Source of the DNA: Flagellimonas allohymeniacidonis
GTDB taxonomy: Bacteria; Bacteroidota; Bacteroidia; Flavobacteriales; Flavobacteriaceae
DNA length: 64,000 nt
Direction of reading: 5' to 3'
Assembly: GCF_004296335.1 (NCBI RefSeq)
Contig: NZ_SGIU01000002.1
Coordinates: 757,882-821,881 of the forward strand
A model generated the notes under the pieces. It had not been told where the DNA came from. It saw nothing but the letters and a program-made list of their open reading frames with translations, and did no database searches. The position numbers were made by a program, and so were the translations under genes. Below are positions 1 to 64,000 of the stretch, one piece after another; within the stretch, counting starts at the first letter, position 1, and each line of letters opens with the position of its first letter.

Positions 1-1
1 T

Positions 2-736
2 ACCGTTTTGGAAAAAACCAAAAGTTTTGTTTTTGGAGCAGGAAAAATCATTCTAGCCATTTCCATTGTTCTTTGGTTTTTGGGGTCCAATGGTTTTTCA
101 GAAGATTTCAAAAATGCCGAGTCCATCGTAAACAAAAGGATAGAACAACAAGGACTCTCCCCCTACAGCAAGAATTACATCCAAAACAACATTCAAACCT
201 ATATGCGCAATACCAAATTGGGCATTGTGGATCAAGAAAATGCGTTGGGATTAAGATCAATGCAAGATTCTGTTCAAAGTATGACCAGTATTCTTACGGA
301 GCGTGCGAGAGATCAAGAAATTGCAAGCTATCGGTTGGAACACTCCTATATCGGTTTTGCCGGGAAGGCCATTGAACCTATCGTTCGACCTCTCGGCTAT
401 GATTGGAAAATTGGAATTGCCGTATTGACCTCCTTTGCTGCCCGAGAAGTTTTTGTGGGCACCTTGGCCACCATTTACAGCGTTGGTAATGACCAAGAGG
501 AAACTATTAAAAACCGAATGGCCGCAGAACTTGATGAGTCCGGAAAAAAACCCTTGTTCAACCTGGCCTCCGGAATTTCCTTAATGCTCTTTTATGCCTT
601 TGCGATGCAATGTATGAGCACGCTTGCCATCGTGAAACGGGAGACCAACTCATGGAAATGGCCTCTGTTGCAGCTGCTGTTTATGAGCGTTTTTGCGTAT
701 CTTGTAGCACTTACCGCTTTTCAAATTTTGAATTAG
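2..736 (+). CDS. feoB: Ferrous iron transporter FeoB, C-terminal part (cut by window edge)
   Basis: This is the 3' end of FeoB, the inner-membrane GTP-driven Fe(II) importer. The reading frame is open to the first base, so the visible 244 codons are only the end of the protein and the TTG at 8 is not a real start. The N-terminal G domain lies outside the window. What is visible is the gate region: a hydrophobic segment containing KIILAISIVLWFLG, a polar loop of about 90 residues, then segments containing the FeoB-typical AAREVFVGTLATIY and a final pair of membrane helices ending in FQILN. A tiny Cys-rich gene follows directly after the stop codon, as is usual in bacterial feo operons, and supports the call. 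Confidence 0.93.
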   Translation, partial: TVLEKTKSFVFGAGKIILAISIVLWFLGSNGFSEDFKNAESIVNKRIEQQGLSPYSKNYIQNNIQTYMRNTKLGIVDQENALGLRSMQDSVQSMTSILTERARDQEIASYRLEHSYIGFAGKAIEPIVRPLGYDWKIGIAVLTSFAAREVFVGTLATIYSVGNDQEETIKNRMAAELDESGKKPLFNLASGISLMLFYAFAMQCMSTLAIVKRETNSWKWPLLQLLFMSVFAYLVALTAFQILN

Positions 737-886
737 ATGGAACTTTTTCAGCACATATTGGCCTATTTAATTTTGACCTTGGCGGTGGCTTATTTGGTCT
801 GGAAATTTTTTCTTCCCAAATCCTTGGTAAGTTTTGGCAAAAAAAACACCAAAGCTTGTGGAGATGATGACTGCGGTTGCCATTAA
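737..886 (+). CDS. FeoB-associated Cys-rich membrane protein (49 aa)
   Basis: This short gene starts with an ATG directly after the feoB TAG. It encodes 49 residues: one N-terminal membrane helix (about residues 6-27, rich in Leu/Ala/Tyr), a short basic stretch, and a C-terminal tail CGDDDCGCH with three cysteines. That layout (single helix plus Cys-rich cytoplasmic tail) is the FeoB-associated Cys-rich protein family, thought to assist Fe(II) uptake, perhaps as a FeoC-like or metal-binding partner. Placement immediately 3' of feoB in the same direction supports the assignment. The biochemical role of the family is not settled. Confidence 0.85.
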   Translation: MELFQHILAYLILTLAVAYLVWKFFLPKSLVSFGKKNTKACGDDDCGCH

Positions 887-946
887 TCCCTTTTTTCTTC
901 GGTTTTCTTACTACAACTAAACCTCTTCCAAAAAAAGTTCAATTTT

Positions 947-979
947 TTTGGCCATGCTGTTGTAACCTTTTTAATTTTC
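947..979 (+). promoter_or_regulatory. Candidate Bacteroidota-type promoter for the sigma factor operon
   Basis: A TTTG at 947-950 is followed, after 21 bases, by TAATTTTC at 972-979. This is one base off the Bacteroidota -7 element TAnnTTTG. It lies about 40 bases upstream of the TTG start of the sigma factor gene. The -33 part overlaps an A/T hairpin (928-951), so the call is tentative. Confidence 0.3.
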
Positions 980-1017
980 TTGACTATATAGGATGAAACA
1001 ACAACTAAAAACAACTT

Positions 1018-1542
1018 TTGGACCAGCTCACTGACGAAATTATAATGCAAAAGGTTGCTGAAGGTAATCTTGATCTGCTAAAAGTTCTTTTTGATAGACA
1101 TCATAAGCATGTATTCAATTTTTTATGCAAGATGTCAGGTGACAGAATGTTAAGTGAGGATTTGACCCAAGATGTTTTTTACAAATTGATAAAGTATAGA
1201 GCATCTTACAAAAATGGATCGTTTGTTTCTTGGCTTTTTACCATCGCCAGAAACAGCTTAAAAACCCATTTTACAAGAAACCATCAAAACCATCTCGATG
1301 TAGATGTCTTAGAGTTTAGAACAGTGGAACCAGAGCAAGTGGTTGGAGATGAGTATTCGCATTTACAAAATGCCTTGAATCAATTAGACCCAGCGGATAG
1401 GGAACTGGTCATTTTGAATCGATTTAAGGAAATACGTTACGAAGAGTTGGCCGAGATTGTGGGAAGTTCTCCCGGTGCGGTGAAAACCAAAGTGTGCCGG
1501 GTATTGAAGAAATTAAAGAAAATCTATTTGGAAACTATTTAG
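1018..1542 (+). CDS. RNA polymerase sigma factor, ECF/sigma-70 family
   Basis: A 174-residue ECF-type sigma factor that would direct RNA polymerase to a small regulon. Region 2 is at about residues 20-90 (LFDRHHKHVFNFLCKM, then LSEDLTQDVFYKL, the usual ECF region-2 core, and SFVSWLFTIARN). Region 4 is at about residues 115-172 (LDPADRELVILNRF, then YEELAEIVGSSPGAVKTKV, the helix-turn-helix binding the -35 region). Start choice: TTG at 1018 gives the natural N-terminus MDQLTDEIIMQKV; the ATG at 1045 would remove part of the first helix. The gene is followed after 2 bases by a zinc-finger anti-sigma gene, so the two form a sigma/anti-sigma pair and probably head a five-gene operon running to 4351. 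Confidence 0.9.
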   Translation: MDQLTDEIIMQKVAEGNLDLLKVLFDRHHKHVFNFLCKMSGDRMLSEDLTQDVFYKLIKYRASYKNGSFVSWLFTIARNSLKTHFTRNHQNHLDVDVLEFRTVEPEQVVGDEYSHLQNALNQLDPADRELVILNRFKEIRYEELAEIVGSSPGAVKTKVCRVLKKLKKIYLETI

Positions 1543-1544
1543 CC

Positions 1545-2336
1545 ATGAAAGAAGATCATGTATCAGAAATGTTACCGGAATATTTGGATGGTATGCTCTC
1601 AAGTACTGACAAACAACTTGTCAAAGCCCATTTAAGCAACTGCCCTAGGTGTAGTCAAGAGCTTGAAGACCTTAAATCGTTGTTTGGTGCTTTTGATAAC
1701 GAAAAGCTGTCTGTGCCTTCCAATAGGCTAAGTGCCAAGTTTGAGGAAGCCCTGGCATTGGAAAAGGAAAAAGCATCCAAAGTGGTGCCGTTGGTATCAC
1801 AAACAAAAAAGTCGGCATGGGCCTCCAACATCTTGAAAATTGCAGCAAGTATCGCTCTCTTGGTGGCCTCATTTCAAATGGGGAGTGTATTCCAACAGAA
1901 AAAAGTGAGTGATGATATTGCCCAGTTGGAAAATGAAAGTCTGCAGATGAAACAAACCGTAATGCTTTCCCTTATGGAAAATCAATCGGCGAGCAAACGC
2001 ATTCAAGGGGTTAATTATATTGAAGAAATCCCAAATCCCGATGAGGCCGTAGTCATTGCCTTGGCCAATCGCATGCTTAACGATGCCAATGACAATGTGC
2101 GATTGACCGCCTTTGAGGCGCTATCGAAGTTCACATCATCAGAAACCGTGAAAAACGTTTTCATTGAAGCCTTGGGGAAGGAAAAAAACCCTAGCATTCA
2201 AATTGCCATTATTCAGGTATTGGTTCAGATTCAAGAGAAAAAAGCAGTGGAACCCATGCGAAAATTATTGGAACAGGAGGACACGCAACCATTCATCAAA
2301 GAGCAAATAGAAACAGGATTACCAAAAATTATATAA
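1545..2336 (+). CDS. Membrane anti-sigma factor with zf-HC2 domain and HEAT-like repeats
   Basis: A 263-residue partner of the upstream ECF sigma factor. The N-terminus holds the zinc anti-sigma motif H29-x3-C33-x2-C36, expected to grip the sigma factor in the cytoplasm. One membrane helix follows at about residues 92-112 (between KKSAW and QMGSVF). The part beyond the membrane starts with a coiled stretch and ends with about 100 residues of HEAT-like helical repeats (VVIALANRMLNDANDNVRL, ETVKNVFIEALGKEKNPSI, KAVEPMRKLLEQEDTQPF). The ATG at 1545 is chosen because the longer frame from 1494 would overlap the sigma gene and add residues not resembling the domain. The repeat domain would lie in the periplasm and may be the sensor, an inference from topology. 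Confidence 0.85.
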   Translation: MKEDHVSEMLPEYLDGMLSSTDKQLVKAHLSNCPRCSQELEDLKSLFGAFDNEKLSVPSNRLSAKFEEALALEKEKASKVVPLVSQTKKSAWASNILKIAASIALLVASFQMGSVFQQKKVSDDIAQLENESLQMKQTVMLSLMENQSASKRIQGVNYIEEIPNPDEAVVIALANRMLNDANDNVRLTAFEALSKFTSSETVKNVFIEALGKEKNPSIQIAIIQVLVQIQEKKAVEPMRKLLEQEDTQPFIKEQIETGLPKII

Positions 2337-2355
2337 ACATCAAAAAACGAAAATC

Positions 2356-3105
2356 ATGAAACGATTCATTATTCTTTTAGCAGCTTGTTTGGGCTTTAGT
2401 GCCCAGGCGCAAAACAACTACACCAAGTCTTTGAGTGGTGTGGAATGGGTAAAAATAGAGTCTAAATCAGACATCATTGTCCAGACCTATGACAAAAATG
2501 AGATTATGATCAAAGGGAGCAACAGCACCAAAACCGTGGAAAGGGCCAAAGGCTTAAAACTGGTCGGCGAAGGCGGCTCAGATAATACCAACATTGGGTT
2601 TTATGTGGTTCAAGATGGAAATACCCTCATCGTAAAAAATTTAAGAAAAGCGGAAAACGCCCACATCTTTTTGCCGGCCAATCAGAAAATAGCGGTAAAA
2701 AGTACTTGGAACGGTGATATTGAGATTGATGGTTTCACTGGGGAAATTGAGGCGGATGCCAAATTAAATGGAAGCATCGACATTCGGAACGCCAATGGTC
2801 CGGTTACCGCCAATGCCCTCAACGGCAATATCGATGTGATCTTTGATACGGTAAAGCAAAGTTCCCCTATTTCAATTTACACCACAAATGGTGAAGTGGA
2901 TGTTACGCTTCCCGGCAGCACGCCAGCAGACCTCTCCATTAGTGCTACCAACGGTGATATCTATTCCAATTTCGACTTAAAACCAGTTGACAAAGATGGT
3001 ATGAAATCCATCTCGAGCAGAAGAGTTAAATCGACCATTAACAATGGTGGTGTGGACATTTCACTAAAATCCACCAATGGAAACATCTATCTAAGAAAAC
3101 AATAA
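2356..3105 (+). CDS. Secreted DUF4097 beta-strand repeat protein
   Basis: A 249-residue exported protein with a Sec signal peptide (MKRFIILLAACLGFSAQAQ, cleavage after AQA). The body consists of short repeated beta-strand turns such as NGDIEIDGFTGEIEADAKLNG, SIDIRNANGPVTANALNG and SATNGDIYSNFD, the pattern of the DUF4097/adhesin-like right-handed beta family. It lies 19 bases after the anti-sigma gene and 22 bases before a second protein of the same family. The function of DUF4097 is unknown; its regular placement beside anti-sigma factors in Bacteroidota suggests an envelope role under sigma control. Confidence 0.8.
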   Translation: MKRFIILLAACLGFSAQAQNNYTKSLSGVEWVKIESKSDIIVQTYDKNEIMIKGSNSTKTVERAKGLKLVGEGGSDNTNIGFYVVQDGNTLIVKNLRKAENAHIFLPANQKIAVKSTWNGDIEIDGFTGEIEADAKLNGSIDIRNANGPVTANALNGNIDVIFDTVKQSSPISIYTTNGEVDVTLPGSTPADLSISATNGDIYSNFDLKPVDKDGMKSISSRRVKSTINNGGVDISLKSTNGNIYLRKQ

Positions 3106-3127
3106 CCCATTCAAAAAACGAACAGTC

Positions 3128-3829
3128 ATGAAAAAAATCACATTACTTCTGGTATTGGGACTTATAGCTCCCATCCTCCATGCTCAAAAAGTCATTGAAA
3201 AAAACATTCCCTACAATGATCGGACCATTGAGTTGGAAGTGAAGTTTGCTTCTGAAATCGAGGTGAAAACCTGGGACAAGTCCACAGTCTATTTCAAGGC
3301 CGATATCCAAACGGACGAAGGTAAATACTTAGATCTTTATCAACTCGACATCAAAGAAAGTAGCCAATACATTAGCATTGTTTCTGAGGCAGAGCCCGTA
3401 TTTAAGGCGTTCCATAAAGAGCGTCAGCAAAGTGGGAAAAAATACTACTACACCGACGATATGTATGATTTCAATTACGTACTCTACGTGCCGAAAAATG
3501 CCAATTTTAAGGTGAGTAGTATCAATGGCGACCTTAGTTCTGAAATCATAGAAGGTAATTTTACGGCTGACCTCATCAACGGTGATATCGAAATCAAGAA
3601 GTATTCGGGCAATCTTGAGTTGAAAACCATAAATGGTGCCATTGACCTGGTCGTTAAAAATTCTGCCTTGATCGCAGAGACCATTCATGGAGAGATTTAT
3701 GCCGATGCAAAACTGGACCTCAATGTGACCAATAGACATGTGGGCCAGAAAGTGATGGGGCGTTTTGATCAAGCAGTCAATACCCTTAGCTTGAATACGA
3801 TTAATGGTAATATGTACCTAAGACAATAA
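3128..3829 (+). CDS. Secreted DUF4097 beta-strand repeat protein, second copy
   Basis: A 233-residue paralogue-like neighbour of the preceding gene. It has a signal peptide (MKKITLLLVLGLIAPILHAQ) and the same kind of short beta repeats with Asn-Gly turns (VSSINGDLSSEIIEG, DLINGDIEIKKYSG, LKTINGAIDLVVKN, LNTINGNMYLRQ). Overall identity to the upstream copy looks low outside the NG-turn pattern, so an old duplication is likely. Both proteins end in a similar GN.YLR(K)Q strand. It is followed after 3 bases by the lipoprotein gene, so transcription is almost certainly shared. Confidence 0.78.
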   Translation: MKKITLLLVLGLIAPILHAQKVIEKNIPYNDRTIELEVKFASEIEVKTWDKSTVYFKADIQTDEGKYLDLYQLDIKESSQYISIVSEAEPVFKAFHKERQQSGKKYYYTDDMYDFNYVLYVPKNANFKVSSINGDLSSEIIEGNFTADLINGDIEIKKYSGNLELKTINGAIDLVVKNSALIAETIHGEIYADAKLDLNVTNRHVGQKVMGRFDQAVNTLSLNTINGNMYLRQ

Positions 3830-3832
3830 CGC

Positions 3833-4351
3833 ATGAAGCCTTTGCGCCTTATCGTTTTAATGCTGATATGGACTTCTTGCCAACAACAAAACGAGGCTCC
3901 AAAAGCGATGGAATCCTTTTCGAAGGATTCTGTCGTTCTTGCCAAAATGATTGATGCCCGGGAACAGGCCATGATTCAAAAAGATATAAGCTCAGCGATT
4001 GACCAGTTTGCTGAGGATGTCACCTGGATCAACTCTCAAGGCTATTTTTTTAAAGGCAAAGAAGAAGTTAAAAAGTTCCACTTCATGCTCAGTGGCAATG
4101 ATACGTTGGACTACTATTACGAAGGCGGAAAACCCTTAATTCGGGTAATGGACCAAAATAATGCTTTGGCCTACTACTCTTGGAAGATGTTTTGGTTCAG
4201 AAAAGAAAATCCGGCCGACACCACATTTAAAGAAATTGGTTTAATGACCCTGAACGCTCAAAAGTTCGATGGTACTTGGAAGTGGAATGCCATCACTAAT
4301 CAGCACACCCCTTGGTTTTATCAAGAAATCATACCTCTAACCGTGGATTAA
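3833..4351 (+). CDS. NTF2-like/SnoaL-type lipoprotein
   Basis: A 172-residue protein with a short signal sequence ending in a lipobox-like IWTSC (Cys16), so it is probably lipid-anchored. The mature part begins with a helix containing REQAMIQKDISSAIDQFAEDVTWINSQG, then a fold compatible with the NTF2/SnoaL/DUF4440 cone barrel (YFFKGKEEVKKF, ALAYYSWKMFWFRKE, GTWKWNAITNQHTPW). Such domains bind small ligands or act as immunity or scaffold modules, and no catalytic motif is evident. It is the last gene of the sigma/anti-sigma operon; the next gene is convergent, with 3 bases between stops. Confidence 0.6.
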   Translation: MKPLRLIVLMLIWTSCQQQNEAPKAMESFSKDSVVLAKMIDAREQAMIQKDISSAIDQFAEDVTWINSQGYFFKGKEEVKKFHFMLSGNDTLDYYYEGGKPLIRVMDQNNALAYYSWKMFWFRKENPADTTFKEIGLMTLNAQKFDGTWKWNAITNQHTPWFYQEIIPLTVD

Positions 4352-4354
4352 GGT

Positions 4355-4744
4355 TTAAATCGCATACATGAGGTTCAAAATCAAAAGGAACCACCCTACC
4401 GCCAATAACAGACCTCCCAGAGGGGTGATGGGTCCCAAAAATCTCATTTTGTTTCCTTTGGAACTGCTTAAAACCAAACCATAGATACTGAAAGAGAACA
4501 AAAAGGTTCCCAAGACCAAACTGTACCCCATATATTTTTCCAGAGCAACATTGAAATCAAAGGAAAATCCTAAGATCATGAGCAGTAGGGCATGATACAT
4601 TTGATATTTGACCCCGGTTTCAAAACTATGGTGTTGTTCAGGAGTCAGTCTCTTTTTAAGTGCATGCGCGCCAAAAGCTCCAAAAATTACGGCAAGTAAT
4701 CCATAAACGGCTCCAAAAATTTGTACAAGGGTTGTCGTTTCCAA
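4355..4744 (-). CDS. DUF423 family small membrane protein
   Basis: A 129-residue inner-membrane protein with four predicted helices. The N-terminus (IFGAVYGLLAVIFGAFGAHALK) and the following YQMYHALLLMILGF match the DUF423 family, known as YgdD/YwdK in other bacteria. The biochemical role of the family is unknown. The C-terminal GPITPLGGLLLAVGWFLLI helix pair is also typical. It is followed 19 bases upstream on the same strand by a secreted DUF2141 gene, which would be transcribed first. Confidence 0.85.
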   Translation of the reverse strand: METTTLVQIFGAVYGLLAVIFGAFGAHALKKRLTPEQHHSFETGVKYQMYHALLLMILGFSFDFNVALEKYMGYSLVLGTFLFSFSIYGLVLSSSKGNKMRFLGPITPLGGLLLAVGWFLLILNLMYAI

Positions 4745-4763
4745 GATGTAGTGATTCTTTCTT

Positions 4764-5171
4764 TTAGAAGTAAACGTCCACTTTGGTGTCCTTTTCCACT
4801 AGAAAGGCACACTCTTTATATTTCGGCGGACCAAAGGTCTTCATTTTAGATTTGGAAAAAGCCACCTTCTCTTTGGGTATGCCCAACCAATTGGTATCCA
4901 ACTCATTGTTTCCATTTTCATCATGAAAAATGGCCAATGCGTATTCTCCTTCAGGAATTTCCTCAATTTCAAGGGTGACCACGCCCTTTTTCGCCTTAGT
5001 GCTTCCTGATTTCACGACCCCTTCGAATTTAAGGAAGGTCTCATCAGAATTGTAAACCGCGACATTCACAGCTCCTTCGGAGGAAGCAACATTATGTATT
5101 TTGACAGACAAGGTTGTTTGCGCTAACAAGCCCATTGGGAAAAGCAATAAAACAAAGATGAATTTTTTCAT
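4764..5171 (-). CDS. Secreted DUF2141 domain protein
   Basis: A 135-residue exported protein. A signal peptide (MKKFIFVLLLFPMGLLAQ) precedes an all-beta domain with the DUF2141 signature: VNVAVYNSDETFL near residue 36, GEYALAIFHDENGN near residue 75, and ELDTNWLGIPKE, which in this family closes the domain. DUF2141 proteins are secreted, of unknown function, and have a transthyretin-like look. It is followed by the DUF423 gene on the same strand, 19 bases away. Confidence 0.8.
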   Translation of the reverse strand: MKKFIFVLLLFPMGLLAQTTLSVKIHNVASSEGAVNVAVYNSDETFLKFEGVVKSGSTKAKKGVVTLEIEEIPEGEYALAIFHDENGNNELDTNWLGIPKEKVAFSKSKMKTFGPPKYKECAFLVEKDTKVDVYF

Positions 5172-5217
5172 AGATCAAGCAGGAATTGAAGCCAACACTA
5201 CATATACGGTGCCAAAG

Positions 5218-5652
5218 TTACTTTAGCTTTTCTTGATTTGCCAACAGTGCTTCATTCAATTCTTCAAACAAGTGTTGTGTTTTTAAACTATCGGTAAAAT
5301 TGATGAATAATTTGAGTGAATCATCATGAACCAACCGGATTTTTTGTTGCCTCAAATCATCAACAAAAACATATACTTTGGTATCGGTGAGTGAATCTTT
5401 GAAAACTCCTTTTTCCCTAGCCAACCATGAAAACCCATGGGCACGCTCCATTTCTGGGATCTTTTTGACCATCATCACACTGTCAATATTATCCAGAGGC
5501 AATCGTTGATAGTATGCACCTGACAAAATCTTGAGTTCACCATTCTCGATTTCATCCCAATTTTTATAATGAAGCACAAATGCGGAAATACAAAAAGACA
5601 CCGTCAGGAAAATCAGGAAATTCCAAAACCAGTGTCTTTTTTTTCTACTCAT
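5218..5652 (-). CDS. Membrane-anchored conserved hypothetical protein, possibly PH-like
   Basis: A 144-residue protein. The start is set at the ATG at 5652, which overlaps the stop of the upstream S9 peptidase gene by 8 bases (ATGAGTAG); the longer frame to 5679 would overlap it further and adds a poor N-terminus. A basic stretch (MSRKKRHW) precedes one membrane helix (about residues 8-28, FWNFLIFLTVSFCISAFVL). The remaining part reads LKILSGAYYQRLPLDNIDS and PEMERAHGFSWLAREKG, reminiscent of bacterial PH-like domains, but I cannot confirm a family. The overlap argues for translational coupling to the peptidase. Confidence 0.6.
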   Translation of the reverse strand: MSRKKRHWFWNFLIFLTVSFCISAFVLHYKNWDEIENGELKILSGAYYQRLPLDNIDSVMMVKKIPEMERAHGFSWLAREKGVFKDSLTDTKVYVFVDDLRQQKIRLVHDDSLKLFINFTDSLKTQHLFEELNEALLANQEKLK

Positions 5653-7684
5653 TCTCTTTGTCTGTTCTGAATTTATCAAACCATGCCACGGTATGTGCTA
5701 TTTTGGTAATCAAATTACTCGGCTTGCTGGCAATGCCATGACTCGCCCCGGGAATTTCGACCAACACCGTTTCAATTTTTCGCAACTTAAGTGCATGATA
5801 CAGTTGTTTGGCCTCGCTGGGAGGCGTTCTTAAATCGTTCATGCCCACCATAACCATAGTCGGGGTCTCTACATTACCAACGAGTGAAATGGGTGAAAAT
5901 TTCCAATATCCTTCAAAATTTTCCCAAGGTTGTCCGGGATATCGGTGCTCCGCATAGTAAAAGTAGTTGTCGGCCACCAAGGTTTTACTGATCCAATTCA
6001 TCACGGGCTTGGCCACAACTGCAGCTTCAAAACGCTTGTTCTTTCCTATCATCCAAGCAGACATGATTCCACCTGCACTTCCCCCGGTAACAAAAAGTTG
6101 GTCTTCATGGGCAATTCCCATTTGTATGCAATGGTCCACACCGTCCATTACATCATTATAATCCTCCCCGGGATAATTGTTGTAAAGCAGGTTTCCAAAT
6201 TCCTCTCCATAGCTTGTACTGCCCCTAGGATTGGGATAAAAAACGACATATCCTGCTGAGGCGTACAACTGCATTTCCGTAGAAAATCGGTCGCCATAGT
6301 TCAAAATGGGACCCCCGTGATTTTCAACCATAAAGGGATATTTTTTGCTTTCGTCATAGTTCGGGGGGTAGACCACCCAGCCTTGAATATCTCGACCATC
6401 AACGGAAGATTTGTACCAAACTTCCTCAACCCTGCCCAAGTTTCTGTAGTCCAAAAGGGCCTTGTTCAGAGAGGTGATCTTGAGCGGATTTTTGTCCTTT
6501 GCTCCTTGGATGGCCAGTTCTGCCGGATAATCTGGCCGGGAATGTGTAAAAGCGATAGTGCCGTTTTTTGATATGGAATATGAACCGCTGGCGTAGGGCC
6601 TGCCCAAAGTAGTGCCCCCTACATTATCGGCCAGCTTGGTTACCTTTCCAGACAAAGAAATATGTCCAATCTTCCCATTGCCTTTGTCGTCATAAGAAAC
6701 ATAAAGTCCCGCACCTTTGGCATCCCATTGGATATTGGAAAGCGTGCGGTCCAAGGTTTCTGATACGACCTTTTTGTTACTGCCGTCCAAATTCATCACG
6801 TGCAGCTTCCGGATTTGATAGGCTTGAACTTGGTCTTCAAATCCAAGGTAAGCAATCTTGGTGCCATCGGGCGAGACTTTTGGGCTATAGTCAGGTCCGT
6901 TTCTATCGGTCAACTGACTAAACGCACCAGTTTGCACATCCACCGAATAGATTTCGCTGTTTCTGAAATCGTATTCCCAATTATCATTTCGATTTGCAGA
7001 AAAGTATATTTTAGAACCGTTCTTGCTCCATGACAATGTGCCTCGATGGTGGTAGTCTCCAGAGCTTATTTGTCGTGGAGCCCCTCCTTCTGATGGAATG
7101 ACAAAAATGTGATTGAACCCAGGTTTTATGTATCCCCTTCCGTCTGCTTCATGATATACACGATTTGTAATCCTTGGAGCTTCTGCCCATTTAGCGCCTT
7201 TGGGTTTTTTAGGAATTTTGGCAATAACCGGAGGAGCCTTGGGCACATTCATGGAGAATGCAATGTTTTTGCCATTAGGCGACCAGGTCAAAGAACTTGG
7301 GCTAAAAGGTAATTGGGTGAGCTTGGCCAACTTCCCGGTGGAAACCCAGTACATATAAATCTCAGAACCTTCATCCGTACTGCTCGAAAACACAATTCTA
7401 TCTCCACTCGGCGACCATTTAGGGCTGCTCTCGGAGGTTTCCCGGGCCGTTAATTTTTGATGGCCGGTACCATCCGCTTTAATCAGCCAAAGGTTTCCCA
7501 TCGAACGGTCCTTCATAATGTCAAAACCCATTCTTCGATATACTACCGAGGTCCCATTTGGAGAAATCTGCGGGTCAGAGACATACTGCAAATCGAAAAC
7601 ATCCAAATATGAAAAATCTTGTTTTTGGGCGTTTGATACTTGAAGTGCCGATAGGGCTAAAAAGAAATATAAAAATTTACGCAT
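5645..7684 (-). CDS. S9 family (prolyl oligopeptidase/dipeptidyl-peptidase type) serine peptidase
   Basis: A 679-residue secreted peptidase. The signal peptide MRKFLYFFLALSALQVSNAQ sets the start at 7684; the frame open to 7747 adds 21 residues without a signal character. The first about 400 residues are WD/TolB-like beta-propeller repeats (ISPNGTSVVYRR, WSPSGDRIVFSS, WSPNGKNIAFSM, VSPDGTKIAYLG). The C-terminal alpha/beta-hydrolase domain carries VENHGGP (oxyanion region), the nucleophile elbow GGSAGG, the acid in MVGMNDLRTPPSEA, and the His in GASHGI. It would trim peptides in the periplasm. The gene stands alone on the minus strand with the small membrane protein gene overlapping its end. 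Confidence 0.92.
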   Translation of the reverse strand: MRKFLYFFLALSALQVSNAQKQDFSYLDVFDLQYVSDPQISPNGTSVVYRRMGFDIMKDRSMGNLWLIKADGTGHQKLTARETSESSPKWSPSGDRIVFSSSTDEGSEIYMYWVSTGKLAKLTQLPFSPSSLTWSPNGKNIAFSMNVPKAPPVIAKIPKKPKGAKWAEAPRITNRVYHEADGRGYIKPGFNHIFVIPSEGGAPRQISSGDYHHRGTLSWSKNGSKIYFSANRNDNWEYDFRNSEIYSVDVQTGAFSQLTDRNGPDYSPKVSPDGTKIAYLGFEDQVQAYQIRKLHVMNLDGSNKKVVSETLDRTLSNIQWDAKGAGLYVSYDDKGNGKIGHISLSGKVTKLADNVGGTTLGRPYASGSYSISKNGTIAFTHSRPDYPAELAIQGAKDKNPLKITSLNKALLDYRNLGRVEEVWYKSSVDGRDIQGWVVYPPNYDESKKYPFMVENHGGPILNYGDRFSTEMQLYASAGYVVFYPNPRGSTSYGEEFGNLLYNNYPGEDYNDVMDGVDHCIQMGIAHEDQLFVTGGSAGGIMSAWMIGKNKRFEAAVVAKPVMNWISKTLVADNYFYYAEHRYPGQPWENFEGYWKFSPISLVGNVETPTMVMVGMNDLRTPPSEAKQLYHALKLRKIETVLVEIPGASHGIASKPSNLITKIAHTVAWFDKFRTDKENE

Positions 7685-7801
7685 AACTTGAATTTTTGAA
7701 GTTTTTAAAGGTAGCGGAAACTCGGGATTTCGGCAACTCCTTGACAAAGTGTTCAGCCTTGGTTTTTAAGTTGTTATATTTATGGAAATAACCAACTTTC
7801 A

Positions 7802-8566
7802 ATGATCAAATTCTTCCGTCGCATTCGCCAACAACTGCTTGCTGAAGGGAAGTTCAGTAATTATTTGTTGTATGCCGTTGGCGAAATCATCCTGGTGGTG
7901 ATAGGAATTCTAATTGCGCTACAAATCAACGACTACAGTGAGGTCCAGAAAGAGCGCAAAAAAGAGATGATTCTCCTTTCAAATCTTTCCAAAGAAGTTG
8001 AGTTGGATATCCTTCAGATTGAAAACAACACTAAAATATCCATGGAAAGACTGGGCAGACTTGATAGTCTAGTCGGACTTTTAAGTGCCCCGAATAGTAT
8101 TGATAAATCGAGTTTCGTACTGCAATCCTTTGAATTTGTTATGGACCAGTATTTCAAAAGCAATAGCGGCATTTTTGATGAGGCAGTCTCCTCCGGAAAA
8201 ATGAGTTATGTGCAAAATGATTCCCTAAGGCAAAAAATCTTCAACTATTACCGCAACGCCAAGGAGACCTATACCGATGGCACAACACGACAAATTACCG
8301 ATGAGTTTATCACTCCCCTCCTGGTAGAAAACATCTATCTCAATCTTGAAGGGTTTTCCATGCTTGGAATCAACCTAGACAAAATTTCGAATCTTAGGGC
8401 ACTGGATCTAGGGCAACTTTCACAAAACCGGGATTTTTGGAAAATGGTATTGCTGAAATTCGGGGGCAATCGGGAACAAATCCTACGATGGGAAGCCATT
8501 AAAAAAAGAGCCGAAGGGCTAAAAAATCAAATAGATCAAGAATTGGAAAAGTTGCATACCTATTAG
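7802..8566 (+). CDS. DUF6090 family membrane protein
   Basis: A 254-residue protein of a family common in Flavobacteriia. The N-terminus is diagnostic: MIKFFRRIRQQLLAEGKFSNY followed by a helix YLLYAVGEIILVVIGILIALQIN (about residues 22-44) and then a long, mostly helical extracytoplasmic part with coiled-coil character (RKKEMILLSNLSKEVELDI). No catalytic residues are recognisable and the family has no known function. It is divergent from the S9 peptidase gene and precedes the Tricorn-like protease gene by 73 bases on the same strand. Confidence 0.85.
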   Translation: MIKFFRRIRQQLLAEGKFSNYLLYAVGEIILVVIGILIALQINDYSEVQKERKKEMILLSNLSKEVELDILQIENNTKISMERLGRLDSLVGLLSAPNSIDKSSFVLQSFEFVMDQYFKSNSGIFDEAVSSGKMSYVQNDSLRQKIFNYYRNAKETYTDGTTRQITDEFITPLLVENIYLNLEGFSMLGINLDKISNLRALDLGQLSQNRDFWKMVLLKFGGNREQILRWEAIKKRAEGLKNQIDQELEKLHTY

Positions 8567-8639
8567 ATTCTTCCAAAAAATTTCTTGAAGTAATTGATAC
8601 TAAACCTGTATCTTATTGAACTAAAAAAACCGGAACACC

Positions 8640-11600
8640 ATGAATGCAATCTCCTTCCAAAGAGCCCTACTGGCTTCATCCATTTTTCTATTTCAAGTCG
8701 CTGTGGTTTTCGCCCAAATGGAAACCAAACTCATGCAACAACCTGCACTGAGTGATACGCACATTGTCTTTGTATATGCCGAAGATCTGTGGATTGCCAA
8801 CAAGGATGGTTCCAATCCAAAACGTTTGACCATTGATGAAGGCATTGAATCCGGTCCCATATTTTCACCCGATGGTAGCATGATTGCCTTTAATGCAGAA
8901 TACGACGGTAATACCGACGTATATGTTGTGCCTGCTAAAGGTGGAATTCCAAAAAGATTGACCTGGCATCCCTACAACGATTGGGTACGCGACTTTTCAC
9001 CCGATGGCCAGAGTGTGCTGTTTGCCTCACGAAGGAACTCCCATACCAATCGATACTTCCAACTCTACACAGTTTCCATAAATGGTGGTGCAATAACACA
9101 ATTGGATATTCCCAATGCCTTTTGGGCTACTTATTCCGATGATGGCAAATACATTGCCTATACCCCTATTTTTGATGCCTTTCGACAATGGAAACACTAC
9201 CGCGGGGGACGTGTTTCGAGAATCTGGGTTTATAGTACCGAAGACCATAAGGTTGTGGAAATTCCAAAACCCGCAGGGGGAAGCAATGACACCCAGCCCC
9301 AATGGATTGGGAATGATGTTTTCTTCAGAAGTGACCGGGATGGCGAGTTCAATCTCTTTAGTTATAACATCAATAGTAAGGAGATAGAAAAGCATACGGA
9401 CTATAAAAATTTTCCGGTCACCAACGCCAAAGCCCACAACAACTCGATAATCTACGAACATGCGGGAACGCTTCATCTTTATGATGCAACCTCAGGAGAT
9501 GAAAAAAAACTGACGCTTAATATCACTACGGATTTATTGGAGTTTCGCGAGCGCTATGTCTCTGGTCAACAATATGTTCGCTCAGGCAACATTTCACCTT
9601 CTGGAGCTCGGGTGGTCTTGGATTTTAGAGGGGATATTGTCACCCTTCCGGCCAACAAAGGAGATGTAAAAAACTTGACTCAAACTACCGGAGTTCATGA
9701 AAAATTTCCTGCATGGTCCCCTGATGGGAAGTCGATAGCCTATTTTTCTGATGCCTCGGGGGAATATGCCATGCATGTTCAAAATACTGCCAACAGCAAT
9801 GTTAAGAAAATTGAATTGGCAGGTACGGGTTTTTATGGTAACATTCATTGGTCTCCAGATAGCAAAAAAGTGAGTTACGTGGATAATGGACGTAATCTTT
9901 ACATAACCAATGTCACTACATCAAAAACAACGAAAATTGACCAGGATGAAATGTTCTTTCCTGGGGATTTAAGGGAATTGTTCAGCGATTGGTCATTTGA
10001 TTCCAATTGGATAGCCTACACCAAAATTATCGACACCAATTTTGAAAAAGCATTTTTGTACTCCCTTGCCGAAAACAAGTCCTATGAACTCACTGATGGA
10101 CTGTCGAACGTCACAAGTCCCGTTTTTGATCCCAGTGGAAAATACCTCTATTTACTCGCATCCACCGACGCTGGTCCATTGGTAAACTGGTTTGATCAAT
10201 CCAGTATTGATAAAGAACTGACAACTTCAATCTATCTGATAACCCTACAAAGTGATGTGGACTCCCCATTAAAAAAAGAGAATGATGAAGAAAAAGGGGA
10301 TGCCAATCAAGAAGAGAATGAAGACGAGACTTCCTCCAAAAAAGGAAAAAAGGAAGAATCGCCCACCAAGCGTTTAAGAATAGATTGGAATGGCATTCAA
10401 AATAGAATGTTGACCTTACCAGTGGAGGCAGGGCTTTATAGTGATTTGAACGCTGTAAAAGAGGGAGAACTCTACTATCTGTCTTCGGCCTTTCACGGTT
10501 CAGATTCACATTTATACAAATTTACCTTTAAGGAAAGGGAAGCAGAAGAACTTGTTCCCCTCAACTACTTTGAAGTAGCCAGTGGCGGCAAAAAAATGTT
10601 CTACAACAGCAATGGGGCCTGGTTTATTTCCGATTTGGGTAAAAAATCTGAAAATGGTCCACTTAAGCTCGGTAGTATTTCCATCAAAATTGATCCAAAA
10701 AAAGAGTGGAAAAACATATTCAACGAAGCATGGCGTGTAAACCGCGATTATTTTTATGACCCAGGTATGCACGGAGCAGATTGGAATGCCATGAAGGCCA
10801 AATACGAACCCTTCATTGAACATGCTTCCTGCAAATCTGATCTATATCGCGTGATGCGTTGGATGTTCAGTGAATTGGCTGTAGGGCATCACCGTTTTGG
10901 AAGCAATGGTGACGACCTAAACGACCCCGATGAGGTCCCGGGTGGGCTTTTGGGAGCAGATTATACAGTAAAGAACAATCGCTATCAAATTGCAAAGATT
11001 TATGGTGGTCTTAATTGGACGCCTGATTTAAGATCTCCGCTCACGGAACCCGGAGTGCAGGTATCCGAAGGAGATTATATCATCGCGGTAAATGGCAAAG
11101 CTGTTACGGGTGCTGATAATTTGTACAGCTTTTTTGAGAACACGGCAAACACCTTGGTTGACCTTACGGTGAGTTCAAATGCTGATGGAAGCGGTTCCAA
11201 AACCTTTCAGGTTACCCCCCTGCCCACCGAATGGGCCATACGAAATAGGGACTGGGTGGAAGGCAACATGAAAAAGGTGCATGAAGCCACCAAGGGCGAT
11301 GTGGCCTATGTGTATGTACCTAACACCGCGGTTGCTGGCTTTGATTATTTCAAAAGGTACTTTTTTCCGCAAGCCAATAAAAAAGCCATCATTATAGATG
11401 AGCGCTATAACGGCGGAGGTTATTTGGCGGACTACTATATCGATATCCTAAAAAGGCCTGTGCAAGCCTATTGGAATTTTCGATACGGGAAGGACCTAAA
11501 AACCCCTAGTGCCTCTATTCAAGGGCCGAAAGTGATGATTATTGATGAAACTGCCGGCTCCGGCGGGGATTACCTGCCATGGATGTTCCGAAAGTTCGAG

Positions 11601-11900
11601 ATGGGTACCTTAGTGGGTAAACGTACTTGGGGTGGATTGGTAGGAGTTTTGGGCTATCCCGAATTTATAGATGGCGGGGTAGTAACAGCACCCAATGTAG
11701 CCTTTTATTCGGAAAGAGGTTTTAGAGTGGAGAACGAAGGGATTGCCCCTGATGTTGAGGTTGAGCAACTGCCAGAATTAGTGGTCAAAGGTCACGACCC
11801 TCAATTGGAAAAGGCCATTGAAATTGTGTTAAAGCAATTGAATGAAAATCCACCCAAAAAAATGGTGAGACCATCCTATCCGGTTAGAACAAAATCATAA
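8640..11900 (+). CDS. Tricorn-type S41 family protease
   Basis: A 1086-residue secreted protease. The signal peptide runs through residue about 25 (FQVAVVFAQ). Residues 35-310 form the first beta-propeller (FSPDGSMIAF, FSPDGQSVLFASRR, YSDDGKYIAY) and 310-540 the second (ISPSGARVVLDF, WSPDGKSIAYFS, WSPDSKKVSYVD). A Glu/Lys-rich low-complexity linker lies at about 540-575 (KKENDEEKGDANQEENEDE). The C-terminal part holds the tricorn core (WRVNRDYFYDPGMHGADW), a PDZ domain (VSEGDYIIAVNGKAVTG) and the S41 catalytic region, with the nucleophile in DETAGSGGDYLPW. In tricorn homologues this degrades oligopeptides. It may cooperate with the nearby S9 peptidase in peptide use, an inference from proximity. 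Confidence 0.93.
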   Translation: MNAISFQRALLASSIFLFQVAVVFAQMETKLMQQPALSDTHIVFVYAEDLWIANKDGSNPKRLTIDEGIESGPIFSPDGSMIAFNAEYDGNTDVYVVPAKGGIPKRLTWHPYNDWVRDFSPDGQSVLFASRRNSHTNRYFQLYTVSINGGAITQLDIPNAFWATYSDDGKYIAYTPIFDAFRQWKHYRGGRVSRIWVYSTEDHKVVEIPKPAGGSNDTQPQWIGNDVFFRSDRDGEFNLFSYNINSKEIEKHTDYKNFPVTNAKAHNNSIIYEHAGTLHLYDATSGDEKKLTLNITTDLLEFRERYVSGQQYVRSGNISPSGARVVLDFRGDIVTLPANKGDVKNLTQTTGVHEKFPAWSPDGKSIAYFSDASGEYAMHVQNTANSNVKKIELAGTGFYGNIHWSPDSKKVSYVDNGRNLYITNVTTSKTTKIDQDEMFFPGDLRELFSDWSFDSNWIAYTKIIDTNFEKAFLYSLAENKSYELTDGLSNVTSPVFDPSGKYLYLLASTDAGPLVNWFDQSSIDKELTTSIYLITLQSDVDSPLKKENDEEKGDANQEENEDETSSKKGKKEESPTKRLRIDWNGIQNRMLTLPVEAGLYSDLNAVKEGELYYLSSAFHGSDSHLYKFTFKEREAEELVPLNYFEVASGGKKMFYNSNGAWFISDLGKKSENGPLKLGSISIKIDPKKEWKNIFNEAWRVNRDYFYDPGMHGADWNAMKAKYEPFIEHASCKSDLYRVMRWMFSELAVGHHRFGSNGDDLNDPDEVPGGLLGADYTVKNNRYQIAKIYGGLNWTPDLRSPLTEPGVQVSEGDYIIAVNGKAVTGADNLYSFFENTANTLVDLTVSSNADGSGSKTFQVTPLPTEWAIRNRDWVEGNMKKVHEATKGDVAYVYVPNTAVAGFDYFKRYFFPQANKKAIIIDERYNGGGYLADYYIDILKRPVQAYWNFRYGKDLKTPSASIQGPKVMIIDETAGSGGDYLPWMFRKFEMGTLVGKRTWGGLVGVLGYPEFIDGGVVTAPNVAFYSERGFRVENEGIAPDVEVEQLPELVVKGHDPQLEKAIEIVLKQLNENPPKKMVRPSYPVRTKS

Positions 11901-11928
11901 CAACAAACTATTTATATCATTTCTTCTT

Positions 11929-12687
11929 TTGGATTTTAGCAACAAGAATGTATTGATCACTGGCGCCTCCCGAGGCATTGGAAAAGCCACGGCCCTAGCC
12001 TTTGCAGAAAAAGGGGCAATGGTGGGCCTTAATTTTCGCTCCAATGTAACAGATGCTGAAAAAACGCTTGCCGAACTGACCGGGGAAGGCCACCAACTCT
12101 TTCAAAAAGACATCAGTAAAAAAGAAAACACAAAGCAACTCGTTGATGATTTTATCACCGCTTATGGTCGCCTGGATATATTGGTCAACAATGCGGGTAT
12201 TTCCATTTTCCATGAAGTGGACAAGGTTGATTTCGACCATTGGACGCACGCATGGGAAGATACCTTCAAAACCAACCTATTTGCGGCTGCCAATTTAAGC
12301 TATTGGGCAGCGAAGGCCATGATGAAAACAGGAGGTGGACGCATTGTGAATGTCTCTTCCAGAGGTTCCTTCCGAGGAGAGCCTACCAAGCCTGCCTATG
12401 GTGCAAGTAAAGCCGCTTTGAACGCCATGAGTCAATCTTTGGCCAAAAAACTGGCACCCCATAATATCTATATCGGTGTTGTCGCCCCAGGGTTTACAGA
12501 GACTGAAATGGCTGCTGAAACCCTTACCCCCGTGGAACGTGAAAATTTATTGCGGGAGTCTCCATTTAAGCGTATGGCCCAACCTAAAGAGGTCGCCCAT
12601 GCCGTTCTCTTTTTGGCTTCGGAAGGTGCGGAATACTGTTCGGGAACCATTATAGATGTCAACGGAGCCTCCTATTTAAGAAGTTAA
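11929..12687 (+). CDS. SDR family NAD(P)-dependent oxidoreductase
   Basis: A 252-residue classical short-chain dehydrogenase/reductase. It has the cofactor loop GASRGIG (residues 12-18), the NNAG motif (ILVNNAGIS), the catalytic Ser region IVNVSSRGSF and the YGASK active-site motif, then the substrate-loop start PGFTETEMA. This is a full-length SDR with all catalytic residues. The start is TTG at 11929 (MDFSNKNVLITGASRG), since no ATG lies upstream in frame and later starts would cut into the Rossmann strand. The substrate is unknown; the sequence resembles 3-oxoacyl-ACP reductase-like SDRs. A hypothetical gene and an AraC regulator follow within 13 bases each. Confidence 0.88.
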   Translation: MDFSNKNVLITGASRGIGKATALAFAEKGAMVGLNFRSNVTDAEKTLAELTGEGHQLFQKDISKKENTKQLVDDFITAYGRLDILVNNAGISIFHEVDKVDFDHWTHAWEDTFKTNLFAAANLSYWAAKAMMKTGGGRIVNVSSRGSFRGEPTKPAYGASKAALNAMSQSLAKKLAPHNIYIGVVAPGFTETEMAAETLTPVERENLLRESPFKRMAQPKEVAHAVLFLASEGAEYCSGTIIDVNGASYLRS

Positions 12688-12694
12688 TTTTCCA

Positions 12695-13171
12695 ATGAGA
12701 GCAGCCACGATAGCACAATTAAAAAAAGAACTTCAACACCGTTCTGGGGATGAAATTCTTGGGTTATGCCTCAGATTGGCCCGATTCAAAAAGGAAAACA
12801 AGGAATTACTCACCTATTTGCTTTTTGAAGCTGGCCATGAGGAAGGTTACATTGAAGCGGTAAAACAGGAAATGGACCAACAATTTAATGAAATCAATAC
12901 AGACAGTTTTTATTACATCAAAAAAAGTGTTCGAAAAATCCTCCGCGCCGTAAAAAAGTACATTCGATATTCTGGAAACAAGGAAACTGAAATACAATTG
13001 CTGCTTTATTTCTGTGAGAAGCTCAAGGCCTTTAAACCTTCCATCAAGAATAATACGGCTTTGATCAACCTTTATCAAAGGCAAGTTGATTTCATTAAAA
13101 AAAGAATTCCCCTTCTTCATGAAGATTTACAATATGATTATGGCGTAATTTTGGAAGAACTCACGCCGTAG
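12695..13171 (+). CDS. Conserved hypothetical helical protein
   Basis: A 158-residue protein predicted to be almost all alpha-helical, Lys/Glu rich, with no signal peptide and no membrane segment. I do not recognise a domain. Visible features are an N-terminal helix (AATIAQLKKELQHRSGDEIL), a stretch KENKELLTYLLFEAGHEEGY and a basic helix SVRKILRAVKKYIRYSG. It sits 7 bases after the SDR gene and 12 bases before the AraC regulator, so it belongs to that three-gene transcript. Flavobacterial genomes often hold homologues of this kind, but no function can be given. Confidence 0.7.
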   Translation: MRAATIAQLKKELQHRSGDEILGLCLRLARFKKENKELLTYLLFEAGHEEGYIEAVKQEMDQQFNEINTDSFYYIKKSVRKILRAVKKYIRYSGNKETEIQLLLYFCEKLKAFKPSIKNNTALINLYQRQVDFIKKRIPLLHEDLQYDYGVILEELTP

Positions 13172-13183
13172 CCCAACAAATCC

Positions 13184-14098
13184 ATGGACCATTATGCTAC
13201 CCTGAAAGACTATTGCGAGGCCATTAACATCCCCTCTTCGAAGTGGGAGGATTTTGATATACGGACCTTTGAGGAAAACATGAAAACCGTTCATCAAAAA
13301 ATGCCTCCTTTTAAGCATGAGTTTTATGCAATAGCTTTAAAGTTAGATGGTAGTGGTTACGCGAAAACCGGAAACTACTCCACCGAAGACCTAAAAGCGA
13401 CCCTCTTTTTCAATTCCCCTTATCAAATTTTGCGGTGGGACATTGCTCCCGATTGGGATGGATTTTACATCATTTTCTCTGAAGAATTTTATCGTAGGGA
13501 GGAATCCAAAAAGCAAATAAGTGCTGATTTTCCTTTCCTCTTGGTCGATAACACCATTCCTTTAACCTTAAACAGCGAAGAAGCCGTCACCTTTATCAAA
13601 ATCTTTGAGGACATGCTGATGGAACATAAAAAGAATGATGCCCTATCCAAAACCATCTGCCACCTGAACACCTTGGTATTATTGCACAAGGTGGGACGCC
13701 TTTTTGATAAAAAAGTACCAGCTTCAGAAAGATCGTTCGACCATCGCAACCAAGACTTGAATCTAGTAAGCCGGTTCAAAACAATGCTGGAGACCAGTTT
13801 TTATCCTAATCAAACTTTTGAAAATGGAGAGCCACATAAGGTTCGGTATTATGCTGATCAATTGAACATCCATCCAAATCATTTGAATGCCGTCATCAAG
13901 AGAATTACCAATAGCCCTGCCTCCGAACATATTCAGAACCATATTCTTACCCTCGCCAAATCCAAATTGAGCAATACCTCCCTTTCCATTAAGGAAATTG
14001 CCTTTGACCTCTATTACAACTACCCCAATCATTTTGCGAACTTCTTCAAAAAGCAAATGGGTGTAACGCCAAATACCTTTCGAAAAGGCATAAAATAA
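13184..14098 (+). CDS. AraC family transcriptional regulator
   Basis: A 304-residue regulator. The N-terminal about 170 residues form a cupin-like sensor domain as in flavobacterial AraC proteins (HEFYAIALKLDGSGYAK, LRWDIAPDWDGFYIIFS). The C-terminal about 100 residues hold two helix-turn-helix motifs, with VRYYADQLNIHPNHLNAVI in the first and LSIKEIAFDLYYNYPNHFANFFKKQMG in the second, and the family-typical ending GVTPNTFRKG. It probably controls the SDR operon it belongs to; the inducer is unknown. The 178 bases to the next gene hold no ORF that I can support. Confidence 0.9.
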   Translation: MDHYATLKDYCEAINIPSSKWEDFDIRTFEENMKTVHQKMPPFKHEFYAIALKLDGSGYAKTGNYSTEDLKATLFFNSPYQILRWDIAPDWDGFYIIFSEEFYRREESKKQISADFPFLLVDNTIPLTLNSEEAVTFIKIFEDMLMEHKKNDALSKTICHLNTLVLLHKVGRLFDKKVPASERSFDHRNQDLNLVSRFKTMLETSFYPNQTFENGEPHKVRYYADQLNIHPNHLNAVIKRITNSPASEHIQNHILTLAKSKLSNTSLSIKEIAFDLYYNYPNHFANFFKKQMGVTPNTFRKGIK

Positions 14099-14276
14099 AA
14101 AGAGGAACATCCTTTTGTTTTAACTCAGTTCTTTGTTATAGTGCATAATGGTTAAATTTAATGCTAGGTGAGAGCCAGGTGCATACCTAGGGATTAGACT
14201 TTCCATTATTTTACTTTCAGCTCACTTGGCAACAGATAGTATCATTGAAGATACTTAACTTATACAACACTCCTGT

Positions 14277-15161
14277 ATGGATCAAACAGCGACATTAGCT
14301 AAATCGATTACCAAAAAAGCCAGTAAACAAACTTACTACACGGCTCGTTATATGGTGGATAGAAATCTTGTAGATGATTTTTTCAGAGCGTATGCCTATT
14401 TCCGTTGGGTGGATGATATGATTGACGAAACCCTTGAATCTCAGAAGGAACGAATTTCATTTATAAAGAGACAAAAAGAATTAATTGATACACTTTATCA
14501 AAAGAAAACTCCAAATTCACTCAATAACTACGAAGAAATCATAGCGGTCCTTATTAAACACGACCAAAAAAATAACAGCAAACTTCAGTCTTTTATAAGA
14601 AATATGTTCGCTATTGTCGAATTCGATGCTTATCGTAAATGGCAAATCATTACTGTAAAACAGTTGGAATGGTATACACATTGTGTGGCAAAGTCTACCA
14701 CTGACGGTCTTCAATATTTTATTGGAAACAAGCACCAATATCCGGTTGCTAAAAACCAATATTCTGCTGCTAAAGCTGCTCACATTGTTCATTTGTTGAG
14801 GGATACGGTTGAAGATTTACAAAATGGATTTATCAATATACCGAAAGAATATATTGAACTTTATGGCATTAACATATCCCAACTAGAAAGCCCTGCTTTC
14901 AGGGCCTGGGTACGCGAACGCACCGCCAAAGCACGAGAATATTTTATAGAGGGAAAGCATTATCTGGAAACTTTGAACATATTTCGATGTAAAACCGTCG
15001 GACTTTGGTATTGTGCGCGATTTGAGCCAATCTTGGATAAAATAGAAAACGAGAATTACTTGCTTAAAAGAACCTACGAGGAAAACGGTACAAGCTCTAG
15101 ATTATTCAAAATTGCCCGACTTACCTTGGTTGCCCCATTTAAGTATCTGAATAGTTTTTAA
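14277..15161 (+). CDS. Divergent squalene/phytoene synthase family protein
   Basis: A 294-residue trans-isoprenyl head-to-head synthase-like protein. It carries both Asp-rich motifs that bind the diphosphate-Mg clusters: FRWVDDMIDET near residue 42 and LLRDTVEDLQNG near residue 180. It also has the conserved TYYTARYM segment near the N-terminus. The family condenses two prenyl diphosphates to squalene or phytoene. This protein lacks the usual CrtB N-terminus, and no desaturase, cyclase or hydroxylase neighbours it; lycopene cyclase lies 7.7 kb away. It is therefore either a second synthase or a divergent enzyme of unknown product. Codon use looks more AT-rich than the flanking genes, judged by eye. 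Confidence 0.8.
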   Translation: MDQTATLAKSITKKASKQTYYTARYMVDRNLVDDFFRAYAYFRWVDDMIDETLESQKERISFIKRQKELIDTLYQKKTPNSLNNYEEIIAVLIKHDQKNNSKLQSFIRNMFAIVEFDAYRKWQIITVKQLEWYTHCVAKSTTDGLQYFIGNKHQYPVAKNQYSAAKAAHIVHLLRDTVEDLQNGFINIPKEYIELYGINISQLESPAFRAWVRERTAKAREYFIEGKHYLETLNIFRCKTVGLWYCARFEPILDKIENENYLLKRTYEENGTSSRLFKIARLTLVAPFKYLNSF

Positions 15162-15277
15162 ACACTTTTTGGACTGGATATTATCCTCTATTTGAATTCT
15201 GTACTTTCTTCTTTGAACTGCGTAGTATCCATATAGGTGTGTGCCAATACCTTTGTGATGTAATTAAAATTAGCATC

Positions 15278-16252
15278 ATGAAAAAAATTATGTCAACGAT
15301 AGTATCAGCAATAATCAGCCTGACTTTACAGGGACAAAAATTAAGTCAAAAACAAAAAATAGCAGCTATGGAAAAAGTAACATTTCAAAGAGAAAATCTA
15401 AAATTAGTAGGGAACTTATACTTCCCGAAAAACTTTAATCCCGAAGAAAAATATCCTGCAGTCATCGTTGGAGGGTCTTTGACTTCCGTAAAGGAGCAAA
15501 TGGCAGCAACCTATGCGGCTAAAATGGCACTAAAAGGTATCGTAGCTCTAGCTTTTGACTATAGCCATTATGGAGAAAGTGAAGGGCTTCCACGGCAATT
15601 TGAAGATCCTCAAAATAAGTTAAGGGATATGAAGGCTGCAGTGAGCTTTTTAGAATCACTTCCGTACGTGGAAGGAATTGGAGCTCTTGGTATCTGCACT
15701 TCAGGTGGAAATGTTGCCTATTTGGCCGAAAATGATTCTAGGGTAAAAGCTATTGCCACCGTTGCCGCATGGTTGCCCAATGAAGCCACATTGCCATTGC
15801 TATATGGGGGAGAAGATAATCTAGAGGAACTGAGAGAGACAGGGAAAAAGGCCAAGGAAGTATATCTCGAGATGGGAGACAACCAAATGGTTTTGGCATA
15901 CAGTAATACAGATAAAACGGCTTCCCATTTTGGTCCAATGGAATATTATATGGATAATAACCGCGGAGGTGGGATTTCAGCATGGAAAAATAGTTTTTCC
16001 CTAATGAGCTGGGAACCTTGGTTGGGTTTTGATCCCACGTCCAAAGCCAAAAATATTAAAGCACCTACCATGATAATTCATTCTGATGGGAGTGCACTAC
16101 CGGATAATGCAAAGCAGTTTTATGCCGATTTGGGCGGGGAAAAAGAATTGGTTTGGCTAGAAGGATATCACTTTGACTTCTATGACCAAGAAAAAAAGGT
16201 TAACGAAGCAGCCAATAATGCTGGAAGGTTCTTTAAAGCGCACATAAATTAA
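15278..16252 (+). CDS. Secreted alpha/beta hydrolase with cysteine nucleophile motif
   Basis: A 324-residue alpha/beta hydrolase. The start is set at the ATG at 15278, which yields a signal-like N-terminus (MKKIMSTIVSAIISLTLQGQ); the longer frame from 15239 adds 13 non-signal residues. The nucleophile elbow reads GICTSGG with Cys140 where many hydrolases have Ser, as in dienelactone-hydrolase-like proteins. The oxyanion loop is VIVGGSLTSVKEQM. Probable acid and His positions are in IIHSDGSALP and EGYHFDFYD (His298). It is followed after 17 bases by a larger paralogue fused to NTF2-like domains. The substrate is unknown. Confidence 0.82.
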   Translation: MKKIMSTIVSAIISLTLQGQKLSQKQKIAAMEKVTFQRENLKLVGNLYFPKNFNPEEKYPAVIVGGSLTSVKEQMAATYAAKMALKGIVALAFDYSHYGESEGLPRQFEDPQNKLRDMKAAVSFLESLPYVEGIGALGICTSGGNVAYLAENDSRVKAIATVAAWLPNEATLPLLYGGEDNLEELRETGKKAKEVYLEMGDNQMVLAYSNTDKTASHFGPMEYYMDNNRGGGISAWKNSFSLMSWEPWLGFDPTSKAKNIKAPTMIIHSDGSALPDNAKQFYADLGGEKELVWLEGYHFDFYDQEKKVNEAANNAGRFFKAHIN

Positions 16253-16269
16253 TTGCAAAAAAAACATTC

Positions 16270-18183
16270 ATGGGAAAAATAATTCCAATCACAATAGTAC
16301 TACTGGGCATACTTGCCTGTAAAAAGGAAAAAAAGTCGGAACCTATAAATGAAACCGTTATGACCAAAGAAATCACAATTGCAATAGAAAACGGCAAAAA
16401 GGAAATCCAGTCCCTTATGGAAACTTTGTTTAGTGAAACGGACAATAGAAACTGGGAAGCTGTAATGAACACTATGGCCGATTCTGTCTACACGGACTAT
16501 ACCGCTCTTGGTGGTGATTCGGGATTCAAAACCCCAAAGATTATAGTCGACGGATGGCAACAACTTCTACCAGGTTTTGAAAGAACAGTGCACAACCCTC
16601 ATAACTTCGCCATTTGGGTTGCTGGAGACAGGGCAACCGCTACCTTGGATGCCATTGCAACACATTATCTCGAGGGGGAACATTGGACGGTATTCGTAGG
16701 TTATGATACAGAGTATGTCAAAGAAAATGGTCAATGGAAGTTGGCGCGCATCGATTTGAGCCTCTATGACCAAAGCGGGAACCAAAGCCTCCCCTTGAAG
16801 GCCTTGGAAAATGTAAAAAATGGGAATATTCCCAGTTTAATTGAAGCAAAAAATACAGAGGCCGTTGAGCAATTCTATACGGCTCTCGAAAATCGAGACT
16901 TAAGTCAAATTCTAAATTCTTTTACAGAAGATGTGATTCAGGAAATGCCTTTCGCCCCGTCCAATTTTCCAAAATCCTTGAACGGTATTGAAGCCATGAG
17001 AAATCAATATACAGAAGTTATGGATTATGTCCAGCAATACGAAAGAACTTATTTCGGCTCGGAAGACCCGAATGTGGTCATTGTAAAATTTTCTGGTACA
17101 ATCACCACTGGTGAGGGCAAACCCTATAACAATTCGTATGTTGGAATCTATACTCTCACCGAAGAAGGGAAAATTAAAAATTTCGTTGAGCACTTTAATC
17201 CAAATATTCTTTTGAGCAGCTGGCCAGGGCTGCAGCCCGAAACCTATTCCATGCATGGGGCCGGAGCCAAACGGAACAGTGGCGTGAAGATGGAGGAAGT
17301 TACGTTTAATAACAATGGAATTTTGTTGAAGGGACATCTGTTCCTACCTCCTAATTTTGATGCTTCCCATCAATACACCGCAGCAATCGTTACTGGAAGC
17401 TGGACCAGTATCAAGGAACAAATGCCTGATGAATATGCAAGCCTTTTGGCCCAAGAGGGATTCATCACTATGACTTTCGACTTTACTGGATTTGGGGAAA
17501 GTGAAGGGCAACCTCGACAGGTGGAAGATTACAATTTGAAAATCGCAGATATCAAAGCAGCGGTCGACTTTCTTTCCTCCCATACCAATGTAGACACGGA
17601 GAACCTCTCAGGTTTGGGCGTTTGTGCCAGCTCAGGGTATATGGCCCATGCCACTGCCCGAGATTCACGAATCAAAAATCTGATTTTAGTGGCACCTTGG
17701 CTGCACAATGCTGAGATTGCCAAGGGGATTTATGCTTTGAGACCAGGGGGAACTGAAGGACTTTTAGAGGCCGCCCGAATAGCAAAACAACAATACGCGG
17801 AAACTGGTCAAATGGAATATGTGCTTGCCGCAAGCGAACTTGACCCATTGAGTGCAATGTATGTGCCCGAAAATGCGTTCGATTATTACTTGAATCCTTC
17901 AAAGGCCGCTGGTCCAAAATACGACAATCGGTTTGCGGTAAGTAGCTGGGAGCCTTGGCTGACCTTTGATGGTATTTCCGTAGGAAAGGACATTTCGCAA
18001 CCTGTTTTTATCTTACATAGCGAAAGCGGTGCTGTACCCCAAGGAGCACAACAGTTTTACGAACTATTGCCAGGAGATAAGGAAATTAAGTGGCTCAACG
18101 ATTACAATCAACAACAGCTTTATTTCGAGAAAGAGGCTGTTACCGCTGCCATGGCGGAAGTCGTGGGTTTTCTAAAACGCTAA
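16270..18183 (+). CDS. Lipoprotein: two NTF2-like domains fused to an alpha/beta hydrolase
   Basis: A 637-residue protein. The N-terminus has a lipobox (GILAC, Cys17). Residues about 40-175 form one NTF2/SnoaL-like domain (IQSLMETLFSETDNRNWEAV, KENGQWKLARIDL). Residues about 195-315 form a second (AVEQFYTALENRDLSQILNSF, GKIKNFVEHFNPNI). Residues about 335-637 are an alpha/beta hydrolase clearly paralogous to the preceding gene (TGSWTSIKEQM, GFGESEGQPRQVEDYN, GVCASSG with Cys452, SSWEPWL). The position matching His298 of the neighbour reads Asn613 (WLNDYNQQQLYFE), so the hydrolase may be inactive or use another base. The 17-base spacing suggests co-transcription. The substrate is unknown. Confidence 0.8.
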   Translation: MGKIIPITIVLLGILACKKEKKSEPINETVMTKEITIAIENGKKEIQSLMETLFSETDNRNWEAVMNTMADSVYTDYTALGGDSGFKTPKIIVDGWQQLLPGFERTVHNPHNFAIWVAGDRATATLDAIATHYLEGEHWTVFVGYDTEYVKENGQWKLARIDLSLYDQSGNQSLPLKALENVKNGNIPSLIEAKNTEAVEQFYTALENRDLSQILNSFTEDVIQEMPFAPSNFPKSLNGIEAMRNQYTEVMDYVQQYERTYFGSEDPNVVIVKFSGTITTGEGKPYNNSYVGIYTLTEEGKIKNFVEHFNPNILLSSWPGLQPETYSMHGAGAKRNSGVKMEEVTFNNNGILLKGHLFLPPNFDASHQYTAAIVTGSWTSIKEQMPDEYASLLAQEGFITMTFDFTGFGESEGQPRQVEDYNLKIADIKAAVDFLSSHTNVDTENLSGLGVCASSGYMAHATARDSRIKNLILVAPWLHNAEIAKGIYALRPGGTEGLLEAARIAKQQYAETGQMEYVLAASELDPLSAMYVPENAFDYYLNPSKAAGPKYDNRFAVSSWEPWLTFDGISVGKDISQPVFILHSESGAVPQGAQQFYELLPGDKEIKWLNDYNQQQLYFEKEAVTAAMAEVVGFLKR

Positions 18184-18299
18184 TTCCCATATGTGAATGT
18201 TCAAAGGGGTAGTTTGCACTGCCTTTTTTGTGTTCATCATCAAAAAATTTCGTATCCCATCAGTAAAATCTTTAGCTTGCATAAACCCTAAATAACCCA

Positions 18300-19040
18300 A
18301 TGATGTCACAAAAACACCAAGAAGATGTTCTTCACGGCAAAAGCGGATTTTTCAAACGTTTTGAAAATTACCTGGGTGAATTTGTGTATGGCGGTATCGA
18401 TGGCTGCGTGACCACCTTTGCGGTTGTTGCAGGCTCGGTGGGAGCAGGCTTGGAAAGTGCTGTCATCATCATCCTAGGTTTTGCCAATCTATTGGCGGAT
18501 GGCTTCGCTATGTCAGTAGGGGCTTATTTGTCCACCAAATCAGAAAAAGACAATTACCAAAAACACAAGCAGGTTGAATATTGGGAAGTGGACAACCTCC
18601 CCGATATGGAACGGGAAGAAATCGTAGAGATTTATCAAGCCAAAGGATTTGAAGGTGAACTTCTTGAAAAGGTTGTAGATGTAATAACGAGCAATAAAGA
18701 GGTTTGGGTGAATACCATGATGAAGGAAGAACTCGAAATGCAGGATGAGGAACGTTCGCCTTTCTGGATAGGAGCCGTGACCTATATATCATTTTTATCC
18801 ATCGGGATTATTCCGCTTTTGATATATGTTCTGGACTACATTTCCCCTTTGGGCTATAACTTATTTCTTATTGCCTCTATTTTAACAGCGCTAGGTTTCA
18901 TTGTTATTGGATGGCTGAAAACCTATGTCAATCAAACTTCGGTTATTAAGGGCATTTTTGAAACACTTGCTTTAGGCGGTATCGCAGCAGTGGTTGCCTA
19001 CTTCGTTGGGGACTTCTTGGAACGACTTATCATGGGTTGA
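18300..19040 (+). CDS. VIT1/CCC1 family iron/manganese transporter
   Basis: A 246-residue membrane protein of the VIT1/CCC1 family, which moves Fe(II) or Mn(II) out of the cytoplasm. The first membrane segment has YGGIDGCVTTFAVVAGSVGAG, and the second FANLLADGFAMSVGAYLSTKSE, the family signature with metal-path residues. An acidic cytoplasmic loop follows (EEIVEIYQAKGFEGELLEKV and MMKEELEMQDEERSPF), which in VIT proteins binds metal. Three more helices complete the usual five. The gene is convergent with a ZIP transporter gene, only 4 bases away, which is in turn linked to a DtxR-like repressor: a local metal-homeostasis group. Confidence 0.88.
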   Translation: MMSQKHQEDVLHGKSGFFKRFENYLGEFVYGGIDGCVTTFAVVAGSVGAGLESAVIIILGFANLLADGFAMSVGAYLSTKSEKDNYQKHKQVEYWEVDNLPDMEREEIVEIYQAKGFEGELLEKVVDVITSNKEVWVNTMMKEELEMQDEERSPFWIGAVTYISFLSIGIIPLLIYVLDYISPLGYNLFLIASILTALGFIVIGWLKTYVNQTSVIKGIFETLALGGIAAVVAYFVGDFLERLIMG

Positions 19041-19044
19041 GAAA

Positions 19045-19866
19045 TCAGCCTAATCCCACATCCAAGGTCATCATAATAATGAAACCACCGATAAAGCCCA
19101 AAGTAGCAATATCTGTATACTTGTCACGCTGTGTTTCCGGAATCACCTCCTCCACTACAACAAAGATCATGGCTCCAGCGGCAAAGGAGAGCGCATAAGG
19201 TAAAATAGGTTCAAAGGTAAGGACGGCCCATGCGCCTAACACCCCAGCTATGGGTTCAACAATGGCAGATGCTTGTCCGTAGGACCAACTTTTAAATCGA
19301 CTTAACCCATGTCTTTTCATGGGTACTGCCACGGCAAAGCCTTCTGGAAAATTCTGTAGTCCAATACCCAAAGCCAGAGCAACTGCACCACCAATGGTCG
19401 CTCCTTCAAAACCAGAAGCTACCCCACCAAACAAAACTCCAACAGCCAATCCTTCCGGAATGTTGTGCAAGGTTATGGCCAGAACCAACAAGGTTGTTCG
19501 GTGCCATGGGGTTTTGACCCCTTCTGCCTCACTCGCTTTAAAATTGATATGGATATGGGGAAGTACCTTGTCCAAGCCAAAAATGAAAAAAGCACCCAGT
19601 AGAAATCCCACAGCCGCGGGAATTACCTTAACAAATCCTTCACCTTGACTCATTTCGATTCCCGGCGCAAGAAGGCTCCAAAAACTAGCCGCTACCATGA
19701 CCCCTCCTGTAAAGCCTAGCATGCCATCCAACCAAGCCCTGCTCGGATTTTTAAACAAAAAAACCAATCCAGCGCCTGCAGCGGTCAGGCCCCATGTAAA
19801 CAGTGTGGCATAGAGCGCTGCCAAAATGGGGTCGATGCTTTCAAAATAATGAATTACTTGTTCCAT
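19045..19866 (-). CDS. ZIP family divalent metal transporter
   Basis: A 273-residue inner-membrane protein with about eight helices and the ZIP metal-path motifs: HNIPEGLAVGV in the fourth helix and LQNFPEGFAVAVP in the fifth. The order and length resemble the GufA-type ZIP subfamily, which carries Zn, Mn or Fe. The cytoplasmic loop is rather short and has few His residues (GLDKVLPHIHINF). Its start codon shares a base with the end of the upstream DtxR-like repressor gene (both at 19866), so translational coupling and joint control are likely. Confidence 0.9.
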   Translation of the reverse strand: MEQVIHYFESIDPILAALYATLFTWGLTAAGAGLVFLFKNPSRAWLDGMLGFTGGVMVAASFWSLLAPGIEMSQGEGFVKVIPAAVGFLLGAFFIFGLDKVLPHIHINFKASEAEGVKTPWHRTTLLVLAITLHNIPEGLAVGVLFGGVASGFEGATIGGAVALALGIGLQNFPEGFAVAVPMKRHGLSRFKSWSYGQASAIVEPIAGVLGAWAVLTFEPILPYALSFAAGAMIFVVVEEVIPETQRDKYTDIATLGFIGGFIIMMTLDVGLG

Positions 19867-20540
19867 TAGTAGTTTATTTTAACGTAAAGATTTGATGCGA
19901 TTTGATGCGATATGCTAAGCTCATGATTCGCCAACTTAATGAGAAGGGAATGGTCAAATTCCTCTTTCTCCAAAACTTCGATGGTATCTCCCAATGCGAT
20001 TTTGTTTTTGTCCAAAAACTTCAAGAAGGTAGGGGAAGTATCTTTCACTCCCACGCAAACGGCCACTTTGTTCAAAGGTACCTCACTAAGCAACTGTTTG
20101 TCTTGCTTTAAAAAGGTTCCGTCCTTTCCTGGAATAGGGTCTCCATGGGGGTCATATTTGGGAAACTCCAACAATGCATCAATCCTGTCAATAAGCTTTT
20201 CGCTTTTTATATGCTCTAACTGCTCGGCAACCTCATGTACTTCATCCCAAGTGAAATCAAGTTTTTCAACCAAAAAAACTTCCCAAAGCCGGTGTTTTCT
20301 AATAATCGAAAGTGCCTTTTTAACCCCTATATCCGTTAAACAGACCCCTTGATATTTCTTGTAATACACAATACCCTTATCCGCTAGTTTTTTGGCCATA
20401 TCGGTTACAGAAGATGGTTTGGTCTCCATCTGCTCGGCTATGGCATTTGTAGCAATGAGTGTGGAACTGCTGCCACCTAAGTGAAAAATGGTTTTGATAT
20501 AATTTTCCTCCGATCGGGTCACCAAGAACAATTTTGGCAA
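19866..20540 (-). CDS. DtxR/MntR-family metal-dependent transcriptional repressor
   Basis: A 224-residue regulator. The N-terminal winged helix-turn-helix (SEENYIKTIFHLGG, then NAIAEQMETKPSSVTDMAKKL) is followed by the dimerisation/metal domain with the ligand-bearing HEVAEQLEHIKSEKL and the family motif DPHGDPIP. Residues about 150-224 form a FeoA/SH3-like domain, so the layout is DtxR/IdeR-like rather than the short MntR form. The start is uncertain: TTG at 20540 is the longest, but GTG at 20522 would give the common M-T-x-SEENY start. It lies divergent from a TonB receptor gene with a palindromic operator candidate between them (20569-20584). The metal (Fe or Mn) is not decided by sequence. 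Confidence 0.9.
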   Translation of the reverse strand: MPKLFLVTRSEENYIKTIFHLGGSSSTLIATNAIAEQMETKPSSVTDMAKKLADKGIVYYKKYQGVCLTDIGVKKALSIIRKHRLWEVFLVEKLDFTWDEVHEVAEQLEHIKSEKLIDRIDALLEFPKYDPHGDPIPGKDGTFLKQDKQLLSEVPLNKVAVCVGVKDTSPTFLKFLDKNKIALGDTIEVLEKEEFDHSLLIKLANHELSISHQIASNLYVKINY

Positions 20541-20568
20541 AAATACATTTTATTTATAAAAACTAATT

Positions 20569-20584
20569 TTTAGATTTGTCTAAA
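20569..20584. promoter_or_regulatory. Candidate DtxR-type operator palindrome
   Basis: The sequence TTTAGATTTGTCTAAA is an inverted repeat with 6-base arms (TTTAGA/TCTAAA) around a 4-base spacer. It lies in the 59-base gap between the divergent DtxR-like gene and the TonB receptor gene. The place and the TTTAGR-like arms fit a metal-repressor site that would control both directions. Binding is inferred. Confidence 0.5.
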
Positions 20585-20599
20585 TTTTAATTTAAAGGA

Positions 20600-22873
20600 T
20601 TGAAAAAAATTCTATTGCTTTTCCTTTTTGGTTCTTTTGGCTATGGTTGGTCCCAAACTGCATCCCTTAATGGTCATGTATCAGAAGGGGAAACACCTAT
20701 AGCATTCGCCAATATTTATTTGAAGGGAACCGAAAAAGGAACCGCTTCGGATGAGCATGGTGATTATGTACTTACCGAATTGGGTCCGGGAAAATATGTG
20801 TTGATTGCCTCAGCTATTGGCTACCAAACAAAACGGGTTCCCTTTCTAATTGGGAAAAACGAAAGTGTTGAGCTGAACATAACTCTGGAAACCTCTGCCG
20901 AAAGTTTGGATGAAACCGTGGTTACCGGCACCCTAAAGCCCGTTAGTAGATTGGAAAGTCCAGTTCCTGTGGAGGTGTACAAGCCTTCTTTTCTAAAAAA
21001 GAACCCGACACCAAGTATTTTTGAGGCCCTGCAGAATGTGAATGGGGTGCGCCCACAGATCAATTGCAATGTTTGTAATACGGGGGATATCCATATTAAT
21101 GGTCTTGAAGGCCCCTATACCCTGGTGCTTATTGATGGTATGCCCATTGTAAGCGGTCTGGGAACGGTATACGGGCTCAGCGGAATTCCCAATTCCCTGA
21201 TAGAACAAATTGAAATTGTAAAAGGACCAGCGTCTACCTTGTACGGCAGTGAAGCTGTTGGTGGTTTGATTAACATAATTACCAAACATGCACCGAACGC
21301 TCCCGAATTTTTTGCTGATGGTTTTGTTACGGGGTGGGGAGAATACAACCTTGATGTGGGCACAAAAATCGAAGTAGGCAAAAAGGCTGACCTACTACTG
21401 GGGGTTAACTATTTCAATTACGATATCCCAATTGACAACAACGGGGACAACTTTACAGATGTTACACTTCAAGACCGGGTTTCCATATTTCAAAAGTGGA
21501 ATTTTAAGAGAAAGGATTCACGCATATTTTCTGTAGCGGGAAGGTTCTTTTATGAAGATAGATGGGGTGGTGAACTTCAGTGGACACCCGAATTCAGGGG
21601 TGGAGATGAAATTTATGGCGAAAGCATATTCACCCGCAGGTGGGAAATGTTAGCTAAATATCAGCTCCCAATAAAAGAAAAAATGCTGCTGTCGGTTTCG
21701 TATAATGATCATAACCAAAACTCGGCTTATGGTAACGAACTCTATTTGGCCGACCAGCGTATTGGTTTTGGTCAGTTGACCTGGGACAAATCAACAAAAA
21801 ATCATGATTTGTTATTTGGGGCAGCTGTTCGCTACAATTATTATGACGATAACACCTCGGCCACATTTGCTTCAAACCAAAATGCTCCTGACCAAGTTTG
21901 GATTCCAAGCTTATTTGTACAGGACGAAATCACCATTGCAAAGAAGCATTCAGTTTTAACTGGATTACGCTATGATTATGATAACCGACATGGTAATATT
22001 TTCACACCTCGAGCTGCATACAAGTGGAAAATAACCGGCAATGATATTTTCAGGGTAAACGCCGGGACTGGATTTCGGGTGGTCAATTTGTTTACGGAAG
22101 ACCATGCGGCTCTAACGGGCGCCAGAGAAGTTGTTATTGCCGAAGAATTACAACCAGAGCGTTCCATAAACGTCAATCTTAACTATCTAAAGAAAATCTA
22201 CAGCGATAATGGAACATTTATTGGGTTTGACGCTTCTGCATTTTATACACATTTCTCCAATGTGATTCTCCCGGACTATGATACCAATCCCAATCAAATT
22301 ATCTACGACAATCTTGATGGAAAGTCTGTCTCACAAGGTTTGAGTGCCAATCTTGACCTTGTATTTGCCAGTGGATTAAGAGTTCTACTGGGAGCAACTT
22401 GGCAAGACGTAAGCAATACCGAGAATGGCAGTAAAGAAAGACAAATTTTGACCGAAAGTTTTACAGGAACATGGAATGTCTCTTATATCCTTCGTTCATT
22501 GGATTTGACAGTGGACTATACTGGAAATCTATATGGCCCAATGCGTCTACCGCTTGTGGGTGATTTGGACCCCAGAGATGAGTTCTCCCCTACCTGGAGC
22601 ATTCAAAACATACAATTTACCTACAAGGGCCTCAAAGATTTTGAGGTCTATGGTGGGATTAAAAATCTTCTGGATTGGACTCCAAACCGAGGCAATCCCT
22701 TTATCATTGCAAGGGCCAACGACCCATTTGACCAAAATGTAACCTTCGATGGCAATGGCAATGCAGTGGCCACGGCAGATAACCCTTTTGCCCTTACGTT
22801 CGATCCAAACTACGTATATGGTCCCAATCAAGGAATCAGGGGGTTTTTTGGACTTCGATATACCATCAACTAA
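20600..22873 (+). CDS. TonB-dependent outer-membrane receptor, probably for a metal chelate
   Basis: A 757-residue outer-membrane receptor starting with TTG (MKKILLLFLFGSFGYGWSQ signal peptide). Residues about 20-105 are a carboxypeptidase-like regulatory domain (LNGHVSEGETPIAFANIYLKG, LTELGPGKYVLIAS). The plug domain spans about 115-230, with YTLVLIDGMPIVSG and the family-typical IEQIEIVKGPASTLYGSEAVGGLINI. The plug has an unusual CNVC pair (Cys156, Cys159) just before GDIHINGLEG, which may bind metal or form a disulfide. The rest is the beta-barrel, ending GIRGFFGLRYTIN. The divergent placement to a DtxR-like gene and the palindrome in its promoter argue for metal-regulated uptake. Confidence 0.88.
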   Translation: MKKILLLFLFGSFGYGWSQTASLNGHVSEGETPIAFANIYLKGTEKGTASDEHGDYVLTELGPGKYVLIASAIGYQTKRVPFLIGKNESVELNITLETSAESLDETVVTGTLKPVSRLESPVPVEVYKPSFLKKNPTPSIFEALQNVNGVRPQINCNVCNTGDIHINGLEGPYTLVLIDGMPIVSGLGTVYGLSGIPNSLIEQIEIVKGPASTLYGSEAVGGLINIITKHAPNAPEFFADGFVTGWGEYNLDVGTKIEVGKKADLLLGVNYFNYDIPIDNNGDNFTDVTLQDRVSIFQKWNFKRKDSRIFSVAGRFFYEDRWGGELQWTPEFRGGDEIYGESIFTRRWEMLAKYQLPIKEKMLLSVSYNDHNQNSAYGNELYLADQRIGFGQLTWDKSTKNHDLLFGAAVRYNYYDDNTSATFASNQNAPDQVWIPSLFVQDEITIAKKHSVLTGLRYDYDNRHGNIFTPRAAYKWKITGNDIFRVNAGTGFRVVNLFTEDHAALTGAREVVIAEELQPERSINVNLNYLKKIYSDNGTFIGFDASAFYTHFSNVILPDYDTNPNQIIYDNLDGKSVSQGLSANLDLVFASGLRVLLGATWQDVSNTENGSKERQILTESFTGTWNVSYILRSLDLTVDYTGNLYGPMRLPLVGDLDPRDEFSPTWSIQNIQFTYKGLKDFEVYGGIKNLLDWTPNRGNPFIIARANDPFDQNVTFDGNGNAVATADNPFALTFDPNYVYGPNQGIRGFFGLRYTIN

Positions 22874-22905
22874 TCGGCTTGGGTCAATATTCGTATTTTT
22901 AGCCA

Positions 22906-24048
22906 ATGTCACACTACGACTTCATCATCATCGGTGCAGGTGCTTCCGGTTTGTTATTGGCCGATGCGTTGGGGTCGGATGACTTTTTCAAGTCCAAGTC
23001 CATTTTACTTATTGATAAGGAGGATAAAACCAAAAATGACCGCACATGGTGTTTTTGGGAAGTTGGTGAAGGAAAGTTTGACCATCTGGTACATAAAAAG
23101 TGGCCCAAAATCTATTTTGCAGGGGAGAAATTAAAACTTTCCACAGATATCAATCCCTACTCCTATAAAATGGTTCGGGGCATTGATTTCTATCAACATT
23201 ATAGAGAGAAAATTCAAAACCATTCCAATATCACTTGGTTACGGGATAGTGTCACCCATATTGTTCAACAATCCAGCAAGGCCCAAGTAAACACTGAGCT
23301 CGGCAGCTATAGAGCCGATTTGGTTTTCAATAGCATTTTTAGCTATGACTCCATCCACCAACAAAAGAAGTATCCTGTTTTGCAACAACATTTTGTAGGA
23401 TGGTTCGTAAAAACCGAAAAACCGGTTTTTAACTCGGAAGAAGCCACCTTTATGGACTTTTCCATTCCACAGAAGGGGAATACCAGATTTATGTATGTGC
23501 TCCCTTTTTCCGAAACTGAGGCCCTTTTTGAATACACCCTATTTTCGGAAAAATTGTTGGATCGCAAAGCATACGAAAGAGCCATTCAAGAATATCTTAA
23601 CGAGAACTATAAGGACATTTCTTATTCCATAATCGACACAGAGCAGGGAAGCATTCCCATGACCTGTTATCCCTTTAATGAAAACAATACTTCCTCGATA
23701 ATTAGCATCGGCATCGCGGGCGGTTGGGCAAAACCCAGCACAGGTTTTACTTTTTATGCCACGAATAAGAGAGTGGGTGAGTTGGTAGACCGATTAAAGC
23801 AAGGCAGATCCCGGTTGAGCTTAAACAAGAAGGACAAATTTTGGTTTTATGATTTGATCATGCTTGACGTATTGGCCCATGATAATCATTTGGGACAATC
23901 CATTTTTGAATCCTTGTTTCGTAAACGGAAGGTTCCTCTAATCTTAAAATTTTTGGACAATGAGACCAATTTTTGGGAGGATATTCTCATCATGTCAGCC
24001 CCTAAGCCAATTCCGTTTATAAAAGCTCTTTTTCGAAGAATTTTCTAA
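22906..24048 (+). CDS. crtY: Lycopene cyclase family protein (CrtY-type)
   Basis: A 380-residue flavoprotein of the lycopene beta-cyclase family, which closes the ends of lycopene to beta-carotene on the way to zeaxanthin-type pigments common in marine flavobacteria. The dinucleotide-binding start is DFIIIGAGASGLLLADAL. Other typical motifs are KNDRTWCFWE near residue 45, TRFMYVLPFSETEALFEYTLF near residue 190, EQGSIPMTCYPF and IGIAGGWAKPSTGFTFY. Other carotenoid genes are not adjacent. The gene is convergent with a polyprenyl synthase gene, and the stop codons share bases at 24045-24048. Confidence 0.88.
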   Translation: MSHYDFIIIGAGASGLLLADALGSDDFFKSKSILLIDKEDKTKNDRTWCFWEVGEGKFDHLVHKKWPKIYFAGEKLKLSTDINPYSYKMVRGIDFYQHYREKIQNHSNITWLRDSVTHIVQQSSKAQVNTELGSYRADLVFNSIFSYDSIHQQKKYPVLQQHFVGWFVKTEKPVFNSEEATFMDFSIPQKGNTRFMYVLPFSETEALFEYTLFSEKLLDRKAYERAIQEYLNENYKDISYSIIDTEQGSIPMTCYPFNENNTSSIISIGIAGGWAKPSTGFTFYATNKRVGELVDRLKQGRSRLSLNKKDKFWFYDLIMLDVLAHDNHLGQSIFESLFRKRKVPLILKFLDNETNFWEDILIMSAPKPIPFIKALFRRIF

Positions 24049-25028
24049 ATACTACGATACATCAGTTGTTCGCCAAATTGTCTCAGAAGCTTCTTTGAAG
24101 ATTCCTCAACCGTAATTTCCTTAAGAGTAAGAAATGCTTTGTCGGTATATTCCTGAATCGCTGCTTTCGTAAACTTGACAGCACCACTATTTATAAATAT
24201 GTTTTTCACTGCTTCCACTTTTTTGGACGTCTCTTGGGTTTCTTCCATAAAAAGTTTTAACAATTCTTCCTTCTCATTCTGTGATGAGAATTCCATGGCC
24301 TTCAAATAGAGGAAGGTCTTTTTGTTTTCAATAATATCTCCTCCTACTTGCTTGCCAAATGTTTCGGGGTCTCCAAAAGCATCTAGATAATCATCTTGAA
24401 GCTGGAAGGCAATCCCCAAATTTCTTCCGAATCCATAAATGGCTTCAGCATCCTCATCGCTGGCTCCTGCCACCACCGCTCCCATTTTCATGGCTGCTCC
24501 CACCAAAACCGCAGTTTTGAATTCAATCATTCTCAAATACTCTGGGATGGTCACATCGTTTCTGGTTTCAAAGTCTACATCGTATTGCTGGCCTTCACAA
24601 ACTTCCATGGCGGTTTGGCTAAAAAGGGCAACCAGCCTTTTAAAAACCTCTGGCGGATATTCTTCAAAGAATTGATAGGCTTTAATGAGCATGGCGTCGC
24701 CCGAAAGTATGCCCGTATTGATATCCCATTTTTCATGAACCGTGGTTTTCCCCCTGCGCAAGGGTGCATCATCCATAATATCGTCATGTACGAGGGAAAA
24801 GTTATGGAACATTTCAATGGCCAAAGCAGCATCCAAAGCAGCTTCAGGTTTACCGCCGAACACCTCGCAGGCCATTAAAGTAAGAACCGGTCGTAGCCTT
24901 TTTCCACCAAGATTCAAAATATAATCTATGGGCTCGTAAAGGTTTTTTGGTTCCTTCACCGCAAAACGGGTTTTCATATAAGAAAGCACACTTTCTTTGT
25001 ATTGCTCAAGGGATTCCAGCTTCGTCAT
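24045..25028 (-). CDS. Polyprenyl diphosphate synthase (FPP/GGPP type)
   Basis: A 327-residue trans-prenyl transferase making the C15-C20 (or longer) allylic diphosphates used for carotenoids and quinones. Visible motifs are GGKRLRPVLTLMACE, the first Asp-rich motif in SLVHDDIMDDAPLRRGK, and the second in FQLQDDYLDAFGD. The residue five before the first Asp motif is Phe (NFSLVHDD), which in this family tends to limit the chain length to about C15-C20; that inference is weak. It is next to the lycopene cyclase gene in convergent orientation, which supports a supply role for carotenoids. Confidence 0.9.
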   Translation of the reverse strand: MTKLESLEQYKESVLSYMKTRFAVKEPKNLYEPIDYILNLGGKRLRPVLTLMACEVFGGKPEAALDAALAIEMFHNFSLVHDDIMDDAPLRRGKTTVHEKWDINTGILSGDAMLIKAYQFFEEYPPEVFKRLVALFSQTAMEVCEGQQYDVDFETRNDVTIPEYLRMIEFKTAVLVGAAMKMGAVVAGASDEDAEAIYGFGRNLGIAFQLQDDYLDAFGDPETFGKQVGGDIIENKKTFLYLKAMEFSSQNEKEELLKLFMEETQETSKKVEAVKNIFINSGAVKFTKAAIQEYTDKAFLTLKEITVEESSKKLLRQFGEQLMYRSI

Positions 25029-25171
25029 AGCTTCAAAAATACGCTCTTAAATGGAAAAACTCATCCCTTGTGGAAGGGCTTTTAGCAAGATTCGAAAAAA
25101 ATTTCCATCGAAAACGCAATAGTTTTGAAAATCTTCGTCTTTTAAATCGAAAGACCGTCAACAACCCGCGA

Positions 25172-25714
25172 ATGGTAAGCAGTAACGAGAGTAATGATAG
25201 CAGACTCACCTCATTTTTTTCTGAGGAGTACCTTTCGCTTCAGCGGTATGTAAGGTCAAAAATTGAGGATACCACAGAACGTGAAGCCGAGGATATAGTT
25301 CAAGACGTGGCGCTTCGTATTTTTTCAAGATCGAATGATGCCGCCCAAATAAACAACGTGGCCGGTTTTGTGTACAACGCCATTCGCAACCGCATCATCG
25401 ATTTAATGCGCAGCAAAAAAGAACGGAATTACGCTAGTGATGATATTGATGGGAAATGGCAGGAGTTTGCGGATCTCTTTTACGGTGAAGCCGATAACTC
25501 TTATGGAACTGGACTCCAAAACGCGTTGAAAGAGGCCATCGAAAAGCTGAAACCAGAGTACCGAAATATCATATTGGCGGTCGATTTTGAAGGATACACC
25601 TACAGGGAAATTTCTCAAGAGACCGGCATTGCCCAAGGAACCTTAATGTCAAGAAGGCATAGAGCGTTGTCGATTTTGGCAAAAAACTTAGAACAAAAAA
25701 GAAAAAACATTTAA
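25172..25714 (+). CDS. RNA polymerase sigma factor, ECF family
   Basis: A 180-residue sigma factor. Region 2 is at about residues 20-85 (YLSLQRYVRSKIEDTTERE, then AEDIVQDVALRIFSR and VAGFVYNAIRNRIIDLMRS). Region 4 is at about 110-175 (IEKLKPEYRNIILAVDFEG, then YREISQETGIAQGTLMSRRHRAL). The start is placed at the ATG at 25172 because the extra 34 residues of the longer frame from 25070 are basic, low-complexity and not part of the fold. No zinc anti-sigma gene follows; instead a small two-helix membrane protein gene begins 11 bases later and may fill that role. Confidence 0.88.
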   Translation: MVSSNESNDSRLTSFFSEEYLSLQRYVRSKIEDTTEREAEDIVQDVALRIFSRSNDAAQINNVAGFVYNAIRNRIIDLMRSKKERNYASDDIDGKWQEFADLFYGEADNSYGTGLQNALKEAIEKLKPEYRNIILAVDFEGYTYREISQETGIAQGTLMSRRHRALSILAKNLEQKRKNI

Positions 25715-25725
25715 TAGAATAAAAA

Positions 25726-26136
25726 ATGGAACAACACAAAAAATACGAAAGGGGAATAGAAAGATTTGTAACCACAGGGTTCAAGGTGTTTTTTATGATC
25801 TTGATTGTAATTGTCTTTACCCTATTGGCGGGTTATGTGACCATGTTACTTTGGAATTGGTTGATGCCCGACATTTTTGGATTGACCTCGATTGGTTACT
25901 GGCAAGCCCTTGGAATCCTGGTACTGGCCAAATTGCTTTTTGGCTTAGGCAACCATTCTTCCAAAAGCAGCAAGAGCAAAGCAAAAAGAAAGGAAAAAAT
26001 GGAAAGGTTCTGTAAACCTAAAACCCCTTTCTCGGAATGGAAGCACTATGATCAATTCTGGAAAGAGGAAGGAGAGGAAGCTTACAGGGCTTATTTAAAC
26101 CGAATTGAAAATCAAAAAGAAGATGGAAACACCTAA
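25726..26136 (+). CDS. Small two-helix membrane protein, possible sigma-factor partner
   Basis: A 136-residue protein. Two membrane helices (about residues 18-42, VFFMILIVIVFTLLAGYVT, and about 58-76, YWQALGILVLAKLLFGLG) are followed by a basic, Lys-rich stretch (SSKSSKSKAKRKEKMERF) and an acidic, aromatic tail (FSEWKHYDQFWKEEGEEAY). I do not recognise a named domain. Since it follows an ECF sigma gene by 11 bases in the same direction, a role as a membrane tether or anti-sigma partner is plausible, but there is no direct motif for it. Confidence 0.65.
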   Translation: MEQHKKYERGIERFVTTGFKVFFMILIVIVFTLLAGYVTMLLWNWLMPDIFGLTSIGYWQALGILVLAKLLFGLGNHSSKSSKSKAKRKEKMERFCKPKTPFSEWKHYDQFWKEEGEEAYRAYLNRIENQKEDGNT

Positions 26137-26269
26137 AAAGACAAACATTGTTAGGAAAAGATACGGCCATCAGTACAGGGCCATTTTCTGGAGTTCAAAA
26201 TCAAAAAATACAGTCCAGTCCAAAAAAGGTTTCAGTTTTCGTCATTATATCGTTGGTTGGTCCCGCTGA
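26123..26269 (+). CDS. Possible 48-residue basic peptide, overlapping the upstream gene end
   Basis: An ATG at 26123 opens a frame of 48 codons that overlaps the last 14 bases of the upstream membrane-protein gene (ATGGAAACACCTAA) and ends at TGA 26267-26269. The peptide is very basic (METPKKTNIVRKRYGHQY at its start). The overlap is typical of translational coupling, but length and composition alone do not prove coding. Without it, the 222 bases before the TetR gene would be empty apart from the operator below. Confidence 0.3.
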   Translation: METPKKTNIVRKRYGHQYRAIFWSSKSKNTVQSKKGFSFRHYIVGWSR

Positions 26270-26310
26270 AGTTGCTTAATCAACGACACGTTAAAAAAAT
26301 GTAAAACCTA

Positions 26311-26338
26311 GGAAACTATTTTTGTTTATAAAGTTTCC
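26311..26338. promoter_or_regulatory. Palindromic TetR operator overlapping a TAnnTTTG promoter element
   Basis: Arms GGAAACT (26311-26317) and AGTTTCC (26332-26338) are perfect inverted repeats separated by 14 bases. Between them lies TATTTTTG (26317-26324), a match to the Bacteroidota -7 element TAnnTTTG. The start of the TetR-family gene is 21 bases after the second arm. A repressor bound here would block its own promoter, the usual TetR autoregulation. Confidence 0.55.
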
Positions 26339-26358
26339 AAGATTACATTTGCCCTTCG

Positions 26359-26964
26359 ATGCGGGAAAAAATTTTACATAAGGCGACGGAGTTGTTTTTG
26401 ACCCTAGGGTTTAAAAGTGTGACGATGGATGATCTGGCCCAAGACATGGGCATATCAAAAAAGACCATTTACTCGCACTTTGAAAACAAAACGCAATTGG
26501 TGGAAGAAAGTACAATGAATTTGTTCTGGTACATTTCAAATGGTATCGATGAAATCATTGCACTTGATAAAAATCCGATTGAGGAGCTTTATGAAATCAA
26601 AAAGTTTGTGATGCTACATCTCAAAGATGAAAAATCTTCCCCCCAGTACCAGTTGCAGAAGTATTACCCAGCTGTACATGAAAGGCTGCGACAAAATCAG
26701 TTTGATGTTATGCAGAAGTGCGTGCTGGACAATATTAAAAGAGGAGTAGCGATGGGCATCTATCGGAACAATATCAATATGGAATTTGTTTCAAGAATCT
26801 ATTTTTCGGGTGTAACCAGCATTAAGGACAATAGCCTGTTTCCGTTGAGTATTTTCTCAACCTACGAATTAATGGACAACTATTTGGAATATCATTTACG
26901 GGGAATTGTAACCCCAAAAGGAAGAAATATATTAAACTCAATCATCAACTCAAATCAAGAATAA
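26359..26964 (+). CDS. TetR/AcrR family transcriptional regulator of the RND efflux operon
   Basis: A 201-residue repressor. The N-terminal DNA-binding domain is clear: ILHKATELFLTLGFKSVTM, then DDLAQDMGISKKTIYSHFENK with the recognition helix. The C-terminal ligand domain (residues 60-201) is all helical (EELYEIKKFVMLHLKDE, LQKYYPAVHERLRQNQ). Its stop codon abuts the start of the TolC gene (26965), so regulator, outer-membrane factor, adaptor and pump are one transcript. It should sense a pump substrate and release the palindrome at 26311-26338. Confidence 0.9.
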   Translation: MREKILHKATELFLTLGFKSVTMDDLAQDMGISKKTIYSHFENKTQLVEESTMNLFWYISNGIDEIIALDKNPIEELYEIKKFVMLHLKDEKSSPQYQLQKYYPAVHERLRQNQFDVMQKCVLDNIKRGVAMGIYRNNINMEFVSRIYFSGVTSIKDNSLFPLSIFSTYELMDNYLEYHLRGIVTPKGRNILNSIINSNQE

Positions 26965-28296
26965 ATGCGAACAATCATTATTGGCCTCCTGCTTTTGGGG
27001 CCATGTTTAATTAATGCACAGGAAGATTCATATCAGTTTAGTCTGGATGAGGCCATTGCGCATGCACTGGAAAACAATTACAGCGCTATAAACGCCAGTA
27101 GGGATATGGACGACGCCCAAAAACAGAAATGGGAGACCATTGCGGATGGGCTTCCCCAAATTTCTGGCGCAATCAGCTATCAAAATCAGTTGATCCAGCC
27201 GGTAGCGCAAATTCCAGCGGAGTTCTTTGGAGGAGAGCCCGGTACTTTTGAAGAAGTAGTTTTCGGCCAGCCCCAATCTGCCACGGCAACAGCAACCCTA
27301 AAGCAGCAAATTTTTGATGGCTCCTACATTGTTGGGGTGCAAGCCACCAAGGCATTTTTGAGCTATAGCCGAAACAACAAAGAGAAAACAGATCTCGATG
27401 TTCGAAAGTCGGTGGTGGAAGCCTATGGCAATGTGCTTCTTGCTCAAGAAAGCGTGCTCATTTCAGAGAAAAACAAAGCCACTCTCGAGAAAAACCTTTA
27501 TGAGACCAAACGTATTTTCGAAAACGGCCTTGGTGATGAAGAAAGCGTGGATCAATTGCAGATTACCTTATCGTCAGTTGATAATCAATTGAAAAATGCC
27601 AAGCGACTGGAAAAAATCACTTTGCAAATGCTCAACTTGATGATGGGTCTACCCATTGCAACCCCTACTGTTTTGACCGAAACCTTGGAAGATTTAACAC
27701 AAAAGCAGATTAATCCAGGCCTCTTGGATGCTGAATTCAACATCGAAAACAACGTGGATTACAAATTGGTCACCAATTTAAATGAACAACGGTACTTTGA
27801 ACTCAAATTGGCAAAAAGTCGGGCATTACCCACTTTGAACGCTTTTGTAAACTACGGGGGAAATTCCTTTAGTGACCGATTTAACTTTTTGAGCAGCGGT
27901 CAGCAATGGTTTGAGTCTTCGGTACTGGGCTTTGATCTTAATATTCCCATTTTTAGTTCCTTGGGAAGAAGTGCCAGTACCCAAAGGGCCAAAATTGCCT
28001 TTGAAAAGGCGAAAACAGAATTGACAGAGGCAGAGGAGCAAATCCGACTGCAATTGGAGAGCGCTAAGAGCAACTATACCTTGTCCATTGAGGAATATGA
28101 CACCTCCAAACAAAACCTTGAGCTTGCCGAACGCATCGAGAACAAAAACCAGATCAAATATTCTGAAGGCTTGGCAACCAGTTTTGAACTGCGACAGGCC
28201 CAAACTCAGCTCTACTCGACCCAACAAGAATTCTTACAGTCCATGGTGGACGTAATCAATCGAAAAACAGAACTGGAAACCATATTAAATCAATAA
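26965..28296 (+). CDS. TolC-family outer-membrane efflux protein
   Basis: A 443-residue outer-membrane channel of a tripartite efflux system. A signal peptide (MRTIIIGLLLLGPCLINAQ) is followed by the two internal repeats of the TolC fold: a first helical hairpin from FSLDEAIAHALENNYSAINASRD through residue about 230, and the second from about 260 with YKLVTNLNEQRYFELKLAKS, LPTLNAFVNYGG and LFSTQ-type helices near the end (SFELRQAQTQLYSTQQEFL). The ATG follows directly after the TetR stop; the adaptor gene starts 20 bases after its end. Confidence 0.92.
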   Translation: MRTIIIGLLLLGPCLINAQEDSYQFSLDEAIAHALENNYSAINASRDMDDAQKQKWETIADGLPQISGAISYQNQLIQPVAQIPAEFFGGEPGTFEEVVFGQPQSATATATLKQQIFDGSYIVGVQATKAFLSYSRNNKEKTDLDVRKSVVEAYGNVLLAQESVLISEKNKATLEKNLYETKRIFENGLGDEESVDQLQITLSSVDNQLKNAKRLEKITLQMLNLMMGLPIATPTVLTETLEDLTQKQINPGLLDAEFNIENNVDYKLVTNLNEQRYFELKLAKSRALPTLNAFVNYGGNSFSDRFNFLSSGQQWFESSVLGFDLNIPIFSSLGRSASTQRAKIAFEKAKTELTEAEEQIRLQLESAKSNYTLSIEEYDTSKQNLELAERIENKNQIKYSEGLATSFELRQAQTQLYSTQQEFLQSMVDVINRKTELETILNQ

Positions 28297-28316
28297 TCAA
28301 AAGACAAAACCATATC

Positions 28317-29489
28317 ATGAAAAAGATACTATTGCCCTTCGTAACCATTCTTCTCTACGCTTGTGGAGGAGGAGGGTCAACCAGTGTGGAAAGCGTTCTG
28401 GAAGAACAGAATCTGGAGACTATCCGCGCCAAAAGAACAGAAATCTCAGAGCAGCAAAAGGCGCTTGAAGCCGAAATCCATAAGTTGGACTCAGCAATTG
28501 CAACTTTGGATGCAAGTGCCAAGTTGCCTTTGGTTACGACCATTGAGGCCAAAGCTGAGAAATTTGACCATTATCTGGAATTGCAAGGTGATGTGATGAC
28601 CAAACAGAACGTTCTCATCTATCCAGAAATGTCTGGAACTCTCAACCGAGTTTATGTGAAGGAGGGTCAAAAAGTCTCCAAAGGACAGTTGTTGGCTTCC
28701 ATTGACGATGGCGGTCTTTCAAGTCAATTGGTGCAAATGAAAACCCAGGCTGCCTTGGCAAAGACCACATTCGACCGTCAAAAAAGGTTGTGGGACCAAA
28801 ATATTGGATCAGAGATCCAATATTTGGAAGCTAAAACCGCATACGAAGCACAGGAAAGTGCTGTAAAACAAATGCAAAGTCAGTTGGCAAAGTCTTCCAT
28901 TCGGGCTCCTTTTTCCGGAATAATTGATGATGTGATCAAAGATCAGGGAACCGTTGTAGGCCCTGGTCAAGGTTCGGAAGTATTTCGAATCGTAAACCTT
29001 TCTAATATGTATGTTGAGGTAGAAGTGCCCGAAAGCCATCTGTCCAACGTAACTCCAGGTCGAAATGTTCGTGTCTATTTTCCTGTGCTAGGCGATAGTG
29101 TTACCACAAAGGTGAGACAGACCGGGAATTTCATTAATCCCAGCAATCGTTCCTTTACTGTAGAGATTCCTGTCCCTAGCGAAAGTGGAAAAATAAAGCC
29201 CAACCTTACGGCCAAAGTAATGATTAATGACTATACCAACGAGAGTGCCATTTTAATACCGCAAAGCATCGTTTCAGAAAATGCGGAAGGGGAACAATAT
29301 GTGTATTTAGTTGGGGCTGATTCCATCTCTTCCGAAGCCGTTGCAAAAAAAGCAGTGATCATCACTGGAAAGACCCAAGGAGACTATGTAGAGGTGCTTT
29401 CAGGAATTGCCCAAGGCGATGGAATTATTGACGAGGGAGCCCGCAGCGTTAAGGATGGACAGAAAGTACGTATAATGGACAACATATAG
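28317..29489 (+). CDS. RND efflux periplasmic adaptor (HlyD/MFP family) lipoprotein
   Basis: A 390-residue membrane-fusion protein. The signal ends in a lipobox-like LLYAC followed by a Gly-rich spacer, so it is probably lipid-anchored. After a coiled coil (residues 25-65, RAKRTEISEQQKALEAEIH) come the lipoyl/hairpin domain (GTLNRVYVKEGQKVSKGQLL, IRAPFSGIIDDVIKDQGT), the beta-barrel (VEVEVPESHLSNVTPGRNV) and the membrane-proximal domain with LIPQSIVSENAEGEQYVYLV. It links the RND pump gene downstream (18 bases) to the TolC protein upstream. Confidence 0.92.
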   Translation: MKKILLPFVTILLYACGGGGSTSVESVLEEQNLETIRAKRTEISEQQKALEAEIHKLDSAIATLDASAKLPLVTTIEAKAEKFDHYLELQGDVMTKQNVLIYPEMSGTLNRVYVKEGQKVSKGQLLASIDDGGLSSQLVQMKTQAALAKTTFDRQKRLWDQNIGSEIQYLEAKTAYEAQESAVKQMQSQLAKSSIRAPFSGIIDDVIKDQGTVVGPGQGSEVFRIVNLSNMYVEVEVPESHLSNVTPGRNVRVYFPVLGDSVTTKVRQTGNFINPSNRSFTVEIPVPSESGKIKPNLTAKVMINDYTNESAILIPQSIVSENAEGEQYVYLVGADSISSEAVAKKAVIITGKTQGDYVEVLSGIAQGDGIIDEGARSVKDGQKVRIMDNI

Positions 29490-29507
29490 CCCAATACCAC
29501 AATCATC

Positions 29508-32500
29508 ATGGAAAAGCAAAAGAAAAAAGTAGATAAAGAATTTAGGCTGTCCTCTTGGGCTATCGACAACAAAACGACCATGTATGTTTTGATCGCGGTA
29601 ATCCTATTCTTGGGTGCATCGGCCTATTTCAGTATGCCCAGGGAAAACTTCCCTGAAATCAAGGAGACCAAAATTTACATCAGCTCGCTCTATCCCGGAA
29701 ATACTGCGGAAGATATCGAGAAGCTCATTACCGACCCTTTGGAAGATGAGCTAAAAACGGTGAGCAACGTTATTGAAATTACATCGACATCCCAAGAGGA
29801 TTACTCTATGATCATTGTGGAATTCGATGAAAATATTAGTGTTGAGGCTGCCAAACAAAAGGTGAAAGATGAGGTGGATTCTCAAACCGCTGGAGAGGAC
29901 TGGCCAACTTTTAACAATGCGAAAGTTGAACCCAATGTATTTGATCTAAGTATGTCGGAAGAAATTCCCATCCTGAATATTAATATTTCAGGGGATTATC
30001 CGGTAGACAAACTCAAAGAATATGGGGAATATTTGGAAGACGAGATTGAAAGCTTACAAGAAATAAAGCAAGTAGATATTCGTGGTGCACAAGAAAAGGA
30101 AGTTGAAGTAGCCGTTGATATTTACAAAATGATGGCCGCTCAAGTCAGTTTTGACGATGTCATCAATACCATCAGCCGTGAAAACATGACCACCTCCGCA
30201 GGAAATTTGATTACCAGTGGTCAGCGTAGAACTATTCGTATTGTTGGTGAAATCGATGAGCCTAGTGAGTTGGAAAACTTTGTGGTGAAATCGGAAAATA
30301 ACAACCCCATTTATTTGAAGGACATTGCAGAAGTTTCGTTCAAGGAAGAGGATAAAACCACCTATGCCCGAGAATTTGGACACCCTGTTGTAATGCTGGA
30401 TGTAAAGAAACGTGCCGGAAAAAACATGGTGGCCGCGGCTGAGCAGATTCAGGTCATGGTTGAAGACGCAAGGAACAATGTATTCCCACAAGATCTTCAG
30501 GTGAGCATCGCAAACGACCAATCGTCCAAGACTATTGGTCAGGTAGATGATTTGGTAAACAACATCATCTTTGGAATCATTTTGGTGGTCACCGTATTGA
30601 TGTTCTTTTTAGGATTCAAAAATGCACTATTTGTTGGGTTCGCGATTCCGATGTCCATGTTCATGTCGCTTATGATATTGAACACCTTGGGCTATACGAT
30701 GAACACCATGATCCTATTTGGACTGATTATGGGATTGGGGATGTTGGTCGATAACGGTATCGTGGTTGTCGAAAATGTTTATCGCCTTATTGATAAGGAA
30801 GGGATGTCCCGAATAGAGGCCGCCAAAAAAGGGATTGGGGAGATTGCGTTCCCCATTATTATCTCAACGCTTACCACGGTTGCCGCTTTTGTACCCCTTG
30901 GTTTATGGCCCGGAGTGATGGGGCAGTTTATGATCTATTTCCCCGTAACCCTATCGGTGGTATTGGGCTCTTCACTATTTGTGGCCATCTTTTTCAACTC
31001 CGTGCTGGTTTCAAGGTACATGACCACTGAGGACAAGGAAATGCCTTTAAAGCAAATTATTCGAACTACCTCCATAGTTTCGGCTATAGGAATTTTGATT
31101 ATCATTTTTGGAGGTGAATATAGAGCATTGGGAACCTTGATGGTGGTAACCTCCATTTTGTTATGGGGATATCGACTATTCTTGAGGGGATGGGCCAATG
31201 GATTCCAAAACAAAATTCTCCCAAGATGGGAAAAGTTTTATGAGCGTACCTTGCGTGTTGCTTTGAACGGAAGAAAACCAATCTTCATTGCAATTGGCAC
31301 CTTTGTATTGTTGTTTATTGCATTTATGGGCTTTGGGGCTTCAGTGGGAAGTCAACGTACTAAAGTTGAATTCTTCCCCGATAACACCCCGAACCAGATT
31401 ATTGTATATATCGAATACCCCGAAGGAACGGATATCGAAAAAACAAATCAAATTACCAACGATGTTGAAAGGCGGGTGTACGAAATCATTAATGAAGATG
31501 CTTATCTGCATGGGGACTACAACTTTTTAACGGAAAGTGCGGTCTCGCAGGTTGGTGAAGGAGCAGGTAATCCCCAGACTGATGGTGGCTCCGCGGCTGA
31601 AATGCCACATCGAGGAAAGATTACAGCTACCATGCGGGAATACAAGTTTAGGGAAGGGGCCGATAGTAACGACTTGCTCAAAAAAGTTCAGGAAGCCCTT
31701 AAAGATGTATACCCCGGTGTAGCGATTTCTGTTGAAAAAGATGCTGTTGGACCCCCCGCGGGATATCCTATCAACATCGAGTTGGAAGGGGACGATTATT
31801 CAGAGTTGATCGCATCAGCCGAAAAAATGCGGAACTATATCAATTCCAAGAACATTCCTGGTATTGATGAGCTCAAAATTGATGTGAACAAATCCAAACC
31901 TTCTATGGTGGTTGAAGTTGACCGCAAAAAAGCAGGTGAACTGGGTGTTGCCACCGGACAGGTAGGTCAGCAACTGCGAAATTCCATCTTCGGAGCAAAG
32001 GCAGGAATCTACAAAGAGGATGGCGAGGACTACGACATCTACGTTCGTTTTAATGAAGAGAACCGATATAATACCAGTGCCATTTTCAATCAGAAAATTA
32101 CGTTTAGGGATCAATCTTCTGGTCAAATCAAGGAGGTGCCGGTTTCTGCGGTGGCAAATCAGGTAAACAGTTCTGGGTTTAGTGCCATTAAGCATCGAGA
32201 TGTAAGAAGGGTGGTGACCGTTTATTCGGCCTTGGCACCTGGGTTTACCGATGCAGGAGCCATTGTCAGCAAAGTTCAGGATGAAATGCAAAGCTTTAAC
32301 GAACTGCCGCCGAATATCAAAATTGATTACACGGGTCAAATTGAAGAACAGAACAAGCAAATGGCCTTTTTGATGGGAGCCTTCTTTACGGGATTAGGTC
32401 TGATTTTCTTCATCTTGATTTTCCAGTTCAATTCGGTTTCAAAACCGGGAATTATTATGTTGGCCATCTTCTTGAGTTTGATTGGCGTTTTCGGAGGAAT

Positions 32501-33017
32501 TGTGGCCACAGGAAGCGCTTTTGTTATCATGATGACCATGATGGGTATTATTTCCCTGGCCGGAATTGTGGTGAACAATGGGGTGGTGCTTTTGGACTAT
32601 ACCCAATTGCTCATCGACCGTAAAAAAGTGGAATTGGAGTTGGATGATGACGAGCTTTTGAATCAAGAAGACTTTCTTGAAGCTGTGGTTAAAGGTGGAA
32701 AGGCAAGGCTAAGACCCGTTCTTTTAACTGCCATTACCACAATTTTGGGACTTATTCCGCTAGCAACCGGGTTCAACATCAATTTCTTTACCCTGTTCAG
32801 TGAGTTCAATCCGAATATTTATTTTGGTGGGGACAATGTAATTTTCTGGGGACCTTTGGCATGGACCGTAATTTATGGATTATTGGTGGCTACCTTCCTA
32901 ACGTTGATTGTTGTTCCTATTCTTTTCAGCTTGGTGTATCGCGTAAAAGTGAGAATGAAAAAGAACCGCGTACGAAAAGAAGTGACCAAAAAAGAGGTTT
33001 TGGATATAGCAGCTTAA
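29508..33017 (+). CDS. RND-type multidrug efflux pump permease
   Basis: A 1169-residue inner-membrane proton-driven exporter. The first helix lies at about residues 24-40 (MYVLIAVILFLGASAYFSM), and the porter domain starts with the typical RENFPEIKETKIYISSLYPG. The proton-relay helix shows GLIMGLGMLVDNGIVVVEN. Other RND marks are GEIAFPIIISTLTTVAAFVPL, MTMMGIISLAGIVVNNGVVLLDY in the second half, and ARLRPVLLTAITTILGLIPL. The protein is about 100 residues longer than E. coli AcrB; extra length includes an inserted hydrophobic segment near residues 505-560 between the two halves. The operon ends at the strong terminator 33033-33067. Confidence 0.93.
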   Translation: MEKQKKKVDKEFRLSSWAIDNKTTMYVLIAVILFLGASAYFSMPRENFPEIKETKIYISSLYPGNTAEDIEKLITDPLEDELKTVSNVIEITSTSQEDYSMIIVEFDENISVEAAKQKVKDEVDSQTAGEDWPTFNNAKVEPNVFDLSMSEEIPILNINISGDYPVDKLKEYGEYLEDEIESLQEIKQVDIRGAQEKEVEVAVDIYKMMAAQVSFDDVINTISRENMTTSAGNLITSGQRRTIRIVGEIDEPSELENFVVKSENNNPIYLKDIAEVSFKEEDKTTYAREFGHPVVMLDVKKRAGKNMVAAAEQIQVMVEDARNNVFPQDLQVSIANDQSSKTIGQVDDLVNNIIFGIILVVTVLMFFLGFKNALFVGFAIPMSMFMSLMILNTLGYTMNTMILFGLIMGLGMLVDNGIVVVENVYRLIDKEGMSRIEAAKKGIGEIAFPIIISTLTTVAAFVPLGLWPGVMGQFMIYFPVTLSVVLGSSLFVAIFFNSVLVSRYMTTEDKEMPLKQIIRTTSIVSAIGILIIIFGGEYRALGTLMVVTSILLWGYRLFLRGWANGFQNKILPRWEKFYERTLRVALNGRKPIFIAIGTFVLLFIAFMGFGASVGSQRTKVEFFPDNTPNQIIVYIEYPEGTDIEKTNQITNDVERRVYEIINEDAYLHGDYNFLTESAVSQVGEGAGNPQTDGGSAAEMPHRGKITATMREYKFREGADSNDLLKKVQEALKDVYPGVAISVEKDAVGPPAGYPINIELEGDDYSELIASAEKMRNYINSKNIPGIDELKIDVNKSKPSMVVEVDRKKAGELGVATGQVGQQLRNSIFGAKAGIYKEDGEDYDIYVRFNEENRYNTSAIFNQKITFRDQSSGQIKEVPVSAVANQVNSSGFSAIKHRDVRRVVTVYSALAPGFTDAGAIVSKVQDEMQSFNELPPNIKIDYTGQIEEQNKQMAFLMGAFFTGLGLIFFILIFQFNSVSKPGIIMLAIFLSLIGVFGGIVATGSAFVIMMTMMGIISLAGIVVNNGVVLLDYTQLLIDRKKVELELDDDELLNQEDFLEAVVKGGKARLRPVLLTAITTILGLIPLATGFNINFFTLFSEFNPNIYFGGDNVIFWGPLAWTVIYGLLVATFLTLIVVPILFSLVYRVKVRMKKNRVRKEVTKKEVLDIAA

Positions 33018-33032
33018 GTAAACTTAAAGCAT

Positions 33033-33067
33033 AAAAAAAGCCGCGGCGAATTCGCCGCGGCTTTTTT
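33033..33067. terminator. Bidirectional intrinsic terminator after the RND operon
   Basis: A perfect 22-base palindrome (GCCGCGGCGAA with its complement, 33040-33061) is flanked by seven A on the left and six T on the right. It ends the efflux operon on the plus strand. In reverse it also serves the minus-strand gene that stops at 33084. Confidence 0.92.
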
Positions 33068-33083
33068 GTACACCAATTTTTTA

Positions 33084-33431
33084 TCAGTCTACGGAAACAA
33101 TTTCCGAATTGTTCCAGTTTTTCACATTCACAATACGATTATCTGCATAATCTACTTCTTTCAAAACTTCTTTTTCCCAGAAGAACCATTTACCAGATTT
33201 TTTGCCTTCATCATATTTACCTGAAGCGATTTTTCTTCCATCTTGATTATACATGAACCATTGTCCATGTAATTTTCCTTTTAACATATACCCTACTTGG
33301 GCAATGTTGCCATTTTCGTGAAAATATGTAGCTTTTACCATTTTCCCCACTTTTTCCAAAGTCGGTTCAGTACCTTGTGAATACATATAAACCGAAAACA
33401 CCATCGCTAAAAAAAATACTGCTTTCTTCAT
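33084..33431 (-). CDS. Secreted MORN-like repeat protein
   Basis: A 115-residue exported protein with signal peptide (MKKAVFFLAMVFSVYMYSQ). The mature part has the Tyr/Gly-spaced MORN-like or YwqK-type repeats: ATYFHENGNIAQVGYMLKG, KLHGQWFMYNQDGRKIASG, KYDEGKKSGKWFFWEKEVL. Such repeats are common in small flavobacterial secreted proteins of unknown role. It is transcribed alone on the minus strand, with a 386-base AT-rich region between its start and aspS. Confidence 0.78.
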   Translation of the reverse strand: MKKAVFFLAMVFSVYMYSQGTEPTLEKVGKMVKATYFHENGNIAQVGYMLKGKLHGQWFMYNQDGRKIASGKYDEGKKSGKWFFWEKEVLKEVDYADNRIVNVKNWNNSEIVSVD

Positions 33432-33817
33432 AATATATATGGGTTTTTTAAATTCGTTTCTTTACTATAACATTACAAATGTACCATTTATTTTACGTAA
33501 AATAAATATTTGCCTAACTATTTATTTACATTAAATTAACTTTAATTGTTTAATAGTTTAATAATCAGGTATTTAAGTTTCAACACTTTTGAAGGTTTCT
33601 TAAACAAATCCAGCTTTATACCGAAGTTTCCTGTCTATTATCTAACGTTAATTCTTAATGTAAATTTTGTGTAAACCTTAAGTTTCTATAATGTTACCCT
33701 AAATTTCCTTATTTCTTTTATCACCTAATTTGCATAATTATACTACTAGCAAGAAACTCTTTATATCTTGCCCGTAATCTTGACTTTACTTTTAAATTTG
33801 CGCCTCACAATTAAGTT
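33432..33817. other. AT-rich divergent intergenic region without genes
   Basis: This 386-base gap lies between the divergent secreted MORN-like gene and aspS. It is strongly AT-rich, with runs such as TTATTTTACG and TTTAATTG. I see no RNA gene or ORF that I can support. It should contain the promoters of both flanking genes, and an aspS -7 element candidate is listed separately. Confidence 0.6.
33793..33800 (+). promoter_or_regulatory. Candidate -7 promoter element of aspS
   Basis: TAAATTTG is a full match to the Bacteroidota -7 consensus TAnnTTTG, 17 bases before the aspS start. A TTG lies 22 bases upstream of it (TTGCCCG, near 33768), which is slightly far for a -33 element. Confidence 0.45.
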
Positions 33818-35566
33818 ATGTACAGAAATGTTACTTGTGGTGCTTTGCGCTCCACCGATATTCAAAAAGAAGTTATACTCAGTGGTTGGGTCCATAAAGT
33901 AAGGGACAAGGGTTTTGTGATCTGGGTAGATCTTCGAGATCGGTATGGCATCACCCAACTTGTTTTTGATGAGGAACGTTCAGATAAAAGCTTATTGGAA
34001 AAAGCCAAAGAACTGGGGCGTGAAACCGTTGTTCAAATTGAGGGGACAGTCATTGAAAGAGCTTCCAAAAATCCGAACATCCCTACAGGCGATGTAGAGG
34101 TTTTGGTGTCTTCCCTCCAAATTTTGAATCCTTCTGCCCTGCCTCCATTTACCATTGAAGATGATACCGATGGTGGCGATGATCTGCGGATGAAATACAG
34201 ATATCTAGACATTCGAAGAAATCCCGTTAAGAACAACCTCATCTTTCGCCATAAAGTGACCATGGAGGTTCGTAAGTATCTTTCAGACCAAGGATTTATT
34301 GAGGTTGAAACTCCTTACTTAATAAAGTCCACCCCCGAAGGAGCCCGTGACTTCTTGGTGCCCAGTCGCATGAATGAGGGTCAATTTTATGCACTTCCCC
34401 AATCTCCCCAAACCTTTAAACAATTATTGATGGTGGGAGGAATGGATAAGTATTTTCAGATTGTCAAATGCTTCAGGGATGAAGATTTACGCGCTGACCG
34501 TCAACCCGAATTCACGCAAATCGATTGTGAAATGGCCTTTGTAGAACAAGAAGATATACTAAATACCTTCGAGGGTCTGACCAAGTACTTGCTGAAGCAA
34601 ATCCATAATATTGATTCGGGAGATTTTCCTCGGATTACCTATGATGAGGCTATGCGGACTTACGGTAATGACAAGCCCGACATTCGTTTCGGAATGAAGT
34701 TTGGGGAGTTGAATGACCTCGCCCAACATAAAGAGTTCAGCGTATTCAATTCGGCAGAACTGATCGTGGGGATTGCTGTTCCCGGAGCGGCTTCCTACAC
34801 CCGAAAGGAAATTGACAAACTCATTGACTGGGTGAAACGACCGCAAGTGGGCGCCAAAGGAATGGTATATGTCAAGTACAACGAGGATGGCACCTTTAAA
34901 TCCTCTGTAGATAAATTTTATGACACTTCAGACTTTGCCCAATGGGCGGAACGCACCCAAGCCAAGCCTGGCGATTTAATTTGTGTTCTCTCTGGAAATG
35001 GAAACGAGACCCGGTCTCAATTAAGTGCATTGCGTATGGAAATGGCGGAACGTCTAGGCCTTAGAAAGCCTGACGAATTTGCTCCGCTTTGGGTTGTGGA
35101 TTTTCCGTTATTGGAACTTGATGAGGAAACAGGAAACTATCATGCCATGCACCATCCTTTCACATCTCCAAAACCTGGACAAATGGAGTTGTTGGAATCC
35201 GACCCTGGAGCAGTTCGGGCCAATGCTTACGATTTGGTTTTGAATGGCAACGAAATTGGAGGTGGATCTATCAGAATTCATGATAAGGACATTCAAGCGA
35301 CCATGTTCAAACACTTGGGCTTTACCCCAGAAGAAGCTAGAGCACAGTTTGGCTTTTTGATGGATGCCTTTCAATACGGCGCGCCTCCCCATGGAGGTAT
35401 TGCCTTCGGGTTAGACCGTTTAGTCGCCATTTTAGGCGGACAGGAAACCATTCGCGATTTTATCGCTTTCCCAAAAAACAATAGTGGGCGCGACGTTATG
35501 ATCGATGCTCCGGCCACTATTGATGAAGAGCAACTGAAAGAGCTTCATTTGAAGCTCGATCTTTAA
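33818..35566 (+). CDS. aspS: Aspartate--tRNA ligase
   Basis: A 582-residue class II aminoacyl-tRNA synthetase of the bacterial AspRS type. The N-terminal OB-fold binds the anticodon ([32 protein letters not shown], residues about 20-51). Motif 2 is in [21 protein letters not shown], and the GAD insertion domain spans about 290-400. Motif 3 is in [24 protein letters not shown] near the C-terminus. Length matches the family. The enzyme loads tRNA-Asp. The gene stands alone between an upstream promoter element and the terminator at 35575-35601. Confidence 0.97.
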
Positions 35567-35574
35567 GAAAGTAC

Positions 35575-35601
35575 AAATCCCGCTTTACCGCGGGATTTTT
35601 T
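35575..35601 (+). terminator. Intrinsic terminator of aspS
   Basis: The hairpin AAATCCCGC/GCGGGATTT with loop TTTACC (35575-35598) is followed by further T residues to 35601. It lies 9 bases after the aspS stop. Confidence 0.88.
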
Positions 35602-35627
35602 AATACTTTTAAACATAGCATACCTCG

Positions 35628-37412
35628 ATGCGGAGCAAAACCAAGCGACTTTTGACAAAGTTCCTTAAATGGAGATACAGAAATATCTCCAACAAGACCT
35701 TTGTGCATATCATGAGCTTATTGGTTGGCTTTGCCGCTGGATTGGTGGCCGTGACCCTGAAAAACCTCACCTATCTCATCCAATCTGTTTTAAAGGCTGG
35801 TATCATCTTTTCAGAGAACCAGCTCTATTTCATTTTGCCCATTGTTGGACTGGCCTTGGTGTTTCTTTATGTAAAGTTTGTACATAAAAAGCCACTTCAG
35901 CACGCTGTATCGTCCATAATTTTTTCCTTATCCAAAAAAAGAGGGCTGCTTTCCATCAAAGACATGTACACCCCGCTTATCGCCGCACCCTTGACAGTTG
36001 GTTTTGGTGGATCCGTCGGTTTGTTGGGCCCTGCGGTTCAATCTGGCGCCGCAGTAAGCTCGAATCTCAGCAAGTTGTTCCATATTGATGCAAAAACGCG
36101 TTCCTTGCTAGTGGCTTGTGCCTCCTCAGGAGCTATTGCATCCATTTTTCAATCTCCCATTGCAGCAGTGATTTTTGCCATGGAAGTATTTACCCTGGAT
36201 ATGACCATGTCCTCTCTTCTTCCCTTGTTGTTGGCATCAATTTCAGGGGTTCTTACCTCCTATTTCTTTTTGGGCAATGAGGTTCTCTTTAGTTTTTCAC
36301 TAAGCGAAGGTTTTCAACTTAAAGACACTTTATTTTATATCATTTTGGGATTGGGAACCGCCGTGGCCTCCATCTATTTTACCAAAATGTACTTCCGAAT
36401 TCTACAGTGGTTTAAGCCCTTTAAAAGTCCAAAATACCGACTGCTGATTGGGGGAATAGCCATTGGAATTATGCTATATGCCATTCCCCCATTGTACGGG
36501 GAGGGTTTTGGTTTCATCAACAATTTATTGGATGGTAACCATATTGCGGCACTCGGCAAAACCCCATTTGATGCCTACACCGAGAATATTTGGGTGGTTA
36601 TTGCCCTATTGTTTGGCATAACCCTATTTAAGGCCATCGCCATGACCACGACCTTTGCCGCTGGTGGGGCCGGGGGAGTTTTCATTCCCACCTTGGTCAT
36701 GGGGAGCGCCCTAGGTAATGTAATGGCCAAAATCATTAATAATATCGGACTTGGTTTTCAGGTATCTGAGAGTAATTTTACCCTAATCGGTATGGCTGGG
36801 CTTATAGCAGGGGTTATTCATGCTCCACTCACGGCCATATTCTTGATCGCTGAAATCACAGGTGGTTATCAACTTTTTGTTCCTTTGATGATTACTGCGT
36901 CCATATCCTATTTGGTGACCAAAAATGCCCTCGATTATACTATCTACACTAAGGAATTGGCCAAAATTGGAGCGCTTTTAAGCCATAATAAAGATCAAAT
37001 GGTGCTCAATCTTATGGAAATGGACGATGTCATTGAAAAGAATTTCAAAGCGGTCCATCCCGAAATGTCTCTAGGCGAAATGCTTCACGAATCTGTTTCG
37101 AAATCAAAAAGAAATCTTTTCCCTGTTTTAGACCAAGAAAAGAAGCTCATAGGAATCATAGTTTTGGATGACATCAGGGAATTTATGTTTCAGACGGAGC
37201 TCTATGACACCGTTTTCGTAAAAGACCTAATGCACGCACCCCCAGAGCATATTTTTCAGAATACTGATAACATGAAAGCGGTTATGAAGAAATTTCAAGA
37301 TAGTGGAGCCTGGAATCTGCCCGTAATTAAAGACGGAAAATATGTAGGTTTCATTTCCAAATCAAAACTTTTGACGGCCTATCGCAGAAAACTCATTAAC
37401 TTCTCTCCATGA
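35628..37412 (+). CDS. ClC-family chloride channel/antiporter with C-terminal CBS domains
   Basis: A 594-residue membrane protein of the ClC family, with about 18 helices followed by a CBS pair (residues about 470-590: KNLFPVLDQEKKLIGIIVL and AWNLPVIKDGKYVGFISKS). Selectivity motifs are GFGGSVGLLGPAVQSG (residues 125-140) and GGAGGVFIPTLVMG, the GxFxP loop. In the first, Leu133 stands where most ClC exchangers have the gating Glu of GxxGxEGP. This suggests a channel-like or uncoupled protein. The gene overlaps the next small membrane-protein gene by 4 bases (ATGA), and the CBS part may sense nucleotides. Confidence 0.9.
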   Translation: MRSKTKRLLTKFLKWRYRNISNKTFVHIMSLLVGFAAGLVAVTLKNLTYLIQSVLKAGIIFSENQLYFILPIVGLALVFLYVKFVHKKPLQHAVSSIIFSLSKKRGLLSIKDMYTPLIAAPLTVGFGGSVGLLGPAVQSGAAVSSNLSKLFHIDAKTRSLLVACASSGAIASIFQSPIAAVIFAMEVFTLDMTMSSLLPLLLASISGVLTSYFFLGNEVLFSFSLSEGFQLKDTLFYIILGLGTAVASIYFTKMYFRILQWFKPFKSPKYRLLIGGIAIGIMLYAIPPLYGEGFGFINNLLDGNHIAALGKTPFDAYTENIWVVIALLFGITLFKAIAMTTTFAAGGAGGVFIPTLVMGSALGNVMAKIINNIGLGFQVSESNFTLIGMAGLIAGVIHAPLTAIFLIAEITGGYQLFVPLMITASISYLVTKNALDYTIYTKELAKIGALLSHNKDQMVLNLMEMDDVIEKNFKAVHPEMSLGEMLHESVSKSKRNLFPVLDQEKKLIGIIVLDDIREFMFQTELYDTVFVKDLMHAPPEHIFQNTDNMKAVMKKFQDSGAWNLPVIKDGKYVGFISKSKLLTAYRRKLINFSP

Positions 37413-37672
37413 AATTGAAGTTCAAACATCTTGTTGTATTTGTTGTATTGGCTTCCTTTGCCTCCATCATCTATGGATTCACCATTAAAGATGAAACCCC
37501 TAGTGCGGCCCATAAATTTATAGGTTTTGGCACCATTGGACTCTTTTTGGTGGCGATGCCCCTTTTTCTTGTCAAAGAAAGTAGAGGAAAAAAAATGAAA
37601 GATTATATGTTGACCCACGAGAACATTAAAAAAATGCAGGAAAGGGAGTCCAAAAAGAAGGATGAGCAGTAA
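37409..37672 (+). CDS. Small membrane protein (87 aa) coupled to the ClC gene
   Basis: An 87-residue protein starting within the last 4 bases of the ClC gene (ATGA overlap). Two membrane helices (about residues 8-24 and 36-56, HKFIGFGTIGLFLVAMPLFLV) are followed by a highly charged tail (KMQERESKKKDEQ). No known domain. The overlap indicates translational coupling with the chloride channel, so it could be a partner or an accessory membrane subunit; this is inferred from position only. Confidence 0.75.
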   Translation: MKLKFKHLVVFVVLASFASIIYGFTIKDETPSAAHKFIGFGTIGLFLVAMPLFLVKESRGKKMKDYMLTHENIKKMQERESKKKDEQ

Positions 37673-37753
37673 TTTTCCAAAGATTTAAAATAGAATCGTT
37701 AAAAGTCAAAACAGAAAAATTTAACTTAGCAATTCAATACATATTTTTTTTTA

Positions 37754-37948
37754 ATGACTGGTACAGTAAAATTCTTTAATGAATCCAAAGGTTTTGGATT
37801 TATTACGAACGACGAAACAGGTAGAGACATCTTTGTTCATGTCACAGCACTGAACGGAGTAGAGCTCAAAGATGGAGACAAGGTAGAATATTCAGAAGAA
37901 GAAGGAAGAAAAGGTGTGGTTGCCGCACAAGTGCAGGTAATCGGATAA
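37754..37948 (+). CDS. Cold-shock family nucleic-acid-binding protein
   Basis: A 64-residue CspA-type protein. It has the RNP1 motif in SKGFGFITND and RNP2 in DIFVHVTAL, and the GTVKFFNESKGFGF start typical of the family. It binds single-stranded RNA or DNA and melts RNA structure. The 81-base leader after the preceding gene is AT-rich and could be the usual structured csp leader, although I see no strong hairpin in it. The gene ends with the terminator at 37974-38002. Confidence 0.95.
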   Translation: MTGTVKFFNESKGFGFITNDETGRDIFVHVTALNGVELKDGDKVEYSEEEGRKGVVAAQVQVIG

Positions 37949-37973
37949 CAATATTTTATTTTGAATTGAATTT

Positions 37974-38002
37974 AAAAACCCCGACTTAAGTTGGGGTTTT
38001 TT
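37974..38002. terminator. Bidirectional intrinsic terminator after the cold-shock gene
   Basis: AAAACCCC at the left pairs with GGGGTTTT at the right around the palindrome ACTTAAGT with one G-T wobble. A five-base A run on the left and six T on the right let it work in both directions. It also serves the minus-strand deaminase gene, whose stop lies 19 bases away. Confidence 0.88.
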
Positions 38003-38020
38003 GTTCTTGGTGCTGTCTAA

Positions 38021-38479
38021 TTAATTCAAGTTCCTTCGTTGTATGAAAAACCGCTTGAGCATTTCTGAAGCCTCATTTTCAAGCACTCCCCCATGTATTT
38101 CGGTTTTGGGATGAAGCTGGGTCCCCATCACATTAAAACCACGTTCTAAATCCGCTGCGCCATAGACCACTCTCGAAATTTGGCTCCAATACAGTGCACC
38201 GGCACACATTTGGCAAGGTTCCAAGGTTACATAAAGGGTACAGCCATGCAAGTATTTTCCCCCTAAAAAATTAGAGGCCGCCGTTATGGCCTGCATCTCG
38301 GCATGGGCTGTAACGTCCATTAATCGCTCCGTTAAATTATGCGCCCTGCCAATAATCCGGTTTTTGACAACCACAACAGCGCCCACAGGGACTTCCCCAC
38401 TTTCGAAAGCGAGTTCTGCTTCTTGAAGCGCTTTTTTCATAAAATAGGTATCGTCGAAAGGATTCTCCAAAACTGCCAA
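38021..38479 (-). CDS. tadA: Nucleoside deaminase, tRNA adenosine deaminase (TadA) type
   Basis: A 152-residue zinc deaminase. The zinc site is THAEMQAI (here VTAHAEMQAI, the His and the catalytic Glu) together with LEPCQMCAGA, where the two Cys are spaced PCxxC. This matches TadA, which turns A34 of tRNA-Arg into inosine, although guanine or cytosine deaminases look alike. The N-terminus (FDDTYFMKKALQEAELAFE) and the central VPVGAVVVVKNRIIGRAHN also fit. The MAV start at 38479 is the longest and leaves the domain whole. The gene is divergent from dxs. Confidence 0.85.
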   Translation of the reverse strand: MAVLENPFDDTYFMKKALQEAELAFESGEVPVGAVVVVKNRIIGRAHNLTERLMDVTAHAEMQAITAASNFLGGKYLHGCTLYVTLEPCQMCAGALYWSQISRVVYGAADLERGFNVMGTQLHPKTEIHGGVLENEASEMLKRFFIQRRNLN

Positions 38480-38532
38480 TGCTATTTTTTCTGGGAGCTA
38501 ATCTAAAACAAAACATTTTTATATAGAATAGG

Positions 38533-38540
38533 TATTTTTG
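38533..38540 (+). promoter_or_regulatory. Candidate -7 promoter element of dxs
   Basis: TATTTTTG matches TAnnTTTG and lies 12 bases before the TTG at 38553. It overlaps the alternative TTG start at 38538, which makes that upstream start unlikely if the element is used. No clear TTG -33 element is visible upstream. Confidence 0.4.
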
Positions 38541-38552
38541 TTCTTTAACCCA

Positions 38553-40319
38553 TTGGAAAAGCTGTTACCACATATAAACTCCCCAAAAGACCTCAAAAAG
38601 CTGAGCAAAGAACAGCTTCCGCAACTTGCTCAGGAGTTAAGGGATTTCATTATTCACATCGTAGCAACAAAGGAGGGCCATTTAGGAGCAAGTCTGGGAG
38701 TGGTGGAGCTGACCATAGCCCTGCACTACGTTTTTGACACCCCGAACGACAAACTTATCTGGGATGTAGGACATCAGGCCTATGGCCACAAAATACTCAC
38801 TGGGAGAAAAGAAATATTCGATACGAACCGTCAGCTTGGCGGCATAAGCGGTTTTCCCAAAAGAAGCGAAAGCGAATACGACGACTTTGGTACGGGTCAT
38901 AGTTCAACGGCTATTTCGGCCATATTGGGTATGGCTCTTGCATCCAAACTTCAAGGAGAAACCTCAAAACAGCATGTGGCCGTGGTGGGAGATGCATCCA
39001 TTGCCTGCGGAATGGCTTTTGAAGGTTTGAATCATTTAGGCGTTACCGATGTCAATGCATTGATTGTGCTTAACGACAATGCCATTGGTATCGACCCCAG
39101 CGTGGGGGCCTTAAAAAAATACCTGACCAACGTTAAAAAAGGTGCGGCCAAAGATGAAAACATTTTTGAATGCTTGAATCTGAACTATTCCGGGCCTATT
39201 GACGGTCATAATCTCAATGCACTTATTTTAGAGCTTCAACGCTTGAAAAGCGTTGCGGGACCAAAACTTCTCCATATCATAACCAAAAAAGGAAAAGGAC
39301 TCCAACAGGCAGAGGAAAATCAAGTGGTGTATCATGCCCCTGGAAAGTTCGACGCCTCTACCGGTGAACGATTGAAAAAAAATGACAACGGCATCCCTCC
39401 CAAGTACCAGGATGTTTTTGGTCATACCTTGGTAGAGCTAGCAAGTCAAAATGAAAAAATCGTTGGAATTACTCCGGCCATGCCCACGGGCAGCTCCCTA
39501 AAGTTTATGATGGAGAAAATACCGGAAAGGGCATTTGATGTGGGCATTGCCGAACAACACGCCGTTACCTTGGCGGCAGGAATGGCCACCCAAGGGCTTG
39601 TGCCATTTTGCAACATATACTCTACTTTTTTGCAAAGGGCCTACGATCAGGTCATACATGATGTGGCTCTTCAGAACCTGCCGGTAGTTTTCTGTCTTGA
39701 TCGGGCTGGACTTGTGGGGCAGGATGGGCCAACCCACCATGGGGTTTTCGACTTCGCCTATTTGCGATGCATTCCTAACCTGACCATATTTGCCCCGATG
39801 AATGAGACGGAGCTAAGAAATATGATGTACACTGCGCAAAAGGGCTTGGAAAGCCCCATTGCCATTCGTTATCCACGAGGTCGAGGAGTCATGTTAAACT
39901 GGCAAGCGCCGTTTAAAACTATTGAAATTGGAAGAGCGAAGTGCTTGCAAGAAGGAAGCAAATTGGCCATTTTGTCCATTGGACATATTGGAAACACCGT
40001 CTCCAGAGTTCTTAAGGAATTGAATCAACCTAGGAGTGTGGGGCATTACGATATGCGTTTTGTAAAGCCTTTGGATAAGAAATTATTGCGGCAAATCTTT
40101 AAAAAGTACGATAGCATTCTGACTATTGAGGATGGATGTAAAAAAGGCGGTTTTGGTACGGCGATATTGGAATTTGCTAATGAAGAAAAAGTGTCCCTTC
40201 CTATCGCTATTTTCGGAATTCCAGATAATTTTGTTGAGCATGGTACCGTGAAGGAAACCCATTTAATGGCCGGAATTGATAGCACCTCACTGAAAACCTA
40301 CATAAATTCAATGCTGTGA
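38553..40319 (+). CDS. dxs: 1-deoxy-D-xylulose-5-phosphate synthase
   Basis: A 588-residue thiamine-diphosphate enzyme, the first step of the MEP route to isopentenyl diphosphate, feeding the carotenoid and quinone genes of this region. The TPP-binding segment is GDASIACGMAFEGLNHLG ending LNDNAIGI. The central part has GISGFPKRSESEYD with the active-site His in GTGHSSTA, and the transketolase pyrimidine part has RAFDVGIAEQHAVTLAAGMA and LDRAGLVGQDGPTHHG. The start is set at TTG 38553 (MEKLLPHINSP); TTG 38538 would overlap a promoter-like element. The downstream DUF3078 gene begins inside the stop codon (TGATG). Confidence 0.95.
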   Translation: MEKLLPHINSPKDLKKLSKEQLPQLAQELRDFIIHIVATKEGHLGASLGVVELTIALHYVFDTPNDKLIWDVGHQAYGHKILTGRKEIFDTNRQLGGISGFPKRSESEYDDFGTGHSSTAISAILGMALASKLQGETSKQHVAVVGDASIACGMAFEGLNHLGVTDVNALIVLNDNAIGIDPSVGALKKYLTNVKKGAAKDENIFECLNLNYSGPIDGHNLNALILELQRLKSVAGPKLLHIITKKGKGLQQAEENQVVYHAPGKFDASTGERLKKNDNGIPPKYQDVFGHTLVELASQNEKIVGITPAMPTGSSLKFMMEKIPERAFDVGIAEQHAVTLAAGMATQGLVPFCNIYSTFLQRAYDQVIHDVALQNLPVVFCLDRAGLVGQDGPTHHGVFDFAYLRCIPNLTIFAPMNETELRNMMYTAQKGLESPIAIRYPRGRGVMLNWQAPFKTIEIGRAKCLQEGSKLAILSIGHIGNTVSRVLKELNQPRSVGHYDMRFVKPLDKKLLRQIFKKYDSILTIEDGCKKGGFGTAILEFANEEKVSLPIAIFGIPDNFVEHGTVKETHLMAGIDSTSLKTYINSML

Positions 40320-41377
40320 TGCGTTTACAACTTTCAATTGTTGTATTTATTTGTTCCCTTGTATCATTGACTGCTCAAGTAAACACCTTGAGGGTTTTTG
40401 AAAGGGATAGTACCGAACCCGGTTTTCAAGCGGTTCGCATCAAAGATGTAAAACTTCTCTATGTTCCCCGAAGTGCAAAATTGACCAATTCCAGGACCCT
40501 ACTGAACCGCACCAAACCCTTATTAAAAAAATACAAGCGTTTTGTTGCCCAATCTTTCTGGACCAAAACCCATGAGTTTGGTTTGAACATCAATGAAGTT
40601 GCTTTTGTGAATTGGAATGCCGGGGGTGACAATTCGGTTTCAGCCTTGGCCAATATGAGATTTGAACGCAATTATAAGTTCAGGTATTTGAACTGGGACA
40701 ACGAACTTAGGCTGAGATACGGACTCAACGCACAAGAGGGAAGAGCTTTGCGAAAAACAGATGATCAAATACGCCTTACCTCCACCTTTGGCTTCAGAAA
40801 AGATACCATCACCAATTGGTATTACTCGGTAAAAATGAATTTCAATACCCAGTTTTCCAATGGTTTCAAATATCCTGACAGATCCAATCCAATATCCCGA
40901 TTTATGTCCCCGGGCTATCTTTTTTTAGGTGCGGGAACCTCATACATATTGACAGAAGATAAGTTCAATCTGTACATCTCACCCATCACTATGAAAGCCA
41001 CTTTTGTACTCGATGAGGCCCTCTCTAATCAAGGAGCTTTTGGAGTGGAAGAAGGTGAACAGGTTTTTATGGAGCTTGGTTTTTTGGTGACCCATACTTG
41101 GGAAAAAGAGGTAATCAAAAATGTGCTGATGAATCACCGAATAAGCCTTTACACTGACTATCTGAGGAGTTTCGGAAACATAGATGTCGATTGGGAGGTC
41201 AACTTTAATTTAAAGGTAAACAAGTATATCAATGCCAATATTGGCACTCACCTCATCTTCGATGATGATATTAAATTCGACGAGGAAATTGCCGAGGACG
41301 GCACGGTCATCAATCCCGGTGAGCCAAGAATTCAATTTAAACAGTTGTTGGGAATTGGGATGACCTATTCCTTCTAG
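40319..41377 (+). CDS. Secreted DUF3078 protein
   Basis: A 352-residue exported protein. Its ATG at 40319 shares the A of the dxs TGA, and an in-frame GTG at 40316 would only add one residue. The signal peptide (MRLQLSIVVFICSLVSLTAQ) is followed by beta-strand-rich sequence with DUF3078 features (FGLNINEVAFVNWNAGGDNS, LRYGLNAQEGRALRKTDDQIRL, LFLGAGTSYIL), and the C-terminus ends in an aromatic residue (MTYSF) like outer-membrane barrels. It is a likely outer-membrane protein of unknown function. The end is convergent with the dGTPase-like gene, whose stop codon shares bases with this one. Confidence 0.85.
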   Translation: MRLQLSIVVFICSLVSLTAQVNTLRVFERDSTEPGFQAVRIKDVKLLYVPRSAKLTNSRTLLNRTKPLLKKYKRFVAQSFWTKTHEFGLNINEVAFVNWNAGGDNSVSALANMRFERNYKFRYLNWDNELRLRYGLNAQEGRALRKTDDQIRLTSTFGFRKDTITNWYYSVKMNFNTQFSNGFKYPDRSNPISRFMSPGYLFLGAGTSYILTEDKFNLYISPITMKATFVLDEALSNQGAFGVEEGEQVFMELGFLVTHTWEKEVIKNVLMNHRISLYTDYLRSFGNIDVDWEVNFNLKVNKYINANIGTHLIFDDDIKFDEEIAEDGTVINPGEPRIQFKQLLGIGMTYSF

Positions 41378-42732
41378 ATCTGCCTTCCCGCTATCTTATT
41401 GTGCAAATGAACCGCTGCACTATCAGAAAGGCTGGCGACAAAACAGCTTAGGTTCAAAAAGGTTTTATAAAGCGATTTTTCGCTGTTTTGAAAACTTTCA
41501 GGTAGGCTTTTGATTAGTAAGGCGTCATAGTTTGAAGCCGTTCCTTTCATCTTGTGTACCAAAGCCTGGGAATAAATTTCCAAAAGATCATTTATAATTT
41601 TATAGCCGGCTAACTCTTTATCCAAAACTTCGGCGGATTGGTAGATTTTTTTAATGCTTAGCTGGATGATGTCATCGATTTGTGCCTTGTAATTTCCTTT
41701 ATCCAATAAAGAGGTCGCAAAAGTTCCGTCCAGAATTTCTTTTTCATACTGTTTAAAGACGGACACGGCGTCTGAAATAAGCGTGCTTATCGCCAAGGCC
41801 CGTAAATAGCTCAATCGGTCACTTGAATTGGTCAGGGTATTATACTTTTTGGTGCTAATCTTATCCTTGACAAGCTTGATCAAATACTCCAAGGCATAAT
41901 CTTCCGGAATCAGTCCTAAGTTGATACCATCCTCAAAATCAATAATGGTGTAGCAAATATCATCTGCAGCTTCAACCAAATAGGTCAACGGATGTCTGAA
42001 AAAACCTATTTCGGGATTGTTCGGATTACTGGCAAGTCCCAATTCAGTGACAACATCCAGAAATGAATCCTTGTCCGACTGGAAAAAACCAAATTTCTTA
42101 TCCACTATGTGTTTAGAAGGCTTTTTGGGAAGCGAGCCTTTCGGGTATTTCATAAAAGCCCCCAAGGTGGCGTAACTTAAACGCAGACCTCCAGAAACCC
42201 CCTCCCTCGATTCCGTCAGTAATTTGAAACCATTGGCATTACCTTCGAAATCGACTAAATCTTGAAACTCTTCATCCGTAAGTTGTTCTCGATATTTTGC
42301 TCCACTGCCGCGTTCAAAATAACTACCGATGGCCTTCTCGCCACTATGGCCAAAAGGAGGATTTCCAATATCATGGGCCAGGGCCGCCGCGGCCACAATA
42401 GCTCCGAAATCATTGAAATGATAACCATGGACATCCTTGAGATGAGGGTGTTTTTCTAGAATCCCTTTACCTGCAACTCTTCCAAGGCTTCTGCCCACTA
42501 CGGAAACTTCAAGGCTATGCGTCAATCGCGTGTGTACAAACTCTTTTTTGGCCCCAACGCTGATGGGCATGGGAACTACTTGGGTTTTATCTTGAAGACT
42601 TCTAAACGGTGAGGAAAAAATAACCCGGTCGTAATCCACTTCGAAACCCAATCGTGTTTCGTCCTGTTCCTTTCTTAGTCTCTTATAGGTATCTCCATGT
42701 CGTTTCAATGAGAGTAAACGCTCCCATTCCAT
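41374..42732 (-). CDS. dgt: Deoxyguanosinetriphosphate triphosphohydrolase-like protein
   Basis: A 452-residue HD-domain dNTPase that cuts dGTP (or other dNTPs) to nucleoside and triphosphate. The metal site is seen as RLTHSLEVS (first His), AALAHDIGNPPFGHSGE (HD pair) and, near residue 260, LVEAADDICYTIIDFEDG with a further acidic ligand. The N-terminus (YDRVIFSSPFRSLQDKTQVVP) is also family typical. Substrate preference and any allosteric control cannot be told from sequence. The gene is single on the minus strand, convergent with the DUF3078 gene and divergent from the phosphate transporter gene. Confidence 0.9.
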   Translation of the reverse strand: MEWERLLSLKRHGDTYKRLRKEQDETRLGFEVDYDRVIFSSPFRSLQDKTQVVPMPISVGAKKEFVHTRLTHSLEVSVVGRSLGRVAGKGILEKHPHLKDVHGYHFNDFGAIVAAAALAHDIGNPPFGHSGEKAIGSYFERGSGAKYREQLTDEEFQDLVDFEGNANGFKLLTESREGVSGGLRLSYATLGAFMKYPKGSLPKKPSKHIVDKKFGFFQSDKDSFLDVVTELGLASNPNNPEIGFFRHPLTYLVEAADDICYTIIDFEDGINLGLIPEDYALEYLIKLVKDKISTKKYNTLTNSSDRLSYLRALAISTLISDAVSVFKQYEKEILDGTFATSLLDKGNYKAQIDDIIQLSIKKIYQSAEVLDKELAGYKIINDLLEIYSQALVHKMKGTASNYDALLIKSLPESFQNSEKSLYKTFLNLSCFVASLSDSAAVHLHNKIAGRQI

Positions 42733-42882
42733 AGGCTAGCTTGTTTTCCGCTAAGATATGTCAAATGCCAAATCTTCGCTTTAATCTTTCAAAAGAAATG
42801 GGCCAAGAGCACTATATTTCGTAACATTTTATTAACCTTGATGCAAATTTATAATGGCATTTTTGCCATATTTTAATTTTGA

Positions 42883-45168
42883 ATGGGCGAGAACATCTAC
42901 ATTTTCATGGTTGTTGCACTGGGTATCTTGGCAATAACCGATTTAGTGGTTGGCGTAAGTAATGATGCGGTTAATTTTTTAAATTCTGCCATTGGTTCTA
43001 AAGCCATATCGTTCCGTACCATAATGATTGTAGCCAGTGTTGGAATCGCTTTTGGTGCCATTTCTTCGAGTGGTATGATGGAAGTTGCCCGGAAAGGAAT
43101 TTTCAATCCCGGCGAATTTGTTTTCGCAGAGATCATGTTCATTTTTATGGCGGTCATGATCACGGATATCCTGCTGTTGGATTTCTTCAATACTTTGGGA
43201 ATGCCAACCTCCACAACAGTATCAATCGTGTTTGAACTTCTTGGAGCTTCGGTGGCCATTTCACTGGTAAAAATCTACAATACCGATGGTGGCTTTTCCG
43301 ATTTGGGTGCTTACATCAATACCGATAAAGCCGGCCAAATTATTTTTGGCATCTTGCTCTCTGTCTTCATTGCCTTTACGATAGGGGCCATAGTTCAATA
43401 TGTATCGCGACTGTTAATTTCATTCGATTATAAAAGTAAATCCAAGTGGGTTGAATCCATTTTTGGTGGGATTGCCACAACGGCCATTGTATATTTCATT
43501 TTGGTCAAAGGTCTTAAAAGTACTGACTTGTTCAATGGAACCCTTACCGAGTTTGTGGCGACCCAAACCGAGCTGTTCACGCTGTTAAATTTTGTTTTTT
43601 GGACCCTGTTTTCTTGGATACTGGCCAACTTCTTCAACCGTAATATTTATCGATTGGTCATTGCATTTGGCACGTTCGCCCTGGCCATGGCTTTCGCCGG
43701 AAACGACTTGGTGAATTTTATTGGTGTACCAATTGCTGCCTTGCAGTCTTTTCAAGATTGGCAGGCTTCTGGTATAGCACCATCTGATTTTGATATGAGC
43801 GGATTATCAGCTGCTGTGCGCACTCCAACCCTTCTTCTCTTATTTTCTGGTGGTATTATGGTCATAACACTTTGGTTCTCATCCAAAGCAAAGAGTGTGG
43901 TCAAAACTAGTGTAGATTTATCACGACAAGATGAGGGTGAAGAACGTTTTCAACCCAATTATCTTTCCAGGCAAATTGTGAAATTTAGCATTGTGGCCTT
44001 CGAAAATTTGTCAAAGGTCATTCCACCATCCATCAAAAGAAGTGCCGATAAACAGTTTACCGTTCCCTATGTATACGTTCCCAAAAGCAAAGTGCAAGAT
44101 ATGCCTGCTTTTGATATGGTGCGAGCCTCGGTAAACCTTATGGTAGCCAGCGTATTGATTTCTATAGCCACCTCTATGAAATTACCACTGTCCACCACCT
44201 ATGTTACTTTCATGGTGGCGATGGGAACTTCCTTGGCCGATAGGGCATGGGGTGCTGAAAGTGCCGTCTACCGTGTAGCTGGGGTATTGAATGTTATTGG
44301 CGGGTGGTTCTTTACTGCGTTCTGCGCGTTTACCGCGGCCGCCATCATTGCTTACTTGTTGCATCTTGGTAAGTTCATAGCGCTTCTGTTACTTTTGGTA
44401 GCCGCTGCCACAATTTTATTGCGTAACTACATGTCCCACAACAAAAAGAGCAAGGTTATAAAAGCAGAAGACAGTCTTAGAAGGGCAGAAAGCAGCTCCA
44501 TTCAAGGGGTCATCGAGGAAAGCGCGGACAACATCGGAAATATGATCAAAAGAAGCAATCGTATTTATACGAACTCCGTCAACGGTTTGGCCCGACATGA
44601 TATTGAAATGCTCAAAAAGAACCGTAAGGGGGTTGGAAAAATGTCCAGTGAAATTGAAGATTTAAAAAATAACGTCTTCTATTTTATTAAAAACTTGGAC
44701 GAGTCGAGTGTTGGAGGGGCCAGTAATTTTTACATCAATCTTCTTGGGCTTTTGCAAGACATTTCCCAGTCCTTGGAATATATTTCCACTTTGGCCCACA
44801 AGCATGTTCACAACAATCACAAAAAACTGAAGTATACCCAAATCAAAGAGTTGAAAGAACTGGATATCACTTTGGATGATTTGTTTAGCAATACCCAAAA
44901 CATATTCCAAACCAGAAATTTTGAAAGGATAGAGTCGATTTTGACCCAAAGGGACAATCTCTTTACCATGGTCTCAGATAAGATTGAAAAGCAAGTAGCA
45001 CGCACCCGAACAGAGGAATCAAGTCCAAAAAACACAACCCTCTATTTTTCGTTGCTTACGGAAAGTAAGGATTTGATAAAATCCACTTTGAAGCTTTTGG
45101 AGCTCTATTATACCGAACATGATAGCACCATTGAGCCGGCAAAAATTGAAAAACATGCACAGGAATAA
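42883..45168 (+). CDS. PiT-family inorganic phosphate transporter with PhoU-like tail
   Basis: A 761-residue transporter, much longer than typical PitA (about 500). Two phosphate-transporter signatures are visible: VGVSNDAVNFLNSAIGSKA (residues about 24-42) and MAFAGNDLVNFIGVPIAA (about 268-285). The membrane part continues to about residue 520. The last 230 residues are helical and charged (SIQGVIEESADNIGNMIKRS, EMLKKNRKGVGKMSSEIED, FERIESILTQRDNLFTMVS), like a PhoU-like regulatory domain fused to the carrier. The next gene overlaps its end by 14 bases. Confidence 0.88.
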   Translation: MGENIYIFMVVALGILAITDLVVGVSNDAVNFLNSAIGSKAISFRTIMIVASVGIAFGAISSSGMMEVARKGIFNPGEFVFAEIMFIFMAVMITDILLLDFFNTLGMPTSTTVSIVFELLGASVAISLVKIYNTDGGFSDLGAYINTDKAGQIIFGILLSVFIAFTIGAIVQYVSRLLISFDYKSKSKWVESIFGGIATTAIVYFILVKGLKSTDLFNGTLTEFVATQTELFTLLNFVFWTLFSWILANFFNRNIYRLVIAFGTFALAMAFAGNDLVNFIGVPIAALQSFQDWQASGIAPSDFDMSGLSAAVRTPTLLLLFSGGIMVITLWFSSKAKSVVKTSVDLSRQDEGEERFQPNYLSRQIVKFSIVAFENLSKVIPPSIKRSADKQFTVPYVYVPKSKVQDMPAFDMVRASVNLMVASVLISIATSMKLPLSTTYVTFMVAMGTSLADRAWGAESAVYRVAGVLNVIGGWFFTAFCAFTAAAIIAYLLHLGKFIALLLLLVAAATILLRNYMSHNKKSKVIKAEDSLRRAESSSIQGVIEESADNIGNMIKRSNRIYTNSVNGLARHDIEMLKKNRKGVGKMSSEIEDLKNNVFYFIKNLDESSVGGASNFYINLLGLLQDISQSLEYISTLAHKHVHNNHKKLKYTQIKELKELDITLDDLFSNTQNIFQTRNFERIESILTQRDNLFTMVSDKIEKQVARTRTEESSPKNTTLYFSLLTESKDLIKSTLKLLELYYTEHDSTIEPAKIEKHAQE

Positions 45169-45892
45169 AAGAGTTTATTTTCAGTCTTGCCTACCTTTTC
45201 TCCTAGTCATTTTTTTGACCGCCCAAAACGCCATAGCCCAAAAAGAGCTAAGTGCAAACGAACTTTTGAATAGATCGATTTCTTTTCATGACCCGAACGG
45301 AGCATGGAGCGCATTTAATGATACGCTTGAAATAGAGTTGACCATACCAAATTCAAGTAAGCGACATAGTAGTGTATACATTAACATTCCTGAAGAGCAT
45401 TTCACTTTGGAAGTGAAAAAAGACAGTGATGCCTATGTCTATGAATTGGATAAGGGTACCTGTAAAATCCTGTTCAACGGATCCACAGAAATCTCTGAGG
45501 AAGATAAGAAGACTCATCGCCTGAGTTGCGAAAGAGGGAATATGATGAAGGATTATTACACCTACCTCTACGGTCTTCCCATGAAACTCAAGGACCCAGG
45601 TGCCATTCTGAGTCCTGAGGTATCAAAAAGAGTTTTCCAAGGCAAGGAATACCTTGTTTTAAAGGTCTCATATCAAGAAGAGGTGGGCTCTGATGTTTGG
45701 TACTTCTACTTTGATCCTAAAAGTTATGCCATGGAAGTATATCAATTTTACCATGATGAGGCCAAAAATGACGGAGAGTATATTCTTCTTACCGATTTGG
45801 TGGAAATTGGGGGCATTAAAATGCCCAAAACCCGCAAATGGTATTATAACTCCGATCAAAAGTATCTAGGAACAGACAAATTGGTAAACTAG
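45155..45892 (+). CDS. Secreted DUF6503-type protein
   Basis: A 245-residue exported protein. The ATG at 45155 is chosen over the frame start at 45119: it overlaps the phosphate transporter gene by only 14 bases and gives a signal peptide (MHRNKRVYFQSCLPFLLVIF, then LTAQNAIAQ). The mature part resembles flavobacterial DUF6503 proteins, with the beta-rich stretches NGAWSAFNDTLEIELTIP, SVYINIPEEHFTLEVKK, VWYFYFDPKSYAMEVYQFYH and GGIKMPKTRKWYYNSD. This layout suggests a LolA/outer-membrane-lipoprotein-sorting-like fold. No function known. It ends 5 bases before the convergent nadD gene. Confidence 0.75.
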   Translation: MHRNKRVYFQSCLPFLLVIFLTAQNAIAQKELSANELLNRSISFHDPNGAWSAFNDTLEIELTIPNSSKRHSSVYINIPEEHFTLEVKKDSDAYVYELDKGTCKILFNGSTEISEEDKKTHRLSCERGNMMKDYYTYLYGLPMKLKDPGAILSPEVSKRVFQGKEYLVLKVSYQEEVGSDVWYFYFDPKSYAMEVYQFYHDEAKNDGEYILLTDLVEIGGIKMPKTRKWYYNSDQKYLGTDKLVN

Positions 45893-45897
45893 ACTTC

Positions 45898-46482
45898 TTA
45901 CCGATAAAAGTTCATCTCATCCATATACTTCCAAACTCGCTCAGGAAGCATGGGCCTCACGTTTTTTCCCAAATGGTGTTGCTTGCGGATAAAGGTTGAA
46001 GAAATCTCCATGCTAGGCGCGTCCACATGATGGATTTTTGGATGGTTCTTAAACTGATGTTCCAAATCCCCATTTGATATTCTCGGGTAAACATAAATAG
46101 AATAGTTTTCCAAAATAGCTTCATAGTTTTTCCATTTATGGAAACCTTTCAAATTGTCTTCCCCCATAATCAATGAAAACTTATGCTCGTACCGATATTT
46201 TTCATCTAAATGGGCTAATGTATGTATCGTGTAATTGGGTTGCTGGAGATTGAATTCAATCTTGCTAGGTTTTAATTTGGGGTAGTCGTGAACCGCCTCA
46301 AAAACCATCTGGTAACGGTGATGATTATCCAAAAGTGATTGCTTGGTTTTGAACGGACTTTGCGGAGTGATCACAAACCAAACCTCATCAAGTTCGGAAA
46401 ACTCCACCATATGGTTTGCAATGACCAGATGACCAATATGAATGGGGTTGAAAGTGCCAAAATATAGCCCGGTCTTTTTCAT
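45898..46482 (-). CDS. nadD: Nicotinate-nucleotide adenylyltransferase
   Basis: A 194-residue NaMN adenylyltransferase of NAD synthesis. The nucleotidyltransferase start is GLYFGTFNPIHIGHLVIANH, with the HIGH-like motif. SPFKTKQSLLDNHHRYQMV and IMGEDNLKGFHKWKNYE are also typical of NadD, and the ISSTFIRK near the C-terminus is the second conserved motif. It is the third gene of the yicC-gmk-nadD operon, starting 3 bases after the gmk stop. This order is common in Bacteroidota. Confidence 0.94.
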   Translation of the reverse strand: MKKTGLYFGTFNPIHIGHLVIANHMVEFSELDEVWFVITPQSPFKTKQSLLDNHHRYQMVFEAVHDYPKLKPSKIEFNLQQPNYTIHTLAHLDEKYRYEHKFSLIMGEDNLKGFHKWKNYEAILENYSIYVYPRISNGDLEHQFKNHPKIHHVDAPSMEISSTFIRKQHHLGKNVRPMLPERVWKYMDEMNFYR

Positions 46483-46485
46483 TCA

Positions 46486-47085
46486 TTACTCCTCTTCCGA
46501 TTTTGCAATTTCGGCTCCAACAAATTCAGCCACCAATTGATGGGATTCTTTCAAAGCGATATCCAAATCGTAGTTCTTGATAATCTTGTCGAACTGGGGA
46601 GCTGTGGCCAACTCCACAGAAGCTTTTGCCACCCTCATGTTGATTTTGTCTTCACTTTCGGTGCTCCTTTTTTTGAGTCGGATTTTTAGTTCGTCGACAC
46701 TGGGAGGTTTAACAAATACGGCCAAGGTCTGCTCAGGAAATTTCTTTTTGATTCGAAGGCCACCGACCACGTCAATATCAAAAATTACATTTTTGCCCTC
46801 ACTCCAAAGTCGTTCAACCTCACTCTTCAAAGTTCCGTAAAAATTGTCGCGATATACCTCTTCCCACTCTATAAAATCATCTTTTTTGATGTGCTTTTTA
46901 AATTCGGATATCGACATAAAATAATAATTGACCCCTTCCTTTTCTTTTCCCCTTCTAGGCCGTGAGGTCGCAGAAACCGAAAAAGCCAAATTGAGCTCCG
47001 GTTGATCCAACAAGTAGCGAACAATCGTGGTTTTACCACTTCCGGAAGGAGCCGAAAAAATAATAAGCTTCCCTCCTCTGCTCAT
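46486..47085 (-). CDS. gmk: Guanylate kinase
   Basis: A 199-residue kinase turning GMP to GDP. The P-loop is APSGSGKTTIVRYLL (residues about 11-25). SVSATSRPRRGKEKEGVNYYF binds GMP, with FIEWEEVYRDNFYGTLKSEVE continuing the active site, and VIFDIDVVGG follows in the centre. The typical Gmk length and motifs are present. Its start overlaps the yicC stop by 4 bases and nadD follows after 3 bases, so the three genes are one operon. Confidence 0.95.
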   Translation of the reverse strand: MSRGGKLIIFSAPSGSGKTTIVRYLLDQPELNLAFSVSATSRPRRGKEKEGVNYYFMSISEFKKHIKKDDFIEWEEVYRDNFYGTLKSEVERLWSEGKNVIFDIDVVGGLRIKKKFPEQTLAVFVKPPSVDELKIRLKKRSTESEDKINMRVAKASVELATAPQFDKIIKNYDLDIALKESHQLVAEFVGAEIAKSEEE

Positions 47086-47939
47086 AACACATTCAACATT
47101 TGTTCTTTGATCTTTTCCAACTCGTCCTTCATCTGAACCACCACTTGTTGCATGGGAGCATAATTTGCCTTGGAACCGATGGTATTGATCTCCCGACCAA
47201 TTTCTTGGCTTATAAAACCCAATTTCTTTCCGTTGGAATCATTGGAATGTAGCGTAGTTTCAAAGTAATTTAAGTGGTTGGCCAAACGTACTTTTTCTTC
47301 GGTGATATCGTACTTTTCCAAATAATAAATAAGTTCTTGTTCAAAACGGTTGGCATCAACTTCCACTTTCAATTCTGAAACTGCTTTTTCCAAACGTTCT
47401 CGAATGGTATCAATGCGCTCAACATCCAACAATTTTACTTTTTCCAATAGGTCATCCAAAGCTTTTAAACGCATTTCAAAATCCTTTTCAAGAACCCGGC
47501 CCTCCGCTTCTCGGAAATTGGTGATTTCCACCAAAGCTTCTTGCATAGCCTTTTTGATAGCGTCGTATTCGGCCTTGTCAATATCGTTTTTGTCACTCTT
47601 CAGGGTGTCCGGCATACGCAAGGCCAGTTCCATTAGCTTTAGAGAATCTCCATCCACGATTTGAGACAGTTGCTCCATATACTTCTTCACTACACCATGA
47701 TTCACCTCCGATGTGGTTTCCTCACCAGTGATTTCAACATAAAGCCCTAGATCAACTTTCCCTCTCACCAAACCATCGGCGATCATCTTTCGAAGCTCCA
47801 ATTCCTTCTCCCGATAAGCTTGGGGAATTCGAGCATTGATGTCGAGATTTTTGCTGTTGAGTGATTTTATTTCGACGGTAATCTTTTTGGAAGGAAGTTG
47901 CACTACGTGCTTTCCAAAACCGGTCATGGATTGAATCAT
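47082..47939 (-). CDS. YicC family protein (endoribonuclease-type)
   Basis: A 285-residue protein of the YicC/YloC family. It starts MIQSMTGFGKH, the family signature, and the N-terminal domain has EIKSLNSKNLDINARIP and LRKMIADGLVRGKVDL. The C-terminal DUF1732 domain has RFEQELIYYLEKYDITEEKVRL and KKLGFISQEIGREINTIGSK near the end. Members are RNases or RNA-decay factors in other bacteria. It is the first gene of the yicC-gmk-nadD operon; the 76-base gap to the DUF1080 gene holds nothing else that I can see. Confidence 0.93.
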   Translation of the reverse strand: MIQSMTGFGKHVVQLPSKKITVEIKSLNSKNLDINARIPQAYREKELELRKMIADGLVRGKVDLGLYVEITGEETTSEVNHGVVKKYMEQLSQIVDGDSLKLMELALRMPDTLKSDKNDIDKAEYDAIKKAMQEALVEITNFREAEGRVLEKDFEMRLKALDDLLEKVKLLDVERIDTIRERLEKAVSELKVEVDANRFEQELIYYLEKYDITEEKVRLANHLNYFETTLHSNDSNGKKLGFISQEIGREINTIGSKANYAPMQQVVVQMKDELEKIKEQMLNVL

Positions 47940-48015
47940 GCGGAATACTAAATTTTAACAAAGGTAACCAAATTAGCCTATGCCCTTATCGCATAAGCCA
48001 CTTAAGGAAAGGGTG

Positions 48016-48774
48016 CTAATCCAGTTCCCTGACCCAAATATTGCGATAACTCACCCTGCTGTTATCCCTATGGTCTTGTAACTCTAAGGGTGCTTTCCCA
48101 TGGGGTTCGTATTTGGGCCAACCGATGTACTCCGAAGGGCCTTCAATCTCAAAATGGTCTTGAATCAAAACCCCGTTGTGCAAAACGGTAATGGTGGCCG
48201 GCTCTTCAAGGTTTCCTCCTTTACTAAATTTCGGAGCATGGAAAATGATATCATAGCTGTTCCATTCCCCCGAAGGCACGGAGGCCATAGCCATCGGAAC
48301 CGATTGTTTGTACAAAGACCCGACCTGCCCGTTCACGTAGGTAGAATTATTGTTGTTGTCCAAAACCTGAATTTCATAGCGCTTTTGCATAAATACACCA
48401 CTATTGGCCCTACTCTGCCCTTCTCCTTGGGTTTCGGCTGGAGAGCTCCATTCAATATGAAGTTGAAAACTGCCAAAATTGCGTTTGGTCTGAATGTTTC
48501 CTGTTTTGTCCTTAACGGTCATACTACCATCTTTATTCAAGTGCCATTTCACAGCTGTACTGTCACCACTGCTTATCCATTCATCAAAATCGGACCCGTC
48601 AAAAAGCACCAGGGCATCACTGGGAGGTGCCCCATTTTTCCCTGGCACCACCTTGGGCGGAACAGGTTTATATGTTTCAGTGGCTTCCGGTTTGGTGGGT
48701 TCTCCTTCTTGTGCAAATACACTTGAGGAAAAAACGAGTAGAAAGATCAAAAGAGTTGATTTGTAAAGTTTCAT
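48016..48774 (-). CDS. Secreted DUF1080 (3-keto-disaccharide hydrolase-like) protein
   Basis: A 252-residue exported protein. The signal peptide MKLYKSTLLIFLLVFSSSVFAQ is followed by a concanavalin-like beta-sandwich with DUF1080 motifs: LVLFDGSDFDEWISSGDS, NFGSFQLHIEWSSPAETQ, NSGVFMQKRYEIQVLDN, NSYDIIFHAPKFSKG and the end NSRVSYRNIWVREL. The family has been linked to cleavage of 3-keto-glycosides. The gene is 24 bases downstream of a sugar isomerase/epimerase gene and lies in the block with GMC dehydrogenases, which fits such a role. Substrate is unknown. Confidence 0.85.
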   Translation of the reverse strand: MKLYKSTLLIFLLVFSSSVFAQEGEPTKPEATETYKPVPPKVVPGKNGAPPSDALVLFDGSDFDEWISSGDSTAVKWHLNKDGSMTVKDKTGNIQTKRNFGSFQLHIEWSSPAETQGEGQSRANSGVFMQKRYEIQVLDNNNNSTYVNGQVGSLYKQSVPMAMASVPSGEWNSYDIIFHAPKFSKGGNLEEPATITVLHNGVLIQDHFEIEGPSEYIGWPKYEPHGKAPLELQDHRDNSRVSYRNIWVRELD

Positions 48775-48798
48775 TGTAGTTTTTGATTAGGTTGTCTA

Positions 48799-49851
48799 TT
48801 ATATTCCCAAAATGCGTTTCAATTTGTCTTTGTCCAAATCCCCGCCAGCAAAATCATCAAAGGTCTTGGTCGTTGCCTCAATGATATGATCTTGAATGAA
48901 CTTGGCCCCTTCCCTCGCCCCTTGCTCGGGACTTTTTATGCAACACTCCCATTCCATGACCGCCCAAACATCGCATCCGTATTGGGTAAGTTTTGAAAAA
49001 ATGGTTTTAAAGTCAATTTGGCCATCACCCAAGGAACGATACCTTCCAGCACGATCGCCCCAATCATTATAACCTCCAAAAGCCCCTTTTTTCCCTGTGG
49101 GATTGAATTCAGAATCCTTCACATGAAACGACTTGATGAATTCGTGGTAATGGTCGATATACGTGATATAATCCAATTGCTGTAGTACAAAATGGCTGGG
49201 GTCGTACAGAATATTGACCCTTTTGTGGTTACCGGTTGCCTCTAAAAATCGTTCGAAGGTGTCACCATCATGAAGATCTTCTCCGGGATGGATTTCATAA
49301 CAAACATCAACACCTTCTTTATCAAAATGATCTAGTATGGGCAGCCAACGATTGGCCAATTCCTCAAACCCCATTTCTACCAATCCCGGGGGTCGTTGTG
49401 GCCAGGGATGAGCCGTATGCCATAGCAGTGCCCCAGAAAACGTCGCATGCGCCTTGATTCCCAAACGTCGGCTGGCCGTTGCCGCTTTCTTGACCGTTTC
49501 TATGGCCCATTGGGTTCGCTCTTTGGGTTTGCCCTTAAGGGCATCCGGTGCAAAATTGTCAAACATGATATCATATGCTGGGTGTACCGCAACCAATTGT
49601 CCTTGTAAATGGGTAGACAATTCGGTGATCTCCAACCCGTAGGAATTGATTTTCCCTTTGAGTTCATCACAGTAATCCTGACTTTCGGCCGCTTTGTCCA
49701 AGTCAATTAAAAAAGATTCCCAAGTAGGAATTTGGATTCCCTTATAGCCTAAACTTGAAGCCCATTGGCAAAGACCTTCGAGTGAATTGAAAGGAGGTTC
49801 GCTATCTACAAATTGCGCTAAAAAAACGGCTGGCCCTTTTATTGTTTTCAT
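48799..49851 (-). CDS. Sugar phosphate isomerase/epimerase (TIM-barrel)
   Basis: A 350-residue xylose-isomerase-like TIM barrel without a signal peptide. Divalent-metal ligands are seen as DVCYEIHPGED (Glu, near residue 180), VNILYDPSHF (Asp), IKSFHVKDSEF (His) and AVMEWECC (Glu). Related enzymes epimerise or isomerise sugars or cleave 3-keto-glycosides. The gene is upstream of DUF1080 on the same strand and divergent from a GMC dehydrogenase gene, with 127 bases between them. The cytosolic location suggests it acts after uptake. Confidence 0.88.
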   Translation of the reverse strand: MKTIKGPAVFLAQFVDSEPPFNSLEGLCQWASSLGYKGIQIPTWESFLIDLDKAAESQDYCDELKGKINSYGLEITELSTHLQGQLVAVHPAYDIMFDNFAPDALKGKPKERTQWAIETVKKAATASRRLGIKAHATFSGALLWHTAHPWPQRPPGLVEMGFEELANRWLPILDHFDKEGVDVCYEIHPGEDLHDGDTFERFLEATGNHKRVNILYDPSHFVLQQLDYITYIDHYHEFIKSFHVKDSEFNPTGKKGAFGGYNDWGDRAGRYRSLGDGQIDFKTIFSKLTQYGCDVWAVMEWECCIKSPEQGAREGAKFIQDHIIEATTKTFDDFAGGDLDKDKLKRILGI

Positions 49852-49978
49852 GGTATTGGCTTTTAAGAATTAGTAAATCCCCAACATTTTAGGATTTATC
49901 CCCTATATTTAAAAAATAATGTGAGCGTATTGCTGACTTCTTTATGAGGGGTCATAAATATAGGAATAAGCTCAGAAT

Positions 49979-51697
49979 TTGAACGGTATTATTGTGAACG
50001 AAAATACGGTTTATGATGCCATAGTGGTGGGTACAGGAATCAGTGGAGGATGGGCCGCCAAGGAGCTATGTGAAAATGGGCTCAAAACCTTGGTTTTGGA
50101 TCGTGGTCCCATGGTCAAGCACGTTGAAGATTACAAGACCATGCATGATGATCCGTGGGACTATAAGTTTAAAGGGGAGTTGACCTTAGAAGAAAAAAAG
50201 AAATATCCCGTACAATCTCGTTTGGGATGGGCCCCGCGCGACGATGTCAAACACTTTTTCGTCAACGATTTGGAACACCCCTATCAAGAAACCAAACGTT
50301 TTGATTGGATTCGGGGATACCATGTAGGTGGAAGAAGCCTGACCTGGGGAAGACAAAGTTACCGTTGGAGCGACATCGATTTTGAAGCCAACAAGAAAGA
50401 AGGTATTGGTGTAGACTGGCCTGTCCGATATAAAGACATTGCCCCTTGGTACGACAAGGTAGAATCTTACATCGGTGTAAGCGGGGAAAAATTAGGGCTG
50501 AAACAATTACCAGACGGACAATTTCAACCCCCCATGGAATTGAACTGTGCCGAAAAGGAACTTCAAGCTTCCATGAAGAACGATTTTGACGATGGCCGTT
50601 TATTGACTATTGGCCGGGTCGCCCATATTACTGAAAATACATCCGATATTGAAGGCAGGGGTCCTTGTCAATATCGAAATCGCTGTTGGCGAGGTTGCCC
50701 ATTTGGCGGCTACTTTAGCAGCAATTCTTCCACTCTCCCCGCTGCAGAACGTACTGGAAATATGACCATACGGGCCAATTCCATTGTCCATGAGGTGATA
50801 TATGATGCATCAACCAAAAGGGCAACCGGTGTAAAAGTCATCGATGCCGTGACCCATGAAAAATTTGAATTCAAGGGTAAAATCGTTTTCCTATGTGCAT
50901 CTGCAATGGCTTCTGTGGGTATCTTGCTCCAGTCCAAATCAAAAAGTTTTCCGAACGGAATGGGTAACAACCATGATCAATTGGGCAGAAATCTCATGGA
51001 CCATCACTACAAAGTTGGGGCTACGGCCAAAATTGATGGTCATTTGGACAAGTACTACAAAGGGAGAAGGCCCAATGGCTTTTATATTCCCCGTTTTGTG
51101 AATCTGGACGATACCACCCAAAGGAATAGCTTTTTACGAGGTTTCGGTTATCAGGGGGGTGCCAGTAGAGGCAATTGGAAAGAAATGGTTGCCGAAATGG
51201 GATATGGAAAGAGCCTTAAGGAAAGTATTTTAAAACCCGGTGGTTGGGAAATCGGAATGAGCGGTTTTGGGGAAATGCTACCTCATCCGGATAATCGGGT
51301 AACCTTAAGTACTGATAAAAAAGATTCATGGGATTTGCCCCAGCTAAATTTTGATGCAGAATTCAAATCCAATGAACTCAACATGCGGGAAGCCATTAAA
51401 GAAGAGGCTGTGGCCATCTTCAAAGCTGCAGGCTTCAAAGAAATTACAACATTTGACGAGTCAACAGGCCCCGGGTTGGGCATCCATGAAATGGGAGGTG
51501 CCCGAATGGGGGCCAACCCCAAAACTTCTGTAGTGAACCGTAATAATCAACTACATGACGTTCCAAACGTTTATGTGACAGATGGTGCCTTTATGACCTC
51601 TGCTAGCTGCGTAAATCCGTCATTGACCTATATGGCCTTTACGGCCCGAGCAGCCAATCATGCCTCAAAACAATTTCATCAACATAAATTTTCTTGA
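49979..51697 (+). CDS. GMC-family FAD sugar dehydrogenase with [3Fe-4S] motif (copy 1)
   Basis: A 572-residue oxidoreductase of the glucose-methanol-choline family. The FAD site starts VYDAIVVGTGISGGWAAKEL, with RGYHVGGRSLTWGRQSYRW typical of the family. Cys230, Cys236 and Cys240 (CQYRNRCWRGCPFGG) give the CX5CX3C pattern that holds a [3Fe-4S] cluster in FAD glucose dehydrogenase alpha subunits. The catalytic His lies in GIHEMGGARMG and the second active-site pair in SASCVNPSLTYMA. The start is TTG (MNGIIVNEN). A small-subunit gene is not adjacent, unlike copy 2. An ASCH-domain gene follows after 6 bases. Confidence 0.9.
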   Translation: MNGIIVNENTVYDAIVVGTGISGGWAAKELCENGLKTLVLDRGPMVKHVEDYKTMHDDPWDYKFKGELTLEEKKKYPVQSRLGWAPRDDVKHFFVNDLEHPYQETKRFDWIRGYHVGGRSLTWGRQSYRWSDIDFEANKKEGIGVDWPVRYKDIAPWYDKVESYIGVSGEKLGLKQLPDGQFQPPMELNCAEKELQASMKNDFDDGRLLTIGRVAHITENTSDIEGRGPCQYRNRCWRGCPFGGYFSSNSSTLPAAERTGNMTIRANSIVHEVIYDASTKRATGVKVIDAVTHEKFEFKGKIVFLCASAMASVGILLQSKSKSFPNGMGNNHDQLGRNLMDHHYKVGATAKIDGHLDKYYKGRRPNGFYIPRFVNLDDTTQRNSFLRGFGYQGGASRGNWKEMVAEMGYGKSLKESILKPGGWEIGMSGFGEMLPHPDNRVTLSTDKKDSWDLPQLNFDAEFKSNELNMREAIKEEAVAIFKAAGFKEITTFDESTGPGLGIHEMGGARMGANPKTSVVNRNNQLHDVPNVYVTDGAFMTSASCVNPSLTYMAFTARAANHASKQFHQHKFS

Positions 51698-51703
51698 TCA
51701 TTC

Positions 51704-52171
51704 ATGGAAAATGCTTCTGCCCGAAATCTTTGGGGCGACTTTTTAGACGCCCACCTTGAGTTTGCCTCTGAAGACGCACCCAAGGTTATCCATTTTTGCG
51801 ATAATGAGAAAGACGCCAATGTCTGTGCCAATTTGGTAAGTAAAGACGTCAAGCGTGCTACCTCGCACTCGCTATTAGGCCTACAATTGCGAAATGAGAA
51901 ACTTCCTCAACTTGGGGATTTTTCCGTTGTGACCGATTGGTCCGGCAACGCCAAATGTATTATCAGGACCACCGGGGTTCGCCTGATTCCCTATTTTGCC
52001 ATTCGCGAGGAGCAAGCGCGTTTGGAAGGAGAAGGCGACAAGAGTCTTGAATATTGGCGAAAAGTCCATTGGGACTACTATACCCGGGAACTTGCCGAGT
52101 TTGGTAAGGCTCCAAAAGAAAGTATGATTGTTGTCTTTGAGCAATTTGAAAAGCTGTTCACAAAAAAATGA
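51704..52171 (+). CDS. ASCH domain protein
   Basis: A 155-residue cytosolic protein with the ASCH fold, an RNA-binding/amidohydrolase-like beta-barrel related to PUA domains. Visible parts are LWGDFLDAHLEFASEDAP, KRATSHSLLGLQLRNEKLP (the family's Lys/Arg-containing segment), AKCIIRTTGVRLIPYFAI and DYYTRELAEFGKAPKESM. It follows the first GMC gene by 6 bases, which looks like an operon, although a functional link to sugar oxidation is not obvious. Members of the family have been proposed to act on modified nucleosides. Confidence 0.85.
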   Translation: MENASARNLWGDFLDAHLEFASEDAPKVIHFCDNEKDANVCANLVSKDVKRATSHSLLGLQLRNEKLPQLGDFSVVTDWSGNAKCIIRTTGVRLIPYFAIREEQARLEGEGDKSLEYWRKVHWDYYTRELAEFGKAPKESMIVVFEQFEKLFTKK

Positions 52172-52193
52172 CCGCAGTTTTGCGGCCATTTAT
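52163..52193. terminator. Intrinsic terminator between convergent ASCH and Gfo/Idh genes
   Basis: AATG-A-CCGCA pairs with TGCGG-C-CATT with one mismatch and a short loop. On the minus strand it is followed by seven T, so it is a good terminator for the Gfo/Idh/MocA operon (stop 52212). On the plus strand the T run is weaker. Confidence 0.7.
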
Positions 52194-52211
52194 TGTACTT
52201 ATTGGGGCTAT

Positions 52212-53348
52212 TTAATCGAGATTCACCCAAACATTCCCTTGTTTGTGTGAAGCCACAGTGCCCTCTATGAAATTCAATCCGCGAACACCATCCAGCATGG
52301 TTGGGAATTCGCCATCATTATATTCCTGTCCCCGAATTGCTTTGGAAACCCCTAAATAAATGTTGGCCATGGCATCAAAAATTCCTTCAGGGTGTCCTGG
52401 TGGTAATTTTGTGCCATCCAAAGATAATTTGGAATTATAGGCATGCCCTGGTTTTAAAACTTGAAGTGGTTCGGTATCACTTAATTTGTAGAGGTAATTC
52501 GGATTTTCCTGCTCCCATTTGAACGCTCCTTTTTCTCCATAAATGGCAATGGACAGTCCATTTTCTTCCCCAGTGGCCACCTGACTGCTCCGGATGACCC
52601 CTTTTACATGTTTATCCATCCTAACCAGCACCGTTCCATCTACATCCATCACATTGTCATCATAGAGGTAATTGAAATCACATAGAAGGGATTGGATGCG
52701 CAATCCGGTGGTAAACTCAATCATATTGAAGGCATGAACTCCTATATCTCCCATGCACGAACTGATTCCTGCTTTTTTAGGATCCAAGCGCCATACCGAC
52801 GATCGTTTTTCCTTATCGTGGATTATAGCATTGATCCATCCTTGGTAATATTGCGCGTCGACCTTATGAATTTTCCCGAGCTCCCCTTCCTTTATCCTTT
52901 CACGCATTTCACGTACCATGGGATAGCCGGTATAGGTATGGGTAACCGCAAAGACCTTCTTGGCCTTTGTCAAGGTGTCCTGCAAAATTTTGGCCTCCTC
53001 GTAGGTGGTGGTCAGGGGTTTTTCACAGATTACATGAAACCCATTTTCCAAGAGTTTTTTGGCCATGGGAAAATGGAGAAAGTTCGGCGTAAGGACCGAG
53101 CAAACTTGAATTCGTTCTTCTTCGGGCAATTTTAGCTCCCCTTCAATCAGAGCATCTAAATCTCCATATATTCGGTTCGTGGGAATGTCAATCTCCTCCG
53201 CAAATTTTAGGCTTTCTTCATATTGTGCATTGAAAACCCCTCCGGTGATTTGATAGTTGTCATTTATAAAAGAGGCTACGCGGTGCAATACCCCAATAAG
53301 GGAGTCTCCACCACCACCAAGAATTCCAAGTCGAATTTTTTTTGGCAT
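52212..53348 (-). CDS. Gfo/Idh/MocA family oxidoreductase
   Basis: A 378-residue NAD(P)-dependent dehydrogenase. The N-terminal Rossmann fold starts RLGILGGGGDSLIGVLHRV; the lysine motif HVICEKPLTTTYEEA contains the EKP of the family. The C-terminal domain has AGISSCMGDIGVHAFNMIEF with the catalytic-like Asp and His. There is no signal peptide, so it is cytosolic. In 3-keto-sugar pathways such enzymes reduce the keto-sugar back. An MFS permease gene lies 4 bases upstream on the same strand. Confidence 0.9.
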   Translation of the reverse strand: MPKKIRLGILGGGGDSLIGVLHRVASFINDNYQITGGVFNAQYEESLKFAEEIDIPTNRIYGDLDALIEGELKLPEEERIQVCSVLTPNFLHFPMAKKLLENGFHVICEKPLTTTYEEAKILQDTLTKAKKVFAVTHTYTGYPMVREMRERIKEGELGKIHKVDAQYYQGWINAIIHDKEKRSSVWRLDPKKAGISSCMGDIGVHAFNMIEFTTGLRIQSLLCDFNYLYDDNVMDVDGTVLVRMDKHVKGVIRSSQVATGEENGLSIAIYGEKGAFKWEQENPNYLYKLSDTEPLQVLKPGHAYNSKLSLDGTKLPPGHPEGIFDAMANIYLGVSKAIRGQEYNDGEFPTMLDGVRGLNFIEGTVASHKQGNVWVNLD

Positions 53349-53352
53349 AGGT

Positions 53353-54579
53353 CTATTCTTTGTATTCGATTTTTTCGTTTTTGAACAGTAGTAGGAAAAG
53401 TACCAAGACTACAGCAGCAAAAATAGCAGGGAATGTCCAAATGTTCGCCCATTCATGCACATTTTCGGAAACTAAATAGGAATCTGTGATTTTTCCAGCT
53501 ACCCAAAAACCAATAAGCATACCTACTCCGTAGGTAGCCAAAGTAATCAATCCCTGGGCCGCACTCTTATATCTTTCTCCTGCTTTGGAATCTGTATAAA
53601 TCTGACCGGATACAAAAAAGAAGTCGTAGCAGATGCCATGCAAAGCGATTCCAATAATCAACATAAATGCAAGTTCTCCGGCATCTCCGTATGCGAACAG
53701 CAAGTACCTTATCGTCCAAGCCAACATACCTGCCAATATGGTCATTTTAAAACCAAAACGTTTGAAGAAAAATGGCAACAAAAGCATAAAGAGCACTTCG
53801 GAAATTTGTCCAATTGTCATTTTGCCTGCTGGGTTGGCCACTCCAATTTCTCCCAAAAACTGCCCTGCGTGTTGATAGTAGAACGCCAATGGGATACATA
53901 TCAAAATAGAGGCAATGAAAAAGATCAAGAAGTTTCTGTTGTTGAGCAATTTCAAAGCTTCAAGGCCCAAAATATCGGAGATGGCCACCTTTTCATCTTT
54001 GGAGGTTTTAGGTGGTGTTTTGGGTAAGGTAAAACTGAACAGTCCCAAAAGGGCCGAAGCACCTGCCACCATCAAAAAGGTGTTTTTCAATAATCCTTCC
54101 TTTACCCCTACTTCGCTATCCCAGCCAAAATAACTGATGGCCAGACCGGCAATGATCCATCCTATCGTGCCGAATACGCGTACAAAGGCAAACTCCTTCG
54201 ATGGGTCTTTCATTTGATTAAAAGCCACTGAATTCACTAAGGCCAAGGTGGGCATATAAATGATCATATAACCCAAAACAAAGGGATAGAATGCTCCAAA
54301 ATCGGTTGCATTGGCCAGTTGATACATTAAAATGGCGCCTATTAAGTGGGATACCCCCAAAATACGTTCGGCATTAAAATACCGGTCTGCAATCAATCCA
54401 ATAATAAATGGAGCAATGATTGCTCCCCAAGATTGTGTAGAATATGCCATGGCAATATCGCTGCCTGAAGCATTCAAGGTATTTGGCAAATAAATGCCCA
54501 TGGTCACAAACCATCCTCCCCAAATAAAGAACTCAAGAAACATCATAAAGGATAGCTGAAACTTCGTTGTAGTATTCAT
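53353..54579 (-). CDS. MFS permease, NupG-like nucleoside/sugar:H+ symporter family
   Basis: A 408-residue inner-membrane protein with about 12 helices. The start MFLEFFIWGGWFVTMGIYLP and the later GAIIAPFIIGLIADRYFNAERILG match the nucleoside:H+ symporter group of the MFS. In sugar-use loci members of this group often import the sugar product, and the placement between Gfo/Idh/MocA (4 bases) and DinB genes supports that. A substrate cannot be named from sequence. Confidence 0.85.
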   Translation of the reverse strand: MNTTTKFQLSFMMFLEFFIWGGWFVTMGIYLPNTLNASGSDIAMAYSTQSWGAIIAPFIIGLIADRYFNAERILGVSHLIGAILMYQLANATDFGAFYPFVLGYMIIYMPTLALVNSVAFNQMKDPSKEFAFVRVFGTIGWIIAGLAISYFGWDSEVGVKEGLLKNTFLMVAGASALLGLFSFTLPKTPPKTSKDEKVAISDILGLEALKLLNNRNFLIFFIASILICIPLAFYYQHAGQFLGEIGVANPAGKMTIGQISEVLFMLLLPFFFKRFGFKMTILAGMLAWTIRYLLFAYGDAGELAFMLIIGIALHGICYDFFFVSGQIYTDSKAGERYKSAAQGLITLATYGVGMLIGFWVAGKITDSYLVSENVHEWANIWTFPAIFAAVVLVLFLLLFKNEKIEYKE

Positions 54580-54603
54580 GTATTTGATTTAGTTGTTAGT
54601 TGA

Positions 54604-55047
54604 TTATCGTTTGTAAAAAATATAATCCAAGGGTTGGGGTTCACCCCCTGAATCCCTAAAATCCATCAAGATTTGACCTCTGTGGTGTGTAGAATGATTG
54701 ACAATGTGAAAAAGGATGTCCTTCAATTCATTGGCATGGGTTCTGCCCTCACTGTTCTCATAGTCTATGCGTTTTGCAAAATCATCGGTGTTCGTGATAA
54801 TTTCAAAAGACGTCCTTTGGTTTTCATAATGGATATCGTTCCATTGTTCCAATTCATGAAGTTGCCAGACCTTAAACTCAGAAGGCTTTCCTAAAATTCT
54901 ATGGTTCCAAACATGGTGGGAATTTAAGATATGGCTAAAAAGCTTGCTGCACTTTTCGGGTACTTGATCCAAAGAAGTGCATTGCTCTATCAATTTTTTA
55001 TTGCAATAGAAGTTATAGTCAAAAAGCTGATGTAAAAATCCTTTCAT
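54604..55047 (-). CDS. DinB family protein
   Basis: A 147-residue four-helix-bundle protein of the DinB/YfiT group, a thiol-transferase-like fold that binds a metal through three His residues. Candidate ligands lie in LFSHILNSHHVWNHRIL and LFHIVNHSTHHRGQIL, and HRGQI is the family signature. Members are metal-dependent hydrolases or bacillithiol-type transferases, and no specific substrate is known. The gene lies 24 bases after the MFS gene's start region and 11 bases before the TIM-barrel lipoprotein gene, on the same strand. Confidence 0.85.
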   Translation of the reverse strand: MKGFLHQLFDYNFYCNKKLIEQCTSLDQVPEKCSKLFSHILNSHHVWNHRILGKPSEFKVWQLHELEQWNDIHYENQRTSFEIITNTDDFAKRIDYENSEGRTHANELKDILFHIVNHSTHHRGQILMDFRDSGGEPQPLDYIFYKR

Positions 55048-55058
55048 ATCCAGATCTT

Positions 55059-56057
55059 TTATTCAGCTGAAAGTAATTTTTCCAAAAGGGCCTTGGTAGC
55101 TTGGATTCCCTCTTCCTCCCCTAGTTCACTCCCTTCGTATTCCACACCGATATATCCCGAATATCCAGCGTCCTTCACAATTTTAATCATTCGGGCATAG
55201 TCCGTATTGATTTCGTTTCCGTTTTCATCAAAATCGTGGGACTTGGCACTTACCGCCTTCGCGTAGGGCATTAATTCCGTAATCCCCTTGTACCTATCAT
55301 ATTCTTCAATACATTCTGATTCAAAGTATGATCCATCCTCCCGTTGTACACAGAAATTTCCAAAATCGGGCAGCGTTCCGCAATTGGGAAGGTTTACCCG
55401 TTTGATCACTTCTACTAACATGGCCGCGTTGGAAGAAAGACCTCCATGGTTTTCGACGATTACATTGATGTTTTTATCCTTCGCGTAGTTGGATAGTTGG
55501 GTAAGACCATCCACCGAGGCTTCAGTCCATTCATCTGCCACTTTGCTCCCCATAAGATTGACCCTTACGGAATGGCACCCTAAAGCAGCAGCAGCATCTA
55601 CCCATTTAAAATGACTTTCCACAGCGGCTTTTCGTTCAGTTTCATCCGCCGCAGACAAATCTCCTTCATGGTCTATCATGATGATGAGATTCGTCAACCC
55701 ATGCTTTTGGCTTTCCGCTAAGGATTTTTGGACAAAATTATCCATAGCTTCCTTGGAAAAATCAGCAGACTTCAATTCATCTTCATACAGTTGGCTCACA
55801 TATTCCAACCCGGAGAATCCCCACTCTTTTGCTTTGGCGGCAAATTGGTAAGGGTCCAAGCCTTCATCTTGGATCATTCTATGTATGGACCATTGTGCCA
55901 GTGAAAGCTTGAAGTCTTCAGACATCATTTCAGTCTCATTTTCTTCGGTTGCCGTTTCTGTGGTTTGTTCTTTCTTCTGTTTGCATGCTTGAAAGCCAAG
56001 TATGGAGATTGTAATAAGGGTTAGAAGGCCGTTGCGGGTAAAATATCTTCTCTTCAT
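55059..56057 (-). CDS. Probable lipoprotein sugar isomerase/epimerase (TIM barrel)
   Basis: A 332-residue TIM-barrel protein with an export signal (LLTLITISILGFQAC) ending in a Cys at about residue 25 and a Lys/Glu/Thr-rich spacer (KQKKEQTTETATEENETEM). It is thus likely lipid-anchored outside the cytoplasm. The barrel follows with KLSLAQWSIHRMIQDEG, the metal-binding INVIVENHGG (Glu), GTLPDFGNF (Asp), AVSAKSHDFDENG (His) and IGVEYEGSELG (Glu), all four ligand positions of hydroxypyruvate isomerase-like enzymes. It is first in the minus-strand TIM-DinB-MFS-Gfo operon and divergent from a GMC dehydrogenase. Confidence 0.83.
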   Translation of the reverse strand: MKRRYFTRNGLLTLITISILGFQACKQKKEQTTETATEENETEMMSEDFKLSLAQWSIHRMIQDEGLDPYQFAAKAKEWGFSGLEYVSQLYEDELKSADFSKEAMDNFVQKSLAESQKHGLTNLIIMIDHEGDLSAADETERKAAVESHFKWVDAAAALGCHSVRVNLMGSKVADEWTEASVDGLTQLSNYAKDKNINVIVENHGGLSSNAAMLVEVIKRVNLPNCGTLPDFGNFCVQREDGSYFESECIEEYDRYKGITELMPYAKAVSAKSHDFDENGNEINTDYARMIKIVKDAGYSGYIGVEYEGSELGEEEGIQATKALLEKLLSAE

Positions 56058-56194
56058 AAGGTTGGATCATTGAATCTTAAATAGAATAGAAAAACTATAA
56101 CGTTATAGTACGAAATTCTCAATAAATGCTGGGTTTAAATGTAGAAAATTAATTTAATAATTAATACATTTAGCAGATAAACAATACGTAATAC

Positions 56195-57913
56195 ATGAGC
56201 AAGTTTTATTACAACGAGGAGCAAGAATCTTATGATGCCATTGTAGTAGGAACAGGCATCAGTGGTGGCTGGGCTGCCAAGGAACTTTGCGAAAAAGGTC
56301 TTAAGACCTTGGTTCTCGAGCGTGGAAGAATGGTAAAGCACCGTGAGGACTACCCGACTGCAAATATGGATCCCTGGGATTTTCCCCATAATGGAGAGCC
56401 TACAACTGAGGACCTGAAAAAACAAGAAAAACAGGGTAGAACGGGTTATACTGTTAAAGCCGCTTCAAAACATTGGTTTGTTAATGATTTGGAGCATCCT
56501 TACAATGAAGTAAAACGTTTCGATTGGATGCGTGGATATCATGTGGGGGGACGTTCGATTATGTGGGGTCGCCATAGTTATCGTTGGAGTGAAATAGATT
56601 TTGCCGCCAATGGCAAAGAAGGTGTAGGTGTGGATTGGCCTGTTCGATATAAAGATATTGCGCCTTGGTATGATAAGGTTGAATCTTACATAGGAGTTTC
56701 GGGAGAGCTTTTGGGACTTCCTCAATTACCTGATGGTAAGTTTGAGCCCATGATGGAGCTGAACTGCGTTGAAGACCATGTTCGGGGTAAGGTTGCGGAG
56801 CACTTTGATGGTAGGGTAATCACAGCCGGTAGAGTCGCACATATAAATAGTGATAAACGTTTTGAAGGTGACGGTAGGGTACGTTGCCAGTACAGAAACC
56901 GATGTATCCGTGGCTGTCCTTTTGGGGCCTACTTCAGTAGTGTTTCCTCAACATTGCCTGCCGCCGAAAAAACGGGCAATATGACCCTACGACCTGATTC
57001 AATAGTACATGAGATAATGTATGACCCTGATACCAAAAAAGCTACAGGTGTCAAGGTAATTGATAGGGTTACCAAAGAACCTTATGAGTTTAAGGCCAAG
57101 GTAATCTTCCTTTGTGCTTCAGCTTTGGCCTCTACTTCTATTTTGATGCAATCCAAATCCGATCGTTTCGAGAATGGTCTTGGCAACGACAGTGGAGAGT
57201 TGGGCCATAATATCATGGATCATCATTTTTGGGTAGGTGCCCGAGGTAAGATGGATGGTTATGATGACAAATATTACCAAGGACGAAAACCCAATGGCAT
57301 TTACATCCCTAGATTTAGAAATTTAGGTGGAGCCAGCGATATGAAAGATTTTACGAGGGGCTACGGTTACCAAGGTGGAGCCTCAAGAGGGGATTACGAT
57401 GATTTGGTCGCTGAAGCTTCTTATGGCAAAGAGTTTAAAGAAGGGGCTCTGAAGCCGGGAGGCTGGATGATGAACATGTTGGCCTTCGGGGAGATTCTTC
57501 CTTATCACGACAACAAAATGACCCTTGATTACGAAAAACTGGACCAATGGGGCTTACCTACGGTCACTTTTGATGCTGAGATTCGCCAAAACGAATTGAA
57601 CATGCGTAAGGACATGATGGACCAAGCGGCACAAATGTTGGAAAAATCAGGAGCTCGGGATATTGAACCCTACGATTTACCTTATGCGTTGGGCCTTGGT
57701 ATACACGAAATGGGGACCGCCCGCATGGGACGCGATCCAAAAACTTCTGTTGTAAACGGATTTAACCAGGTGCATGCCTGTAAAAATGTTTATGTTACAG
57801 ACGGAGCTTTCATGACCTCGGCCAGTTGTGTCAATCCGTCCTTGACCTATATGGCTTTTACGGCCAGAGCGGCAGACCATGCGGTGAAAGAACTTAAAAA
57901 TGGAAACATCTAA
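56195..57913 (+). CDS. GMC-family FAD sugar dehydrogenase with [3Fe-4S] motif (copy 2)
   Basis: A 572-residue dehydrogenase, exactly as long as the copy at 49979 and clearly its paralogue. The FAD site is SYDAIVVGTGISGGWAAKEL, with RGYHVGGRSIMWGRHSYRW. The [3Fe-4S] motif is Cys231, Cys237 and Cys241 (CQYRNRCIRGCPFGA). The catalytic part has LGIHEMGTARMG and SASCVNPSLTYMA. The next gene, a subunit-3 partner, shares the last base of this stop codon, which marks this copy as the complete dehydrogenase. Substrate: probably a glycoside, oxidised at C3 (inference from the family and neighbours). Confidence 0.9.
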   Translation: MSKFYYNEEQESYDAIVVGTGISGGWAAKELCEKGLKTLVLERGRMVKHREDYPTANMDPWDFPHNGEPTTEDLKKQEKQGRTGYTVKAASKHWFVNDLEHPYNEVKRFDWMRGYHVGGRSIMWGRHSYRWSEIDFAANGKEGVGVDWPVRYKDIAPWYDKVESYIGVSGELLGLPQLPDGKFEPMMELNCVEDHVRGKVAEHFDGRVITAGRVAHINSDKRFEGDGRVRCQYRNRCIRGCPFGAYFSSVSSTLPAAEKTGNMTLRPDSIVHEIMYDPDTKKATGVKVIDRVTKEPYEFKAKVIFLCASALASTSILMQSKSDRFENGLGNDSGELGHNIMDHHFWVGARGKMDGYDDKYYQGRKPNGIYIPRFRNLGGASDMKDFTRGYGYQGGASRGDYDDLVAEASYGKEFKEGALKPGGWMMNMLAFGEILPYHDNKMTLDYEKLDQWGLPTVTFDAEIRQNELNMRKDMMDQAAQMLEKSGARDIEPYDLPYALGLGIHEMGTARMGRDPKTSVVNGFNQVHACKNVYVTDGAFMTSASCVNPSLTYMAFTARAADHAVKELKNGNI

Positions 57914-58569
57914 TGGAAAGAAGAAAAGCACTTAAAAATATGGGACTGGCCTTCGGCTATACGGTGGCAGCCCCTACGTTGATAAGCTTGGTACAAAGCT
58001 GTAGTACTAAAAAAGTATTGGATTGGACCCCAGATTTCTTTTCCAAGGATGAAGGGACCGTGATTCACACCCTTGTGGATATGATTCTCCCCAAGACAGA
58101 TACTCCTTCAGCGACTGAGGTGAATGTTCATGTCTTCATTGATCAATTTGCGAAAGAGGTGCTTCCTGAAGAGCATCAAAACTTTTTACGATTGGGTATG
58201 GGCAAATTTTTTGACAAGGCTCTTGCCGATTCCCAAAAAGAATCCCTTGCTGAGTTGAAAGAGGAAGATTTAGATCCATTGTTGGCCACTTATTTGAAGA
58301 AAAGAACAAAAGATGTGGAAGAAGCCCATGAAAAAGCCATAGAGGAATACTTTATGGGGATTGAGCAAAACGGCAGTGCAGTGTTGGATGACGAAATTGC
58401 GCTGGTTAGCTTTGCCCATTCTTTGCGGGACATCTCTATATGGTCCTACAAAAATTCAGAATATGTTGGCGAAGAAGTATTGGCTTATTTGCCTATTCCA
58501 GGGCAGTACATAGCCTGTGATGATGTTCAGACACTTACCCAGGGTAGAGCGTGGTCTCCTGAAAGATAA
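57913..58569 (+). CDS. Gluconate 2-dehydrogenase subunit 3 family protein
   Basis: A 218-residue partner subunit for GMC sugar dehydrogenases. The N-terminus carries a twin-arginine-like ERRKALKNMGLAFGYTV and a hydrophobic stretch with a Cys at residue 30 (LVQSC), so the folded dehydrogenase may be co-exported by Tat. The domain follows with VIHTLVDMILPKTDTPSATEV, HVFIDQFAKEVLP and SFAHSLRDISIWSY. It overlaps the upstream GMC stop by one base, so the two are translated together. In this family it is the small subunit needed for dehydrogenase export and electron transfer. Confidence 0.9.
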   Translation: MERRKALKNMGLAFGYTVAAPTLISLVQSCSTKKVLDWTPDFFSKDEGTVIHTLVDMILPKTDTPSATEVNVHVFIDQFAKEVLPEEHQNFLRLGMGKFFDKALADSQKESLAELKEEDLDPLLATYLKKRTKDVEEAHEKAIEEYFMGIEQNGSAVLDDEIALVSFAHSLRDISIWSYKNSEYVGEEVLAYLPIPGQYIACDDVQTLTQGRAWSPER

Positions 58570-58591
58570 CAGCATTCCAAATATTTTATTT

Positions 58592-58617
58592 AAAAAGCCC
58601 CTTAAAGGGGCTTTTTT
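58592..58617 (+). terminator. Intrinsic terminator after the GMC/subunit-3 operon
   Basis: AAAAAGCCCC pairs with GGGGCTTTTTT around TTAAA; it ends the plus-strand dehydrogenase operon 22 bases after its stop. The flanking A run could make it work in reverse too. Confidence 0.9.
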
Positions 58618-58630
58618 GTACTACCAATTC

Positions 58631-58681
58631 AAACAAAAATACCTCGGATTTTTGTTCCTGGTGGGGTGAACTTCCGAGGTA
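58631..58681 (-). terminator. Probable intrinsic terminator of nrdA
   Basis: TACCTCGGA (58640-58648) pairs with TCCGAGGTA (58673-58681), a perfect 9-base stem. The loop holds a second small stem (GTTC/GAAC). On the minus strand the stem is followed by five T. It lies 46 bases after the nrdA stop. Confidence 0.7.
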
Positions 58682-58726
58682 TCCTAATCAATAAACACTA
58701 TCACATACTGATAAGTTCAGCACAAA

Positions 58727-61204
58727 CTATGATCCGCACATTAGACAGTCATCATCAGCCTGACCTTCTTTCGCACGGGCAATCATTTCTTTCATCTCCT
58801 CCGGTGTCATTGGTTGTATATCGACATCCTGTTGGGTTACTGGGGTAGCTTGAACGTTCATGGCTTCAGCAGCTTTGGGTGCTGCGGCAACTACTTCTGC
58901 CTCGGCTGCTACGCTTACAGGAACTTCTTTCTTTTTGGTATTGTCCAAAGTGAATTTAATGGCATCTACAGCCGCTTTAGTTCTCAAATAGTACATTCCA
59001 GTCTTCAAGCCGCTTTTCCAAGCATAGAAATGCATTGAAGTTAATTTGGCGTAGTTGGCATTTTCCATAAATAGGTTCAAGGATTGACTTTGGTCAATAA
59101 AGTAGCCTCTTTGCCTACTCATATCAATGATGTCCTTCATACTCAACTCCCAAACGGTTTTGTAGAGCTCTTTGATATTTTCCGGAATAACATCAATATG
59201 TTGAATGGAACCATTGGCTCGCATCAATTCTTGTTTCAAGCTTTCGTTCCATAGACCCAACTTGACCAAATCTTCCAAAAGATGTTTGTTTACGACAATA
59301 AACTCTCCAGAAAGGACACGTCTTGTATAGATATTTGAGGTATAGGGTTCAAAGCATTCGTTGTTCCCTAAGATTTGTGAGGTTGACGCTGTGGGCATGG
59401 GTGCCACCAATAGGGAGTTTCGGACACCGTGTTTTTTAACATCCTTGCGAAGCTTGCTCCAATCCCATCTGCCGGATAGTTCTTCATCTTTGATACCCCA
59501 AAGATTGTGTTGGAATTCTCCATTGGCAATAGGAGATCCTTCATAGGTGGAGTACGCCCCTTCTTCTTTTGCCGCCTCCATGGAAGCAGTGACTGCCGCA
59601 AAATAAAGGGTCTCGAATATTTCTTGGTTCAATTGCTTGGCCTCATCACTGGTGAAAGGCAATCGCAACATGATGAAGGCATCAGCCAAGCCCTGCACCC
59701 CAAGACCGATAGGCCTATGCCTCATATTTGAGTTCTCAGCTTCTTTTACCGGGTAGTAATTACGATCAATGACCCTGTTCAAGTTTTTGGTTACCCTCTT
59801 GGTTACCTTGAAAAGTTCTTTGTGGTCAAACTTCCCGTTTTTCACAAACATAGGAAGTGCTATGGAGGCCAAGTTACAAACGGCCACCTCATCTGGAGAG
59901 GTGTATTCCAAAATCTCTGTACACAAGTTGGAAGACCGGATGGTTCCCAAGTTCTTTTGGTTACTTTTTCTATTGGCCGCGTCCTTGTAGAGCATATAGG
60001 GTGTTCCCGTCTCTATTTGCGATTCCAATATTTTTTCCCAAAGTTCTCTGGCCTTTATTTTCTTTCTTCCCTTTCCTTCGGCTTCATATTGCAGGTACAG
60101 CGCCTCAAATTCGTCACTGTGGGTATTATATAAACCAGGACATTCGTTCGGACACATGAGGGTCCATTCTGCATCAGCCTCTACTCTCTTCATGAACATA
60201 TCCGGAATCCACATGGCGTAGAACAAATCGCGGGCTCGCATTTCTTCCTTTCCATGGTTTTTCTTTAAATCAAGAAAGTCAAAAATGTCAGCGTGCCATG
60301 GCTCCACATAAATAGCGAAGCTTCCTTTTCTTTTTCCCCCTCCTTGGTCAACATAACGAGCGGTGTCATTGAAAACTCTCAACATGGGAACAATTCCGTT
60401 GGAGGTTCCATTAGTACCAGCAATGTATGAGCCTGTAGCCCTAACATTGTGAATAGATAAACCTATTCCTCCTGCAGATTGAGAGATTTTGGCTGTTTGT
60501 TTTAGGGTATCGTATATACCGTCAATGCTATCCTCCTTCATGGTCAACAAAAAACAAGAGGACATCTGGGGCTTCGGTGTTCCAGAATTGAACAGTGTAG
60601 GGGTAGCGTGGGTAAAATACTTTTTTGACATCAACTCATAGGTCTCTATCGCCGAATCCAAATCATCTAAATGAATCCCTACAGCTACCCTCATTAACAT
60701 ATGTTGGGGTCGTTCTGCAATGTTTCCGTTAAGTTTCAGGAGATAGGAACGCTCCAAAGTCTTAAACCCGAAATAATCGTAGCCAAAATCCCGGTTGTAA
60801 ATGATGGTGGAGTCCAAGGTTTCCGCATTTTCTGAAATAACCTTGTACACCTCATCGGAAAGCAAGGGTGCTTTTTTTCCTGTTCTTGGGTTGATGTATT
60901 CATACAAGTCCTTCATCGTCTCTGAGAAGGACTTTTTAGTGTTCTTATGTAGATTGGAAACGGAGATACGTGCCGCTAGCTTCGCATAGTCGGGATGAGT
61001 GGTCGTCATGGTCGCTGCAATCTCAGCAGCCAAATTATCCAACTCCGAGGTGGTCACCCCATCATACAGGCCCTCTATAACCCTCATGGCGACCTTTGTT
61101 GGGTCAACAAGATTGTTGAGTCCATAACAAAGTTTTCTTACCCTGGCCGTGATTTTATCGAACATCACCGGCTCTTTTCTTCCATCTCTTTTAACTACAT
61201 ACAT
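58727..61204 (-). CDS. nrdA: Ribonucleoside-diphosphate reductase, alpha subunit
   Basis: An 825-residue class I ribonucleotide reductase large subunit. It opens with the ATP-cone ([23 protein letters not shown]), the allosteric activity site. The catalytic part has [48 protein letters not shown] and [21 protein letters not shown]. The C-terminal tail has an Ala/Glu/Pro-rich linker and ends DDDCLMCGS, a CxxC redox pair that accepts electrons from thioredoxin. It is preceded by nrdB on the same strand with a terminator between them, so it probably has its own promoter as well. Confidence 0.96.
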
Positions 61205-61259
61205 GTGCTACGTTTATTTTAGTGTTACTCTTAATTGGTTATACCCAGTTGCATCGACG

Positions 61260-61278
61260 GTGTTAAAAAAATTAACAC
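61260..61278. promoter_or_regulatory. Perfect palindrome upstream of nrdA
   Basis: GTGTTAAAAAAATTAACAC has perfect 7-base arms around five A. It lies in the 133-base nrdB-nrdA gap, between the nrdB terminator and the nrdA start. It does not match the NrdR box I know, so the binding protein is unknown. Confidence 0.4.
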
Positions 61279-61293
61279 TTTTAGGTTAAGTTC

Positions 61294-61322
61294 TAAAAAA
61301 CCCTCCAGGGCACGGAGGGCAC
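61294..61322 (-). terminator. Intrinsic terminator between nrdB and nrdA
   Basis: On the minus strand CCCTCC pairs with GGAGGG around GTGCCCT and is followed by six T. It starts 18 bases after the nrdB stop, so nrdB transcripts would largely end before nrdA. Confidence 0.75.
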
Positions 61323-61337
61323 GTTTTAGTTGGTTAT

Positions 61338-62324
61338 TTAAAAATCGGCATCAAAGCTGATTTTCTGGGAATCGGTGTCCTTTTCTTTGTTCAAGACACC
61401 TGCTTTTTGATATTCTGATACTCTCTTCTCAAAGAAATTGGTTTTCCCCTGAAGAGATATCATATCCATAAAATCAAATGGGTTGGTTGCGTTGTATACT
61501 TTATCGCATTGCAGTTCTACCAACAATCTGTCGGTAACGAACTCCAAGTATTGTGTCATCAGCTTTGCATTCATTCCGATAAGGCTCACAGGTAAGGATT
61601 CGGTAATGAACTCACGCTCTATGTTCAAAGCATCAACAATGATTTCAGTAATTCTCTCTTTTGGAACCTTGTTCACCAAGTGTTTGTTATGCAAATGGAC
61701 TGCATAGTCGCAGTGCATTCCCTCATCACGTGAAATCAATTCATTGGAAAAGGTGAGTCCTGGCATAAGACCTCTTTTCTTCAACCAGAAGATGGAACAG
61801 AAGGCCCCAGAAAAGAAAATCCCCTCAACAGCAGCAAAGGCAATTAAACGTTCAGCAAAGCTCGGGGAATCTATCCATTTCAATGCCCAGTCTGCCTTCT
61901 TCTTTATCGCAGGGAAGTTTTCAATAGCCTTGAAAAGAATATTTTTCTCTTTTTCATCTTTCACATAGGTGTCGATGAGCAGGGAATAGGTTTCTGAATG
62001 GATATTTTCCATCATTATCTGAAAACCATAAAAGAACTTGGCTTCTGAATATTGGACTTCATTTACAAAGTTTTCGGCCAAATTTTCGTTTACAATTCCA
62101 TCCGAAGCAGCAAAAAAGGCTAAAATATGTTTAACAAAATAGCGCTCATCGTCATTTAGTTTGTTGTTCCAATCGGCCAAATCTTGATGAAGATCAATTT
62201 CCTCAGCAGTCCAAAAACAAGCTTCGCATTTCTTGTACCAATCCCATAAATCGTGATGTTGAATGGGAAAAATAACAAATCTATCTTCATTTTCTTCCAA
62301 AATAGGCTCTACTGCTGTGGACAT
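61338..62324 (-). CDS. nrdB: Ribonucleoside-diphosphate reductase, beta subunit
   Basis: A 328-residue class Ia R2 protein holding the diiron-tyrosyl radical cofactor. Metal ligands are visible in [13 protein letters not shown] (Glu/Asp region), [22 protein letters not shown] (Glu, His and the radical Tyr segment CFYGFQ-like, here FFYGFQ) and [17 protein letters not shown] (Glu and His). The sequence resembles the eukaryote-type R2, common in Bacteroidota. The C-terminal tail (QKISFDADF) is the docking peptide for NrdA. The gene precedes nrdA on the same strand with a terminator in between. Confidence 0.96.
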
Positions 62325-62539
62325 AGTGTTTAATGTTTTTTAGTTAAAAAGTGGTAGTGAATTTACCCGAGAACCGGGCTAACAAAGATTGAAAATTGTT
62401 AGAACAATGTAAAGTTTGTTTTATCAAATAAGGGTCAAAGTTTTTAACACAACTTGTTGAAATCTAGGTTCGCAAGTGATGTTCATTGACATTTTGCAAG
62501 AGAAATTATTTCTGCCTTTTTTTGGCGGCCTTCAACAAC

Positions 62540-62583
62540 AAAAAAAAGACCAAAGAGTATATTGCCTATATACTTTTTGGTCT
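62540..62583 (-). terminator. Strong minus-strand intrinsic terminator
   Basis: AGACCAAAGAGTATAT (62547-62562) pairs with ATATACTTTTTGGTCT (62568-62583) with one mismatch and a five-base loop. On the minus strand the stem is followed by seven T. No long gene lies upstream of it on that strand, so it most likely ends a small RNA or a leader of nrdB (215 bases further on). Confidence 0.85.
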
Positions 62584-62712
62584 CATTATTTATGAATATT
62601 GCTACGTAATAGCCTTTTTTTGATAAAAGATCACAAGAGTACGGCCAATTCCTTTGTTTGCCATGCCTCACGATATCGCTCCAGGTAGTTCCCCCAAAAC
62701 CCAGAACAACAT
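62540..62712 (-). ncRNA. Candidate structured non-coding RNA (6S-like size)
   Basis: The minus strand from about 62712 to the terminator at 62540 (about 173 nt) lacks a credible ORF but shows RNA-like structure. It contains the hairpin ATGGC...GCCGT (one wobble) closed outside by GAG/CTC and ATC/GAT, then TGAT/ATCA, GCTA/TAGC, and the strong final stem. A promoter candidate sits upstream: TTG at 62746-62748 and, 19 bases later, TAAAAGTG (62719-62726). Size and a chain of helices with internal loops fit a 6S-type RNA, which Bacteroidota are known to have, but I cannot match a consensus. A transcript leader of nrdB is the main alternative. Confidence 0.4.
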
Positions 62713-62829
62713 GCAAAACACTTTTAAACCAAGGCTAAATTTTTGCAAGCAGTTTCTTTTAACAGAGGTTGGTTGCCCTGGCCGCACTTTTTCCTGTAAT
62801 CTTTAAGAACTTTTGTAAAAAGCAATTAT

Positions 62830-62949
62830 TTATTCCTTGCTGACAATTTCATCCCAATCGGCATTTATCTCAGGTTCATTATTTTCCGATACAGCCGCCA
62901 CTATTAGTGCCAAAATCAAAACAAGAAATAAGATGATGCACTTTTTCAT
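62830..62949 (-). CDS. Possible small membrane or secreted peptide (39 aa)
   Basis: An ATG at 62949 opens a 39-codon frame ending at TAA 62830-62832. The peptide starts MKKCIILFLVLILALIVAA, a clear membrane helix or signal, and continues with an acidic tail (SENNEPEINADWDEIVSKE). The hydrophobic start with Lys residues and the acidic end suggest it is coding. No family is known to me. It lies upstream of the candidate RNA on the same strand. Confidence 0.5.
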   Translation of the reverse strand: MKKCIILFLVLILALIVAAVSENNEPEINADWDEIVSKE

Positions 62950-63233
62950 TGTAAATTTTGGTTGAGATTGTTAGCACCGCTAAACTATTGAACCTTATTC
63001 CAATACAAAAGACCTTATGTGTGATTGGTTCGCATTTGTGTATAAATGGTTTGGGAAATTTGTTTGCCTTCATGCCATTGCTGAAAAAGCGCCCCATGGT
63101 TTAGGAAAAGTTCTACAAAAACGTATTATGGGGCATTTTGACCCATTTATAGCCCCAAATAGTCCATCAACACATAATTTTAAAAAGGTTAAACAGAATA
63201 ATCCTAAATTTGATTATAGTAATAACCCCGTAC

Positions 63234-63968
63234 ATGCTAGAAGCTGTAATTGTAGATGATGAGGTAAAGGCTTTGCAGAGCCTTAGTTGGGAATTGACCA
63301 ACTTAAGCGATGAGGTGAACATCATTGCCTCGTTTACGGATGCACATGAAGCACTTGACTATCTTGAACGCCATACACCCGATTGTTTGTTTTTAGATAT
63401 TGAAATGCCCGCTATGGACGGGTTCCAATTCATCAAAACTTTAAAAAACAAGAACTTTCCTGTGGTCATTACCACGGCCTATAATCAGTATGCGCTGCAA
63501 GCGTTAAAAAATGAGGCAATTGACTATTTGTTGAAGCCCATCGATTCGGACGACCTTCAGCTGACCCTGACAAAAATCAAAAAATTCAATGCGAAGAACT
63601 TTACCGCTGAAAAGCTGGAAAAGATTTTGTTGAACTTTAATGAGCAATCGCCCGGAAAAAAAATCACCATCAATACTGATGGGAAGTTATTGTTTTTGAA
63701 CAGCGATGATATTCTTTATGCGGAATCAGATGGCAACTATAGCACCATATTTTTAAGTGATGGTCAAAAAATATTGCTCACGAAAAAGCTGAAAGAAGTA
63801 AATAATTTGCTCCCGGACCGAAGCTTTTTCAGGATACACAACTCCTATATTATCAACCTCAACAAGATAAAGGAATTTCTAAAAACGGACGGTTATGTGG
63901 TTTTGGAGTCGAACCATAAAATACCCGTCTCCCGGCAAAAAAAATCCGATTTTCTGGATATGCTGTAA
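63234..63968 (+). CDS. LytTR-type response regulator
   Basis: A 244-residue two-component regulator. The receiver domain has AVIVDDEVKAL (acidic pocket), CLFLDIEMPAMDGF (phosphorylated Asp, about residue 55) and VVITTAYNQYALQAL, DYLLKPI (conserved Lys). The C-terminal LytTR DNA-binding domain has GKLLFLNSDDILYAESDGNYSTI, KKLKEVNNLLPDRSFFRIHNSYIINLNKI and the closing HKIPVSRQKKSDF. The start is placed at ATG 63234 (MLEAVIVDDE), because the longer frame from 63210 adds eight residues before the receiver. The histidine kinase, usually adjacent, would lie beyond the right edge or elsewhere. Confidence 0.92.
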   Translation: MLEAVIVDDEVKALQSLSWELTNLSDEVNIIASFTDAHEALDYLERHTPDCLFLDIEMPAMDGFQFIKTLKNKNFPVVITTAYNQYALQALKNEAIDYLLKPIDSDDLQLTLTKIKKFNAKNFTAEKLEKILLNFNEQSPGKKITINTDGKLLFLNSDDILYAESDGNYSTIFLSDGQKILLTKKLKEVNNLLPDRSFFRIHNSYIINLNKIKEFLKTDGYVVLESNHKIPVSRQKKSDFLDML

Positions 63969-64000
63969 TTTGCAAAGAAATCAGTGCTTGCAATTTTGTT

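Follow-up and report, generated by a model that had tools for sequence, protein, structure and literature searches.

A Flavobacteriaceae gene block predicted to encode non-hydrolytic glycoside catabolism

Introduction

A route for glycosides that proceeds by oxidation, elimination, hydration and reduction has already been published for Agrobacterium (PMC10628242). Preliminary evidence on the operon of A. tumefaciens assigned hydration to AtHYD and reduction to a Gfo enzyme, and GlycDH was expressed together with a Tat-signal partner that came from Rhizobium GIN611 (PMC10628242). According to the available parts of two reports, the operon of BT2157 (BT2156-BT2160) is linked to disaccharide fitness and to glucosinolate conversion (PMC12385236, PMC11501099). 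For Caulobacter crescentus, which uses lactose via 3'-ketolactose, the accessible portion of another paper proposes that LacABC and the DUF1080 protein CCNA_01705, both of which show fitness defects, act jointly on lactose, and describes a Pedobacter lactose dehydrogenase with an important role for lactose, salicin and further glycosides (PMC9007349). Finally, the AA3 enzymes of Zobellia share 53-58% identity with glycoside oxidoreductases that have been tested, as stated in the part of the report that is available (PMC6950322).

Here we analyze a gene block which suggests that Flavobacteriaceae commonly carry, as a chromosomal locus, the hydrolase-free glycoside route known from Agrobacterium, Bacteroides and Caulobacter. 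By labelling the genes as isomerase, oxidoreductase or DUF, ordinary annotation hides this locus. In the papers listed by the literature search, which were mostly free of subscription, we found no description of the Flavobacteriaceae block.

Results

The window, a 64,000-nucleotide stretch of a Flagellimonas allohymeniacidonis contig (NZ_SGIU01000002.1), contains ten ORFs, all of them open, at positions 48016-58569. The best Pfam family of each of the ten proteins exceeds its curated cut-off, and the ORF check together with Pfam places the ten genes at the positions and in the families given by the initial annotation. Their spacing fits four short transcription units: HYD-DUF1080 on the minus strand (gap of 24 bases), GMC1-ASCH on the plus strand (gap of 6), TIMlip-DinB-NucH-GFO on the minus strand (gaps of 11, 24 and 4) and GMC2-SubIII on the plus strand (overlap of 1 base).

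The block was compared with its relatives at two distances. The near relatives are the best 80 of 586, which are the nearest ones; 18 with short flanks were excluded, leaving 62 complete relatives, to which all counts out of 62 below refer. Gene presence in them was scored by tblastn (E 1e-8), and one ORF-based analysis covered ATG-started ORFs of at least 80 amino acids. The wider set comprises 58 stretches from Bacteroidota, each surrounding an HYD orthologue (at least 62% identity) and at most 20 kb long, some of them cut by contig ends.

We consider it highly probable that the block encodes a non-hydrolytic glycoside catabolism of the oxidation-elimination-hydration-reduction type. GMC2 would cross the inner membrane with the twin-arginine subunit 3 and oxidize the glycoside at C3 in the periplasm; GMC1 may be a second version, perhaps of other specificity, that uses the same subunit-3 partner. 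The secreted DUF1080 protein would cleave the 3-keto-glycoside by beta-elimination, which would set free 2-hydroxy-3-keto-glucal together with the aglycone or the second sugar. The Nuc_H-type permease would import 2-hydroxy-3-keto-glucal (or 3-keto-glucose), cytoplasmic HYD would hydrate 2-hydroxy-3-keto-glucal to 3-keto-glucose, and the Gfo/Idh/MocA enzyme would reduce 3-keto-glucose to glucose. Small beta-glycosides are probably the substrate class. We infer each reaction, the compartments, the order of the steps and the electron acceptor from the genes, their families, key residues, fold matches and co-conservation. The core of the initial annotation, namely C3 oxidation outside the cell, cleavage that does not need a glycoside hydrolase, import and reduction, appears to hold on the strength of homology to tested enzymes and of linkage beyond the family and the phylum. 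Two published results, taken from the accessible parts of the papers, count against the proposed pathway: strains deleted for BT2157 or BT2158 grew as before on raffinose-family sugars (PMC11501099), and none of ten Pedobacter DUF1080 genes had a lactose phenotype (PMC9007349).

The initial annotation had also considered the lack of a glycoside hydrolase and of a SusC/D pair conspicuous. Pfam indeed finds no SusC or SusD among the ten proteins of the block. The lack itself is not striking, because the genome has eight SusD matches, all outside the block, and because a LacZ-type GH2 gene lies inside the block in 3 of the 62 complete relatives (from the best 80 of 586).

HYD (P0002; 48799..49851, minus strand) is a TIM barrel protein (PF01261, 134.9 bits in Pfam) that by eye has no signal peptide. 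Over residues 1-350 it matches 8ro4, a solved 2-hydroxy-3-keto-glucal hydratase, with 543.8 bits and 226/350 identical residues (64.6%). The two proteins have E186, D217, H243, E300 and E302 in common and the E/D/H/E set is kept; we take E186, D217, H243 and E300 of HYD to be the metal-binding set. Judging from its molecule name, 8ro4 is taken as AtHYD. Since AtHYD of A. tumefaciens is inactive on a 3-keto-glycoside itself (PMC10628242), HYD should act after cleavage. We predict that this first TIM barrel is a 2-hydroxy-3-keto-glucal hydratase and not the cleaving enzyme. It is present in 56 of the 120 Flavobacteriaceae genera sampled (one genome each).

Our candidate for the periplasmic 3-keto-glycoside eliminase (lyase) is the DUF1080 (3keto-disac_hyd) protein P0001 (48016..48774, minus strand; PF06439, 130.8 bits against a cut-off of 26.8 in Pfam), which by eye carries a signal peptide. 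It matches 4qhz with an E value of 4.3e-71 and folds like the 3-keto-glycoside eliminase/hydratase group that includes BT2157, with Z 19.1 to BT2157 (3osd; 2.4 A, 181 aligned residues) and Z 19.3 to the eliminase/hydratase complex 9fbe (2.8 A, 182 aligned residues). Z scores of 19.0-26.1 were obtained to 14 structures, all of which the sequence profile matches too, and the first structure outside the PF06439 family reaches only Z 13.2. Residues E134, Q136, D139, Y155 and H235 are invariant in 36 sequences. Counting against the pathway, P0001 is only 19-26% identical to characterised DUF1080 members.

The second TIM barrel protein (P0008; 55059..56057, minus strand; PF01261, 95.9 bits in Pfam) is by eye lipid-anchored, and its C25 is invariant in 32 sequences. 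Its nearest solved relative, 4ovx (Z 40.4), carries no function name. To the C-glycoside eliminase DgpB-DgpC (7exz) it shows Z 26.0 (3.2 A, 261 aligned residues), the range for DgpB-C and CGD chains being 24.6-26.0, and to the tagatose-3-epimerase-like 3wqo Z 26.2. Metal-dependent xylose-isomerase-like enzymes use an E-D-H-E ligand set. In P0008, whose site was compared by sequence alignment alone, E202, D231 and E306 are invariant, and the position of the DgpC1 His is taken by Ser270, which does not vary across 32 aligned sequences. P0008 was rejected as a proven C-glycoside eliminase, since the eliminase Z scores are tied with that of 3wqo and since Ser replaces the DgpC1 His. No match listed in its sequence and fold comparisons bears the name of the Agrobacterium eliminase AtOGE, although this is a weak negative. 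Relatives of P0008 were found in two plasmid records, one of which has no block genes annotated nearby and the other of which has GMC and Gfo genes roughly 7-9 kb off. The homology and structure search suggested with the initial annotation yielded the DUF1080 fold match and the 8ro4 match of HYD. The claim that the TIM barrels act on 3-keto-glycosides along with the DUF1080 protein needs to be narrowed: the DUF1080 fold match stands, whereas HYD matches a hydratase and the lipoprotein has Ser270.

These results bear on a reading which we regard as possible but rather unlikely, in which P0001 would be an additional hydratase or a simple hydrolase, leaving elimination to the lipoprotein TIM barrel or to enzymes encoded elsewhere, such as those of other DUF1080 genes. 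It would fit the labelling of the solved DUF1080 proteins 8v31 and 8tda as 3-keto-2-hydroxy-glucal hydratase, the eliminases among the fold neighbours of P0008, four further PF06439 matches in the genome (two above cut-off), and the two DUF1080 genes typical of near relatives (52/62, from the best 80 of 586), of which the window has one. However, Ser270 and the tie with 3wqo argue against elimination by P0008, and hydration is already covered by HYD. We also considered that the relatives' first DUF1080 gene was relocated in this genome and rejected it: one relative's copy gave no match to any of the four remaining PF06439 loci (E 1e-5).

Elimination by the DUF1080 protein, as we prefer it, requires a 3-keto-glycoside, and GMC2 (P0009; 56195..57913, plus strand; PF05199/PF00732) is the proposed large subunit of the glycoside 3-dehydrogenase. 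It matches the fructose dehydrogenase large subunit (E about 1e-36) and keeps H504 in GIHEMG and N547 in CVNPSLT. Its proposed export partner is the Gluconate_2-dh3 subunit-3 protein P0010 (57913..58569, plus strand; PF13618, 85.4 bits in Pfam), which has the twin-arginine start ERRKALK and a lipobox-like Cys30. With genes that overlap by 1 base, this start and TatC encoded in the genome, the pairing of GMC2 with a Tat-signal partner is present. GMC1 (P0003; 49979..51697, plus strand; PF05199/PF00732) is a 65% identical paralogue of GMC2 that has no subunit-3 gene of its own; its start codon, TTG at 49979, is uncertain, as the relatives L055 and L089 begin a few residues later. Among the 62 complete loci (best 80 of 586) GMC2 occurs in 59, P0010 in 56 and GMC1 in 45. 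Pfam detects no cytochrome c among the ten proteins, and a weak test, in which one representative of the other-Bacteroidota type served as query, gave no match in the genome. A cytochrome c gene lies near HYD in 25 of the 58 Bacteroidota loci yet is absent from this block, which counts against the pathway.

The proposed cytoplasmic 3-keto-glucose reductase is the Gfo/Idh/MocA oxidoreductase P0005 (52212..53348, minus strand; PF01408/PF22725/PF02894), found in 62/62 complete loci (best 80 of 586). Its best NCBIfam resemblance is to levoglucosan dehydrogenase, with 89 bits far under the cut-off of 650. P0005 shares only 29-41% identity with 44 of the 50 Gfo genes that lie near HYD in other Bacteroidota, which again counts against the pathway. 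A role of P0005 as a BT2158-type glycoside 3-dehydrogenase was rejected (31.3 bits against the BT_2158_fam cut-off of 750 in NCBIfam). The Nuc_H_symport MFS permease P0006 (53353..54579, minus strand; PF03825, 395.5 bits in Pfam) is the proposed importer of the cleaved keto-sugar. Such a permease is present in 54 of the 62 loci (best 80 of 586) and another MFS in 16; 58 have one or the other and 4 have neither. The transport gene of the locus varies and is rarely missing.

It is very unlikely that the block functions in inositol or keto-acid/aldonate metabolism, as gluconate dehydrogenase and IolE/IolG-like enzymes do, rather than in glycoside catabolism. HYD weakly resembles IolE (59.7 bits) and P0005 weakly resembles IolG (48.1 bits), but both NCBIfam scores are far under their cut-offs (290 and 355), HYD reaches 544 bits with 8ro4, and a DUF1080 gene recurs near HYD; inositol or aldonate catabolism was rejected on these NCBIfam scores.

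The core gene set is linked beyond the near relatives. By clustering, the 58 Bacteroidota stretches contain, near HYD, Gfo (49), the Nuc_H symporter (36), DUF1080 (31), GMC (29) and subunit 3 (27). This linkage is not universal, as 29/58 stretches lack GMC and 27/58 lack DUF1080, which counts against the pathway. Among plasmids we examined 3 of 355 records with an HYD match (H1, H4, H8) and 1 of 193 with a GMC match (H16), and parts of the set are linked on plasmids of Gamma- and Alphaproteobacteria. A plasmid of Pseudoalteromonas (Gammaproteobacteria) carries Gfo, HYD, MFS, DUF1080, GMC, subunit 3 and a TIM barrel in one run. Counting against the pathway are a Rhizobium plasmid that has HYD and Gfo with ABC transporters and neither GMC nor DUF1080, a Croceicoccus stretch with no annotated DUF1080, and a Catenovulum stretch that has neither HYD nor Gfo. 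The synteny survey proposed at the outset has in this way found the core set again in other Bacteroidota and on the Pseudoalteromonas plasmid.

Judged from these sequences, the block appears to be a real functional cluster and more than chance, because the sole subunit-3 gene of the 3.57 Mb genome (the single PF13618 match, P0010) and its only two GMC matches to P0009 (E <= 0.01) sit within the same 10.6 kb. That the genes are neighbours by chance, or through slow rearrangement of gene order only, is hardly tenable: the housekeeping gene yicC, which adjoins the locus, is conserved to the same degree as the block genes (62/62 near relatives, best 80 of 586), and the four of the 58 wider stretches that have ASCH are also those with YicC, but other families and phyla show the core genes together as well, with different orders and orientations and in stretches in which yicC was not found, and for the core set a chance neighbourhood was already unlikely.

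The ASCH-domain protein P0004 (51704..52171, plus strand; PF04266, 72.3 bits in Pfam) and the DinB-family protein P0007 (54604..55047, minus strand; PF05163, 57.6 bits) had been viewed as mere interruptions of the block. We find that both belong to its conserved gene order in near relatives, ASCH being present in 62/62 and DinB in 58/62 loci (best 80 of 586). In a survey of 120 Flavobacteriaceae genomes, one per genus, the close forms (at least 55% identity for ASCH and at least 53% for DinB) occur in an identical set of 17 genomes, always on the hydratase contig and within about 11 kb (17/17), and in none of the 64 surveyed genomes that lack HYD. In near relatives the two genes have thus long been part of the locus. 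They may persist there through common descent of the gene order, and slow-changing gene order remains the default explanation. It seems doubtful that both proteins take part in the pathway as it occurs in Flavobacteriaceae, for example as a damage-control or regulatory pair for reactive 3-keto-sugars and 2-hydroxy-3-keto-glucal in the cell.

The region between the divergent HYD and GMC1 genes (49852..49978) contains a promoter-like TATATTTA toward HYD at 49962-49955 and another toward GMC1 at 49904-49911. The word TAAATATA/TATATTTA is found in 78/78 orthologous regions, and in 71 of the 78 the two facing elements are spaced 42-51 bases apart. Both are also kept in 14 of 17 loci that lack GMC1. 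For this reason the second TATATTTA was rejected as GMC1's own, co-inherited promoter; it may therefore serve ASCH. The region between the TIM-lipoprotein operon and GMC2 (56058..56194) has promoter-like elements in both directions, and 59 of the 61 orthologous regions contain TAAATGTA/TACATTTA together with a long conserved stretch. A search for an operator common to the two regions found just AT-rich 8-base words (ATATTTAA, 51/78 and 34/61); no word of at least 10 bases occurs in over a fifth of both sets (78 and 61).

Discussion

The locus offers concrete targets: the pairing of each GMC enzyme with its sugar, the destination of the electrons when there is no local cytochrome c, and the role of ASCH and DinB. 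LacABC consists of a GMC-type dehydrogenase with subunit 3 plus a cytochrome c component. The window resembles Caulobacter LacABC and CCNA_01705 in its adjoining GMC and subunit-3 genes and its secreted DUF1080 protein; unlike that system, it adds HYD and Gfo, and no cytochrome c component was found in the window. With BT2156-BT2160 of Bacteroides thetaiotaomicron, of which BT2156 is presumably a TIM barrel, it shares a DUF1080 enzyme, BT2157 matching the fold of P0001 with Z 19.1, whereas the glycoside 3-dehydrogenase BT2158 is of another family and the window would use GMC and subunit 3.

The levoglucosan operon of Bacillus smithii follows, by description alone, an analogous four-step logic (PMC10628242). 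The Zobellia AA3 'FAD-GO' enzymes belong to the same bacterial family and, in the part of the report that is available, are GMC glycoside oxidoreductases proposed from sequence and treated as enzymes, not as part of a gene block (PMC6950322). The Agrobacterium GlycDH/AtOGE/AtHYD/Gfo operon has the Tat-partnered dehydrogenase, the TIM-barrel hydratase, the Gfo enzyme and the same four steps (PMC10628242). There, however, elimination is carried out by AtOGE, while the candidate in the window is the DUF1080 protein, and the window adds the Nuc_H permease, a second GMC, the lipoprotein TIM barrel, ASCH and DinB.

Conservation of the gene block in near and distant relatives

All ten ORFs proposed in the initial annotation are open in the window sequence, and the families it had named are those returned by Pfam, taking for each protein the best family above the curated cut-off. 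Judged by gene spacing, the block (48016-58569) consists of four short units and has two divergent intergenic regions, 127 and 137 bases long. These units are HYD-DUF1080 on the minus strand (gap of 24 bases), GMC1-ASCH on the plus strand (6 bases), TIM lipoprotein-DinB-permease-Gfo on the minus strand (11, 24 and 4 bases) and GMC2-subunit 3 on the plus strand (-1 base).

Among the best 80 of 586 loci recovered with HYD, the nearest relatives are Allomuricauda and Flagellimonas (Flavobacteriaceae), with HYD identities of up to 96%. Gene content was counted in the 62 loci that have enough flank. HYD, ASCH and Gfo are found in all 62, as is the control, the housekeeping neighbour YicC. They are followed by the TIM lipoprotein (60/62), GMC2 (59/62), DinB (58/62), subunit 3 (56/62), the window-type DUF1080 gene (55/62) and GMC1 (45/62). 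The Nuc_H permease is present in 54 loci and a second MFS permease in 16; 58 loci have one or the other and four have neither. LacZ occurs in 3/62, and NrdA, which frequently lies outside the fetched flank, in 17/62. Thus, the transport gene is variable and GMC1 may be missing, while ASCH is retained regardless.

A survey of 296 Bacteroidota genomes gave a match at E 1e-30 in 88 of them, with at least 62% identity in 57. From 56 of these 57, the window genome being left out, we obtained 58 stretches (two genomes give two each), some of which end at contig ends. Clustering recovered Gfo in 49 stretches, Nuc_H in 36, DUF1080 in 31, GMC in 29 and subunit 3 in 27. A small cytochrome c is present in 25, with CxxCH in 24 of these, and two further clusters, TIM-barrel-like by eye, in 25 and 21. 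The TIM lipoprotein (5/58), ASCH (4/58) and DinB (3/58) are rare there, and YicC occurs in the same four stretches as ASCH. A synteny survey, which the initial annotation had proposed for other Flavobacteriaceae, found the core set linked also outside this family, in other gene orders.

A Pseudoalteromonas plasmid carries the run Gfo, HYD, MFS, DUF1080, GMC, subunit 3 and TIM barrel. A Croceicoccus plasmid has Gfo, HYD, subunit 3 and GMC, with MFS on the opposite strand, GH3 upstream and no annotated DUF1080. The stretch of a Catenovulum plasmid holds TIM, heme protein, DUF1080, GMC and subunit 3, HYD and Gfo being absent, and on a Rhizobium plasmid ABC transporters accompany HYD and Gfo, with no GMC or DUF1080 nearby. 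Since linkage is kept in differing orders across phyla, there is strong evidence that Gfo, HYD, DUF1080, GMC, subunit 3 and a permease share a function.

A different Bacteroidota group (L107, L109, L111, L113-L115) carries the module as a single long series. It begins with subunit 3, GMC, Gfo, HYD and cytochrome c, continues with a second Gfo-like protein whose start looks twin-arginine by eye, and ends with DUF1080, Nuc_H and a pair of TIM-barrel-like proteins.

Candidate activities of HYD and the DUF1080 protein

The firmest assignment is that of HYD (P0002, 48799-49851) as a putative 2-hydroxy-3-keto-glucal hydratase. It matches chain 8ro4 (molecule name: 2-hydroxy-3-keto-glucal hydratase) over its full length (543.8 bits; 226/350 residues identical), and E186, D217, H243, E300 and E302 are common to both. 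Going by that name, we read 8ro4 as A. tumefaciens AtHYD, to which PMC10628242 ascribes 2-hydroxy-3-keto-glucal hydration on preliminary evidence. The earlier view that the TIM barrels act on 3-keto-glycosides is to be corrected for P0002, which matches the hydratase and should act after cleavage: according to the same paper, AtHYD showed no activity on 3-keto-phlorizin.

The DUF1080 protein (P0001, 48016-48774) has a signal peptide by eye and is predicted to be secreted. Its closest solved relative, 4qhz, is labelled merely putative glycosyl hydrolase, and its identity to characterised members is low (19-26%). Its AlphaFold2 model, built from 36 sequences (pLDDT 80.4, pTM 0.76), matches several characterised members: 9fbe, in which an eliminase/hydratase has 2-hydroxy-3-keto-glucal bound (Z 19.3, 2.8 A, 182 aligned); 3osd, the structure of BT2157 (Z 19.1, 2.4 A, 181 aligned); and two hydratases, 8v31 (Z 19.4) and 8tda (Z 19.0). 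The first non-family row is at Z 13.2. The structure search suggested in the initial annotation thus bears out, on a predicted model, a match to characterised members at Z of about 19. E134, Q136, D139, Y155 and H235 are invariant in 36/36 sequences, and the motifs E.QVLD and QDH are also found in the 8tda alignment. The predicted fold matches that of characterised 3-keto-glycoside members, with lyase, hydratase or both as candidate activities.

In most near relatives (59/62 loci, e.g. L042:11064-11825) an extra DUF1080 gene separates HYD from the window-type one; the window, with 24 bases at 48774-48799, lost or never had it.

Candidate proteins for oxidation, export and transport

GMC2 (P0009, 56195-57913) and GMC1 (P0003, 49979-51697) are 65% identical, and both contain the His in GIHEMG and the Asn in CVNPSLT, which we take to be the residues expected of the GMC family. 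Among solved homologues, the fructose dehydrogenase large subunit is closest to GMC2. The matching subunit 3 (P0010, 57913-58569) begins with a twin-arginine motif and has a lipobox-like cysteine, and the genome encodes TatC. Because a genome search found a single subunit 3 match, next to two GMC2 matches (GMC2 itself and GMC1), all inside the block, both GMC enzymes may have P0010 as their one export partner. A cytochrome c of the type found near HYD elsewhere is absent from the block, and one representative query gave no match in the genome. In L055:6405-9824 and L073:6427-9849 a tandem GMC1-like pair is found, so that the number of oxidases at this site is variable.

The TIM lipoprotein (P0008, 55059-56057), a TIM barrel with a lipid anchor judged by eye, has 4ovx as top fold match (Z 40.4), which carries no function name; isomerases, C-glycoside deglycosidases and epimerases follow at Z 24-29. 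Ser270, E202, D231 and E306 are invariant in 32 sequences. Since Ser270 aligns with the DgpC1 histidine, P0008 may be a non-standard rather than an ordinary metal-dependent member of the TIM-barrel group.

P0006 (53353-54579) is a Nuc_H-symport MFS permease. An MFS_1 permease replaces it at the same position in L024:6920-8158 (by Pfam) and L044:6931-8157, and both the Nuc_H and a second MFS permease are retained in further relatives, for example L010.

ASCH, DinB and the divergent intergenic regions

In 120 Flavobacteriaceae genomes, one per genus, HYD is present in 56. ASCH (51704-52171) at 55% identity or more and DinB (54604-55047) at 53% or more occur in the same 17 genomes. They always lie on the HYD contig, no more than about 11 kb away, and all 64 HYD-less genomes lack them at these identities. 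Remoter ASCH forms (36-46%) are found in three HYD-less genomes and remoter DinB forms (37-48%) in eleven genomes, part of them HYD-less. Several points speak against a function of ASCH and DinB in the block. These 17 may form a single clade with inherited gene order, YicC is an equally constant neighbour, 39 of the 56 HYD-carrying genomes have neither gene, and in-frame stops interrupt 4/17 ASCH matches as well as three, one of them short, among the best 80 loci. ASCH with in-frame stops is still in place in L043, L080 and four family genomes, as if the gene were decaying in some lineages.

In the HYD/GMC1 region two TATATTTA elements, which resemble Bacteroidetes -7 boxes, face each other 42-51 bases apart in 71/78 regions. 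The HYD-directed element is present in 76/78 and the GMC1-directed one in 74/78; the latter is retained in 14/17 loci without GMC1, where it may serve ASCH. The second divergent region (56058-56194) contains a conserved stretch of its own, about 50 bases long, and no operator common to both regions was found. This stretch precedes the TIM lipoprotein operon and shows strong conservation over 61 loci; it perhaps exceeds the need of two promoters, a regulator site being possible.

Proposed route and known systems

The opening steps of the proposed oxidation-elimination-hydration-reduction route would take place in the periplasm, because the export partner is of the Tat type and the DUF1080 protein is predicted to be secreted. 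Its final two steps would be cytoplasmic because signal peptides are missing: by eye, none is present in P0002, which should therefore be cytoplasmic, nor in the Gfo/Idh/MocA oxidoreductase P0005 (52212-53348).

In Zobellia L072:4160-7372 (by Pfam) and L078:4206-7418 and in Maribacter L073:2638-5577, ASCH and Gfo have a GH2 beta-galactosidase gene between them, and in L089 a comparable 1070-residue ORF was spotted by eye at the same place. Being inside the block of some relatives, the GH2 gene hints at beta-galactosides among the substrates.

Among the literature matches listed, we found no account of this Flavobacteriaceae block. In PMC9007349, LacABC and DUF1080 are proposed to cooperate in lactose use, and none of the Pedobacter DUF1080 genes has a lactose phenotype. 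Deletion of BT2157 or BT2158 caused no growth defect on raffinose-family sugars in PMC11501099, and the operon of BT2157 is linked to disaccharide fitness and to the conversion of glucosinolates (PMC12385236, PMC11501099). Zobellia AA3 enzymes are proposed from sequence as glycoside oxidoreductases in PMC6950322. Thus, the pathway itself is already known.
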